Assembly: GCA_021399445.1 (NCBI GenBank)
Contig: JAJTUQ010000002.1
Span: 1,488,001 to 1,552,000, forward strand
DNA: 64,000 bases
Direction: 5' to 3'
Source: Xylogone sp. PMI_703
Lineage: Eukaryota; Ascomycota; Leotiomycetes
Shown here: positions 1 to 64,000 of the stretch, piece by piece
How positions within the stretch are numbered: position 1 is the first letter of the stretch
Layout: every line of letters begins with the position of its first letter
Translations under genes and position numbers: made by a program
The notes under the pieces: generated by a model
What the model saw: only the letters and a program-made list of their open reading frames with translations
Told to the model about the DNA's origin: nothing
Databases searched by the model: none

Positions 1-61
1 CAACTAAGTCCAGCTACATAAGCATTCGCCCTGATAAGGAGCAGGACGGAACAAATGATCA

Positions 62-467
62 GGGGTACACTTAAATGCACACAGCGTTTACCTAAATGCA
101 CACCAATTTGTCCGATACCGGAGAAAATGCGCACAACACAACTGTAAGCACTTATATAAATTTATATTTAATCAGAGTAATCTGTACTGATCAATTACAT
201 TATAACCTTAGAGCTAATTTCTAATATAGGAGGTGTTATGGTATAAGTTACTCTATACAGGCTACAGGAGCCAACGACCGTAGGGCGTTGGCGATACTGT
301 GCAGCCCATACTGTACACTAATACGTATAATCTATTGTTTTACTCTCTGTAAAATGCTGTTTATATACTTGTACAAACACGTGATACTGTTTTGTTGGTT
401 CAAGCGCTTCCGATATCGGTGATTTGGTGTGCATTTAGGTAAACGCTGTGTGCATTTAAGTGTACCC
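62..467. mobile_element. Non-autonomous TIR transposon (MITE), 406 bp
   Basis: Positions 63-106 and 424-467 are perfect 44-bp inverted repeats starting GGGTACACTTAAATGCACAC. Imperfect pairing continues inwards to about 125 and 400. The 7-bp sequence ATGATCA flanks the element directly at 55-61 and 468-474 and is the likely target-site duplication (7-8 bp). Inside each arm the motif AAATGCACAC occurs twice. The interior has no open frame of use and no transposase, so the element would need enzyme from elsewhere. Long TIRs with a 7-9 bp duplication suggest a Mutator-like or hAT-like origin, but the superfamily is not settled. ATGATCA contains the palindrome TGATCA, so the exact border is uncertain by a base or two. 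Confidence 0.8.
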
Positions 468-474
468 ATGATCA

Positions 475-1024
475 AAAGTTGAAGCTGACTACATGCACAC
501 TAATGAATTTGATGGTAACCAATAGCGGATAGTCATCTGTAATCAAGCTTTTACTGTGGAGCGTTTGCCCTTCCCGTTATCGTATGACGGCCTTAAGGGC
601 TCAACTAGAGTATTACTCTAATAGGCAATTGCCCTCCTTGGATGAGTTGCAAAGTAGCACTGCCTCTATAGGCAATTGCCCTTCCCGAATGACCGGTAAT
701 TGCCGCCAGCTACCTCTTTGTATTATTACTGCTGACATTAAATAATATAGTCGCTATTTCGAGTTTGAATCTACTCAATTACCACTTTGAACTTTCCGGT
801 GGAAGCTTGTGGATCTTGTGCTGATAAATCACTGTACATTGAAAACCTCAATGGATGATGGCTAGGTTTGCAATATTTATAACCCATGTAAAGTATGCTT
901 GACAGTGACTTAACATACAATAAGAAGGCCACAGATTCAACTGAGAAGCAAGCCTTTATATCTATCACGTAAACTCGGCCTCGTCTAATATCCATTGACC
1001 CTAATTCTATTTTCAAAAGAAATT
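475..1024. other. Intergenic, short direct repeats
   Basis: No convincing gene. The 15-base sequence ATAGGCAATTGCCCT occurs at 621-635 and 668-682, and shorter relatives (TTGCCCTTCCCG, GGTAATTGCC) lie near 566 and 695. An open frame on the minus strand (771-1016) has no recognisable features. The last part presumably holds the promoter of the NmrA-like gene. Confidence 0.4.
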
Positions 1025-2002
1025 ATGCATACTCTTCAGTCTATACTTATTATCGGCGGAACCGGTGCATTTGGAAAATCGTTCTGCACTGCACTCACAG
1101 AACACAAAGAATATTTCTCCCGCATCGCTGTCTACCATGATATCTCGAGACCAACTGATGCAAATAAACGAAGTGTTCTCGATCGTCTCCACACAGCCGG
1201 GATCGAGATAGTAACCGGGAGTGCTTATGATGGTCATGAACAATACAACGGCTTTGACTGTGTCATGAGTTTTCTAGGAAATCATGCACTTCACGAGCAA
1301 CCAAGAATATTTGAGGCAGCTATAAAAGCCGGGGTTCGTCACTTTTACCCCAGCGAGTATGGCGCAGATCTCCTTGTAGGAGATAATTGGAATCAGCGCT
1401 ATTACAAATATAAGAGACTCACCCGTGAGTTCCTTGAGAAGAAAGCCGAGAGTATACCCGATCTTGGCTGGACTTACTTTCAACTTGGCCGCCTCACTGA
1501 GTGGTCCGTCCTCAGTCATTTCGGAATCGATAACAAAAATGCAACAGCCCGGATATACGGTCGTAGTACGGGTCGTCAGAGCCTTTTGAGTGTTGAAGAC
1601 AGTATTAAATATCTAATTGAAACCCTGAAGGACCCTTTACCGGACGTAAAAGAAGAAGCTGGAGCCACCAAAGGTCGACGGAGATCATATCGATTTCACG
1701 GTAGCTCACCTACTTGGCAAGAAATATTTGATATCCTGAAGCGAATTACTGGTAGGGAGTACCAAGTCACCTATCTAGATGTTGAGAGCGCCAAACATGA
1801 GGAGGCAGACGCAATTCGCGAAGGAGACGTGGATAAGGAGTTGAGTGCAAGTCACAAGTTGATTCAAGGTCGAGAGGGAACCCTCTTACCAGAACCATGG
1901 GACAATGATCGTTTCCCGTTTGTGAAACCTGAACCGGTAGAAGAGACACTAGCAGCTGCGTTTCAGAACGAAGATTATAGGAAGTTTTATGGGTTGTCAT
2001 AA
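1025..2002 (+). CDS. NmrA-like / isoflavone reductase-like NAD(P)-binding protein
   Basis: Single-exon gene for about 325 residues. The N-terminus has a Rossmann nucleotide-binding motif, IIGGTGAFG (residues about 9-17). It is followed by the pattern typical of the NmrA/isoflavone reductase subfamily: GFDCVMSFLG, then RHFYPSEYGADL, the segment that leads into the substrate pocket. The length (about 300-330) fits this atypical short-chain dehydrogenase group. Members either reduce aromatic or phenylpropanoid substrates with NADPH or act as redox-sensing regulators; sequence alone does not decide. The ATG at 1025 is chosen because the frame upstream opens only with a TTG codon and the Rossmann strand begins directly after it. 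It converges with the aldo/keto reductase downstream and heads a run of oxidoreductase genes, which favours a metabolic role. Confidence 0.85.
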   Translation: MHTLQSILIIGGTGAFGKSFCTALTEHKEYFSRIAVYHDISRPTDANKRSVLDRLHTAGIEIVTGSAYDGHEQYNGFDCVMSFLGNHALHEQPRIFEAAIKAGVRHFYPSEYGADLLVGDNWNQRYYKYKRLTREFLEKKAESIPDLGWTYFQLGRLTEWSVLSHFGIDNKNATARIYGRSTGRQSLLSVEDSIKYLIETLKDPLPDVKEEAGATKGRRRSYRFHGSSPTWQEIFDILKRITGREYQVTYLDVESAKHEEADAIREGDVDKELSASHKLIQGREGTLLPEPWDNDRFPFVKPEPVEETLAAAFQNEDYRKFYGLS

Positions 2003-2861
2003 TACTTTTAAAAGAAATTAAATGGTTTTCTAAGACGGATTTTCACATTTAGGGTTATACGCATACAAAATTCACTAGTTAAGTAATAATACGATTGGAA
2101 TTGATAGTGAATAGGTTATTGGTTTCCAAGCAAGAGATCTACCCATAAATAATGCATTCCATATCTGTAGATGTGCTTAAGGTACTTCGCAGGCCGCACG
2201 CCACTTTTACGGCGTTATAGTCGTTTAGAATCATAACAGTCCTAATTCTCTAATTGAATTCTGTGCGAATGAGAATACGATCATTCAATTCAATGATCCG
2301 ATCCATTAATGCTGAATAAGTTTTATTCACCTCGGCTATAAATAACATGATCTACTATGAACGTTTCAATAAGTTCATTTACTTTATTTTCTGGGCTGAA
2401 TGTGTTAGTTGTAGTCTTGTAGAAGGAAATTCCGGGAAAATACAGGGATATACAGAACCATTGAATTGCTTAATGAGTCTACAACTACAATTGAACCTAT
2501 ATACAGTAGAGTTCCAGCTACACAGAACTATACAGGCCGATAATAACTGTCTCAACAATAGTATATGGCATACAATTGAGCCCTAGTGGCACACCCTAAT
2601 CGTTTCAAATGGTCTATGGTTTCAAAATAAGATTGACACTTCAGTCCGGTGTGATTACAGTTCATTGCAACAGTCCGGCCAATCTAATTTTGACCATACC
2701 CAAAGTTAAACCATCACTTTCAATCTAACTCTATGGTTTCTAACTCTATAATTTGGAAGAATCCGACAACCTCGACAGAGACTTTCTAGAGCTTGGGGTA
2801 ATTGAGATAGCCTTGCTAGCAGAATCGTATTTGATGAGGTGAGGAATAGAGGTGAATGATT
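2003..2861. other. Convergent intergenic region, no gene seen
   Basis: This AT-rich 859-bp stretch separates the stop codons of two convergent genes and should contain both 3' ends. Short open frames (for example 2347-2586) show no domain or signal. No repeat or RNA gene was recognised. Confidence 0.4.
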
Positions 2862-3996
2862 TCAATTGCCAAACAGCACTTTCTCGGTATCGTAACTGTA
2901 GTTTATATCCAGATGCCAATAGTTTGGCGCATCCGCCTTCTTAACCAACCAAGCTTTATCCAATGCTTCCAACACCTCCTCTGGCAGCGGGCCTTTCTCA
3001 AGATCTTTCAAGTTACTTTCCAGTTGCTGATAACTACTAACACCGATAATGATTCCATCATTCCCGTCTCGAATTTTCAATGCACTATGATGGTGAAGCC
3101 ATCTCAAAGCAGTTTCGACTAAAGTCAGTCCATGCTTGTGCACAACTGGTTCGATAATGCTCAATGCTTCGAAGCTACTATCTTTAAAATATCTCTTCCG
3201 ATACGTCGGTCCAAAACCCGAGGCATCGCTGAACCTTCCTTCAGCAGGTGCAGCATCGGTTTTATATTTTCCACTTAGAAGACCTCCCGCAATAGGATTG
3301 TAGACCACAATATCAAGGCCATAACGGCGGCAGGCAGGTATAAGCTCTGGCTCGATAGAACGGGTAATGCAGTTATACATTCCTTCATAAATAGTCGGCA
3401 GTACCCACTTATTGTGTTTGCACGTCATGACTATTTCAGCCACCTCGAAGGCAGAGAAGTTTGAGAGACCAAACTCGACAAATTTGTCCCTATCAGTGTG
3501 AATACTGGTAGCCGTAAGAATCAGGAATAAAACCTTACATCTTGTGTAGTTTATCTACTGCTTCAAGTGTCTCTGCAAATGGGACTGAACGATCCTGTCT
3601 CGCGTATTAACTTCAGCGGCAATTTTCTGAAAGGGAACATACCGGAGCGTGTAAATAAAATATGTCCACGCGATCTGTCCCTAAGTCTTTTAGGCTGCTC
3701 TCAAACTGCTCGACCAGAGATTTTGGTTTATGCATCCCCGGTTGATTTGGATATACTTTTGTGGCTAATTTCAGCCCCCTTTCCTTCCATTTGGCTTCCC
3801 TAGTAAATGGTTCTTGTGTACCGCCACCATAAATGCGAGCAGTGTCTACTTCAAAATAGCCTTCAGCTTGGAATTTATCGAGGCACCTGTTGTATTCATC
3901 CAATGATGTGATACGGGCCCCTGCAGCGACGTTGGGACCGAATGTTGCCAAGCCCAAGATAATCCTGGGTTTGGGAGATGAGTCGTTAGGAGGCAT
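2862..3996 (-). CDS. Aldo/keto reductase, AKR7 (aflatoxin aldehyde reductase) type
   Basis: Three exons on the minus strand: 3996-3643, 3594-3539 and 3489-2862. The 48- and 49-bp introns begin GTATGT and GTAAGG and end CAG and TAG. Joined, they encode about 345 residues. The catalytic tetrad of aldo/keto reductases is visible: Asp51 and Tyr56 in VDTARIY, Lys80 in ATKVYP and His116 in FYLHAP. Downstream, GLSNFSAFEVAEI and YNPIAGGLLSGKY are typical of the AKR7 group of NADPH-dependent aldehyde reductases, which detoxify dialdehydes and other carbonyls in the cytosol. Without splicing the frame is broken twice, so the introns are required. It shares a 651-bp divergent promoter region with the aldehyde dehydrogenase gene. 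The natural substrate cannot be read from sequence. Confidence 0.9.
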
Positions 3997-4124
3997 ATTG
4001 ATAGATGGTTACTTCTTTTCTCTACAAGCAATAGAAAGAACAAAGCACTATTCATGTACGGCGTTGCTTGGTAAAATTATTCATAAATATTTGATTTTTG
4101 AAATCACTTTTTATAGGGATGGAT

Positions 4125-4192
4125 GAGAGTCCACGCAGTGGTCAGAAACTAGAGTTACGAGAGTCTACACAGTGGTCAGAGACTAGGAGTAC
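4125..4192. repeat. 34-bp tandem duplication
   Basis: Two adjacent 34-base units, 4125-4158 and 4159-4192, both begin GAGAGT and share CAGTGGTCAGA. They differ at a few positions. They lie about 130 bp upstream of the reductase start codon. Confidence 0.7.
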
Positions 4193-4444
4193 TTAGCTGT
4201 AGCGGATTAGTGATCAGTGGCCCTACGAACTTCAGTGACTACATAAGCTCTACATAGGTATATACTTCAAAATGTCGGTTGCTTGAATTTCAAGAAGCAA
4301 AGATATTAATGATCATAGCTATTGCAAATTGGATGATGACTCGCTATGCCTCCCGGAGGTCAGTTGCTCTACATTCCTCCGCTCCCTTCCACGCACTCTC
4401 CGACCACATTCATAACATTCTATTTCCATCCGCGGCATACTCTG

Positions 4445-4460
4445 CTCTTCCGCGGAAGAG
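4445..4460. promoter_or_regulatory. Perfect palindrome CTCTTCCGCGGAAGAG
   Basis: This 16-bp perfect inverted repeat contains the core TCCGCGGA. Zn2Cys6 fungal activators commonly bind inverted CGG half-sites, and yeast Pdr1/Pdr3 recognise TCCGCGGA. It lies 188 bp upstream of the aldehyde dehydrogenase start, inside the divergent promoter. The 10-bp core TTCCGCGGAA recurs upstream of the CoA-transferase gene. Binding by any factor is inferred. Confidence 0.55.
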
Positions 4461-4647
4461 ACGGAAGAGGACGTTGAAAGCTGGATAATCGAACTCCGAT
4501 CTGTTTGACCCAAGCTGTCTCCCACATCCCTTACGGTAGGTTATCACGTGCCTATTAACTGTTCAACTTAGATCCGATATAGCTGAGTTCAGATTACGCA
4601 TTACCAGGAGAAGCAACATTCATTCTTAACCTTTCCCCATAACTGCC

Positions 4648-6126
4648 ATGGCGGCCACTCTCCCCAGCACCGAGGCATCGTTGCCCACACACTTCGATCT
4701 GTTCTATGGAGGCACCTGGTGCACCCCACGACAGAATGAGTACAAAGAGACTTACAACCCTGGGAATGGACAGGTAATTCAACGCATTGCACAGGCTACT
4801 GAGAGCGACGTTGATGCTGCGGCGGAAGCTGCACACGCAGCTTTCCTCAAATGGCGTACAACTCCACCAACGGAGCGAGCCTCGCTGTTACGACGAGCAG
4901 CAGAACGACTACGACAGCACGGTAACGAGCTGGCTCTACTCGATGCCCTTAATACTGGCAATCCAGTGGCAGAAATGCTCGCAGATGCCAATGTAGCCGC
5001 TGCTAACCTCGATTACTTCGCAGGCCTTATTCCCATGCTCAAGGGCGACACCATTCCACAAAGTTCTGACAGCTTTCACTATACAGTACGCGAGCCTCTT
5101 GGGGTTGTTGCACGTATCATCGCCTTCAATCACCCAGTTATGTTCGCCGGGTCAAAGCTGGCCGCACCTCTAGCTGCTGGCAATACTGTTATCATTAAGC
5201 CGCCAGATCAAGCGCCACTATCGTGTCTTCGCCTAGCTGAGATCCTCTCAGATATCTTCCCGCCAGGTGTCGTCAGCATCTTACCCGGCGGCAAGACATG
5301 CGGACAAGCGCTTACCACACATCCCCTAGTTAAGAAAGTAACCTTGATTGGCAGCGTAACCACGGGAAAGGCGATCCAGCGAGCCGCCTCCAGCTCACTG
5401 AAGCCCACGCTGCTCGAGCTGGGCGGCAAGAATGCCCTCATCGCGTTTCCGGACGCTGATATCGATAAAGTCGTCGAGGGCGTAGCACGGGGCATGAATT
5501 TCACCTGGGCTGGCCAGTCATGCGGCTCTACCTCGCGAGTCTTCTTACACGATTCACACCACGATGCTGTGCTCGCGCGTGTTGTTTCCCTCGTTGAGAG
5601 CATGTATCGGCCTGGCGTGCCAACCGAAATGGCGACAACCATGGGGCCGCTCATTAATAAAGCTGCTCAAGATCGTGTAATGTCGTACATCGATTCAGCA
5701 CGGGCTGAGGGTGCACGACTGCTTGCAGGAGGCGGTATCCCTCCGGCATCAGCGAGTACTCAGGGAGGCTTCTTCGTCCAACCCACCATCTTTGCGGATG
5801 TCACGCCCCATATGCGTATCGCCCGCGAAGAGATTTTTGGCCCAGTCATGGCCGTGTTTCGCTGGAAAGACGAGGAGCAGCTGCTCGAGCAGGTCAATTC
5901 AACTCAGTATGGACTGACAGCATCCATTTACACGCGAGATCTCGTAACGGCAACCAGAGTGGCTGGTCGCGTCGAGGCAGGCTTCATCTGGGTCAACCAA
6001 GTGAGCAGACATTTCCTTGGGGTGCCGTTTGGTGGTGTTAAGGAATCGGGTATGGGTCGTGAAGAGAGTCTGGAGGAGCTATTGGATTTCACTCAGATTA
6101 AGAGCATTAATATCAGTCTAGTGTAG
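4648..6126 (+). CDS. NAD(P)-dependent aldehyde dehydrogenase
   Basis: An intronless gene for 492 residues, the normal size of the ALDH superfamily. It oxidises an aldehyde to the carboxylic acid with NAD(P)+. Visible active-site residues are Asn161 (IAFNHP), the general base Glu257 in LELGGKN and the nucleophile Cys292 in GQSCGS. The cofactor-binding segment VTLIGSVTTGK and the C-terminal EEIFGPVMAVF and PFGGVKESGMGRE motifs are intact. The overall pattern resembles betaine-aldehyde or broad-specificity fungal ALDHs. There is no obvious targeting peptide, so it is probably cytosolic. The ATG at 4648 has an A/C-rich lead and begins just ahead of the conserved N-terminal domain. Sharing a promoter region with an aldehyde reductase suggests that both respond to aldehyde stress or act in one catabolic route. 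Confidence 0.93.
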   Translation: MAATLPSTEASLPTHFDLFYGGTWCTPRQNEYKETYNPGNGQVIQRIAQATESDVDAAAEAAHAAFLKWRTTPPTERASLLRRAAERLRQHGNELALLDALNTGNPVAEMLADANVAAANLDYFAGLIPMLKGDTIPQSSDSFHYTVREPLGVVARIIAFNHPVMFAGSKLAAPLAAGNTVIIKPPDQAPLSCLRLAEILSDIFPPGVVSILPGGKTCGQALTTHPLVKKVTLIGSVTTGKAIQRAASSSLKPTLLELGGKNALIAFPDADIDKVVEGVARGMNFTWAGQSCGSTSRVFLHDSHHDAVLARVVSLVESMYRPGVPTEMATTMGPLINKAAQDRVMSYIDSARAEGARLLAGGGIPPASASTQGGFFVQPTIFADVTPHMRIAREEIFGPVMAVFRWKDEEQLLEQVNSTQYGLTASIYTRDLVTATRVAGRVEAGFIWVNQVSRHFLGVPFGGVKESGMGREESLEELLDFTQIKSINISLV

Positions 6127-7470
6127 TTGCTGCAGAGCTGTGGGAGAGGTCATTTTATATGAGTACATGATGTTCTATATCATTGGCCAAAACATTGTGG
6201 ATCCTTCCGTTATACGATTATGTCATCAAATGGAGGGATTTCATTGGCTGTCATATGCGCTGTGTTCTCATTGGTGTTTGGCATTCGTTTTTATTGGACA
6301 GGTAATTCCTTGCCGATGTTATTGGTTTGGCATTCGTCCACCAAGTCCAGAGCCTTCCAAGCTTACAGACCATAATCAAATACAGAGCCATAGGAGGTCA
6401 ATAGCCCAAATACTTACAGAGATGGATAAGACATTACACTCTATAGATTTTGAACCAAATATGCGGATGGAGCCGAAGTTGAATGAAATTATCACGTGAC
6501 TTTAAGGGCTGCGAACGCAACATGTAATCTACAAGTAGATCAATAATTCTTTTCTTTACATTAATTGAATATTTAAAGTTGAAAGGTATTTAGACTTTCG
6601 GATAGAGATTGGGATATCTTTTTATGATCTAAAACCCCAGAGTCAATCACTTCTTCATACAGGGATAGTAACCTTAAGATTTACTATCTAGTCTACATCT
6701 ATTCCTACCTTAAATCATAGACAATTTTGGCTATAAGGCGGGATGATATAATCATTGAATCACTGCATGTCTCTTTCTGTTCTATTCCGCGGAAAGCAAT
6801 AGCCGGCTTCCCCGCAAGGAGAGACACCAAAAGTTACTGTTTAGTAATCTAGTAAGGTTGAGGATTTTGTATTCCTTCTCTCTTCTTATGTCATCTCCTA
6901 TAATATTACCAAATTAAAACAGCCCGATAGATGACATAAGTTAATAACTGAAAAGTCTCGATTGAAAACACTTCCTGTGTTTTCCCGTATAACTCACTGT
7001 AGTAGTCTCCCTCTCTAGTCACCAAATACAATGATTATTCATCCTGATCAATTCTATTGTAATATTTAACGTACTTTATAGCTGAATAAGTGTAAAAAAG
7101 TTTTTGGTACAAAGTAGAAGCAAGTTATTTAACGATCTGGGCATAAACTTCTCGGCTAAGCGGGACTCCATAGAATAAGACCTCGGGCCCTTAAAGTATT
7201 ATAGATCTGAACCAATGGGAAATGGTCCTAAATGTTTCAAGTATGCCGGAGCGGGGTTGGTAGATTGTAGATCAACGAGCATCGTGGGAGTATAAATCAG
7301 CATGTTGCACTCATTATAAATAATCTATACGTTCAGGGTGGAAATAACCTGCAGCGAGGTGCCTTTTATTCCGCTCCCCTTTCTGATTCTAAGCTAGAAT
7401 TCAATATTTTAACAGATTCCAAATACATTTATCTTTTACTGGATAGGATAACTTTGCAGTTATCCTCAAA
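6127..7470. other. Intergenic region upstream of the CoA-transferase gene
   Basis: AT-rich, with no supported gene. An open frame at 6140-6499 lacks recognisable features. The only notable element is a TTCCGCGGAA palindrome at 6785-6794. A CACGTG lies at about 6494. Confidence 0.4.
6785..6794. promoter_or_regulatory. TTCCGCGGAA palindrome, second copy
   Basis: A 10-bp perfect palindrome identical to the core at 4448-4457. It lies about 680 bp upstream of the CoA-transferase start codon. I saw this full 10-bp form only at these two places, both in promoters of the putative catabolic genes. A shared Zn2Cys6 regulator is an inference. Confidence 0.45.
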
Positions 7471-9257
7471 ATGGTACGTGAACATGAAGTTGCTCCCTCC
7501 CCCGACGTCTACGGTCCAGGGACATTTACGGACGTGAATGTCTTGCCGGTACCGGAAGACGCTCATCGTATCTTTGAGATTCTTGCCAGAAAGACGCCAG
7601 GCTTCACCCAAGACAAGGATGTCTGGAACACAGTCAAGTTTGAGGGCCATGAAGGAAGCATGATACCAGGCCCTCTCAAATCACCAATCATGGCAGGTAT
7701 TGTCCATGCAATGATTGGCGTTGTGGGTAATGAGCTGTTGGAAATAAGGGACGGTAAACCAGCGAAGCACGGTAGTGTTACGGTCAATACTGATCACGCC
7801 GCCATGTGGCTTGGTACACCCACGTTGGCTTATGTTAACGGGGTCAAAGTCACGACTCTTATTAAGGAAAACGCTCTCAAGAAGATATTTCAGCTAGATC
7901 TTGAGAGAGAAGCCTTTACAGGCCTTGCAGCTCGCACAACGGCCATTTATCCAACTAAGGATCCGAGGGTTTGGTATCAGTTACATGGTTCCTTTGACGG
8001 TAAGGGGCTGTTGCAGTCAATGGGCATTGATACCAACGTACATATGGACTCATTACAAGATCGATATGATTATATTAGCAAGCACGTCCGGAAGTGGAGT
8101 CCGGACGAGCTGGAGATGCATTCAGTCAAGTATGGCCTCTGTGGTAGCATCTGCTATACGCCGGAAGGATGGAGGAAAACAGAAATGGGGAGACGTTTGA
8201 ACGCGCATCCGTTAATCGATTACACACGCGAAAGTTATGCAGTACCAACTCCGCCGATCCCGCTTCCAGTGCTAGGGGATAAACGGCCCTTGGCAGGAAT
8301 TAAAATCCTAGAGATGGTGCGTGTTGTTTCGGCGCCAACATTAGGTGTTACTTTGGCGTCTTACGGAGCAGATGTTATTAGAGTTCAATGCAAGGATCTA
8401 CCGGACCTGAATGTAAGAAGCTCACTTGATAAGAGTGGCTAAATTACTGAAGCTAAAAACCTTTCGTCTAGATCTTCCAGCTAACGTTGAACGCGGGGAA
8501 ACGTACTATGGACCTAGATATCAACCAGGAAGGTGATATGGCTCGTCTCCGGGAACTCCTAGAGGATGCCGACGTCTTTATTGAAGGTTACCGCCCCGGT
8601 TCCCTTGCCCGGAGGGGTCTTGGTCTAAAGGATGCATTGGAAATCGCAGCCCGACGAAATAAAGGGATCATATATGTAGAAGAGAATTGTTATGGCCAGG
8701 ACGGACCATTCGCTGAACGGGTTGGCTGGCAGCAGGTTGCAGATGCGGCTTCCGGGGCTTCCTATGTTATGGGTCGATATCAAGGCTTTGAAGCAGGGAA
8801 AAGTGTTCTTCCTCCCTTCCCAATATCTGATATGACAGCCGGGCTAAACGGGGCACTGGGGACAATGATGGCCATCCGTGATCGTGCTCTCAAGGGCGGA
8901 TCCTACCATGTGGTCACCTCCTTGGTCGCGGCGATTGCGAGCTCACTCGAACCAGAGATTGGTCTCTACCCCATGGATGCCTTGGACAAAGTCAATGAGA
9001 AGTTTAAATGGATCCCAGCCACTCCTGAAGAGTTTGCTGTTGAGACGTGGGTACACGTTGTTGATGGTTGGGAGAGAGTCTTCCCGGAATACGTCGCCCA
9101 AGATTCGCCTTTCCTGACAGCTTTTGACGAGACTCCATGGGGCCGAGTAGATATACTCAAGCCTGTTGCTAAACTTGGGGATGATGAAGCAACCCCACGG
9201 TGGGAAAGTGGTCCAATGCCGAACTGCTACTATGGACGGAACATTACTTGGCGTTAG
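7471..9257 (+). CDS. CaiB/BaiF-type family III CoA-transferase
   Basis: Two exons, 7471-8412 and 8472-9257. The 59-bp phase-0 intron starts GTAAGA and ends CTAG, and the product is about 575 residues. Family III CoA-transferases move CoA between carboxylic acids. Characteristic segments are LAGIKILEM, ASYGADVIRV, then across the splice TLNAGKRTMDLD, DADVFIEGYRPGSL and RRNKGIIYVEENCYGQDGPF. Fungal members are often longer than the 400-residue bacterial CaiB and carry an extra N-terminal half, as here (residues 1 to about 270, related to the C-terminal part of the fold). Unspliced, the frame ends at 8442, so the intron is needed. Placed next to an aldehyde dehydrogenase, it may activate the resulting acid. 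The substrate is unknown. Confidence 0.88.
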
Positions 9258-10001
9258 AGATGAATAATAGTCATTCCAATTGAGCCAAATTAGAAACTTT
9301 AAGTTGGTAGAACCTTAATGAGACGTGACGTAAATCCCGGACTAGTCGGACACCAAGTCCCACTGAGCATTAAGTTTCACCACAAATTGAACAAAATCAC
9401 ATTTTAACTTTCTAATTGCAAAATATTGCAATAAGCGCATACTAGGAGGCGTGAGGCGTCACGCTTCAAGGATATGTAATCACTACACAAAATCTTCTGC
9501 GATAGAATCTTTTGCATAACTTAGGCTTACAGTTATATAATTTACACCCGTTGACGCAGGCGTTTCGCATCAGCTCAAGTATAATCAAGATCGTAGGTTA
9601 AAAGCCTACTAAGCGAGCGACTCTAGTTAATATCTTATTAAGGAAGAGATTCTGTAATACTGGATTTACTTCTAACTAATACACATTATTTTGCATTCAC
9701 CCTACTCACCTAAACTAAGAAGATGTGCCGTCGTTAACTGAAATGCGGACGAACCATCATAAGTGCCAAGTGCTAAGGTACCTCTATCCGCATTGGGGTA
9801 TATCCACATTGGGATATCTAGAGGTCGTGTCGGGATACTAAACCGCGTAATGACCTCCAGCTGTTATAAAATGTAAAACATCGTACTTCTATTTTCTTTG
9901 CCTCTTTTTCCCCATAGTTGGATATACCACAAATTTTGTACACTGTACGCACGCCCTTAATCGTCATCAGATTCTCCCCTTACAGCCGTGCATACTTGAC
10001 C
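9258..10001. other. Intergenic region, small hairpins
   Basis: No gene seen. Two small inverted repeats are visible: GCGTGA/TCACGC around 9449-9464, and a 46-bp stretch bounded by ACCTCTA (9780) and TAGAGGT (9825) with an internal repeated ATTGGG. The latter lies about 180 bp upstream of the next gene. Confidence 0.35.
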
Positions 10002-10424
10002 ATGTCTTCCTCATCCATTACAAAAAAGGCCGAACACAATGAAGCTTTTCGGAAAAGTATCTCTGATGGACTTAACACCGTCCTTAACAACGATGATTTT
10101 GCAAAGGCCGTAGCTGCACATCTTGCTAAACAGCTGCAACCTATCGTCAACCCGACGTTAGATATATCCTCGATTGAGGAGAGATTAGATGGTATTGCTA
10201 CTGATCTGAAGACTCTTAAAGAAAACGGGCCAGCTGCAGTTGGGATGGCGCTTTCTTCCCACGCAGCCAAGTTGGATCTCCTAGCTGCTGATGTTAAGAC
10301 CCTGAAAGACGAGGGTCCAGTTCCAGTTCGAACAGCACTTTCTTCTCAAGCAGCAAAATTTGACCTTTTAGCAATGGAACTTAAAGAGATCAAGGCCATT
10401 ATTGGGAATAATGCTGGGCCTTAA
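10002..10424 (+). CDS. Hypothetical coiled-coil protein with 29-residue tandem repeats
   Basis: The frame from the ATG at 10002 encodes 140 residues. No known family was recognised. Residues 62-90 and 91-119 are two copies of a 29-residue repeat; each has an LD..A.D.KTLK core and ends in ALSS.AAK. A partial third copy begins at 120. Leucine and isoleucine spacing suggests helices that may form a coiled coil. There is no signal peptide or membrane segment. The ATG at 10002 (context ACCATGT) is preferred over one 84 bp upstream, which adds an unconvincing lead. It stands alone between the catabolic genes and a gene-poor stretch and may be lineage-specific. Confidence 0.6.
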   Translation: MSSSSITKKAEHNEAFRKSISDGLNTVLNNDDFAKAVAAHLAKQLQPIVNPTLDISSIEERLDGIATDLKTLKENGPAAVGMALSSHAAKLDLLAADVKTLKDEGPVPVRTALSSQAAKFDLLAMELKEIKAIIGNNAGP

Positions 10425-11852
10425 GGCTGGCAGCACTGGACAAGCGTTTTAAGGATTTTGAGAAGGATCCAAGAATGGGAATACTGGGCAGTAATGTTAG
10501 TACGGCAAGTTCTAGTTAAAAGTGGATAAACGGAATTTGAAACAGTGTTTATTAATCAACCGGAGTCCCCCCAACTGGACATATATTACGTTACTGCTGT
10601 AAACAAACACTGTATGTGAATAGAATTTACTATTGTTACAAACTCCGATGGTGGTCTCAGAATAACATCCTCAGAAACGGTGCCAAAATGCCCTTTTTGA
10701 TCTACTACTGTGTACACCAAAGGATTCCAGGACAAGTGTCCCGGAAAGCGATGGTGGCGCTCATCCGAGAAAGGCAAGTGCCTATTAAGGTAATGATAGT
10801 TGAGGCCTGAAGACCGCCATATGGCTTACAATATCCCTGATGATATAATCAAATCATTGCTAACCTAGTCTCAGTTAAGTGGAAGACATTACTGGGCCAA
10901 ACGTCTCAGCAGGATTAAACTACTGTATAGGTGCTATGATAGAGTTACATAAGGTACATTACATGATAAGTAACATCTAACTGGAAGTGTAAACAGTATA
11001 CAGTAAAAGCTCATCACAGATAACTAGTGTTATCACCAAACTCACTGGGGTTGTACATTCAGCCATGGCTGTAAAGTTTAGGTTGCCTCTTTCATCCCGC
11101 TCCTTATTTTCTGATTACGCGAACAACTTTCCAGGCTTGGTCATGCCACAATAAAGCTGGACTTCATGCAGGCTCTTTTCTACCCGATTTGTGGGGTTTG
11201 CTATGCCACTAGACTTAGCTTAGATCTCCTCGATATTTGCTCTTCAGGAGGCCTTCTTCATCACCTATCTCGTATTTAAGGACACTATTTGAAGTTATGC
11301 TGCTAGTAACAAGGCAGCACACATACACATTGCATAGACAAGGGCCCCATCAATTGCTGATAACTCGAACTCAGTAGTCAACTGAAGTTCAACTTAAGTT
11401 GAACTCAACATTATTCCTATTTAGGTTTAGAATATGCTTAGTTACCATGATCAGCCAATAAAAATTCTATACTTAGCCGCTTGAGCTTACAGTTACAGCT
11501 TTTGCCCAATTGGGACTAGCTCAGGCATATTATAGTCACGTGATATGGTATTTTCATATTGATTAGTTACAAGTTATGCTAATTTATAAAGGAATTATGC
11601 AGATGAGTTATCGAGTAACTTTTGCACTTGGCTCCTCTCGAAATACTGCTGAGGCGTTTATGGTGATGAACATTGATCCAATATACCACAATTGGAGGAA
11701 ACTCGAAGATCAAATTGAATTAACTATCCTACGTGTATCCACAACTATTTTTATAAAGGAAAACATACCGTATGACGAGAGTTCGACTGATCTTCCGTAT
11801 CGAAATATTTGATGCTACGTTGGATAGACATTTCCCTCTAAGTGTATACAAC

Positions 11853-11898
11853 TAGACCGGCCAACGGTCCAGCCCAGAACGGGCTGTTGGCCAGTCTA
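11853..11898. repeat. Inverted repeat / potential hairpin
   Basis: TAGACCGGCCAAC at 11853-11865 pairs with GTTGGCCAGTCTA at 11886-11898 with one mismatch (G-U in RNA). AGCCC (11871-11875) and GGGCT (11881-11885) extend the stem after a bulge. The structure is unusually GC-rich for its surroundings. Confidence 0.6.
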
Positions 11899-13566
11899 TT
11901 CACTGGGATAACTCAAGAATACTTCTGGAAGCCCAGAAAACTACTACTTGCATAAGTAGTACATCATTATATCGTTGTTGTTAAAATAGAACCTTATATT
12001 ACCACATACCTTCCATTATGTAGTTTAGGCCTCATAAGAATAGCTAAATTTGTAGGTACTAATAAATATATGAAGGTTTGATAGATCAACAATATTTGAT
12101 TATTGGACGTTCTGACACAAGCGCAGCGTGCCACTTGGGTTAGCCGTGGCAACTCCCTCCTCGGGGCGAGCTTGCGGATAATGGATACATATCATAATGA
12201 TGCTCAAGATGATTTTCATTTTTTGATTTTTGATCTTCGTACCTCAGTATAAGCTGGAGGGGTAGTAGCCAATCGCACAATGTTATTCGCCTAGATAGAC
12301 CACTACCGCGTCATTGTAAGTTTGTCCCGTCATTATATCTCGTACCTCCAGCCTCACTATACAGGAGATTAGGAATCAGTCAAATTGTGGTATACGGCTG
12401 GTAAATTGATTGTGTTATTTCAGACTGTATAATTCAAGGTCCAGTCTAGGATACAAACAAACACGGGCAACCAAAAACGAGATCCAGCGAGGCTCTGAGG
12501 TCCTGCCTAACACGCTAATTACTCAAGTAATACAGCGTTTAATTGTCCAATCTCAGTCGAAGGAATACGTGGGGTCGACAAAGGTACATTACGCCCGGCT
12601 CATGGCTGAATTGTTGTCCCAATCCGCACGCATCTCACTGAGACGTGCCATACATCCCGAGATCCTCGCTGAATTATAGACAAGGAGTGCATTTGCTTGA
12701 TGAGTCGTTATGAAATCCTCAAACCCATAGCAAACCGTGATATGAGAGTCCGTAACACGAAGAACATAGCGGCCATAAATCCTCGTTCTTGTGGTTACGT
12801 AGTCTACAGCTCTGTACAAATATTAGGCGTGAATCAGAGGGATAAGAAAGCATATCGCATCCAGATATGAGTAACCCATAGAGTCTTGCACACTCTCTTG
12901 CCATACCCTCACAGTCTTCGGTTCTACCGCCTGAGCGCCAGGTAGGAGTTGTTCCTCAGACAATCTGTACAGAAGATCATGTTAACATGGGATTTTGGAC
13001 AGGGAAAAAGGCGGTAGCAAGGACCGCACATGCCAATCAATCGTGACAGAGAGGATTTACCTATGCGGGCATTGTTGACAGTTCCATATCCAAGCTCCCT
13101 TTTAGTCACGCACTGGAATAGGACAGATGAGCACGATAACGATAGCATTTGGATAAGTGGATGAAAAAGACTACTGATACCATAATTTTCCAATACCAAA
13201 TAATAGAAAGATAAAATCAATCAATCAATGTACAGTCTTGAACAGGCGAAATAATGGGAACTGGAAAAGTTTCATTATGATAAAAACTGAGATGAAGCGA
13301 TTATTTTATGCAGAAGAAGTATTACACTGGGAACGAGATCAACAGAAGAGAAATCACAGTTGATCTGATGATTTCTGGACCGATCTTGTTTTTCGGGGAA
13401 TTACTAGAGACAAGTAAGAGTTACTGCAAGGATACAAGCAGCTTATTGCGCTATAATCACACGTATTACGGCGGATGCATGAGCGGCTGCAGAGATGAAT
13501 GCAGGGGTATTTCTCACTCAGCTAGATCAACAACTATACGGTTTATATAGTTCAATGTGCCACCTC

Positions 13567-13607
13567 CATGTCGGAACCATATAGGTTCCGACATGTGGTT
13601 CCGACAT
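13567..13607. repeat. Perfect 12-bp inverted repeat plus direct copy
   Basis: CATGTCGGAACC (13567-13578) and GGTTCCGACATG (13584-13595) are perfect complements around a 5-base ATATA loop. A direct copy of GGTTCCGACAT follows at 13597-13607. It lies about 870 bp upstream of the ubiquitin-like gene and may be a transposon footprint or a binding site. Confidence 0.6.
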
Positions 13608-14340
13608 ACCTGGGAACTCAACCATGGAACGTAAAGATGAATGGGTAAAAAGAAGCGATATACTAGAAACAACCGATTATAGCCATATTTTGGGGGGTTA
13701 TTAGAGGCCATTCCCACAAGTGCTTACCTATTGGTTCTGACACTCCATTTCCTGAAATGTATGTCAGTAGAGAGTTCGGTGGTGAGATATGACGGCATCG
13801 GGTGGAGTGTAAATGCTTCGGTATATGCAAAAGCTAAAGATAAAAAAGGTAAAAACAGCCGTGCATTGCAAAGGATAAACCAGGTCCTATACCTAACTAG
13901 ATATAGTATCTTAATGTACTTTTACTCTTACATTTAGATTCTTATGAAATTTGCACTAACCATACCGGATTGTCTGAAAACCTCTCGAAAGCAGTGTAAC
14001 GAAATTGCTCTCTTAGCAGTCCATGAACTCTATCCCTGCCAGTTATTCTACCTAACCTTTACATACTATCCTAAGACCATTAATGAAAGGCACGGATTTA
14101 GCATCGGTTCCTTCCGAGGGAGAACCGGCATCATTCTACGGTACAATTTCCTTGCTGATCTTAACTTAGTAAAATTGTAGAAACGTCAATCTCTATAGCA
14201 CTTATCATGCTTATTACATGATAAAAGCAAACCTTATATGGTAAGATGATATTTACGGATCGTACAGATTCCGTTTATCTCTTCCGTAATATCCGTGACA
14301 TTTCGTATAGCCTTTTAGTCAACCTGAAGAGATCTTTAGG

Positions 14341-14349
14341 TATATAAAG
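14341..14349 (+). promoter_or_regulatory. TATA box of the ubiquitin-like gene
   Basis: TATATAAAG lies 123-131 bp before the ATG at 14472. That spacing gives a leader of roughly 100 nt, which fits a compact, strongly regulated fungal gene. Confidence 0.5.
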
Positions 14350-14471
14350 TGAAAGCTGAACCCAAACTCTGGTTCTTCAAGCTGGCGTCCTGACTTTGAA
14401 GACAACATAACCATCTCGGAATCTTCTTTACAGTCCTCTGGAACTTGTTTAAGATCACACGTATTGGAAAT

Positions 14472-14753
14472 ATGAAGCTCATCACTCTTCTTTCTCTTAT
14501 ATCAGGAGCCCTCTCACTACAGATACTTGTAGAGACGGACACACAAAATGGGGAGCAACCCATAGGTGTAGCATTGACAGTGGAGTCTTCTGATACTTGG
14601 GAAAATGTGAAATCCAAACTTCAAGAGAAGCTTGGAATTGCTCCGAACTGTCAAAGTCTCACATTCAACGGCAAAGGGCTTGAAGATGGCCGTACCATTT
14701 CCGATTATAATGTGGGAGATGGTTCTGTCATCATTTTAACCAAAACCTGTTAA
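14472..14753 (+). CDS. Secreted ubiquitin-like protein (candidate effector)
   Basis: An intronless gene for 93 residues. Residues 1-15 (MKLITLLSLISGALS) form a classic signal peptide. The rest is a ubiquitin fold: LQILVET, SSDTWENVKSKLQEKLGI and NGKGLEDGRTISDYNV align with ubiquitin QIFVKT, PSDTIENVKAK and AGKQLEDGRTLSDYN. Counterparts of Lys27, 29, 33 and 48 are kept, while those of Lys6, 11 and 63 are lost. The loop between strands 1 and 2 is about five residues longer. Ile44 of the recognition patch is Thr. The C-terminal LRLRGG is missing and the chain ends TKTC, so it cannot be conjugated by the E1 route. Two cysteines in the mature part could form a disulfide. The ATG at 14472 is chosen because only a TTG opens the frame upstream. 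Its location beside a gene-poor region, with a TATA box, resembles plant-pathogen effector genes. Function is inferred. Confidence 0.85.
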   Translation: MKLITLLSLISGALSLQILVETDTQNGEQPIGVALTVESSDTWENVKSKLQEKLGIAPNCQSLTFNGKGLEDGRTISDYNVGDGSVIILTKTC

Positions 14754-15777
14754 AGGTAAATTCCCCTTCCTTGTAACAAATAGCCTTTATCAAAGTGGTA
14801 AAAGTCTAATGCATGTAATAGTTACTGGAAACCCTTCCAAGACTGAAATCATTGACGCTCGACCTACATAAGGGAGTTGACGATGAGGAAGAGTTCTGAT
14901 TACTGGGCATTGAGAAGTCTTTGATTGACCAAAATGAGGGGCTGTCTTTATTGACAGATATACTTCCTTTCTATACATGACCTTTATGCTTGATTTCAAT
15001 TAAACTATATGAAAATAACGTTATCCAATAAAAAGACAGTCTTTACTCTTAGCATTACACGTTGCCTATTAAATGATATCCGTAATATAGTTTCAATGTG
15101 TCAAATACATTTAATACCTCTTAAAGCTGTAGTGCGTTTAAATAATTAAAGTTGAATTCATAAAACTGAAGTTAATGCCAGTTCCGGGGCTGGGACGATT
15201 CATCTACTTCTATTAGTCAATAAAAGAAAAAAAGCACGGGGAAAGGCAAAAAGTCTGGCTTGCTGTTTTTCATATCAACGATCTTAAACGATGGAGAGCC
15301 TGCGGTTACGCAGCATGAATTCTCGATATGCAGCAATGTAAAGCGTCGAGAACTGGCAGCGATGTCACCTATGTGGTTAACGTTACTACATCATCAATAT
15401 ATCTACACTTCACTGACGTCAGTATTTTGGCCAACATACCAGTACTCAAGATCCCGAAACTGTCGCGGCCTCATGAGATTTAAGCGCCAGCCTGCTTGTT
15501 GGTTCCCGACCAGATCTCGGCCAGAAGTATCCACGAGGCGCACACGTACAAAGAAAGATACACCCCACATGGAGATGCCGAATCGAAGCAAAATGTTCTG
15601 GATATATACATTAGGAACCTTTGTTTGAGGTCTTATCAAGCATTCAACGGCTCCTCTTTTACCAATTATACTCTATTTTACTATATCTTTTCAGAGTTAA
15701 CACATATATCAGGGCATCGCAGAGTCAGCATTCGAGGCTCTATAGTTCTTCTCAGACTTTTACATCTTTTTTATGCA
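14754..15777. other. Intergenic region, no gene seen
   Basis: Contains the 3' end of the ubiquitin-like gene and the promoter of the kinase gene. A frame open from 15496 runs into the kinase, but it starts at TTG and has no ATG before 15778. No repeats or RNA genes were recognised. Confidence 0.4.
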
Positions 15778-17150
15778 ATGTCAGAGTCACCTAAGAGACA
15801 GCCAATGTATTACTATGGTCATGACGTAGAGGAAAACGTTGACGATATTATCGACGATGATCCAATAGAGCAGTTGTACGAGCGAGGCTGGCTCCGTGAT
15901 GTGGAAGATCGCGAATACCGACCCGGGGGACTCCATCCAGTGCGTATCGGTGACAGATTCGGCACAGCTGGTCGATTCCGCGTCATACACAAGCTAGGTA
16001 GTGGAGGGCTAGCAACAGTTTGGCTCTGTCGGGACGAGGACACGCAAAGCTACGTTGCATTAAAGATTATCATTGCCGATGCGTCTCGTGAGACGTCTTT
16101 GGAGTTCCAGTTGGTGAACCAAGAAGGCCTGGATTTGGGAGAAGTTGGTGGGGAGTATATTGCAGTCCCGCGTGAACACTTCTGGCACGATGGACCTAAC
16201 GGGAGGCACTTGTGCCTTGTTCTTCCTGTGCTGGGACCACGAGTTTCTGCTCTATGGGGCAAGTTTGAGGATCCGGTGAGAGTTTCTCGAGATGTTGCAT
16301 TGCAAGCTACACGTGGACTACATTTTCTGCATAAGAATGGGATCTGTCATGGTGGTTAGTCTTCACAAGACAAACGGTATGTGATTGCTGCTAATGATTC
16401 CTATTAGATTTCCGTCCATCTAACATTCTCTTGAGACTCACGGGCTTTGACAAGCTAAGTGAGGATGAATTGATAAAGCAGCTTGGAGAACCAAACAAAG
16501 AGCCTCTTCTTACCATATCTGGAAAGAGCTCAGCACCTTCGGGACCTGAATATATAGTCGAAGATATCAATCTAGACCGTCTGGATGCCCAATTTATATC
16601 AGATCAAGTCTCCATCATCGACTTTGGCGAATCCTATCATATGGATAGTCCACCTCGAGATCTGGGGATTGCAGCCTCTTTCCGCTCCCCTGAGCTCCTC
16701 TTCGAAAATGCAATCAGTATTGGATGTGACTTATGGCCTCTTGCATGCACAATTTTCGAAATCCGGACCAGCAGTCCCCTCTTTGAGAACTTCATGGATG
16801 ATGACGACGAGGTAATCATGCAGATGGTCCCACTACTTGGAAAGCTCCCGGAGCTTTGGTGGAGTTCGTGGGAAGCGCGGGGGGGGTGGTATGAAGAGAA
16901 TGGAAAGCCACTTATTAACCCAGAAACTGGGAAGCCGCTCATGTTGACGGATACTCTTGAGGAGCTGCTCTGCGGTCACCCACCTTCTGATGATGTCCCC
17001 AAGGGAACGAAGAATGAAGCAGGTGGTTTTGTTGTCCCGATTACGGAAGGTAAGGATCTAGGGAATCTTCTAATGGGTATTTTGAAGTATGATCCGAAGG
17101 AACGACTGAGTATCGAGGCTGTATCGGAACATTCTTGGTTCAAGAGATAG
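15778..17150 (+). CDS. SRPK-like protein kinase
   Basis: Two exons, 15778-16354 and 16408-17150, split by a 53-bp intron (GTTAGT...TTAG) that interrupts the catalytic Asp codon. The product is about 439 residues. The glycine loop LGSGGLATVWL (73-83) and Lys96 in VALK are intact. The catalytic loop reads HGDFRPSN (191-198), with Gly for Arg and Arg for Lys compared with HRDLKxxN. The metal-binding DFG is at 264-266, followed by SPELLF. About 70 residues separate the catalytic loop from DFG, the spacer expected of SRPK-family kinases, which usually phosphorylate SR proteins. Filamentous fungi carry expanded sets of these SRPK-like kinases of mostly unknown role. The DP-rich segment (21-40) before the domain matches that group. 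Substrates are unknown. Confidence 0.85.
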
Positions 17151-20100
17151 TCAAGATGGCTGGTACATCTTGACTTGAGCTGAATTGCCTCCAGAGTTAG
17201 CTGGACGCCACGGCGATGTCAACACTTGAACGTAAAGACACATGTACATTTGATTATTGGTAAATCAATATAAGAATTAATTCCATTCACCATTTAATCA
17301 CAAACTATTTAATAAAATTAGAATCGTATTCATTATAATCGTTGGTGTAATATGTTATTCAACATGAAGTGTAGCCGGGTACTTGAGAGGGAAATATACA
17401 TTTAACAACTTCATAATTCTGGCTCTGTCCAGCCACTTAATTTCAGTGCAAAATCAAGCAAAGTTAACCCCTCATCAACATCAACAACTACATTATCAAG
17501 TATAACTCGAATCATTTTGTCTAATCGCATACCTATTACTGGATATGTGTACTGATTCTAGGCCAGGTAAGATTAGTCGATCATATGATATCGTTATATC
17601 CGCATAATTTTATGACCTGAGCTTATAACTAATAATATCCCAGACGTTCGAAAAAACAAAGAAAGATATATTCACAATTGGATCAGCTTAATCACCTGTA
17701 TATTCAAAGCCTACTTTGTAGAGCTATTTGATAACATTGCCAAGGGACGATTCTACTCAATTTATGCCAATGAAAGTTTCAGCCAAGAGATTTCGACAAC
17801 TCTCGACCAAATTGGACTCAATTGATCATGGGACTCAGTGATATGTTCATTGCATTCTTGTGATCGTCATCTGGGATTATTTAGATCAACACGACGCAGA
17901 TGATTGGGAGCTTTGAGCTGGAATTAAGTGGCCGAACATATCAGACTGGGAATTATGCTGTAGATTTGATGCCTGAGTGCTTGCGAGTACATACAAATTG
18001 GCGGCGATTTAGCAAAGAGCTACATCTTTAGTATGCTGTGAAATGACATACGCAATTACAAATTTCTTACCTCATAAAAAGTTTTGTTTACTGTTGCTTG
18101 AATATCTACCTTATTATTGGTCAAGACTTATTGAATCTAATTCATCACACATACAACCCATCGCACCAAATACACATCCTGCCTGCCCCTCATTTTCATC
18201 AGCAGGTGATGCGATAAAGTGGCGTATTAATTGAAAGGCGTGCATGCCGGCAGTTGAAATAGCTCATCAACAAATCTTCAATAATCCCAAAGTAGAATGA
18301 AGCAACAAAAAAAGAGGTGTTGTGACGTCCCGACAAGCCAATCAAAGTGCGTAGACGGGGTTTGCCAGTTCTAGGCACTTTGGGCTCGGAGCTGAACCGT
18401 GATGGCGCGCGCTTCGATTAGGCTGGTTGGGTCGAGGATGGGCGACCGTTTATGGCGACCACCCCCGGCGCGACGCAGAGTGATATCACTGTCGATCGAT
18501 ATGTGATGAGGAGGTGAAGAAGGCTTGTTTTTGCTCCTTCCATGATTTTGAGGAGATTGCGTCGAAGTGCACTGTGACGGGCTTGTTCTCCTCTTCTCTT
18601 TCGGGCGCGTGAGGTGCCCACTGGATGAGTGCTTCGATGGGTGGATAAACGAGAGCAACTTACATTCCGTGGCATGCGAAAAAGTTACAGTAGAAAAGGA
18701 GAGACAGAGAGAAACTAGTTTAGACTGGAAAGCTCAGGTCCAGAAGGATCTGTTCTTGAAACTTCAGAGGTTCCAGCGCAGGCGAGGAAACATTGGAATA
18801 ATGGAGCCGCAAGACGTTAAAGCGGACCGAATGTACATATAAATGCTGTAATATATAGGGGACAATGCGACGAGCTTTGCTTCGATTTCTTTCTTCGTAT
18901 AGGGGTTTCCTTCCGGTGTCCTGTATTCTTCACATGCCCTTTTTAAAACTTTCCCATTGATTGACAATCCGTAAACTGTATTTCTCGGCGGGATTAATTA
19001 GAGCCTCATTAATTATTAGCTGGTGTTGATCCTCGTAACAAAGATCGAAGGGAGGCTGTCTCGAGACAGCCGTTGCGGGCTCATTAGCGCATGACGTCTC
19101 TGAGGGACCATCCAAGAATAGCAAGATAATTGGGTCAGTCAATCCATCTGCCGGGAGCACAAACGATGCGCGATTACGAAGGGCCATGGATCTGCGGCGG
19201 ATTGCAGTGGTAATTAGTCGGTGGTTTGGATTCGTATGTCTTCTTGGCGGCTTCTCTGTTTCATCACGGGCGGTGGGGAGGCGATGGGCAGCGCGCGGGT
19301 ACAGTATCGTATTGCAGTCCAGAAGTACAGTTCTGGACATTGGGGTCAACAGCTCCTACGGTAGCTTTGGAGGCTTTGGAGCCAAAAGTGCTAGACAGCG
19401 CTGTATCACGTTTGTGCTTACCTGCAGCGAGCTGTACTGTACCAAGAATGCCATCTGCGTGGAGGCCGTGCTCTGCAGGAACGCATACGAGGAACCATGG
19501 GTCGCGAGGAAGGTTGAGCGTGCAGTGTAATTATTTATTTGACGGCCTCAATTGGAGACCTAATTACTGTGTACGCAAATGTAAAAATAAGATGAGATGA
19601 AAATAAAAGTCTGTGTAGCCAAGCCATGGAATGGAAGCACAAAAGAAGCAAGTGAGTTGCACAACTTCGTACAGCACAAAAGAGAAATGCGAATTTAATC
19701 GCCCGGAGTGCTGGTGTTTCCGCGATGGAAGCGAGCGGAGGCATGATTGGCCCACAGGGACCCGGTTTACCCCTGAGCGCGATGCTGGGAAGGTCGCTTG
19801 AGCCTAATGGCCTAGCTCGTTTCACGTGCAGCGCACACACCAGCGCCGGCAGGCCAATCCAGGAACGCGCGTTGCAGAGCGGCTCCTCATTGGCTGGGGT
19901 GCACGACAGCGATCCTGGGGGGCTTGGGCATTCTAGCAACACCAACACCAACAAACACGCGAAGTCGCTGCGCAAAGAACGAGCTGCTCTTTCTTCTGTC
20001 TCTCCCTTCTCTTTTATCTGTGTACGAGGTTCCCCTCTCTTGCGTGCGAATCATCGTCATCATCTGCTAGAGGATGCATCGTCGAGGACTCTCTGCCTCC

Positions 20101-20573
20101 GTACGGTTTGCATACCTGGGTCATTCGTGTTCCTCGAGGAAGCACAGGAAGCACAGGCTGTGGCGGGCGTCGTGCCATCACCACGGCGGGCTCAGGTGAG
20201 AGTGCGCCTTCACAGGCACGTAATGGACGGCGGGGGAGGGAAGGCCCCCGTAACGTCTGGTCTGCTAGTCCAGGGTGGTCGGGAGAGATCGAGCACCAGA
20301 GAGACGAAAAAAGAGGAGCGAGAAACACGAGCGAGACAAAGAGCTCGGATGCGCATGCTGTACCGGTAACTGTAGATGTTGTTCTCGCTCGCTACCGTCT
20401 GGATGAGCAGCTCCAGCTCCACGATGATGTAGAGATAGCAGGAATCTAATTATGTTCTGCATCTTACCAGCGCAGTCTTGCGTAGGAGGTGACACCAGAG
20501 AGGCGGTCGTGCAACAGTCATCGCCAGGTCCCGTTTCCCGTGACCTCTCTCTCACTTACAGACTGGTACCACA

Positions 20574-20645
20574 GTACGGTACGGTACGGTACACTCGCAG
20601 ACTCGCTATTTTACACTACGCTACGGTACCATACAGTACGGTACA
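20574..20645. repeat. GTACG short tandem repeat cluster
   Basis: GTACGGTACGGTACGGTAC at 20574-20592 is a 5-base tandem repeat. Further TACGGTAC copies follow at about 20621-20645. Similar GTAC-rich motifs occur in the other long intergenic regions (29736-29745, 53561-53570, 57511-57520). Confidence 0.6.
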
Positions 20646-20879
20646 ACAGTAGAAACTCGCGCCTGCACGTTCCCTCCGCGGCCAAGAGGCACTAAAGGTT
20701 GACCCCCCGCCCAGACCCCGTCAGGCAGCTCCAACCAGCACCCCTGTGCCTGACAGGAACACCAGGAACAGCACCAAAAGCTTTGCGCCTCACGGTCACT
20801 GGCTCGCTCCCTCATCTCATCGCTGCTGCTGCTTCTCCCTCTCTGGCTCTGCTGTACTGTAAGGGACCCTGCTGCACTG

Positions 20880-21060
20880 TGCCACCACCACCTTCAACCC
20901 AACCAACCACCAACCACCGCTTTCCTTCTTTCCCTTCCCTTTGCAATCTAACTCTTCCACGCCGTGCTTCCCCAAGCTCACTTATTCCCTCCTTCCACGC
21001 ACGCACACACACATTCTCTCTCTGTGTCTCTCCCTCTCCCTCTCTCAAATCAATCCGTCG
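20880..21060 (+). promoter_or_regulatory. CT-rich tract, probable core promoter
   Basis: A pyrimidine-rich stretch on the plus strand (CTTTCCTTCTTTCCCTTCCC and later CTCTCTC and CCCTCTCCCTCTCTC). Such tracts often mark transcription start regions of ascomycete genes. It lies about 0.9 kb before the kelch gene start codon, implying a long leader. No transcript evidence. Confidence 0.4.
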
Positions 21061-21909
21061 TCCACATTCTGGAATAACTACATTTCGTGCCCCTTTCCAG
21101 CTTCCTTCCTTTCTACCTGCAACAACAGCTGCTCAGCCCAGATCTGTCGCCCCCTGGAACGACCCTCGACCACGCCTTTCTCCTGCTCGCATTGAATTGG
21201 CCGGAAACGGATTTTCCGCTTTTGTTCTGTCGATCAAGCAGTGCAACAGGGCAGGCCCTCGCCCCAGTGGTTTCGATTCGACCCCCATCCACGCATCTCC
21301 TGAGCCTGCGTCTGCTGCCTCCTCTCTCGACCACATCACGCCCGAATCTTTTCCCTCTTCAGCCTGTGGCAATTCTGGACGCAGCCGTCGACGGTTGCGT
21401 TAACGACTCTCGTTTCAATATTATTCTCTTACAGCCTACCCGGTGTGCTTCGACGCTCATATCGACCTCCGTTTCATCCTTTTCTCGCGCTGCTCACCAC
21501 ACCACACCTGCCTTTCACCAAACATTCCAGGTCGCGACTTTCGTGGGAGGAATCTTAAGGAAAAGCTGCAGATAGTCCAGACTATCGGGCGCGCGTTCGA
21601 CAAACGTACGATCTAATTTCTTTCCAGGACCTATATCGACACGTTGAATCACGACTTGGTGGCTGCCAAACATCCGGGAAGAGCTCTTTGAGTCAGTTGC
21701 TTCGATAGCACCAAAGCCACACCTTGATTGTTGATTCAGTCACCGAGCTTGATCCCGAATGCTATGTCAGTCTAGTCAAGTATAAGATATACGAGCCCCA
21801 CGCCGGCATTCATTGACCAAAAAGGGTGTTACGGGAGGTCATACTGGGGATAAACAAAAAAAAAAAAGTGGTATGAATTTAATCGTGGAAACGGCTGGTT
21901 AACGCTTAA

Positions 21910-24186
21910 ATGTCTCTCCCTACTCCCGTGGTCCCTCTGGACCACGCCTGTTCGGTATTGTATAACAACACGATCTACTCCTATTCGAATAATGCATTCC
22001 AGTCGCTGTCGTTAAAGGCCGGCCAGGAATGGCTCCAATTGCCAATGGGCGTTGCTGTGGAAGGAGGAGTATGCGTTAAATCAAACCCCCAAGATAGTGG
22101 TGCCGCGGCGCTCTACATTGTCGGCGGAACTGCAAATTCAACACAGCCCGATTATCCAGGTATACAGCGATACCTATTCGAAGGAGGAACGTGGGAGACA
22201 ATTACTCCCAATCAGTTGGTCACTCAAAGCCGTCTCTGGCATAATGCTGTTTATATGAAAAACTCGGATTCTCTTCTGGTATACGGCGGCACGCAGGATG
22301 GCACCATGCAACCTTCATCACAGACTTTCGTCATCCAAGCACATCCTCCTTACTCAGTCCTAGCCTTCGGATCTAATGCTCCTCCGGCCATTAACCCTGT
22401 CCTCATCCCTTGGACTGATGAGGATGTCATGTACTGTGGTGGAAGCACGACGAATACTCAGATATTTAATTTCAACCCCTCGGCACAATGGGTCGACACA
22501 GGTATAACTCTGGCAAATCCGTTTTATGACACATCCGCAATCAAGGCAACGGTGGTGGATGGAGATGATGGAAGCAGAAGTCTCTACACATTTGATTTGA
22601 CGACGTCACCGAATACTGTAAACAGAACGGTTATCCTAGGCTCTGGTGGGCAGCCAATTCAGAATGCTCAGCCGGTAGTCTCGAAGCGTGCAATGGATTT
22701 CCAGATGAGGGGGATGAGAGCAAGCAAGAGAAACAAGAGAGACCTGACCGTTGCGAATTGGCCATCCTATAACGACACTCTTGCCCCTACCACTGCGAGA
22801 TCCGACTATTCTCTGGCAACAGATGACACAGGCTTAGTAGCCATGACTGGTGGGAATGACAAGGACCCATTATGCCTGTTTCAGGCAAAGGAGAATACGT
22901 GGGAGAATGCCACAGCTCTGCTGGTCTTAAAGTCTCAAATCCCGCTTTCGAATGTTGTATCAACCAGTAAATCGTCCTCATCTCTGACGCCAACCTCGAC
23001 ACCAACGCCAAAACCATCATCGACCACATCGTCACAGGCGACTACTTCTGCTGCTGCAACCTCGACGACATCATCACCAACTGCCACGGCGGTACCCAGT
23101 GATAAAGACCCCAAGCTACCGGTGAAGATCCTTGGAATTGTTCTTGGATGCGTGGTCGCTTTGTCGCTCTTCCTTCTCTTGATCTCATGCTGGCTCAGGC
23201 GTCTCAGAGCGAAACAACAACACGACGACGCCGGTCATCAGAGACGGGCAAGTGGAATCCCAGAGAAATCCGGTATGGACTTTGTTGATAGAGGCCTTCC
23301 AATCCAGAGTACAACCAGAATCTATGCAAATGACCGCCCAACATCTCAAGGTTCATTCTCATCCATGGCAATTTTGATGGGCCGTGTAGGACATCAAAGA
23401 AGTAGTGAAAAAGGAGGAAGCGACTCAAGCAGTCAGTTCAACAAGACGTATAAGGGACCAGTCAGCAATCCAGTACCACGAGGATCAGCTCCTCTGGATA
23501 AGGAGATTCCAATGACGCGTCCTAGGGGCAATACAAACCCTCAACGTGAGAGTATGAGGCGGAGCTCGGGTTGGAATAGGTACTGGTCAGGCGGCAGTGC
23601 TCTCAACATTCTCGGATTTGGAGCGGGCTCACGACGCACAACTTATGGTGAGACTGACAGCAGCTCTCACTACACTGAGCAACGAGCACCTAGTCAATAC
23701 ACTCAGGGCACCAGTGCAACACAACCATCGGCTGTAGTCCCACCTTTAAAACTTGCTGGAGGACCCGAGTTGAATACCGTGGCCGCCGGCTCTCCTCGAA
23801 TCACCAATTCTCCCTATGGTTTCCCTCTGTCAAAGGAAATGTCTGGCCAAATTGAGCGATCTGCTTCCGTGAGCTCGTTGTCTACTTTCAACGAGCATGA
23901 CCGGGCTGATGCTTATTCGAGCGGTGTACCTGCTAGTGTCCGAGAATCGTGGTTGCCTTTCCAGGGGAGTTGGCACGAAAAGGATGGACCTCGAGTTGTG
24001 AGCAATGCCTATAGCGAGAGTGTCTACGCTGCTTCGGATGCAAGAAATTCTGCAGCGCAAGCAGCGCAATTCATGAGGGAATCGAGATTCCCCACTCCAC
24101 CTGTTGCTGGAGGTAAAAGCGGAAGGGCACAGGAAGTGAATTCAGACATGAGTTGGTTGAACTTAGGTGGGGATACCAAGATATAA
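21910..24186 (+). CDS. Kelch-type beta-propeller single-pass membrane protein
   Basis: An intronless gene for 758 residues. Residues 1 to about 340 contain repeated blade-like segments (ALYIVGGTANS, SLLVYGGTQDG, DVMYCGGSTTN, LVAMTGGNDKD) with GG pairs after beta strands, typical of kelch/galactose-oxidase-like propellers. A Ser/Thr-rich stalk (about 350-400) and one hydrophobic helix (about 405-427, ILGIVLGCVVALSLFLLLIS) follow, ended by the basic stop-transfer CWLRRLRAK. The remaining 330 residues are polar, low-complexity and presumably cytosolic. This matches a family of fungal plasma-membrane kelch proteins of unknown role. No signal peptide is visible at the start although topology would call for one. 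An in-frame stop lies directly before the ATG, and no plausible acceptor for an upstream exon was found. The helix may act as a signal anchor. Confidence 0.82.
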   Translation: MSLPTPVVPLDHACSVLYNNTIYSYSNNAFQSLSLKAGQEWLQLPMGVAVEGGVCVKSNPQDSGAAALYIVGGTANSTQPDYPGIQRYLFEGGTWETITPNQLVTQSRLWHNAVYMKNSDSLLVYGGTQDGTMQPSSQTFVIQAHPPYSVLAFGSNAPPAINPVLIPWTDEDVMYCGGSTTNTQIFNFNPSAQWVDTGITLANPFYDTSAIKATVVDGDDGSRSLYTFDLTTSPNTVNRTVILGSGGQPIQNAQPVVSKRAMDFQMRGMRASKRNKRDLTVANWPSYNDTLAPTTARSDYSLATDDTGLVAMTGGNDKDPLCLFQAKENTWENATALLVLKSQIPLSNVVSTSKSSSSLTPTSTPTPKPSSTTSSQATTSAAATSTTSSPTATAVPSDKDPKLPVKILGIVLGCVVALSLFLLLISCWLRRLRAKQQHDDAGHQRRASGIPEKSGMDFVDRGLPIQSTTRIYANDRPTSQGSFSSMAILMGRVGHQRSSEKGGSDSSSQFNKTYKGPVSNPVPRGSAPLDKEIPMTRPRGNTNPQRESMRRSSGWNRYWSGGSALNILGFGAGSRRTTYGETDSSSHYTEQRAPSQYTQGTSATQPSAVVPPLKLAGGPELNTVAAGSPRITNSPYGFPLSKEMSGQIERSASVSSLSTFNEHDRADAYSSGVPASVRESWLPFQGSWHEKDGPRVVSNAYSESVYAASDARNSAAQAAQFMRESRFPTPPVAGGKSGRAQEVNSDMSWLNLGGDTKI

Positions 24187-25462
24187 GACTAATATTTCTC
24201 ATATCTTTGTCTCACTCTCCCTTGCGCTCAACTACCATAGAGGATGTGCCAGCATCCCAAGCCGCTCATTTACAAAACCACACTACCACTTACTATACAT
24301 GATGACATTTCATGGACGGGCTATCTCCCACAACATATACCCAATACCCAACTATACACACGACTGTCTGCATCTCATGTCTTATATCATATCCATGCTT
24401 TTTTAGCGATCCTGCATATCCACTTGTTTGTCATATATTTTGTTTGCATCTCCGGCAACGGAGCAGGCCAAAAGCAGTAGACGGATCACCGCCACCATTC
24501 TCTTTCTCTTGGACCATCCGTTGTCTCCGGACCTGTCTCTCATAAGCATCTCTCGCTCTCTATCTCTCGGTTCGTTTCTGTTTTACTTGGTTCACGTTGC
24601 ACGCATTTGTCTGGGTGCAGCATGACGGAGTTAATCGCGTGTTTCTGTTACCATCTCCTTTTTTGCCGGGACTGATGTTGAGGAGTTCAAACGGAGGATT
24701 TCTTTTTTTATTTTAGCCACTCTCTGTAACATCCTACTCTGTTGTTTTGTTGAGCATTTCCCCTTGAACGGGATTTCGGGATATAATGCCTAATTGCAGG
24801 GGCATCTACTTTGGCAGGCACAGGTTTTTCTTGGTCTGCGCTTGTGGTATGTATACACAGGTGCTGGTCTGTCTCATATCCTAGAGGGACCCTGGTGTAG
24901 ATAATATGAGATAGAGTGAACAAGATAACAATTCTAAAAGTGTATTTATTTTTATGTCTGAGACCTTTGACCTAGATTTTAACCTGTAGGATATGCTATT
25001 GTGACAATTCTTTTTCAATGTAAGTGTGAGGAGTTGGATGTCACATGACCTCGTTATGAGAACCTCCCCCCTTTTTACATCCGTCCAGCAGGCCTCGCAT
25101 ATCGGGACCTCAAAATACCAAATATTAAATAGAAAAATCTGTCACCCATGAATACAGATTTCCCACTACTGAATAAATGTCTATTCCCTATCCAGCCATT
25201 CTCCTCAACTGAACCTGGACGTGATGTTTCAATGCAAGGGACATCACATTCAATAGAGATTACGGAGAAGAACAGTCTACTTTCAAATGACGATCACCAA
25301 ACTACTCAGTTCGCAACGAGGTCATTATGGCATGGAACTCCATCTTAAGAATCCATGCATTCTCCCAAGTGGTGCAATACCGGGTTTGGGTGGTTCCCCT
25401 ATTTCTCAGATAGCTGGTGCGGATGGGGTGATATAAAGAGAGGGTACGCTGGATTGATCTGT

Positions 25463-25496
<34 letters not shown>
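25463..25496. repeat. Compound (AC)n(AT)n microsatellite
   Basis: Ten AC units (25463-25482) run directly into seven AT units (25483-25496). Confidence 0.95.
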
Positions 25497-25497
<1 letters not shown>

Positions 25498-27676
25498 ATG
25501 GAAAGAGAGGAGTATACTAAAGATACTTGCGGAGCTGGGAAAGGGAATTCTGGTGTCTTTCTTAGCCTTTCTTGCTCTTGATACCTGTACTCTTTCCTGT
25601 TCTTGTTCCCTGTTGTATTTATGTCGGACGTGTTCTAGAAGGCTTGCGGTGGTTGTAGGTGAATTCTTGGTAGTTATTTCGTTTTGTGTTGCGTGGATGT
25701 GGTAAAAGCGTGTTGGATCTTTGTGACCGGTATTATGATTTCCTGGTGTGTTGAACTTGGGATTCAAGGTGCAAGCCCCTGTTCATATTGGCGTACTCCG
25801 TACTCGTTCTAATTTCTGTATATTTCCCTCGTTAGATCTATTGGGCATATATTTCCGCAGCTGTATATGGTCATTGATATGGCAGTGCTAATGGTGGCTC
25901 GGTGTCTTCGATATCTACTGCCAACTTGAGATTCGATAGCACTCTACGTGCTGGAGGACTGAAAGTCAAGAACGGCTGCTTGGCTGAAAATCGGGATGGA
26001 AATTGCCCAAACTCTTATAATATGTTTTTTCTAATCTTTCATTTAATCTGCACTGAAGAGTTTTAAAGGAGACTGCAGACACGACAAAGCGTGTGTGCTG
26101 ATCCTTACTGTCTGATATTCCCCTCATCAGCCTGGGGAAATAAAGAACGCCAATAAACAGGAGGAAAGAGCTTAGCTGTAATATTATTTTCACTACTTTA
26201 GTATCAGTTAAATGATATCCTCTTCGCCGTTATTATTCAGATAATTTGAAGTTTTCAGAAACAGTTCTACACGTCTGTAGACAGGCCAAAGATCTTGTGT
26301 GATTGATCTCGGGGTCACCGGATGGTATCGCTAAGCTGTCATCCTGAAGCCCCCCTGAATTGGGAAGACTCCGGGGTATGTGCCTCAGACGCGTAACAAA
26401 GATTGCTAATAATATTGGAAGCAAGTGAAGGCACCGCAGTCTCCGAGATGCAATCAATATCTTACTTACTCCGCTAGTTCTTCAAGAATATGCAGATTTG
26501 CACTCTCTTACGGAGGTTTACTCAAGAAAATGGGTTAAAACGAGAAGGGGCCAATAATGGTAGCTTTAATGGCCGTTACATAACATGTTAACGTTCCAAA
26601 AATGTCGTTTTCCCAAGAAATAGAGAAATCCCACTGATCTGCAAGGGCAGATCCTGTGGTGGAAGGAAAACCGTATCGTGCTGGCAGCTCAACTTCAGTC
26701 CCCGTGCAACATTACCGAAAGCGTCCATTCCACCCTAGTGAGCAAATCATAAGGAGACGCATGTAACACAACACGAATGAGTATGCAGGTTCTCCGTCTT
26801 TCCTGAGAGTTGGTTGGATTGAGGGAAAGGAGAAAAGTCTTGTGGCGTGGGGAGGCAAAAGCCAAAAAAGCAATAAGCGCAACCCCCTTCTCCAATAGTT
26901 TCTCCTAAATCACCTCTAGATATAAGTGCTGGCAGTAGAAAAGGGAAGGAGATAGTATGACCATCATATTTGCGCTGCCCCCACCCAATCGTTGCTTCTT
27001 GCAATTGGAGCTGGTACTAACTCGGAGTTCCATTCGGCGCAGAACCCGGATTAGGGACGCAGTTCACGGGTCTCCTCATTTGAGATCGGCTTCAGAGACA
27101 GGGAAGTGAATGAAATTTTCGGGCCTGTATTGCTCGGTCCCTCCCGATCTCCACAAGAACAATACAGTATCTCTCTCTCAAGGCATGTGATGCTGCTGCC
27201 CTCTTCTAAACATAATACGCACGGCTTCAAGATTAAGGGTTCAGTTGAAGTGTGACATGTTAGTAGAATATCATCGCTGCATAGTCGCAGCACGCTTGTT
27301 TCAATAACCTCTTTTTCTTTTCTTCTTTCCAAGAATTCGAGATCTTGTTGCCAAGAAAACCACTTCAGCATGGGTCCATGACTGCTTCAGTGGGTATGGT
27401 CGTGACGAGTACGTAAGAGCAAGTACCTTTTTTCGCCGCAATACTCTGAAACATATGTGATATCAGCTGTGCCCAGCCACATGCCTTGCAGGCGCTCACA
27501 TGGACATTTTCCATCTCTAGGTGGCAAAGCCGTAACTCGTGAGGCAAGTACCTACTCCAACCCCCTTAGATTGCTGTCTTGAAAATTACTGACTTGAATC
27601 TGACAGCAGACGCTGGAGTTGACAAGCCATGCTTCGAGATTCTACTGCAGTGATACTTACCATCGGGGTGGCGTGG

Positions 27677-27710
27677 GAGATATTACTAAGAGAGAGATAT
27701 TACTAAGAGA
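27677..27710. repeat. 17-bp tandem duplication
   Basis: Two adjacent copies of GAGATATTACTAAGAGA at 27677-27693 and 27694-27710. Confidence 0.85.
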
Positions 27711-28164
27711 GGTATTTCGTAGGGATGCTGAGACCCTGACTTTTCGGACTAGCCGATACGTCGTACACATAACATGCACATTGTGTTGGAAAACAGTACT
27801 GTCCAATACAAACTTATTGATCACTTAGCTTTTTGGTCTTTGAATATCCTCCTCGTCTCTAGAGATTGAGGCTAGCAAGGCAAGCAAAGGAAAAGGAGAC
27901 AAGGCTCTTCGAAGAGGCAAATTTCAAAGATCGAGGCTCGCAAGGCTAGAACTGTGGAGGAGTTTTCAGGCTGATTGATGGAGGCGGAGCCACCAAGAAG
28001 CGAGGCGTCTCGGACTCCACGGCAAGATAGCGTGGGCTGAGGGTAAGGAGAGCTCATGTATGGGTTCATACCATCTCGGGACCTACGCAAGCTCTGCCAG
28101 GATGGACACATTCAACCGAAAAGACACCTGATTGACATCTATCCTGGACCGGTTCCAAGGGAGC

Positions 28165-28243
28165 AATGCGGGATGAGCCTTCGGCCCTTGATCTACCGTA
28201 CCTTCTAAGAACTACGAATGCGGGATGAACTTCGTCCTTGATC
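28165..28243. repeat. Degenerate 28-bp direct repeats
   Basis: 28165-28193 and 28217-28243 both begin AATGCGGGATGA and end CCTTGATC, with a few differences. Just upstream, at about 27867 and 27932, GAGGCT(A/C)GCAAGGC also occurs twice. These look like remnants of a decayed repeat, but no element family was identified. Confidence 0.5.
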
Positions 28244-31149
28244 CTTCATCTCACCTGAGCACCCGGGAATAGAACGGCCTGGGAAGCTAAGAGCCCTCAG
28301 TCGCCCCCAAGACCATCCAGAGCTGCAATTCTTCGGGAGGGATCCAGAGATGGGGGCAAGTTCAGCAAGGAACGATCATGGATATCCATGACTTTGGACG
28401 ATCCAGTCGGTGGCAGGAGAGCAGGATGGTCTCTCAACCTTGCGCTTCCATCCTTGCAGAGGTCCACAACAGCGCTGCAACACGGCCTAGGCACTATATA
28501 CTCGTGCAGGAGCAGCCAGGGGAGCAGGAGACCGTGGGTTCCGTGTCCGACCTCGAGTTCATCGGCTTCTGTGCAGCAGAAGGATTCCTTCTAGAATAGT
28601 GAAATCTCCGGGATGGCTGTAAATGTGACAGAGCCTGCAGTTTGCAGATTTCGCCAGGTTGGCCACCTTTGAGTCCCGCATTGCTGGTACCTTTTCAGCA
28701 TCGTTCCATCCCCAAAACCATCACCTATGCAGAGGGGGCGCTGCAGCTAGCATGCCATGAGGTGCCGCGGCAGAACCTCCGACGAAAGCATTCAGGGCAA
28801 GCTGCTCATCCAGAGAGTCTCCGCAAAAACCTGCTGTCATCACTTGATTCGTCACATTGCCCTCCATCGCTGCGAGTGTTCAGAGCGTTTTGCAGAGGGC
28901 AGGAGAGAGCCCAATGCTGTCGGAGGGTTCGTTAGAAGAAGTGTTGCACAGTTATTTTGGGCCAATGGCGAGGCCGCTTTTGGGCGTGGGCGAACGAAAG
29001 GTTGTGATTGGTCAATCGTGACGACAACCGCGCCTTCCGTTTTGGCGTTTTCCAAACCGTGTTCTAGAAGGCTGGCGTCTTCCATGCAGAGAGACTGTAG
29101 GCTGCATTGAGGAAAGAAGAAGCAAATACTGGCGGCACAGAAGAGGCGGATGAGATGCAGATGCTGGGCGTTCGTACGTTGTGATAGGATTTGAGGAAAG
29201 CTAGCTGGTTGGGCTGGGACTCTGGTGGTTTTGGGGGCAGTTTTGGGGGCAGCACTCGGTAGCATTATCGAGAAAGCTCGGGCCGGCCGTCTTGAGTGCC
29301 CTGCCGAGCGGTTTAGCATCCAAGCGCAAGCAGATACAGCAGGTAAAAGTTTCGCTTCTGTGGACGATGATACCAACGTATGAAGGATCCCGGCGTGTAT
29401 GAACGCATGGGACGGGATTGCGCGGGCAGGCCAGTTGTCATGTGGGGTTCTGGCCAGGATGCGGCGAGCAAGATCATCTGGAGGATCTAGTTACAGTAAT
29501 AACTACTGTACGAAGGGTACTGTGTAAGATGAGCACTGTGCTGTGGCTGTAAGCTGTGCAAGGTCCAGGACTAGGGTGATGACGACAATGACGATAATAG
29601 AACTGCGAGTTATGAAGCATCACGATAGTTGGGATGAGAGGTTGATGCCAGTTCACTGTGGACGGGGAGATGATGGTCCGCAAAAAAGCCTGGCGATCTA
29701 GATGGAGCAAGTAGCTCGCATCACACAAGTCTACCGGTACGGTACTAGGTACAAGTAGGCAGTTAGACTGCTACTGCAAGTCTGCTGCGAGACTGCTGCA
29801 GCTCTAGATCCCCCGGAGGCAAGTCTAGATGTACACCCAAGTACTCTTCAGTAGTGGAATGGCGGCAAAAGTACAAAGCGGGCTGGAGGGCGAAGGAGGG
29901 CTACGGCGCTGTACCTCCGTACCGAGTGGTGGTCGTTACGAGAGCGGCGCACCAGGGATTGGGGGGTTGGTGGCTGGCGGGCAATAAATGCGAGATCGGG
30001 AAGGAAGTCCCCATGCAGACATCCTGTTTAAGGGAACTGTGACCTCGAAGACGAGTTGAACCAGGCCAGATCATGGTCGAAGCTCCTGAGTGTTGTTGAT
30101 GGGGAATGTGACTCTCCCGAGCACTCGTTTTGTAGATACTTCCGACCCGAGATCGCGATGTTGTCACTGCGTCCCGTCGTATTATTGCGAGGGGTCTTTG
30201 CCAGCACCAGCCATGAAGTGGTCCTTTCTCAAAGTCCCCTTCCGTTGCTATGTTGGGCAGTATATGTAATGTATCCAGTGCATCCAGTATATCTAGTGTG
30301 TATGCCGGGGTCGTGTTGCTTCACTATTCAAGCCGGCGCGGCCGCACCCTCAGCAGAATCATACTGTAATATTGGGCTTACAGACCTATTATTATTGCAT
30401 TGTACTGCCGTATTGAACAACAATGGTCCAGAGTAAACAAAGTACAGTGCTGACAGAGTCGCAACGACCGGGTCCAGCAGCTTCCCATCGTCTTCTGACG
30501 CCGCTCTAGGTGTGGACCGCTATCACCGAGCGAGTCCATGCCTGTGCAGCAGACCCCACCATGCTGTGTCTCTCTCTCGCGACCTCCACTCTCACTCCTC
30601 TTGGGCCCTCGCATTTCACCGCACCATTTCTCTCTCTCGCAGGTGGCCAGTGCTGATGTCGGACGTACGAGCTCGTTGTGATCACGGCCCTGGGGCGAGA
30701 GGAGTTGGCCGTGAGACTTCCCAGCAAAGAGCCGTGGGATCTCTGGCGGCGTAGTCATCGGTACAGCAATTGCCATCCAGAATATTGAGCGAGAGCGGGA
30801 GGAGGAACAAGTGTGGTTGCCGACCAGCATTTCAGCCCGGGCGATGGCTTGCTGCAGCGCCCGAAGAGTATGCATCCCCACGCCGGCTTGCTGGGGGTTC
30901 CTTCAACCACCCACCACCATCGTTCTCCTACAGTAGCGCAGCTTTTTAGATCCAGCATCATCAAAAGACTCGAAGGAACCCCGTCCCAGCCCGGCTGCTG
31001 CAAGTCGCGAATGAGGAGACTGCAAAAGAGTCCTCGGCCAGTACTAGACGGCCCTCCCTAGACTGCCACTTGCAAGCTCCTTAATACAGTGCGCTGCAGA
31101 CCAGACCTCTGATGCTGGGATAGAAGGCACCTTACGATCGCAAGCATCG

Positions 31150-31225
31150 GCTCCTCCATCCGTTGCCCTCATATTACCTTGCTCCTCATATTCTCTCTCC
31201 TCCTTCTCATCCTCCTCGCCTTTTT
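31150..31225 (+). promoter_or_regulatory. CT-rich tract upstream of the bHLH gene
   Basis: The pyrimidine-rich plus-strand segment with CTCTCTCCTCCTTCTCATCC lies about 0.7 kb before the start codon. It is probably part of the core promoter. A short upstream frame (ATG at 31323, 20 codons) would fall in the leader if transcription starts here. Confidence 0.35.
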
Positions 31226-31915
31226 GGTTGAGGTTGTGTCCACCACCGCCAGAGTCGTTCCCATCATTGCGACTCTTTGCCGGCTGGAGAGCTCGTTCAG
31301 CGGCTAAACTCTCTGCAACTCCATGGCAGAGGAGCTGCAACGCTTGAGCGACGACTTTTTGCTTCTATTACCCACAGTTCCTTGACGTCCATTCCGGTAC
31401 CTGTATTGTTCGCCCAAAGGAGCATCGCGCAGTCTGGACGAAATACCGAAGGTGCAAGCGGGGCCTTTTTTTTTCTGCGTTGCCTTTCTAAATCATTTTG
31501 GACTTTAGCTGCCGTTAGTTGGATTTGATATACTCCCGGCTTCGACCGCTCTCTCGCCGTCGGAGACACTATCTACTGCCTAGTGATCTCCAACTAAACG
31601 ATTTCTTCACTTCCTCCAACACCTTTGGACCCTTAGCCTTTATCTTTCATCGTCTGCAAAACTAGAGATTCATTGTCTGGGAGGAAATTCGTTGTCCTTT
31701 GCAGCCGAAAACGAGATCTCAGCTAGTTGCATGGATTAGATTCCGGACGATCTAATTTTGTCGCATTTCTAGCAAGGCACGCAATCGCACTTTTATCTGA
31801 ACGACCCTGAGGCCTGTGTCCCAGCCGCACGCGCCCAGTACCCTTCGCGACCTTCCCACACAAACTTTTCTGCAAGAGAGTCTGTCTAGCTTCGAGGCCA
31901 TTTGGCTTCTGCTTG

Positions 31916-33993
31916 ATGATGGATTCATCTGCCATGTGGAATGGTGAAGATTCAGCCATGCCCGCATCTTCTCATGACGATTTTCAGCAGTTTCTCGATA
32001 TGAATCTTGGCGAGAGCCTAAATTTCGAATACCACGACTTCAACTCCCAACAAGGACAACAATTGATACATGGAGATGGAGGAGAACAAATGGACACAGC
32101 TATGGGGAATGATGGGATGATACCGCAAAAGGATACAATTATGCAGGACCATATGCCACCGATGACAATGGCTACATCGCACCCCACTATTCCAAGTTCC
32201 ACGATGGCGCACGAGCACCCTGCGACCGAGAGCTTGGTCGAATTAGATGCCCAGATTCAATATCTCCAACAACAAAGACATCAGCAACAGCAGCGCCAGC
32301 TACAAGAGCAACAACGCAACTTCTATGCTCAAAATGGCATTATTCCCCCCACACCTAACAGCATGGAAATGCATGGTCAGAACGGCCAGTTCTATTCGCA
32401 ATTAGATAATCAGCAACAGGCTATGTATGAGAGATTCAGGATGCAGATAAAGGAGCAAGATGTTAGTCTGCAATATCATTTGAAAATCCTATTGGCATTG
32501 CTAATTTAAATTAACAGCTGGCTTTTACCCCATTGGTCTCTCCAGCCGTCACTCCTCTAGATAGCCAATTCAACATTCCCGAATACACGGTCCCTGGTGC
32601 CTACTTCAGTCCTCTTAGCTCTCCAGCTCTGCATGCACAAAATGAACATGCAGCATACGACCCCCGATTGACGGGGAATTCAACTAATTCTCCAGTCGAC
32701 ATAAACCTTGGCTCACACTCAGCACCTTCAAGCTCAGTGATCCATTCTACAAAAGGTGGCAGAAATACCACACAGAAGCAGAGACCCACACGCTCCGTGC
32801 GACAATCGCCCATTGTCAAACCAAGGAGGAAGAAGGCTGGTTCAACAGCAACAATATCTGCCCAAGCACTTAATGATATAATGGAGCCAACGAACGGTAA
32901 TGATATGACGAAGCTACCACCTTCCTCTGCGGCCAGCACGGGGAGCTCTGAGAACGACTCCATATCTCCAGAACATCTTTCGGATATGGCTCCTCCCCCC
33001 TTACCTCCTCCAGGCTCCGCTGGAAGATCACCATATATAGCCGCCCAGAAAGAGAATGGAAGGCCTCGTGCTTTGACCCTCGGATCACCTGCGACACCGG
33101 CTTCATTGATGAGAATTACAAAGTCTCCTTCAGTCATTCAACCATCGAATCCAGATGCAGATATTGATAATGACCAGGCTATGGGAGGATTCAGCTTGCC
33201 AGAGGCTGTCAACTCAAAAAGGATAGCCCTATCACGAAAAGACACACAATCATCAGACGGCCAGACCACACCAACTTTGAGCTCGAGTGGCGCCAAGACC
33301 CCTGGTCTACCACCACTACCTTCCCCAGCTCTTCAACGCCCGAGAACTGCAACGTCTGCGAGCCAGAGTCCAGTCATTGAAGATATGAATTCTGCTGCCA
33401 ACCGAAAGACTCCTCAGATAACTAGTCGTAGTTCCAAGAAGCGACTGAGCAGCTCGGTTCTTGTATCTCCCGCTCTACTCCCTAAAATATCACCGAGCAT
33501 CAAACCTCTGCTACCTGGAGGTGCCACCTTATCGGAAGATACCGCATCTTATCTAGCTTCGAAGTCGAATTACCAGAATATCCTCGAGGGAACACATCTT
33601 CCGGGAGTCTCATATCCTAGTGAACTATCTACCAATTTGACATCGAAGCGAACATCCCATAAGATTGCAGAGCAAGGGCGACGAAATCGTATAAATTCTG
33701 CCCTTCAGGAGATTGCGACGCTGTTACCTCGCCCTGGCAATAAAGATAGTGGAGGTGAAAAGAGTGGAAGTGGGGAGGCTGGAGAAAAGGACGGGGAGAA
33801 CGGCTCAACGAAACCGGCACAGAGTGCGAACAGCAAGGCCAGTACGGTAGAGTTGGCTATTGAGTATATAAAGCAGCTGCAGAAAGAAGTTGCTGCGGCT
33901 ACTAAGAGAGCGGAGGAAGCCGAAAAGAAGCTTGAGGAAAAGGAGTGTGAGGTTAAGAAAGTAGAGGTTGCAGAGACATCACCTAAACCATAG
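31916..33993 (+). CDS. bHLH transcription factor, NUC-1/PalcA (Pho4) type
   Basis: Two exons, 31916-32461 and 32518-33993, with a 56-bp phase-0 intron (GTTAGT...AACAG). The product is about 673 residues. The C-terminal bHLH starts near residue 558: KRTSHKIAEQGRRNRINSAL carries the His, Glu and Arg contacts for CACGTG-type sites. It is followed by a long loop rich in Gly, Lys and Ser, then helix 2 (KASTVELAIEYIKQLQKEV) and a charged coiled coil. The expanded loop and the conserved block before the middle (YERFRMQIKEQD, then FTPLVSPAVTPL) match Neurospora NUC-1 and Aspergillus PalcA. Those proteins activate phosphatase and phosphate-transporter genes on phosphate starvation and are held back by the PREG/PGOV cyclin-CDK pair. 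The N-terminus has a Gln-rich stretch. The ATG at 31916 is chosen because an upstream codon is TTG. Confidence 0.88.
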
Positions 33994-34696
33994 GTTTCTG
34001 GGATACAGTTTTGAGTGGCTATTGTCGCACACGGCGTTTGGGGAGAAAGAAATGATACCTGGTTTTATCATATCTTGCTGGTTAGCATTGTTATCTTTTG
34101 CTGGTGATGAATATTCTAGCGATATAGTGGTTTTTTGGGTTGATAATGTGATGGGCTGTGCTCATTACTTGTAACGAATGAGCTGTTATGTCAAATTAAA
34201 TACGAGATCTGATCTTATCATGTTGGTGGGCTTCAAGATGTCCACTGTGTACCAAATTTACATCAATGTATCAATAATCCAAAGCTCTTGATCAATGCCT
34301 TGCAATCCATTGTCAGAAGACTGGGGTGTTTATTTAATTTCTTTTACTTCTAATGATCTATTATTTGGAAGCGTAAAGCTTAGTTCTTCATCTATATGAC
34401 TTGAAGAGCGGTCTCTTGCTGTCAAAAGAAAGACCAATTATAATCGGCGTTTGCTCGATCAACAGTATACAGATATAGCCCAATAAATGAAGGGATTTAA
34501 ATGACAAACTTCAAGGGATCAGCAAAAATATCCTGGAAACTCCAGACCTTACCAATCCTCAAAGCAGCATGAGCCCACTGTCTTAAGGGCTTTGATTACC
34601 CAAAAGGTACCCTCAGCAGCAACGTGTCAAGGATTACCACTGTCAGCGAGAAATTTGCTCTCATAAAGTTCAATTCGTTTTATTCCCTGAGCTCTT
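33994..34696. other. Convergent intergenic region, no gene seen
   Basis: Holds the 3' ends of the bHLH gene (+) and the Pcc1 gene (-). AT-rich; nothing further recognised. Confidence 0.4.
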
Positions 34697-35131
34697 TTAT
34701 TTCCCTTCTCCCTCTACACCAAGGACATCAACATCCAGCTCCTCCATGACACCAATCACAACTCCTAGACTCTCCATAAACCCATTCACAGCAACTCTCA
34801 GCATACGGTTTGTAGTGGCCTTATACTCTGTGCGTAGGACAGTCGCTTCTTCTTCCCTAACAACGGTTTCGTCATCCTGCACAACAGAATGGGCCGATAC
34901 AGAAGTTGGAATAACGCTGTATGACCGGCGCACGAGAGGTGAGAGCTCTTCATCTACAGAAAGAGCACGCATCGCAGAGTTCGCAAGACGAGCTGTGGGG
35001 AGAGGGAGGTCGATCGTCCTAAGATATTTAGAAAATGCTTGGAGGAAAAAGTGCCCATTGCCTAATCTTGGGCGCACTAAACACTTTACTTACAATGAGC
35101 ATGGGAAGTCGGAATCTATTTGTGCCGCCAT
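34697..35131 (-). CDS. PCC1: KEOPS/EKC complex subunit Pcc1
   Basis: Two exons on the minus strand: 35131-35094 (38 nt) and 35018-34697. The 75-bp intron begins GTAAGT and ends TTAG. The joined frame gives 119 residues starting MAAQIDSDFPCSL and continuing into TIDLPLPTARLA. Fungal Pcc1 proteins share this start, then ELSPLVRRSYSV and YKATTNRMLRVAVNGFMESL, all present here. Pcc1 is the dimerising subunit of the KEOPS complex, which makes the t6A modification of ANN-decoding tRNAs and also affects telomeres and transcription. The first exon is short enough to be missed easily. The frame without it opens only with GTG and lacks the first beta strand. It is divergent from the Cdc14 gene. Confidence 0.88.
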
Positions 35132-35773
35132 GATGTCTCACAAATAAGCATGTGAGTGGTTTGCATAAAGTTCTCTCCGGTGATAAATAAAGTTGCGCAT
35201 GACACCCGTTAATTGGGGCCTTATCTTTTTGTCGAGAACTCTCCTTTCAGGCGATCGGTTGCCATGGCAGAAATGGCGGGCCTGGGATAAACGCCGATTG
35301 GTTACCCTAGCCCCGTAAACAACAACACTAGCGTCCCCATGGCGGCCATCTATTTGCTAGAAAGACAACAGTCCTCAAACTTGTATGTTAATCGCAACAT
35401 CTCTCTCTTCTTGTTGACTTCCTCCTTCACTTTTCTTCAGTTCGTTCCCCGGGTCGAAGTCCTTTCCAGTCACAAGTATTCTTATTATCTTACTTGTTTA
35501 TTCTATCATCGCATCTGAGCTGCAAGCTAGAGGGAGCATGATCTGTGTATGAAATCATAACAAATCAACACAAGCTGGGAAGTTTCGGATACCGGTGACT
35601 TGTGATTTCTGAATCTCGAATATCGAAAGGCAGGAACACCACTCGCACCTTCTCCATACTGCCCCTTCTGCCATATCAATTCTCTATACGCTTGCCGTCT
35701 TGAATTCCAGCTTTTGGCAATCGCGACCTGATCTAGAGGCCGGTACCTGCAACGCGAGTCTCCGCCGTTCACA
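35132..35773. promoter_or_regulatory. Divergent promoter region, Pcc1 / Cdc14
   Basis: 642 bp between two divergent start codons. A CT-rich plus-strand stretch at about 35400-35470 (CTCTCTCTTCTTGTTGACTT) probably marks the Cdc14 transcription start. No repeats seen. Confidence 0.4.
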
Positions 35774-37931
35774 ATGGGTCCTTCATTAAAATATGGGCAG
35801 ATTATCGAGTACATACCAGGTGAGAATCCAATTTGTTTACGATATTCTATCCGGAGTCTACTGCACGAGCACCGCGATTCGTGACCGGCCGACGCTGCAT
35901 AACATTGTTATTTTCATTGCTACCTTGCGAATGGGTTCCCTCTATCGTCAATGTATGGCTCAGTGGTCAGCATTGGTGGCCATTGTGACCGGCTACCTGC
36001 CATTCAACTGGCATCGCAATGTCATTGCTCCATACAGTGTTCTAACCTATACAGACCGATTGTACCTAGCATCCTATACTTCTCCACCAACCGCCGAAAC
36101 AATCTTCCCCTACCATGTCGAGCAGCCATCAAGGCGATCTCCAAGCAAGCGCTCTGCCAGAGCTGCTGAAGGACCTTCTGCTGTTCACGACAAAGATCGC
36201 CACCCTCCTTGCTATTTTTCGATTGATGATACCCTGCTGTACAATGCTTTTCACCATGATTTCGGACCACTTCACATTGGGCATCTCTACCGTTTTGCTG
36301 TTCAGTTTCATGATATCCTCGGAGCACCAGAAAATAGAGTTAGGCCTGTAGTTTTCTGGAGCAAGGCAGATGCACGAAGTAAGTCTTGAAAATTGAGCAA
36401 GAATAAGCAAATAACTAACCGCGGTTTTTCCATAGGTCGAGCAAATGCCGCATGTCTTCTCGCTTCTTATATGGTTCTCATCCAATCTTGGGCACCACAT
36501 CTTGCTCTTGCACCAATTGCACAGTGCGATCCTCCTCTAATGCCATTCCGTGATGCAGGTTATAGCCAGGCAGACTATGGTATCACTGTTCAGGATGTGG
36601 TTTACGGAGTCTGGCGCGCGAAGGAGCAGGGATTCTGTGCCTTGCCACAGTTCGACCTTGAGGAATATGAGAGATTCGAGCGTGTCGATCAAGGAGACTT
36701 TAACTGGTTGACTCCTGACTTCCTTGCTTTTGCATCACCTCAGCATTCACCTGTCGCACCCATACCAACTTCATCTCCCCTCTTCGCTACCCTGCCTTCT
36801 ACTGTGGAAGCCGTCGATGCTCATCCTACTCTTCCAACACCTTTCAAGAACGTGCTCAAGCATTTCAAGGAGCGAAATATTGGTCTGGTCGTTCGATTGA
36901 ACTCTGAGCTTTACTGCCCATCATTCTTCACCGCACTTGGTATCGAACACCTCGATATGATCTTTGACGATGGAACTTGTCCCTCGCTCAGCGTTGTTCG
37001 AAAATTCATCACTCTTGCCCATGAGATGATCACTGTCAAGAAGAAGTCTATTGCAGTACACTGCAAGGCTGGCCTTGGTCGTACTGGATGCCTCATTGGG
37101 GCGTACTTGATTTATCGCTATGGATTCACTGCCAACGAAATCATTGCATATATGCGATTCATGAGACCAGGAATGGTCGTCGGCCCTCAGCAGCACTGGC
37201 TACATCTCAATCAAGGCACATTCAGAGAGTGGTGGGTGGAGGAGCAGTTTGAACAGAAGATGAGGGAAAGAATGGATAAGATGGCGCCTTCCACACCAAC
37301 AAAGAGCTCACACAAGCCTTATAACCTTGGAAGTGCTCAAATTGCTACACCGCCAAATGGAAGTCGCCGGATGCGGTCACCTTTGGGTGAAGTAGACAAT
37401 ATTAACAGCATTGGTGTTCAAGAAGACTGTCTTCCAGCACCAACCCCAGGGCAACCTCGAAAGACAAGTAGAGCACCGGATCGTCATCATCCTTATGGTC
37501 GCGGGGGGTCAGGCAATACTACAAGTGAAGAAGAGCACATCCGTGAGACAGAGACGATCTCCATTCACCATCGCCAATCAATCGATGACGCCGAAGGAAA
37601 GGAGGAATGGGAGCTCTTGATGCGATCAAGCAAGAAGTCTTCGAGATCTCCTGCTCGAAGTGAAAAACGCTCCATGAGCCATACTACGACCACCTTCTAC
37701 ACCACCATTGACAACGACAGTAGCAATGATGCTGAGAATATTGGAGCTTGCCCAAAGACGCCAGCTAGCATGAAGTCAGGCAGTGGTTCCAGTACTCTCA
37801 GCAAGGTACGTGGTAGTGCAAAACGCGGCGAGAGCTTGCGAAGCAAAGACTCTGGTGCAGTTCGTAAGACGAGCGGCAGAGTTGGTAGTGTTGGTGTTTC
37901 TGGCACACGCAAAGTCTCTGGGCAACACTGA
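35774..37931 (+). CDS. CDC14: Dual-specificity protein phosphatase Cdc14
   Basis: Three exons: 35774-35819, 36055-36378 and 36436-37931. Introns are 235 bp (GTGAGA...ACAG, with CTAAC branch point) and 57 bp (GTAAGT...ATAG). The product is about 621 residues. The N-terminal domain (IEYIPDRLYLASY, then YFSIDDTLLYNAFHHDFGPLHIGHLYRF) and the catalytic domain match Cdc14 phosphatases. The active-site signature HCKAGLGRTG lies at about 332-341 with nucleophile Cys333, and FDDGTCPS near 299-306 provides the general acid. YGF...YMRFMRPGMVVGPQQHWL is also conserved. The tail from about 405 on is disordered and rich in Ser, Arg and Lys, as in other fungi. Cdc14 reverses CDK phosphorylation at mitotic exit, cytokinesis and septation, acting in nucleus, spindle pole bodies and septa. 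Confidence 0.95.
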
Positions 37932-38893
37932 GTTTGAAGGAGAGTTTAATCATTTGCTGTACGTTACCGTGCTTGCATTGTCTGGCGTCTTGAGCATAGG
38001 CATTATGAACTGCTAAATGGATAGGGCGGTGGGATTGGCGTTGCTTTGTGTGTTTATCGAGTTTCACCTTTTTTGTTGTTGATATACGGCCTTGCTATTT
38101 GGAGTTTTTTGCTTTGATCGTGGAGCTTGGGATCATGATTCCTCAATGTTGATAGTCACGACTGCATTAGATTGCATCTGCATTGACTTACCCTACATGG
38201 ATAGAGCGGTAGGGTAAGGGGCTTTGTTTTCTGTTCTTTTTGCGTTTTTTTGCTTCGGCCTGTTATGAATTACGAACATGCATAAGGATGACTAGGGGAA
38301 TTTCAGAATGAAAAGATAATTGATGTTGGCTTTCGAACCCGGAAACTTTTCGTCTTACTCTTTTGTGAATAATAACCTTAATTCGTACTAATAGAGTTTC
38401 CTAATCAAATACTATTAAACAAAAGTGGATCATACTACAAAATAAAGTACTACTAGTTAAGGAGATGTGCATCTGTGGTATAATTCAATTTGTATATTTT
38501 TTTTTCTATGCTAATAAACGACTAAAGCAGTGCAGAAAACCGGAAAACAGCGTTTCATCAAACCTCGATGACCCAGTGTAGAAAGCACGGCAAGGAAAAA
38601 CGAGATGCCGACGGGTCCCCTTCGAGAAAACGAACGAGAAGCCAGCCAGCCAAAGGAGGGGAATAGGGGATAGGATGTCGAATGCAAGTTACAAAGTTTG
38701 CATGCATTAGAGTCTAAACGGCAAGCAAAGTTGTATGAATCATCCTCTAAGAAAAAAGGCTCTCTTTCGGTGACCCTTGCTCCCAACCAGTCCAACCTTC
38801 ATCTGAATTTGAGAAAATTATAAACGATTCCACCCTATCCCCAAGTTTGCTCGTACCCTAAGTACCGCCAGATCTAACGCCAAAACCGACCTT
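37932..38893. other. Convergent intergenic region, no gene seen
   Basis: 962 bp between the stop codons of Cdc14 (+) and the 14-3-3 gene (-). AT-rich with T-runs (about 38500). The repeated phrase GGATAGGGCGGTGGGATTGG / GGATAGAGCGGTAGGGTAAG at about 38020 and 38200 is a minor degenerate repeat. A TTCGAACCC at 38333 is not part of a tRNA. Confidence 0.4.
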
Positions 38894-39925
38894 TTATTCA
38901 GCAGCCTCGGGTTTAGCCTCCGTTGGCGCAGCCTCAGTGGTCTCCTTTGGTTCTGCTGGAGCAGCACTGGTCTCAGCAACTGGCTCGGCCTCGGAGGAGG
39001 TCCAGAGGGTCTGAAAGAAAAATTAGCAAATGTACACCATGTGGTTGCTTCAGAATGCGTACCAAGTTGTCTCTCAAAAGCTGCATGATCAAAGTGGAGT
39101 CCTTGTAGCTCTCTTCGCTCAAGGTATCAAGTTCTAGGATCGGCTGTTAGCAGGTTTCATGGTAGCTAGTTAAATCTACACTTCAAGGGAGACACTTACC
39201 AGCAATAGCATCATCAAATGCCTGCTTGGCGAGATGGCAAGCTTGGTCTGGGGAGTTCAAGATCTCGTAGTAGAAGACGGAGAAGTTGAGGGCAAGACCA
39301 AGGCGGATGGGGTGTGTTGGTGCAAGGTCAGTTTGAGCAACTTCGGTAGCCATCTTGTATGCCTCAAGGGACTTGTCGGCGGACTCCTTTCGCTTATCAC
39401 CAACAGCGAACTCAGCAAGATAACGGTGGTAGTCACCCTTCCTATAAATTCTTTGTCAGAAATTGTCAGATTAGAGATAATGAAATCAACTGACATCTTG
39501 TGGTAGAAGACCTTAGACTCGCCACTCTTTGCAGATGGGATCAAGTGCTTCTCAAGAACCTCAAGGATATCCTCACAGATCTTGGCAAGCTCAGCCTCGA
39601 TCTTCTGGCGATACTCCTTGATAAGTGCGACTTGTGCAGAGTTGCCCTTAGACTCCTCCTTCTGCTCAATTGAGGTGACGATTCTCCATGAGGCACGGCG
39701 AGCACCAATGACGTTCTTGTAGGCCACGGAAAGGAGATTACGCTCTTCAACAGAGAGTTCCTGGTCTTCAGAAGCAACGGCCTTCATGTTCTCAACCATT
39801 TCTATCCGCATACTTGATCAGCTATCTTGGGTTCCGTATACACTCTTGAGGGGTTTTATCGAACCTTCATAACGCTCAGCCTGCTCGGCAAGCTTTGCCA
39901 AATAAACAGAGTCTTCGTAACCCAT
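38894..39925 (-). CDS. 14-3-3 protein
   Basis: Five exons on the minus strand: 39925-39865, 39801-39495, 39441-39200, 39133-39063 and 39010-38894. All introns are 52-66 bp; four end AG after GT donors, the first with the unusual donor GTTCGA. The product is about 265 residues. Family hallmarks are [40 protein letters not shown] (phosphopeptide-binding Lys and Arg), [32 protein letters not shown] and [16 protein letters not shown]. The C-terminal tail is rich in Ala, Glu, Pro and Thr and is the variable part. 14-3-3 dimers bind phosphoserine/threonine motifs on many partners in signalling and cell-cycle control. A leader intron upstream is likely (39945-40431). Confidence 0.95.
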
Positions 39926-41622
39926 TTTGACTATTTAGAGAAATCTAGGGGAGAAAATATGTTAGAATACAGATGCAGAAAGTCTCTATATTATATAGAG
40001 AAAGGAAAGAGCGGCCCAGGTAAGGAATCAGGTCCCTGGGCAAAATGCGCTGGGGCCTGAATCTGGAGCCTAAAATGTTTGGGATCACCAATAAGCTTGT
40101 CTGAAGTCACCAATAAGTCGATATTGATGATTCTCCATCAAAAATGTGTCCACGCAGCAAGCCCGGCATAGATTTCGTTGAACAATCGACTAGCCCAGAA
40201 CTGGGAACTGCCCCTCAGTTGGCATGAGGGGGTAGTCGCATGGTGAAAAGCAGGGTCGCGCAGGACACATGAGAGATGCCAACAACATCGCAAACTGGTG
40301 ACGGACAGAATAGAAGAGTTCTCGGCGATCTGGCACATGTGGTTGATGGCTCAGAAGGGAGAAGGCCATCTGCCGTGGGGTTGGGGGGGAAAGGCGGGAA
40401 GTGACGAAATAGGAGCGGAGAATCATCTCACCTGGGATGGATTGGAGGATGTGAAGGATGTAGGATGATGTAGAATGTTTGACAGAATAGTTACAAGAGG
40501 AGTGCGACGTGAACGAGATAATCGACACGACGAGGTTGTCTAGAATGTGAAAGGGAACTGGAGTTGAGGCTGCCAGAGCCAGGAAGTAGATCGAAGGGAA
40601 AGCCAACCGATGCCAACTCCCTTTTCACGCTAATGAATTCAGGAAGCGATCCACCTACAAAGTACAAAACAACGCTGCCCGTGCCTGCAATTTGAGGAAA
40701 CGTTAAATGAGGCAAATGGCTACGACGCTCTACAGGAAAGGGGGAAGCGGGAATGGCTACATAATTTTCTACACGGACGCTTGTGGGTCTGCATTGTGAA
40801 CAATCTCGTTACGGCTTCTGGGGTGTTTCTGGATCTTTCAACAGCACTTCCTCTCATTCCTTGTCAGCAGTGCTCATCCCGTGGCATGTGGCAGGGCTGA
40901 ATGAGGCATCGTCGGCGTGGGAGACAAAGCTTAAGAATTCATGCGCTGCCTCCTAGGCGCCCAGAGGGAGTGTAGCAGGTTGGTCGCATGATTTGATTGA
41001 GGCTGGTTTGCCCATCTCCAGCAGTGCCAGTAGAGTTTCCCCATCAGTTCCATCGGGGATACTCGCTCGTGATGGTACTGGAATGGTACGTAGTGTAAGT
41101 CGTTGAGGAGGGCAAACCAGTGGCAGATAAGGGCAAATATCCTCTTCAATGGTCTACTCTACTACCATACCCAACGGGCCTGAAAGAGTCGGTGTATCTG
41201 TCACTGCCTTACAGTGCATATCATATTCAACGGTCGATAGCCAGCCCTATTCAGAGTCCAACGAGTCCAACATACAATGGCTGCCCAAGTACCACCATAC
41301 GGCTGTGTGCTGTGGCTGAACCCCGAAAAAGCGTTGGAGCGCTGCTGAGTGGTTCTTGCCATCTCTCAGCCCTTGGTCAGGTGATGGGTGATGCAACAGT
41401 CCCGTGACTGGGCACTGGCGTCGTAGCAGCAGCCTGAGGCCATACACCCGTTCGGGGGAATCAGACCATCCACGACGTAGCTCCCAGGCGCACCAGCCAA
41501 GTTTCGGCAGGAATCATCTTACGCCTTCCAACCATAACCCTCCATCATCATAGCAACCCACCCGGGATACAAATAGCCATCTCTACCCCTCTAATTCCCA
41601 GCGCACAAATTACTCTATCACC
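39926..41622. promoter_or_regulatory. Divergent promoter region with likely 5' leader intron of 14-3-3
   Basis: About 1.7 kb between divergent genes. On the minus strand, CCCAG/GTGAGA at 40432/40431 and CCCTAG ending at 39945, 20 bp before the 14-3-3 ATG, could bound a 487-bp intron in its 5' leader. The right part serves the ATPase inhibitor gene. Short open frames show nothing recognisable. Confidence 0.45.
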
Positions 41623-42148
41623 ATGATGCGTCAATCGATTGCAAAGGCGGCCCGGCCAGCTTTCCGAACATTTTCCACCACTTCTCGAGCAATGTCTAGT
41701 GGAGATCTCGGTGCCCCCTCCCAAACCGGAGGTCAAGGGTAGGTCCGAAGCTTTTTCGAGCTTCCTACCATCTATCAGGAATTGGAACCTGGCAAAGTGC
41801 AGAACATAGCTAATCAATTGCCTGTTTACCAGTGATGCCTTCAAGAAACGGGAAAAGGCGAACGAAGACTATGCTATCAAGCAGCGCGAGAAGGAGAAGC
41901 TCCTAGAACTTAAGAAGAAGCTTGCAGAGCAACAGGCTCACCTAAAGAAGCTCGAGGAGCACATGTACGTCTAATGCCATTGATCCTGAGATAGTCAATA
42001 TCTTGCAGGCATCTTTCAATTGCTAACCAATTTCTTTTACAGTGACGAGATCTCAAGAAACCAAGGCGGCGAGCACAAGTAAGTCTGCTCTTAGCAGGAC
42101 TTTCAATTGTAAATAGCAAAAGCTAAATGCTGTTGTATCTACAGTTAA
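41623..42148 (+). CDS. Mitochondrial F1F0-ATPase inhibitor (IF1 family)
   Basis: Four exons: 41623-41738, 41833-41964, 42043-42078 and 42145-42148. Introns of 94, 78 and 66 bp begin GTAGGT, GTACGT and GTAAGT and end CAG. The product is 95 residues. The last coding exon contributes only one base of an Asn codon plus the TAA stop. Residues 1 to about 25 (MMRQSIAKAARPAFRTFSTT) form a basic mitochondrial presequence. Residues about 38-82 (DAFKKREKANEDYAIKQREK and the following KLLELKKKLAEQQ helix) are the inhibitory and coiled-coil helix of IF1, which blocks ATP hydrolysis by F1 when matrix pH falls. Length and layout match yeast Inh1 and other fungal inhibitors. Confidence 0.93.
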
Positions 42149-42468
42149 ATAACCCACATTAACATGGACACTCATGGGCGGGAATGATATATGTTTTTCA
42201 ACTTAGATCTTGAATGTATAAAAAAGATGAATTCTCTACCCGCACCAACCGCCGTCTTCTTTTTGGTGAGACCATCGGGAATGCCTTGTATAATTTTGCT
42301 CTCCAGTTGTACAGTACATGGACACATGTCATAGTGAAACCCTATTCCGTGCTTGCTTTGACGACTCCTTGACAAACATATGCTGCCTTTCCCGAATCAC
42401 ATGTCAAAACGAAACATTAAACGCCAGCCAAAAGTAATATGAGAAAGACAAAGAAATAGTACCAGAAT
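42149..42468. other. Convergent intergenic region, 3' ends
   Basis: 320 bp between the inhibitor gene and the nucleoporin gene stop codons; nothing else seen. Confidence 0.5.
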
Positions 42469-44593
42469 CTATCTCCGGCTCATGTAGGATCGGAAAAAAT
42501 CATCAGCCACATCACTCTCCTGACCACCGAAACCATTTGAGCTCATGCTCTGTCCCAACTTTTGAGCAGCTTCAACTTTCTTCTGTAATGTTGCTGCATT
42601 CTGGTCAATCCACTGCAATTGCGTGAGATGTGAGTTTAGAACGCGCACAATGTGCGTTAACTATATAGACAGTCAGCAAGAATAATATACAATTATTTCG
42701 GCTAGTGACACTTACAGGATCGTCTGATTTGCTGCTCTTGTTCAAAGTCGCAGAAGCATCATTAATGGCTTCAATCATGCTTGTGAGATTCTTGCCCATT
42801 TCATCCAGTCTATCAGTCAGTTTCTCAGCAAGCTTATATGTTCTTTCGCGCTCCTGGTCCGGTCCTTGTAGTGATTCGCCGGGGCCTACTTGGCGATTAA
42901 ACATCTCATCAACATCGGCCTCATATCGATCCAGCCAGGCTGCGAGCTCATCTTGCTGGCTCTCAACGGACGCAAGTTGACGTTCTACTTCTGCACTAGC
43001 CCGCTCTGCCTCAAATGTACTTAGATACAACTTTTGTATCTTCTCTCCATTCTCAACCAGCAGTCTATCCCAGGCTGCAACCTTTGCAGCTTGATCCTGG
43101 AACTCCTTTTGGTATTTAGACAAGTCAGAAGCCCACCTCGTGATAATTTCATCCATTGTCTTGTTTTTGAGTCGAGAGAGCTGAGGGGCTGGGCCTGCTG
43201 TCGAAGCCCCCAGAGGACCAGGGGCGGCGGCTTGTGCGGAACCCGCACCTGCACCAGTAGTTGCAGTGCCAGCAGCAGTAGGGGCAGCAGTTGCAGCAGC
43301 AGCTGGAGCACCTGTAGAGGGTGGTTTGACTCCAGATGCCTCCGCTGGCTTAGTTCCAAATAAACCAGTGGTAGGAGTAGCCGCTGCTGTTGCTGTGGCA
43401 GGAGTAGAAGTTGTAGCTGCAGTAGTGGTAGCTAGGGGTGGCTTGCTAGCACCTCCAAATAAGCCAGGAGTTGGGGTTGCAGTAGATGTTGCAGTACTTG
43501 TACCTCCACCTAGACCACCAAAAAGGCCAGTGGACTGGGTTGGTCCAGAAGCGGGGGTAGCGCTCTTTGCACCACCACCTAGCAGGTTTGAAATAGCAGG
43601 AGAACTAGCTGCTGGAGTGGGAACACCTTGTGTGCCTGATGTACCAGTAGGGGCGCTAGTCGAAGGGAAACTAAACATTTGTTTAGGAGCTTCTGCAGCA
43701 GAGGTACTAGTCGTGGCCGAGGTTGTGTTTGTAGCAGTTGTCTTTGGCGCCCCTCCAAAGAGTCCAGACGTTTGGGGTGTTGAGGCACCGCTAAACAAGC
43801 TACTAGAAGCAGCTGGCTTCTGGCTCGAATCTGCAGGTTTCGCACTTCCAAACAATCCTCCTGACTGGGGAGCAGTTGAGAACAAACCACCTGCAGGCTT
43901 TGGGGCTTGAGATTCTGTGGGGGGAGGACCGGCAGGTGTGGTGGTCCCAAAACTGAAGGTTTTGGAAGGAGCCGGTGTTGTGGAACCAGCTGGTGCTGAG
44001 ATTGAAGATGGAGATGCAGTATTTGACGTGCCACTGAAGAGTCCTGTCCCAGCTGGTTTTGCACCTCCAAACAGCCCTCCAGATGTCGTAGGTGTGCTCG
44101 CTTTATTCTCTGCCGTGGTGGTAGATGTTGCGGTCGTGGCATCAGTTTTTGGTGCAAAGCTGAATCCTGACGATCCTGTTGTAGTTGCGAATGGTGAACC
44201 CGCTGTGCTTCCACCGCCGAACAGCCCTCCTGTAGTTCCTGAAGAAGTAGTTGCAGGCTTTCCTCCAAACAAGCCTCCCGTTGGAGGAGTTCCCGTGCTA
44301 GCAGCACCTCCAAATAGAGGCGCTGATGCACCTGTCCCCGTCTTGTTGGCAAATATCGATGACGGTTGCGCTCCTGAACTTGGGGTAGTACTTCCAAATA
44401 AACCACCAGTAGATGCGCCTGCAGAACCAAATAGGCCGCCGGAAGGAGCTTGGGTCGAAGTTGCTGGCTTTTGACCAAACAAACTGCCAGAGCTCGTGGT
44501 TGGTGTCGAGCTTGAGGCATTCTGCGTATTACCCGTACCAAATGGACTCTGAGTCCCACCTCCGGTGGGAGTACCGAAAGTAAAACCAGCCAT
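42469..44593 (-). CDS. NSP1: Nucleoporin Nsp1 (FG-repeat, channel)
   Basis: Two exons on the minus strand: 44593-42716 and 42660-42469, with a 55-bp phase-0 intron (GTAAGT...ATAG). The product is about 689 residues. Residues 1 to about 450 are an FG-repeat domain with many GLFG, SLFG and FSFG units in Ser/Thr/Ala/Pro spacers, starting MAGFTFGTPTGGG. The C-terminal 200 residues form the coiled-coil Nsp1 domain (LSRLKNKTMDEIITRWASDL, then VAAWDRLLVENGEKIQKLY), ending in a conserved segment encoded by exon 2 (LTHIVRVLNSHLTQLQWIDQ ... YMSRR). Nsp1 anchors the Nsp1-Nup57-Nup49 and Nsp1-Nup82 complexes in the pore channel, where FG repeats bind transport receptors. The ATG at 44593 is chosen over a GTG 90 bases upstream. 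Confidence 0.95.
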
Positions 44594-45042
44594 GATGCTA
44601 GATCGAAGTGTAGAGGTGGAGGATTGTCGATTGCTGATAGCCGTGATGGAGCTCCAGCGATCTTCTGAGTTCTCTGCCCTCACCGGTGAGAAGATCCAGT
44701 GAATGGCTGGATGGATCCAAGGTCAAGGACACTCAGTCTACTCCGCAGAATCGATATGGTCAATTCGATGATGCGGCTCTGATAACGCGTAAAATGTTGA
44801 AAATAAGTTTCTTCTATTCGTAGGTCGCGCGCGACTACAAGGTACACCATATGGTCTAAGAAGGTAAACTTTAAGCGAGGGCGGGAAGCTGCCGCATGGG
44901 GAGGGCCCAGACTCTGGACAGTGAGGGTGCGACACCTAGCCAAGTAGACCAAAATCATGACATTCATAGATTTCAGTTAAAAATCTTTTGTATCATACCA
45001 TTTATCCATTATTGCAAAGAATTTGGACGCATATCACAAAAA
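44594..45042. promoter_or_regulatory. Divergent promoter region, Nsp1 / acidic protein
   Basis: 449 bp between two divergent start codons. No repeats; core elements were not identified. Confidence 0.45.
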
Positions 45043-46612
45043 ATGGCACCGCCGGATGACGACCACCTAAGTCCACCAGCTAGGACAAGCATAGATGATC
45101 CAGGAGCACATAGCCTAGGTTTGCCCCTATGCCCAAGGAAAGCACCATATGTTTGTTCTAATTGGGTTTCTGCAGAATCGTCCGATGAAGAAGAGCATTT
45201 TTCTGATGCTCAATCCGGTTTAGAAAACCCTAGTCCTAAAACCCCAGCGATAATAACTACAGATGAGAAGCCTGCTTCCGATATTGCGCCCGAGACAGAG
45301 GAGATCAAGGTTGAAGATAGGAGTACAGTCGCTCCAGAGGAGGTAGAAGAGAGTCATAGTACTGCTGCCAAAAATCAGTTACCAGAAAGCGCTTCAGCAG
45401 ATCTACCAACCCCTGAAAAGCAGCTGGAGGAGCAGAATACTCCTAGCCAGACAGAAACACCAGGTGCTCCGACTTCTGAGTCAAACGACATTACAACAGA
45501 ATCAGACATTGCCAGAAATGGAGATGATAATTTAGGTAAGGCCTGTTATTCTCCTTGTGCCTCGGCGAGCGATTGACCAGTCAGGGTCGCCAACCAACCC
45601 TGGTGAGGGGTCTAATATAAGTCACGCAAGACGGAAATCATCTGGAGCGCGACAACAGCCCGCTTCTGAGCTTGCGCCGTACGATGAAGCAGAAGATGGT
45701 GCTGAAAACGAGGGATTTGGTGATGACTTCGATGACTTTGAGGAAGGGGATGAGGATGCTGAGTTTGGTGACTTTGACGATGGCTTCCAGGAGCCAGAAC
45801 CAGCACCACAGCAATCACAGTCCGTGCCAGGAGCGCTCAGCCTTGTAAGTATCGAACATTTTTGGCAAAAGTCATATATACCGTATCTAAGAATGGCTAC
45901 TAATCGACATAAGCCTGTCCTGAACTTCGACGAACTTGATTCGTTGAGCGATATACAAGCCGCAACGGAACCTTATCTGGATGCCTTGTTCCCCCCTGAT
46001 ACCATCGACACATCCGTACTTCCACCATTATCCAAAGAAAGTCCAGTGTTTTTCACCGATCGAAGTGCTTCTCTTTGGTCACAACTCGTCGCTCCACCGC
46101 CCCTCCAACCACCAAACTGGATTCGTTCTCGTATCCGAAGACTCTTTCTAGTATCCCTAGGTGTCCCCGTTGACCTGGATGAAATCCTCCCAGCGTCAAA
46201 GCAGAAGAAGCTCATCCTCCCTTCCATTGATCTCAATCCACAATCTGGCTCTCCCCACGATTCCACGGATCCCCAGTCTATAGCCCGGTTGAAGCAGTCC
46301 GAGGCAAACAATTCAACCACTTCAGTTGACTCACAAGGCAAGCCTTCGAAGCGGAGGAAGGGTCCTCCACCTGAACCGCAACTGGACCTTGTGTCCGCAA
46401 GACAGTTATGTCTGATTACCGATGAGGCCCTGAACGGACTCACGGGAGGAGAGTTAAAGGAGCACGTGAAAAAGCTAGAAGAGATGGAAGTAACTGCGAA
46501 GGAGGTACTTGACTACTGGACGAAGAGGACAGACGAGAAGTTAGGAGAGAGGGAAGCCTTTGAAGGGGTTGTTGAAAACCTAGTCAAGCATGCTAGGAAG
46601 GTACGAAAGTAA
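45043..46612 (+). CDS. Acidic FGDF-motif protein, Laa2/aftiphilin-like (tentative)
   Basis: Exons 45043-45535 and 45585-46612, with a 49-bp intron (GTAAGG...GTCAG) needed to keep the frame. A second intron at 45845-45913 (69 bp, GTAAGT...ATAAG, with CTAAT branch point) is likely. It is a multiple of three with no stop, so the product is about 483 residues if spliced and 506 if not. The N-terminal third is disordered and rich in Glu, Ser and Pro. A central cluster (about 205-235) has repeated acidic aromatic motifs (FGDDFDDFEEG, EFGDFDDGF) like those by which aftiphilin and yeast Laa2 bind clathrin adaptors. The C-terminal part has a segment rich in basic residues ([20 protein letters not shown]) and a helical end. 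A role in AP-1 vesicle traffic is inferred from these motifs only. Confidence 0.7.
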
Positions 46613-47472
46613 TATACTTAAAGAATCAACTCGTTGATTGAAATATACCCATTTGCTCCCTCCATCATTTCAGTTTGCACCGTTGTGTATTGCCCCGGAG
46701 CTTTCCCTTTGAGTTTATTGCTCCAATTTAATTATAACTATAGCTTTATGGGGTGCCTTCTTGACCCAACCATTCCTTTCGTGAGGAAATTATTATTACT
46801 CTAGCTCATCACCTGACCTCTTCCATTTCAATCATCTCAAGGCCGGATGAGAGATCACATTTACCCATGACTTTTGTATATGCAAAATTGCCAATTAGGT
46901 TTCATTGGTGGCTCTCAAGAGAAGAGAAGAATATGAGAATATAACCACTATCTGTGGGTTACTTATCCCTCCTTGATATACAGAGTCGCTCTAATAAAGT
47001 GCAAAACGCCGTTCATCCCGTACAGTACCATATACACATCACCCCTGTTTATTCACAAGAATCCTCAGAGCAACATCAAAGGACATCACAATTACTCCAT
47101 ATAAGTCAATTCGAGGTACGAACAGGATCAGAGGACAACAAAAGTCGAGGGTATCGAAATCTCTAGTTAAATCTTAAACGCCATCGCTTCGTGAATAATC
47201 TTATCTCCTGCCTAATAGAAAGAGCCATAACAATGGCGGGAAAAGAAAGGATGCAGAAGTCAGATCTAAAAGAAAACGCGAGGGTAATTGAAAGAAATGC
47301 ACCCCTGAATAGAGAGCTCCTTCAGCCTGGTACAGATCACGACTAAAACCATTCTCCAGTCACAGCCCTTGAGCTATGGTATCCTTCCAATACCATCGAA
47401 GAGAGCAATAATAGCCCAAGTCCACCAAGTCATCAGATACCCATACCCACCCATCTGCATAAAACAACCCCT
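46613..47472. other. Convergent intergenic region, no gene seen
   Basis: 860 bp between convergent stop codons. AT-rich; one short frame (46954-47166) shows no features. Confidence 0.4.
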
Positions 47473-48372
47473 TCACTCCCGAGCACCAAGCTGGACCCGA
47501 CCACCTCCACCCTCCAAAGGAGAACCCCTCCCATCCAAATCACCACCTCCATATCCGCCATCTCGACCACCACCACATCTTCCCTTCCGCACCTCAAGCT
47601 TCTTAAACTCCTCCTCCATGCTCCAATTACGATCCAAGACCCCAACTTTGCGCCGAACACGAATATACGGCAAATCATCAGAAGACCGACTACTAGAGCT
47701 AGTAGGACTTCCTGAATTCAGAGTTTCATATCTGTTGACTGGACGAGCTGGTTGGTACCGCTGCTGCTGCTTAACACCAAGGAAAAGAGATCGATGAAAT
47801 TCCCCAGCCTGAGCTCGAGCTGCGCCCTGGAGAGCTGGTCGGCGAGTATACCGAGTTCTCTCCATCCTGTCATTGTTGTATCTGTTGCCAACTGGGCGAT
47901 ACGGCATGAGGCCCCAAGGTCTCTGGTTTCGTGCCTCACGGCAGATCTGTATGCGTTCGTCGATGAGCTGGAGCTGGCTCGCGAATGGTGTATCGTCTAC
48001 TGGTGGAGGAGTCCAGTTCTGGATGCTTGGATTCTTCTTCTCTGGAGGTTGGACATTGTCGTCCAGAGATGAGGTTTTGTGATCTGGAATGCTGCTAACA
48101 TGATGAGGCACAGTGTTATTACCATCTCCAAGGTGGCTGTCAGAAGTCTGGGTGCCAGATGGAGGTTGATGGTCTGCGGCAGAGCTTATGTTTTGGCCCA
48201 TGGTGCCAACTGACACAAGCTGTTGTTCTTGTATGCTTCTAAGAGTGTGACTTCCAGACCTTAGACAGGAGTCAAAGTACTGCTCATAGACATGTTCTTG
48301 GTTATTGCTAGCCCATGGAATATTATAACTGTAGTACTCGTATTGACACCTATTTGAGAAGGAGTTAGCCAT
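47473..48372 (-). CDS. Hypothetical protein, disordered, Arg/Pro/Gly-rich
   Basis: Single-exon frame for 299 residues; family not recognised. The N-terminal half is polar and rich in Ser, His, Asn and Gln. A short central segment (QLQLIDERIQICREARNQRP, about residues 133-152) looks helical and may be the conserved part. The C-terminal half is rich in Arg, Tyr and Pro (MPYRPVGNRYNNDRMERTRY) and ends in a Gly/Arg/Asp-rich tail. No signal peptide, membrane helix or catalytic motif is visible. The length, single strong ATG and amino-acid bias support a real gene; antisense frames are shorter. It lies between the acidic protein and the RRM protein gene. Confidence 0.6.
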   Translation of the reverse strand: MANSFSNRCQYEYYSYNIPWASNNQEHVYEQYFDSCLRSGSHTLRSIQEQQLVSVGTMGQNISSAADHQPPSGTQTSDSHLGDGNNTVPHHVSSIPDHKTSSLDDNVQPPEKKNPSIQNWTPPPVDDTPFASQLQLIDERIQICREARNQRPWGLMPYRPVGNRYNNDRMERTRYTRRPALQGAARAQAGEFHRSLFLGVKQQQRYQPARPVNRYETLNSGSPTSSSSRSSDDLPYIRVRRKVGVLDRNWSMEEEFKKLEVRKGRCGGGRDGGYGGGDLDGRGSPLEGGGGRVQLGARE

Positions 48373-49205
48373 TCTCGAAGGAGCTATAGGGTGTTAGAAA
48401 TTGAAGGAGTGATAGTCGCCACTGCCTCCAGTAGAAGTATCGCTGAGAATAAAATAAGATATAAAAGGAACGCTAGTCAAGTTCATGACTAGAGGTAAGA
48501 CAAAAGGAATGCTAAACCTTGGTATCGGGAGCGAGGTTTCAGGAATTCAGAAGTCTCGAACAACTTTAAAAAGGGAACAGAGAGTTATTGGGTAAGCGGG
48601 CAGATGCTGGATAGGATGAACCGGGAAGAGTTAATTTTGTACTTGGTGTCACCAAAATTGAATGTAAATATAGAAAAGAACACTTAAAAAGTTAATAGAG
48701 TAACATTTGTGCAACCAAGCTCGCACAGGCGCAAGCTGCCTATGAGTCAAAAGAGAGTCTAAACTTTTGAGCTTTTGGGAAACAATTTGAATTGAAAAGA
48801 GACAAAAGAAAAGGAAAGCCGCCTCGAGCGCGTAGGAAACAAAGCCAGGCAAACGCCCCCCGCCGACAGATGAAAAGCTGCTAGCTAAAGGATAGGAATT
48901 CGAGCTATGTATTCAAGCTTGGGAGAGTACAGAATAAGGAAAGCAGGGGCAGTGCAGAATATCAGATCCAGTCGTGGTCGCATGAAAAGCATAGGCCGTC
49001 TAATGCACTTTTGTACATGGGCATCGTGGAAACCGCAAAATCCCACCATCCGATACTTTTGAAGTAACGCTAAGAGGAGAAACAGTTATCCAGAGCATTG
49101 GACGTAGAGAAGTAAAACCCGATAAAAAAGGGGCAAGCCGATTGCATAAGGACGCCATATCGCTATACTAAACTCCATTTGCGAAACACGGAAGAAGATG
49201 CATGC
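48373..49205. other. Intergenic region, no gene seen
   Basis: 833 bp between the start of the hypothetical gene (-) and the end of the RRM gene (-). It contains the former's promoter and the latter's 3' end. No repeats recognised. Confidence 0.4.
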
Positions 49206-50838
49206 TTACTTCAACTCAACGAGTTAGTAAACACCGGATCTGGAATCCAAAGGTTGTCCACTTACCTGGAGAGGTGCAAAATTACCATAGGGATGCTGAG
49301 GAGGCATTCCCATAGGTTGGTACTGCGGTGGGGGTGGTGCAGGCCTATATGGTGTACCAGCTGGACCGGAGTTATTCTGCGAACGACCCCAAGAAAGACG
49401 AACTCTCGAGTTGCCAATGGGGTAACCTTGCATCTGATTGATGGCCATTTCTGCTGCGTGTCGTTGGACAAATTGGACGAAACCACAGCCCTTTCCAGGA
49501 GGAATCTTAACATAGGTGATCTCGCCGAAACCCTGGAAAAAGGATCGAAGCTCATCCTCGGTGACATAACCCGAGAGACCTCCAACGAACACTGTGGTGT
49601 TGTTTGGATCGGTGAACTGGTTCATTGGCTGAGGAGCCCCATAGTAACCCAAGGGTGGAGCGCCCATGGGATACATGCCACCCATACCAGCAGCGCCCAT
49701 AGCACCGGGCATGCCAGGCATGCCAGCTGGAGCACCACCACCCGACTTGTTCTTAGGTGTGGCGGTAGAGATACGCATGGGTCGGTTGCCGCAATAGACT
49801 CCCTGCATCTCCGTGAGAGCACGTTGCTGATCACCTTCCTCAGCAAAGCGGACGAATCCATAACCTCGAGACAAGCCGGAGATAGGATCGGTCATGATCT
49901 TTGCCGACTTGCAGGATGGGAATCGGGCTTGGAAAAGGGAAACAAGAACATATTCATTAACTTCAGGACCAAGGTCTCCAACGAAGATGGAATATTCGGG
50001 GCCTCGCTCATCACTGTAGATCGGTCAGCAACGTATATATTGTATATCCGAGGCAGGATGGTTCTTACCGTCTATCTGCAAGACCGCCGCCTGAAGCCCA
50101 GTTGAGCTTGAAAGGACGGGACGTATTAGGGATCATAGATCCATTAAGAGACAACGCCTTTGCAGCAGCCGCTGGGGACTGGAAATCAATAAAACAATAA
50201 CCGGCATTACTACGTCTATCAATCAGTCAAGCTCAATACCGTTTGATGCGCCCAACATACCCAGAAAATTTGTCACGAATCATTTTAACATTTACAGTTT
50301 CGCCCATACCAAACCAAACACTGCGAATAAAATTTTCATCAATCCACGGTTCCAGTTCTCCCATCCTATATGGAGCAGGTTAGCATCGCTAACAGACAAT
50401 GTGGAGCTGCAGAGAGAATATGGTTTCCAATGAGATGGCAGCAAAGGAGGCCACCGTCTCTTTGTTATGCGTTCTATGTAGAGTACATTGACAAACATGG
50501 ACCATGCATATGCCGCTATCCATGGTCTCAAGACGTGTCGATATGCAACTCCACAAGCGAGACATGACAAGATTGGAGAGGTACGGGAAAGGAGTTTCAA
50601 CATACCAAAGTGTGGTTTTAGCCTCGTTAGGGACAGGACCAGGAGCACCTTCAACGGCACCCTGCCCAGCAAACGGAGTTGGAGAATTGTTGTCACCGAC
50701 CTGTTGCTGAAGAGCTTGCTGTTGCTGCTGGGCTGGCGGGATGCCCTGGGGCGGTCCCTGGGGGAGGCCGCTGCCGTTGCCGTTGTTCTCAACAGCGAAC
50801 TGGCCTTGCTGAGATGGATCAAAACCTTGGAAAGACAT
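49206..50838 (-). CDS. Three-RRM RNA-binding protein, Nam8/Csx1/TIA-1-like
   Basis: Five exons on the minus strand: 50838-50606, 50365-50261, 50215-50069, 50013-49266 and 49214-49206. Introns are 240, 45, 54 and 51 bp with GT-AG ends. The product is about 413 residues. The N-terminus is Gln/Pro-rich. Three RRMs follow: about 76-160 (LWMGELEPWI and AGYCFIDF), about 168-250 (YSIFVGDL and RGYGFVRF at 211-218) and about 300-372 (TVFVGGLSG and KGCGFVQF). This layout matches yeast Nam8/Ngr1 and fission yeast Csx1, which act in U1 snRNP-dependent splicing or mRNA stability. The last exon is inferred as nine bases (TTG AAG TAA) after a TTTACTAAC branch site; reading through instead would add 16 residues ending RSGVY. 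The gene has over 1 kb of probable leader upstream. Confidence 0.9.
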
Positions 50839-53044
50839 TTTGTCGATGTAATGGATGAACTTTAGAAGAAGACGGTAATTTGAAGAGAATCACCCTGATG
50901 ATTCTGGAAATAGTAAGAGTAGAAGTATTTGAAATATGTGCTGTGGAAGTTTAACTAGTCGAGGTGTAGAGAAGTTTCAAGTTCCAAATATCAACGAGGA
51001 ATCCGAAGAGGTATAAGTGCTGATGATTCACTTTTTGTTAGCAAATGTGATTCTGTATCGACCGTTGCCGAGACTTTAAGTTGAGATGTGATCAAGACCA
51101 GAAGGAAAACCAGTATTAACGAGCGGTTATGATTCACAAAGAAACTGACGTTGGAGTAAGATAGTATAATGATGATGAGATATTTCTGGAAAGATCTACT
51201 AAGACTCCCCGACTAGTTGAGCGCGCTAAAGTCGCACACTAGACTTGCACGCTAATAGGGTGGCAACTTGAAAGATCTTTGTGTAACCCTGGGAGATGGA
51301 TGTATTCGGAGTTGTAGTGATAGCCGACAGAACGTCGAGGATGCATATCCATGATATAGAGGATAAAGCACTTGCTTGAATTGCATGTTCTCAAAATGCA
51401 GCCTACGATTACTCTCTTGAACCTCTATTTGCACTGAGGGTAGATGGTATCGCTCTACATGAGGCATCCTCCAGAGGATGGCAGCAAGACTTCCTCATGT
51501 CTCGTTTAACACAGTATCTTTAGGTATGCTTCTTAAGCACGTCTTACAAGCATGCCAGAGGAAGATAATCCTGATATGAGAGCTATGCGATTTGACTGAA
51601 CATTTATCATAAAGGCAAGGCACTAGAAATAGGAGGTCTCCGGATAGTGGCAGAGCCTGACGAGTCATACTCGCTATAACTGCACGCAGAGGCCAGAGAA
51701 CTTCCGGCTGCCGCGGCGGCTAGTAGCAGATCACCAGTAGTGCCGCTGAACAGTTCCTATCCGGAAATTTAATAACAATTGCAAAATCAGACAGATCACT
51801 GGATTGTCATCGCATTAGAGTATATGTTGGATGAGTATGGCCATCCGAGATACAGTCACCAACAATCTCTTGTGTAGCTTTCCCATCATCTCGGGGATCT
51901 GGAATCGCGCATCATCAAAAAAAGATAACCCCGCACTAAAAAGCCGCAGTGCGCTGCCCACCAAAATCCAAAGCCGCGCGAGATCAATCCCCACGCCATA
52001 CTCGATGCGCCAAAAATGCTCATTGTGATCTAAGAAATTGAATATGCGTACCTGATAAAGATTCAAACAACCAACTTAATATGGGTATTTGCCAAATAGA
52101 CCTTTCCGAAACAAATTATACTCGTTGGGAGGGTTTGACTCTCGTAATTGCAATTGAAGCGTAGAGCCGTGGTAGAGGAACTCAATAGTCGATTCGAAAT
52201 TTATGACAACGCAGGCGCCGACAGAAAATCCAGAGTGCTCGAGAAGTAGTTTCGTGGAAGATGGTGCTAAGTACTCGCAGGAAAGGGATCGTTGAGAGAA
52301 GGATGGACTCCAAATCTGCGCGTAGAAAGCATTTGATTAGTCAATTGGTCGGCGCAGGAAGGTGGCAACGGTAGTTAAGGAAAGATTCGAGAGTGACAAA
52401 GGGCTGCTGGGCTCTGTGGTGCTTTTTGCGCCGAGTTGCGCCCCGCCCACTGGGATGGGGAGCAAAACTTGCGATTGCAGCGATGAGAGGCCAGAGGCGA
52501 ACGCAGATGTCGATCAAGCAGGTCGAGGCAATTGAAAGCATTCAATACTATCCAGCGAGACGCACTCGGAACGATTTGTCTAAATTATTGCGACAGCAGC
52601 GATGCACCCCCTCCACCCAGCTCGGGGAGTTTTAGAAGCTTTTCTCTCTCGCAATTCCATCAGCGCACAGCGGGCGAGGGGCAGCTGTGGGAGCTGATGG
52701 AAGTGCATCCGAGAAAATCGACGATGGAGGGGTTGCTGCCTCGAAGGTTTAGAGCCGCCATCGCGAGTGGCCCAGTTAGGCGCAGCAGGACCGCGACAGG
52801 ATTGGGGGGGGTTGTTTTTAGAAAAAGGTGATCTGCTGGTTGGAGCGGCGGGCAACCTCTTTAGAAAAAAATATGACTTACATAGCAGACCCGGGTCGCA
52901 GGTGGATTCAGGTAAAACTAGGATGCTTGAAGACGATGATGGGCAAAGCAGGAAAGCAAGAGCACACCCGCGATACAAAAGGACACGACGGACGGGCGCT
53001 GTCGACTGAGGAAACAATTCGACGACAAGAGAACAAGCCGAGGG

Positions 53045-53290
53045 GAAGGAATCGATTAGATAGATGATGTAGGAAGGAAAGGGTGGGAGGAGCAAGAGAG
53101 GAGGGAGAGGAAGAGGAAGAAACGAAAGGCAGCACGGGAAAGCGGGGACGTGATCTTAAGGCAAGCTCCGGCGGGCGGTACTCGTGTAGGTAGGGCGTGG
53201 GCCTCTGGGACCTGTAGTGCGGTTCGAGCGAACTTGGGTGAGTGAGTGAGTGTGAGATGGGTTGAGAGAGGGAGAGAGAGTGTGTGTGTG
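53045..53290 (-). promoter_or_regulatory. CT-rich tract on the minus strand, possible RRM gene promoter
   Basis: Read on the minus strand this is pyrimidine-rich (CACACACACTCTCTCTCCCT, later TTTCTTCCTCTTCCTCTCCC). It closely resembles the tract at 20880-21060 ahead of the kelch gene. It lies 2.2 kb upstream of the RRM protein start codon. Confidence 0.35.
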
Positions 53291-56200
53291 GGCAGGGCGA
53301 GGGCGAGATCAGGTCAGGCCGGTGGCAGCCAGCAGTACCATACCAGAGGGGGGGAGACAAGAGTCTGGGTGAGTCTTCCTGGGTTCATGGGGTTATTGCT
53401 GAGCCTTGGAGGGGGATGTTGCCATGTTGCGGCAGAAGTGTTCTCTGGGCTCAGTCAGCAGCTTTCCCAGGGCCAGGACAGGACACCAGGACACCCGGAC
53501 AGTGCTGAGTGCTGCAGCGTCAGAAGGTACTTGGTACATGGTGCAGGCCCGGGTACTTTCTGTACAGTACAGAGCGAGCGAGCGCCAGGCCACGGCGGCG
53601 TTCTGGAATGTCAATGGATGCGATGCGCGCACGAAGAGTTTTAGGGCCACAGCACCGGTCCGGCTAGCGCACAGGCGGGCTGGACGAAGCGCTCCCAGCG
53701 GGCCCCCCGGTGGGTTTTTGGGTGCACCGCAGCCCAGCAAGGCAGCGCCGGCGCGCGCCAGAGCTCTTGCAGAGGGGGCTTGGGGCTGCGAGGGTGCTTG
53801 GGTGCGAGAAAGGCTCCCAGAAAGTCCCAGCAATTGACCAGCGAGCATCCAGCAATGCAAGACACTGAGAGACACGGCCTGAGAGACATTCCTCCACAGT
53901 GCCAGGAGAGCCCCAGTAAGTTTTTGCAATCTCGACAGGCAGAAGGAGAGGCAGCAAACGACGAAGAAGCACGGAGCATGCAAGTCCGGCTCTGTGGTCT
54001 CTTGTACCTGTTTGCTGCTTTTCCCCTCTCCATTATTATTATTTCTCCCTGTACGGTATATCCTGACGTGCGGCGCCGTAGCTTACTTTTTACCTGCTTG
54101 CATGTCCGGCAGCCTTCCTGTCTTCGTACGGAAAGGGACGAAGGGCGGCCGGCCTCTCGCCTCACTTCCATCTTTTTGCCTGCTTCTACTGTGTACACAA
54201 CAGAGCCAGGACGCATGCAACTGTCCGTAGTGCACATGATTGCTACAGTAACTGTTTCTGCTGCTACTGTACTGTTACCACCACTGCTCCGGTAAAGTCA
54301 AGTGATGGCACCTCACTCGGATCGTTGGCACGCACACAATTGCAAGTCTCACTGCTCCTCTTGCACCATGCGCGCTCTCAGCTTGCAGCACACACGGAGA
54401 TGGAGAAAAAAAGAGAGCAGGCCTGGCACCGCCGGCGTGATGAGGCGCAGTGCCGTGGCTGCTGCGAGTCAAATAGTCACCACGAGGAAGAGGCATTGGA
54501 GCAATGAGCAGCCGTGGAAAAGATGACCAGGAAGCTCTGAGGAGCATGGTTTGGGGGGTTTGGATCCGGGACTAAGGCTCCCAGCAGCTGTAAGTCGTGA
54601 CGCAAAGCCCAGCTCTCCTGCCGCGGTTCTGCAGCACACTTCCTCACGCTTGTACTCGTCAAGGGCAACTGGGCCTGCTGGTCTGCTGTTGGCGCTGCTG
54701 GAGTCTCTCGTCATCGATGGGGCCTGGGAACCCGCCCTAATGCCACCACACGGCTAGCTAAACTTCGCACGCCCTCGTTCTGCCCGCTTACGGTATCCGC
54801 TCGCTGCCAGGTACCACGGCGACCAACCTGTCAAAGCTGCTGGCAGCCGTGCTGTTCCTCCGGGCCATGGCCGTGGTCGATGCGCTCCTCTAGCTTGCCG
54901 CGGGGGAGAGTGACTACCAGAGAGAACACGCGCCATGAGGATTGGAGCGAAGCAAGATGAGATGCAGCATCTAGGAGCAAAGGAGTCAGGCGTCTGCTGG
55001 CGACCGGTTTTGCGAGGCCTTGGTGCTTTCGCTGCAGAGGTAAGGAGTACTGTAGGTTCCGCCCCATCGCGAGCGATCCCGGCTGATCTCCCAAAGCAAC
55101 AGAGACGAGGCGTCAAGGGAAGGAAATGGGCTGAAGATCAAGGATCCCGGGAATCCAGCACGGACGGATACGGTTTTGCGTGCGATGACAGGATGCTTCT
55201 CTCTGGTGTGCGTGGCCTTTGCTCCGTAGCGGATCCAACATTCCCGATATAGAAGCGAGCAAAAAGAACTTAAGCCCTACCTTATCTCCTCTCATCTTAG
55301 GCTGTCTCAATTCTTGAAATCTCCTTCTGGCGTGTGCGATCACCGGCGATGGATCTCTTGTCTGAGAGATGGCGGCTGTTTTAGGCTCGGAAGGAGAAAG
55401 GGCTCCCAGTCTCGATACAAGGCCATGGCTGGGTGCATCAGGCTACGGAAGCTCTCTCTGGGGCCTTGTAAGGTCGGCTAAGACCAACAACGGGCTGGCA
55501 ATGCATCATGATGACTGGAAGCTGTGCCCATCAGGTACCGCGCTCTTCAGCAACTACTTACGGTATCCATGCCCCAACAGATGCCGACCGAGAGATACGG
55601 CGAGATCTGAGGTCCTGTACAAGAGTACTCGAGGAGAGTCCCAGTCACTGCAAGAACGAGTACGGTATGAGCGTTCCCATGGATCTGCATATGCTTCCAC
55701 TTCCACTCCTTGATCCGTAGCAAACCAGCGGCACCAAAGCACCAAGCACAGCAACGAGGAGGCATCTACCACGAGTCACGTAAAAGCTTCAATGGACGGG
55801 AATGCCGAGAAAACACTTACGCAACTTTAACGGCAGATCAAGAAGGCGCCGCAAGAGTCTATTTTAGACCACCAAAGAGTACACAGTAATCCCCCAAAAA
55901 TACAAAGCCCTATCGTAGACGTCATTGGCCAATGGATCTCGACCAACAGCTTTGGCCGAGTCAGGAAGAAGAGCGCAGCAGAATGCAGCAGACAACCCAC
56001 TTCCACTTTTAATGTTCCGGTTCTCGCCACAGCCATCAGCTCTCTCCGTGCTTCCTGCATATTTTATGCACCCCAAGCAGCCCCGCTGCGGACTTAATTC
56101 ATCACAGCTCCTCAGTAGTCATGGGCGATATTTACTCTACTCGTCCTTTCAATTTCTATTTGAAGAAGTTTCCGGGATTTCCGAGCCGATGACTTTGCAG

Positions 56201-57497
56201 AAAAGTGCCCAGTATGTTTGCGGGGTTGGATTGCTGGGTCTGGTCGGCAAAGATCTAGATGGATTATTATTTAATCACATCCGGATCGCAATCGGAGCGC
56301 GTAAACACAAAAAAACTCCAGTCAGGAGATAATACCAGCAACCGTGGGCATGGTATCCCGTGACGTAGGATAATCTCGTTCCTTACCCTTCAACTGGGGT
56401 GCTGCGTGATCTGAGAGAAGAAAATCAGCAACCGTGCTGTTCGTAGACTCGATCCACAGAGACCATGATCTCGGCATCTCAGAATCTGCACGTAATTCTC
56501 AGGTCCTGCCATTGGCCAGAGACAACCGTCGATGATTACTTGCCGGATCTACCGCTCATCGCGACAATCGGCCCAGGTATGGACCGCAATATTAGAATCA
56601 CTACAAGAAGAATTAAGAATACATAGAGGTGCCAGCACTTACTTCTGCCATTTGCTTCTTGCTGCTGTTGAACGGTTGAGATTTTCACTTTCCCCCAAAA
56701 GTCACCCCAAATGAAGTAAAACTTAAGCAAACCCGTGACCACATAGCAAACACAGCGGATCATGCTTCAAAGAAGAAGACAAGCCTGATACCACGCTAGA
56801 AAATCCTAGTCTACCAAAAATTTTGCACGCATCAACATCCTCCTGTGGTACTCCAGGGCCGTGTGTGTCTCGTGTGGATGCTACCAAGACGGATCAGGTT
56901 CCACTTTGCCCGTGAGTCCCAAACCAAACAACCAACTCCATCCAAACCCACAAGACCTTCTGTGCGTATTTTCTGTCTTTTCTAGCGCATCGGCCGCTTT
57001 GTTCTGTTGAGACAAGAATCGCAGAGAGTGACGGCACTAGTGCAGATCCTCCTTTGTTCCGCGAAACAAAGCCGCAGGAATAAATAGCACAGAGCTACCA
57101 CTTACTCAGCATGTATGTAGGTACCATATGTACATAGTGCATGTAAATAAAGCCCCTGAGCAAAAAAGGAGACCAGCCTATCACAAGTTAACATCATCCC
57201 TCAAGGAATGGGACACAGAAAGCTACGGTGGAGAAAATTAAATCACATGCGAATAATAACGGAGTGTACAAGGAGAGAAAAAAAGTAAAAAGCAAAAACA
57301 TGATCCAAGGGCAAGAAAATCAACCAGGATGATCCCTATATTCATATTCAGGAATGAAAGGAAGGTTCTACGTGTCCTTCAGGTATATTTCCACGTGAGA
57401 AATTCTCTGCAGCATCAGACAAAGCACCTTTGTCCACTGGGCCGCAACTTTGCATTATGATAGTAGCAGTGACAAGTGGTAAACGATGGACATATGG

Positions 57498-57606
57498 TGC
57501 TGTGCTGTGCTGTACCGTACCATACTGCGCAGCAGGCAGCAGAGTACACAGAGAAGAAGCGTTTGTACAATATACACAGCCCAATACAACACAGCACAGC
57601 ACAGCA
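57498..57606. repeat. 16-bp perfect inverted repeat
   Basis: TGCTGTGCTGTGCTGT (57498-57513) is exactly complementary to ACAGCACAGCACAGCA (57591-57606), with 77 bases between. Each arm is itself a 5-base (TGCTG/CAGCA) repeat. A TACCGTACC motif follows the left arm. Confidence 0.7.
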
Positions 57607-58187
57607 TACATACCGCCATATCGGAAGAGATTGCCGGATAATCAACTCAGATGTTGGATAGCAATGTAGCGAGTTACGGTAATCATACCAGTGACTTACA
57701 CACATACATAGTTGAAGAGATGTATAATCTGCATTTAATTTAACCATGAGCTATGATATCAGTGTCTGGTGCAAATAATTCCATTTATTGGGTCTGAGGA
57801 TTTATACGTAGAAATAAACACAATTTCGAGCAATAACAGAAACAAAAGATCTGCAAAAACTTGACCTACTAGTTGGTAAAACTGGGAGAAAGTACCACGC
57901 GAACCTGAGAACATTTACTCCAAGCATGATATACACAGCTGGCATGCTAAATAGCATAGTAGAGAGGAGAGAAGGAGTACCAGAAAGACAAAGCAGAGAA
58001 TAGCAAGAAAAGAAAAGAAGCAGTACCAGATATTGGGAAAAGTTTATTCAGCGGCACCTCAGCCCATGTATGTCTGAATGACATGCTATCATGTCGTAAT
58101 AAATCCCTCTGGGTAGTAAGTACACAATATATAACCATGCATGAAAATAAACATCCACACCGCATCATCCAAGGAGAGACAAGGCAC

Positions 58188-58219
58188 AGAGAGAGAGAGA
58201 GAGGGAGGGAGGGAGGGAG
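58188..58219. repeat. Purine microsatellite (AG)n(GGGA)n
   Basis: Eight AG units run into four GAGG/GGGA units. Confidence 0.9.
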
Positions 58220-59821
58220 CAATCATCCATCGATTCAGTGCACAGGAAAGAAAGTCAAGTCAAATGTCTCCGAGAGATCCTAGACGTTTGCCATCTACCT
58301 ACTATGGCACACCCCTAGAGCTCAATCCAACCCTTATAACCTTTAGGATTTAAGGCAGACGTGCAACAAAACTTTTGGCCGGACACAAAAGAGACACGCT
58401 ATTGGTAACTACACGCTGTCTCATACACTTTCATGTAAGACCTTCCACCTAGCACAGTATGATAGATATGATAGGAGAGGGGTAAAAGCTAGTTAGTGCG
58501 CGAGTGCAAGTATGAGCGGTATTTATAAGAGATTGAAGAAATTGGACATCTTACAGCCCTGAACCCCTCCAAGCGTCTTCATTTTCTACGTGGTAGATCT
58601 TGATTGTTCGTACATCATCACATACAATACACCTCTCTCTAAAGATGAGAGGCTAATACCCTTTATCACACAGTGAAACCACGAGCATGATCGACTCTCA
58701 CGTACTTACTTTACCCTGGAGACACTTTTAACCGCATGTAGGGCATCATAGATCTTCGCACATGGACACACACAAAGGCAAATACAGAAGACAAACTGGG
58801 TCATGAATATCCAAGCGACAACAAAAGTAAAAATTCATATCATATTTCTTAAGTTCCTTTTTGTTGCCTTGTATCTCCCCCTCTCCCTCTCCCCCTTTCC
58901 CAGCTCATCTAAGCATTTACTTGTGATAATAGTTCCCTTTTCAAACCGCTCGAGTACAACAACAAAAATGCAACACCGAAACATACACCGCGCGCAACGG
59001 GGACCGGACTTAACTGAAGCAATTGTATGCTGCCCCAAAACAAGGGAGGCACCAGAAGAAAAAGGAGGTTCAAGAACTTTCTCCGCTAAAACAGGGTTTT
59101 GAAAACGTAATATCTTATCTCTTCTTTCTTCGTGTATAAAATATGTCCATCACGTGCGCTGAGTTTGAGTATATAAAAAAATACGAAGACGAGAGAGGAA
59201 ACTTTGCCATTTCCTGCCCGTCATCATGCCATTGATGAAAAAGGAAAGCAAAAACACACAAAAATTTGAAAAGGGCCGTAGACAAAAACCAAAAGCAAAA
59301 CCAGACATACACTTCCCAAAGTTTCCCCGAAAAGAAATATTTGTAAGACTCGGCTTGCGAAGCCCATGCTTACATCGACTCCTCTTCTTCTCTCTTAGCC
59401 TTGCCCCATCCATTTGAAACAAAGCAATAAGATTTCGGATACTCCATCTGAACATAAAAGAGCAAAGACACAAAAATACATAACATGACTACCCGAGTTT
59501 GCCCGTATTCCTTTCAGAAGCCACGCCCAATAACGCCGCCTGGTCAAAATCGACTCTCGGCAATGATGGAGAAGAGGTCAGGCAAGCTCTCAGCGTATAA
59601 ACAGGAGACGCGCAACAGTGGTATCAAAAGAAAAACCGGAAGATCCGTCTCGTTATCAACCTTAAACTTGCGATGATTAACTATAGTCATTGCTCGAATC
59701 GAAAGACATCCCAAAGGTCTCCCAAAATTTTATCTTTTTCTCGCTCATTTCTTTTTTTTCTCTTACCCGGTGGGCGCTGGCATGAGGAGCTATTATTTCC
59801 GTATCAGTATCTCGTCCAGGC

Positions 59822-62800
59822 TCAGGAGAGTCGAGTCCGTTTGCTTACTCTGAGCGGTTCTTCGCCATCAGTTGTCGATGAGCTCTCTAGGCTACCGCGA
59901 TGAGTCTTGACAGAGCCAATGAATACTTCACCCGGCCGTCCTGTCACGCGGGCGAGGGCGGCGCTACTTATAGCGGCTGATGAGGACGTGGACGAAGATA
60001 GAGATGGCAGCTCTTCACTGCCTGGAGATCGAGCGTTTCTCTCCTTCTCTAGTAGAGCACCACCCAGAGTCACACATTTTAGGATTGTTTGGATCAAGTG
60101 ATTTGGCTTAAGTGGCTTGGACAGATACTCGTCCATTTGAGCCTCCAAACATCTCTCTCGATCGCCAAGCATAGCATGTGCTGTAAGAGCGACAATAGGA
60201 GTTCGCTGAAGACCCATGCTCCTTTCGTAGTCTCTGATCTTTGCAGTGGCTTCGAATCCTCCCTATATAATGTCAGCCACTGCATAGTTATTATGCACAA
60301 TTTGTTAATAGAACTTACCATGATAGGCATCTGTACATCCATGAGGATAACATCGTAGCGCTTTTCCCTGATAGCGTCCAGGGCCTCCTGACCATTGCCG
60401 ACAACCGTCACGACATGGTGATACTTCTCCAAGATCTTAACCGCCAACCGCTGGTTGACGACGTTATCTTCGGCTAACAGAATCTCAAATGACTTCGTGT
60501 TATCCGCGAGAGAAGGAGCAGCACGGTTCTCCAATGCTGGTATCATACCGTTGCCCAGGTCAATTGGTTGACATGGAGTTGTCATGTACGAAGTGATACC
60601 GAGATCCAGGGCAGACTTCAAGCTGACATGAACCACTGGCGCAAGAAGTACAATTGGGATATACTTGAACTCATCAATCGATCTTAGCCTTCGGGCAGTT
60701 TCGACTGAGTCTACGATAATCACATCGTATGTAGAAGCCGCATTCGACGCCTTTTTAAGGCTAGCATGGCGTTCGGAATCCACAACTACGGGGATCAAAC
60801 CAATCATCTTGAGCATCTCCTTAATCTCGTTACCGTGACCTGTCTGTCCCTTGTCGATGAACAGAACATGGTGACCATGGTATGATTTGAGTTGTTTCTC
60901 GACGATAGTGAGGTCCGATGTTGCAAGGCGTACTGTGCAGGTGAAGAAGAATGAACTTCCTTTTCCGTATTGACTCTTAACCCAGACATCACCACCCATC
61001 AAGTTGACCAATCTCTTGGAAATAGATAGACCAAGACCGGTGCCACCAAACTTCCTGGTCATGGAGCCATCTGCCTGCTGAAACGTGTCGAAAATGAGAT
61101 CGAGTTTGTCTGCCTGGATACCGATACCGGTATCTGATACAGAGAATTCGATGGCATACTCGTTGGGAGCACAGTGTTCCTGTTCTGCTTTACGAATGGT
61201 CAAGGACACCTCACCATGCTCGGTGAATTTGATGGCATTTCCAACCAAGTTGAGGATGACTTGTCGGAGACGGAAAGAGTCACCAACGACGTGATCAGGT
61301 ACTGAGCTATCGACCCGGTAGGTCAAATCCAGGAATTTCTCGTTAGCCTTGACTGCCAGCGTCTTCAGAGCGTTGAAAACGGTGCCACGAAGAGTGAAAG
61401 GAATTTCCTCCATAATCACCCTGTTCGCCTCAATCTTGGAAAGATCCAAGATATCATCAATGATAGTCAGTAAGCTGTTTGCCAAGTTGTGCACAATGTT
61501 TAGCATCTCACGCTGGTACTGAGTAAGGTCGGTATCTAGAGTAAGCTGCGTCATACCGATGATACCGTTCATGGGCGTTCGGATCTCGTGGGACATATTG
61601 GCAAGGAATTCGGACTTTGTCCTATTGGCGAACTCGGCGGCCTCCCTAGCTGCTGTGTTTCTTTGAATACTATCCCTGAGATTGTACACCATCTGGTTGA
61701 TCTTCCTCTTCAATTCGTCCATTTCGCCGGAGGCCTCCACGGTAATCAGTTTGGTGAAATCTCCATCAGTGGCAGCGTTGGTGATATCTCCGAATGCCCG
61801 CACTTGAGCTGTCAGATTCATAGCCATGGTATTGACATCGGTGGTGATTTCCTTCCAGCGGCCACCGATGCCTTCCACGTCTGCTTGACCACCCATCTTG
61901 CCGTCGACACCGACATCCTTTGCCACCCTCTGCACCTCATTTGAGAATTTACTCAGCCGGTCCACCATGTTATTGATAGTCTCCTTGAGAACCAGGATTT
62001 CTCCCTTGGCCTCGACTTCGATCTTCTGGCTCATATCACCGTTGGCAATAGCTTGGGTAACGGTGGATATGGCTCGGACTTGGGACGTCAGGTTGCCAGC
62101 CATCGTGTTGACATTCTCGGTGAGGTCCTTCCATTTTCCTTCCACATTATCCACCTGGGCTTGTCCTCCCAAAGTTCCATCCGTTCCGACCTCCCTGGCG
62201 ACTTTGCTCACTTCAAATGCAAAGGTACCAAGCCTGTCAACCATGGTATTGATAGTGTCCTTCAGAAGAGCGATTTCTCCCTGCACCTCCACTCCAATCT
62301 TCTTTGTCAAGTCTCCCCGAGCGACAGCAGTGGTAACCTTGGCGATCTCTCGCACCTGTGTTGTCAAGTTCATAGCCATACCATTCACATTTTCGGTCAG
62401 GTCTCTCCAAGTTCCCTGAACATCATGGACCGTTGCCTGACCACCAAGTCTACCTTCGGTACCGACCTCTCTGGCGATCTTCGTGACTTCCCTGGCGAAC
62501 TGCTGGAGTTGGTCCACCATGGAGTTGATGGTTTCCTTCAGTTGTTTGATTTCGCCCTTGCATTCGGCTTGCACTTTTTGCGTGAGGTCACCTCTTGCTA
62601 CTGCCGTCGTAACCGTGGCAATGTCTCGCACTTGCGTTGTCAGATTATTGGCCATGGCATTCACATTAACCGTCAGAGTGTTCCACATTCCCTTGACTCC
62701 ATCAATTTCGGCCTGACCGCCCAGGATACCTTCGGTTCCGACATCGCGGGCAACTCGAGTGACTTCCGCGGCAAAAGTTCTCAGCTGGTCCACCATGGTA

Positions 62801-63963
62801 TTGATGGTCTGCTGGAGCTGTAGAATTTCACCTTGTGCCGGTCTTTCGATCTTCTGTGTAAGGTCTCCATGTGCCACAGCCGTAGTGACAGATGCGATTT
62901 CTCGCACTTGGTCGGTTAGATTTTGTGCCATAACGTTGACTAGAAACCAATATTAGCATGAATTCATGGTAAAAGTAGATCTTTGATTATGGTCCCAGCC
63001 ATTGAATAAGCATGGGGCGGGAGTGTGAAATCTTGAATTAACTTGCCATTGTTTGTCAGTTCTTTCCACGTGCCGTCAACTCCGATTATTTGCGCCTGAC
63101 CACCGAGGATACCCTCAGTTCCGACTTCTCTGGCCACCCTAGACACCTCACTGGAGAAGATTTGCAGTTGATCCATCATAGTATTGATAACCTACAGATG
63201 AGGTTAGTCAGCATCAAAATAGAGCTGTGGAAATTGGAAATTTCTCAAAGGACAAATTTACCCTCTTGAAAGTCGTAATTTCGGGGTCCATCTCCACCGA
63301 GTGAATTTGCACTTTCTTACTCAAATCACCTTTAGCTACGGCAGTGACAATCTCTCCGATTTCACGGAGAGCCTTCTGGAAAGCCTCATTGGCCTGTTGA
63401 TGCTTCTTGAGCTCACGTTCTAGAGCAGCTACTCGTTCTACCTCTAGGACGGTCAGGGCCTTCTCCTGCAGCTGTTTCTGCTGCAATAATTGGGCGTTGA
63501 CGCCCTCCAACTCCGACTTCTGGCTGTCAAGCAGCCTCGACTGGTCGTCTACATGTTCCCGGAGAGCCTCGAGCTCTTCCTCCGTCAACTTGGTATACCT
63601 CTGTTCTGACGGGTACTCCCTCGATGCCAGCAGGGCCTTGACAAGCTGCTGCCTTGTGGCCATCGTTTTCTGGTCTCGACTCGATGGAGAAGTTGCTGCT
63701 CCATCTGTAAAGGCCGATGGAGCACACGATTCGTTGGGAGTATCCGGGAGGACGAGCGGGTTGACGGTATTTGCCTTGACCTCCAATTTCTGGATTCGGC
63801 CCCAGAGGGCGACCAACTCGGCCTCGAGGGCGCGTTTCTGCACACTGTCCTGGCCTGGCAGTTTGAAGCCTTCGGCACCGAAGGGCGGTTCGTGAGCAGC
63901 AGCATTGTTCGCTCCAAAGGTCCGCAGGATTGCGGTTGTCGCGGCGAGAGTTTCCACGGCCAT
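59822..63963 (-). CDS. Group III hybrid histidine kinase (Nik1/Os-1/BOS1 type)
   Basis: Four exons on the minus strand: 63963-63262, 63191-63047, 62939-60319 and 60262-59822. Introns are 70, 107 and 56 bp; the second is GC-AG (GCAAGT...CTAG). The product is 1302 residues, normal for this family. Residues 1-200 include a coiled coil; about 200-700 carry tandem HAMP repeats (signature pattern EVGTEG.LGGQA, followed by [18 protein letters not shown] linkers). The HisKA box [15 protein letters not shown] puts the phospho-acceptor at His733. The ATPase domain has [16 protein letters not shown] and [10 protein letters not shown], and the receiver has LMDVQMP with Asp1150. The enzyme is cytoplasmic, senses osmotic stress upstream of the Hog1 MAP kinase pathway, and is the target through which phenylpyrrole and dicarboximide fungicides act. 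The ATG at 63963 is preceded only by a TTG-opened frame. Confidence 0.96.
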
Positions 63964-64000
63964 GTTTGCTCTCGTTGGTGAGGAGGTAGCCAAGCAGGCT

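What the first reader, a model, noticed from the sequence alone, without database searches (positions are those of the whole stretch)
14472..14753. Secreted ubiquitin-like protein without a conjugation tail
A 15-residue signal peptide is fused directly to a ubiquitin fold that keeps ubiquitin-specific strings (SDT.ENVK, GK.LEDGRT.SDYN). It has lost the C-terminal GlyGly, has Thr at Ile44 and carries an enlarged first loop and two Cys. Ubiquitin is normally cytosolic, so a secreted, non-conjugatable version looks like a decoy that could bind host E2, E3 or deubiquitinase surfaces using the retained Lys48 face. Secreted ubiquitin-type effectors are known in plant-parasitic nematodes; I do not know of a well-described fungal family of this form. 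The gene stands at the edge of an AT-rich gene-poor stretch, a typical effector setting.
Basis: partly seen in the sequence, partly recalled or inferred. Interest (0 to 1): 0.78.

Follow-up and report, generated by a model that had tools for sequence, protein, structure and literature searches.

The report
Fungal secreted ubiquitin with cysteine staple
A fungus carries two genes for a secreted, ubiquitin-shaped protein whose tail, normally used to tag other proteins, is gone and ends in a cysteine that probably locks it to the protein body, a design also seen in secreted ubiquitins of some bacteria.

Summary
Window 14472-14753 (+) encodes 93 residues: signal peptide plus ubiquitin fold (Pfam E=1.5e-16; AlphaFold pLDDT 84.7), no GlyGly, Ile44 replaced by Thr, long first loop, two Cys. 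The genome, very probably Xylogone sp. PMI_703 (called a mycoparasite in print), holds a paralogue about 1.05 Mb away with the same plan; the coding sequence is conserved and the tested flanks are not, so gene, start and signal peptide look real. Both proteins have Cys at ubiquitin position 40 and Cys as last residue (73 or 75). In ubiquitin residues 40 and 72 are backbone partners, so a disulfide stapling the tail to strand 3 is likely. Secreted ubiquitins of Flavobacterium and near kin agree: of 64 distinct bacterial or viral rows, 11 have Cys40 and all 11 also have Cys at 73-76; none has one alone. The decoy reading is poorly supported: most of the Leu8-Ile44-His68-Val70 face and Arg42/Arg72 is changed, and Lys48 is Arg in the paralogue. 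The closest studied protein is Bacteroides fragilis BfUbb, a secreted antibacterial ubiquitin without GG and with a terminal Cys. Best reading: a stapled, non-conjugatable extracellular ubiquitin, perhaps used in antagonism. Function untested; transfer versus convergence undecided.

The parts
14472..14753 (+). coding sequence of the secreted ubiquitin-like protein, 93 aa plus stop, no intron
   Evidence: Pfam ubiquitin; coding conservation with the paralogue
14472..14516 (+). predicted signal peptide, residues 1-15, fused at the position of ubiquitin Met1
   Evidence: sequence reading; crude rule passed, as by 13 of 145 window ORFs; 9 of 15 residues identical in the paralogue. No SignalP was available
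14517..14750 (+). mature ubiquitin-fold domain, residues 16-93
14550..14564 (+). about five extra residues in the first loop (residues 27-31 in one pairwise alignment)
   Evidence: placement of the gap is approximate
14649..14651 (+). codon of Cys60 = ubiquitin position 40
14748..14750 (+). codon of Cys93 = last residue, ubiquitin position 73; GlyGly absent
14341..14346 (+). TATA-like hexamer about 130 bases before the ATG (weak, a consensus match only)

Best explanation
A secreted, single-domain ubiquitin relative that can no longer be conjugated. SHOWN by sequence: predicted signal peptide plus ubiquitin fold in two paralogues under protein-level constraint; no GlyGly; Cys at Ub position 40 and Cys as last residue in both; the same two-Cys arrangement in 11 bacterial secreted ubiquitins, and in no row examined one Cys without the other. 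INFERRED: after signal-peptide cleavage the two Cys oxidise in the ER and tie the shortened C-terminus to strand 3, giving a compact domain with no free tail for E1, E2 or deubiquitinases. INFERRED, less sure: it acts outside the cell as an antagonism protein against competing microbes or prey, in the manner of BfUbb, binding a target through its changed face and enlarged first loop.
For: Paralogue with the same plan. Cys40 with C-terminal Cys in 11 of 11 Cys40 rows, neither in the other 53 of 64; sister rows L009-1726 and L021-2328 differ by both or neither. NH of Arg72 bonds CO of Gln40 in native ubiquitin (PMC9230524, passage), so positions 40 and 72/73 are neighbours. Gln40 and Leu73 of ubiquitin are buried in a deubiquitinase complex (PMC4295869, passage), so a staple there should hinder such binding. 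BfUbb: signal sequence, secretion, no GG, C-terminal Cys, growth inhibition of other B. fragilis strains (PMC3352274, PMC5705921, passages). Oyster ubiquitin without GG reported bacteriostatic (PMC10892293, passages). Bacterial kin are patchy and partly tandem, as weapons often are (inference). Fungus called a mycoparasite. No N-glycosylation sequon and no ER-retention ending in either fungal protein.
Against: No activity, expression or secretome data. All 11 bacterial Cys40 rows come from Flavobacterium or near kin, so they are not independent. The Flavobacterium rows keep the Ile44 face that the fungal proteins have lost, so the two groups need not do the same thing. A C-terminal Cys could also pair between molecules. 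BfUbb's sequence was not obtained, so whether it has Cys40 is unknown here.
Confidence: 0.4

Rival explanations
1. One reading: an effector that enters a host or prey cell and acts as a decoy binding E2, E3 or deubiquitinase surfaces.
For: Ubiquitin fold, Lys48 kept in the window protein. Plant-parasitic nematodes secrete ubiquitin with a role in parasitism (PMC5705921, passage); such Globodera and Heterodera proteins appear among the hits.
Against: The contact face and Arg42/Arg72 are largely changed, and Lys48 is not kept in the paralogue; the three nematode proteins printed with a full-length match keep GG, this one does not; no uptake signal known.
Confidence: 0.15
2. Redox-released trap: closed by the disulfide outside, opened in a reducing cytosol, where the C-terminal thiol bonds to the active-site Cys of E1 or E2.
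For: BfUbb forms a covalent complex with human E1 seen under non-reducing conditions only, and inhibits ubiquitination in vitro (PMC3352274, passages).
Against: The fungal tail ends at 73 or 75 and lacks the face that E1 and other partners read (that these residues matter for E1 is recalled); a second Cys makes an internal bond more likely; entry into cells is not shown.
Confidence: 0.1
3. A secreted domain without a role in antagonism: a ligand or cell-surface protein of the fungus itself, or a duplicated gene with a minor role.
For: No functional data; two diverged paralogues only; no conserved neighbour found.
Against: Protein-level constraint and the kept Cys pair argue for a specific, demanding function.
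Confidence: 0.25
4. Origin rival (a separate question from function): the pair came from Flavobacteriaceae by horizontal transfer rather than by convergence from the fungus's own ubiquitin.
For: Same signal-peptide-to-Met1 fusion and same Cys pair; Xylogone sp. PMI_703 is among the top 10 genomes for prokaryote-derived genes in a survey of 829 fungal genomes (PMC11708051; 829 from the abstract; top 10 from passages). Fungal plus Flavobacterium rows 89/80 (not starred) with Cys columns kept.
Against: With Cys masked and tails cut the placement is unresolved: AU p 0.65 with Flavobacterium, 0.39 with own ubiquitin, 0.26 with eukaryotes. Identity to own ubiquitin (53 and 55%) is not below that to Flavobacterium rows (40-52 and 44-52%). 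Long branches.
Confidence: 0.35

Closest known systems
BfUbb (ubb) of Bacteroides fragilis
   Same: Ubiquitin domain right behind a signal sequence, secreted, GG lost, C-terminal Cys (PMC3352274, PMC5705921; passages)
   Different: Bacterial; much closer to ubiquitin (63% identity to human ubiquitin in the abstract) than the window protein is to its own ubiquitin (53%); tested activity; whether it has Cys40 was not seen here
Secreted ubiquitins of Flavobacterium and near kin (L009, L021, L037-L039, L041, L042, L069, L076; described here)
   Same: Signal peptide, stand-alone domain, Cys40 with Cys at 73-76, no GG
   Different: Tandem in some genomes; Ile44 face kept; some have a second pair Cys19-Cys57; function unknown
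Nematode secreted ubiquitin extension proteins (Globodera, Heterodera)
   Same: Signal peptide in front of ubiquitin (P0133, P0135, P0145)
   Different: Near-perfect ubiquitin with RLRGG and an added C-terminal peptide; no Cys in the domain
Canonical ubiquitin of the same genome (L003, L006, L008)
   Same: Fold, core residues, LEDGRT.SDYN segment
   Different: No signal peptide, GG tail where the C-terminus is read, no Cys, Ile44 face intact

Membership tests
Pfam ubiquitin family PF00240 | score over the curated cut-off | tested here: met
   60.3 bits against 25.4; paralogue 76.2
Conjugatable ubiquitin (type I) | C-terminal GlyGly | tested here: not met
   protein ends ...TKTC
BfUbb-type secreted ubiquitin toxin | signal peptide directly before the ubiquitin domain | tested here: met
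   by sequence and paralogue conservation; export itself not shown
BfUbb-type secreted ubiquitin toxin | no GG and a C-terminal Cys | tested here: met
   BfUbb feature from passages of PMC3352274
BfUbb-type secreted ubiquitin toxin | growth inhibition of related microbes | not testable with these tools
   needs the pure protein
BfUbb-type secreted ubiquitin toxin | common descent with BfUbb | not tested
   BfUbb sequence not obtained
Stapled secreted ubiquitins (with the Flavobacterium rows) | Cys40 together with Cys at 73-76 | tested here: met
   both fungal proteins; 11 of 11 bacterial Cys40 rows
Stapled secreted ubiquitins (with the Flavobacterium rows) | one clade | tested here: inconclusive
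   89/80 with Cys columns; unresolved without
Nematode ubiquitin extension effectors | GG followed by an extension peptide | tested here: not met
   protein ends at Ub position 73
Host-ubiquitin-machinery decoy | retained Ile44/Lys48 recognition face | tested here: not met
   Leu8, Ile44, His68, Val70, Arg42 and Arg72 changed in the window protein; Lys48 kept there but Arg in the paralogue

The most novel reading that the evidence does not exclude
Disulfide-stapled secreted ubiquitins form a class of extracellular antagonism proteins that Flavobacteriaceae and a mycoparasitic fungus share by transfer or reached independently: the conjugation tail is replaced by a Cys that locks onto strand 3, turning the cell's tagging protein into a rugged secreted weapon or ligand.
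Probability: 0.3. Interest if true: 0.82.

Novelty: new variant of a known kind. Interest (0 to 1): 0.6.

Why it matters
Ubiquitin is thought of as a cytosolic tag. A fungal, secreted, tail-less and probably disulfide-closed form, with the same Cys pair in bacterial secreted ubiquitins, suggests that ubiquitin has been turned into an extracellular protein more than once or passed between kingdoms, and that closing the tail is the recurring step. It gives a small protein with which to test whether the BfUbb kind of antagonism reaches beyond the gut, and a possible new element of mycoparasitism.

Tried and rejected
Upstream exon removing the signal peptide: not seen; the start and signal peptide are conserved in the paralogue while the 200 bases before the ATG are not; no transcript data were available. 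Further secreted copies in the genome: a PF00240 search gave 27 matches; the strongest besides the two secreted genes are polyubiquitin and the other ubiquitin loci, and three further loci that I opened (L065, L066, L068) read by eye as NEDD8-, Rad23- and Dsk2-like (labels recalled). The other weak matches were not opened. Mobile-element setting: 9400-15700 has two short diverged matches elsewhere in the genome besides itself. Phages: no match (window protein). Plasmids: one record, Ruminococcus albus (Flavobacterium protein as query). Viral contigs: one ubiquitin with GG (L035). Defence library: none. NCBIfam: only a Rad23 model far under its cut-off. Other fungal orthologues: none seen, but 120 of 1717 and 120 of 133 hits were listed, and the search needs shared words; of the 238 proteins handed, only P0001 and P0005 were printed with Cys at position 40. 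The Cys-Cys distance could not be measured on the model. BfUbb's own sequence was not obtained, and the later BfUbb target paper that I recall was not found in the library. That no fungal family of this form was met in print rests; that the bacterial Cys pair was not met in print rests (CC-licensed PMC text only). Two 'secreted ubiquitin' hits in fungi were secreted ubiquitin hydrolases.

Full report
THE THING ITSELF. Window 14472-14753 (+) is one open frame of 93 residues. Residues 16-93 are a ubiquitin domain: PF00240, 60.3 bits, E 1.5e-16. AlphaFold2 on a 20-row alignment gives mean pLDDT 84.7 with a ubiquitin-like order of strands and helices and low confidence in the first 10 residues (block mean 55); the 50 Foldseek rows shown from the PDB are ubiquitins, ubiquitin variants or ubiquitin fusions, many with a TM-score near 0.9 by target length. 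The last residue is Cys93; there is no GlyGly. Against this genome's own ubiquitin, the window protein has Asp at 8, Cys at 40, Ser at 42, Thr at 44, Lys at 48, Ile at 68, Thr at 70, Thr at 72 and Cys at 73, and about five extra residues in loop 1.

THE GENE IS REAL. The genome is G000, 50.1 Mb in 25 contigs; the window is C12:1488001-1552000. The paralogue at C12:450290-450577 (-) is 96 residues. Its sequence is that of P0005, named 'ubiquitin [Xylogone sp. PMI_703]', on a contig of the same length, 8,210,761; hence the organism. The coding sequences share 181 of 266 aligned bases (z=12.7 against shuffles); the three 100-base flanks tested do not stand out (z 0.8, -0.4, -1.1); pN is 0.30 and pS 0.83, saturated. 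Constraint therefore lies on the protein, from Met1, signal peptide included. A crude signal-peptide rule alone is not strong: 13 of 145 window ORFs pass it. The two fungal proteins share MKLI, Cys40, Ser42, Asn46, Asp63-Gly64 and a final Cys, and little of this is in the own ubiquitin.

THE CYS PAIR. Cys40 and a last-residue Cys (Ub 73 in the window protein, 75 in the paralogue) occur in both. In native ubiquitin the NH of Arg72 bonds to the CO of Gln40 (PMC9230524, passage), so these positions face each other across two strands. A scan of GTDB genomes with the two-row alignment gave 26 bacterial loci; by eye, many have a signal peptide in front of the ubiquitin domain. Searches found matches in 12 of 398 genomes of the genus, 7 of 397 of the family and 6 of 395 of the phylum of Flavobacterium sp. 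270, and in 11 of 399 of the family of Pedobacter cryoconitis (G001 is counted in three of these, and some matches are long diverged proteins). Several are tandem: three copies in Flavobacterium sp. 270, two in F. notoginsengisoli, four in P. cryoconitis, two in G1478. Of 64 distinct bacterial or viral rows (repeats and rows starting before the frame dropped), 11 have Cys40 and all 11 have Cys at 73-76; 53 have neither; Cys19 and Cys57 occur together in 5 and never singly. Sister rows L009-1726 and L021-2328 (99/93) differ by having both or neither of the first pair. L069 ends in Cys at position 73, as in the window. All 11 rows come from Flavobacterium or near kin, so the Fisher values (1.3e-12 over 64 rows, 7.4e-7 over 23 stand-alone rows) overstate independence. 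I conclude that a disulfide between position 40 and the C-terminus is likely in both groups; that 19 and 57 lie side by side in ubiquitin is recalled, not tested.

WHAT IT DOES. The GG tail is gone, and if stapled the C-terminus cannot reach E1 or a deubiquitinase; Gln40 and Leu73 of ubiquitin are themselves buried in one deubiquitinase complex (PMC4295869, passage). The recognition face is lost in the window protein and partly in the paralogue (which keeps Leu8), while the 15 core positions tabulated stay hydrophobic, one being a gap in the paralogue's alignment. By contrast the 13 Flavobacterium-type rows tabulated keep Leu or Val at 8, Ile44, Val70 and Lys48 in all, and His68 in 12 of 13, so the two groups may differ in what they bind. 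A decoy of the ubiquitin system is a poor fit for the fungus. The nearest protein with a known activity is BfUbb of B. fragilis: signal sequence, secretion, no GG, C-terminal Cys, and growth inhibition of other B. fragilis strains (PMC3352274, PMC5705921; passages). Against my reading, its first authors also found inhibition of ubiquitination in vitro and a covalent complex with human E1 under non-reducing conditions, which would fit a trap. An oyster ubiquitin without GG is reported to be bacteriostatic (PMC10892293, passages). Xylogone sp. PMI_703 is called a mycoparasite and ranks among the ten genomes richest in prokaryote-derived genes of 829 fungal genomes surveyed (PMC11708051; abstract, passages). 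I therefore favour an extracellular antagonism protein, at about 0.4 for the whole reading; secretion alone I would put near 0.85 and the staple near 0.75.

ORIGIN. With Cys columns and tails kept, the two fungal rows group (99/94) and sit beside Flavobacterium (89/80, not starred); holding them with the eukaryotic rows is disfavoured (AU p 0.008), with own ubiquitin alone not (p 0.23). With Cys masked and tails cut nothing is resolved: fungal with Flavobacterium p 0.65, with own ubiquitin p 0.39, with eukaryotes p 0.26, and the fungal pair itself has bootstrap 11 (SH-aLRT 90) and is one group in 40% of 200 bootstrap trees. Identity to own ubiquitin is 53 and 55%, to Flavobacterium rows 40-52 and 44-52%. 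Transfer and convergence both stand.

LIMITS. No RNA, proteome or assay data. Protein searches listed only the top 120 hits and need shared words. The literature searched is CC-licensed PMC text. An IBR-domain ORF about 1.1 kb downstream of the paralogue was not matched beside the window gene, whose nearest downstream ORF of size is a protein kinase, so no conserved partner is claimed.

Noticed in passing
L009 1726-3270, L021 2328-3270, L011 2222-3624, L076: Tandem arrays of two to four diverged secreted ubiquitins in Flavobacterium and Pedobacter genomes; in L009 and L021 they sit at a like place, beside the same neighbour genes.
   Followed up: partly
L038, L039, L041, L042, L009 2367-2663: A second Cys pair, positions 19 and 57, always together in 5 rows: probably a second disulfide.
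   Followed up: partly
L018, L022, L024, L027, L030, L031: Gut Bacillota proteins with signal peptide, ubiquitin domain, further repeats and a hydrophobic C-terminus with basic end, as if ubiquitin were shown on the cell surface (by eye).
   Followed up: no
P0153, P0223: Xanthomonadales and Brevundimonas proteins named IPTL-CTERM sorting domain proteins that hold a ubiquitin domain; P0223 has a signal-peptide-like start.
   Followed up: no
H1: NC_014824.1 388207-388440: A mobilizable plasmid of Ruminococcus albus 7 carries a ubiquitin family gene.
   Followed up: no
L067 3181-3669 (-): IBR-domain ORF (E3-ligase type) about 1.1 kb downstream of the paralogue, same strand.
   Followed up: partly
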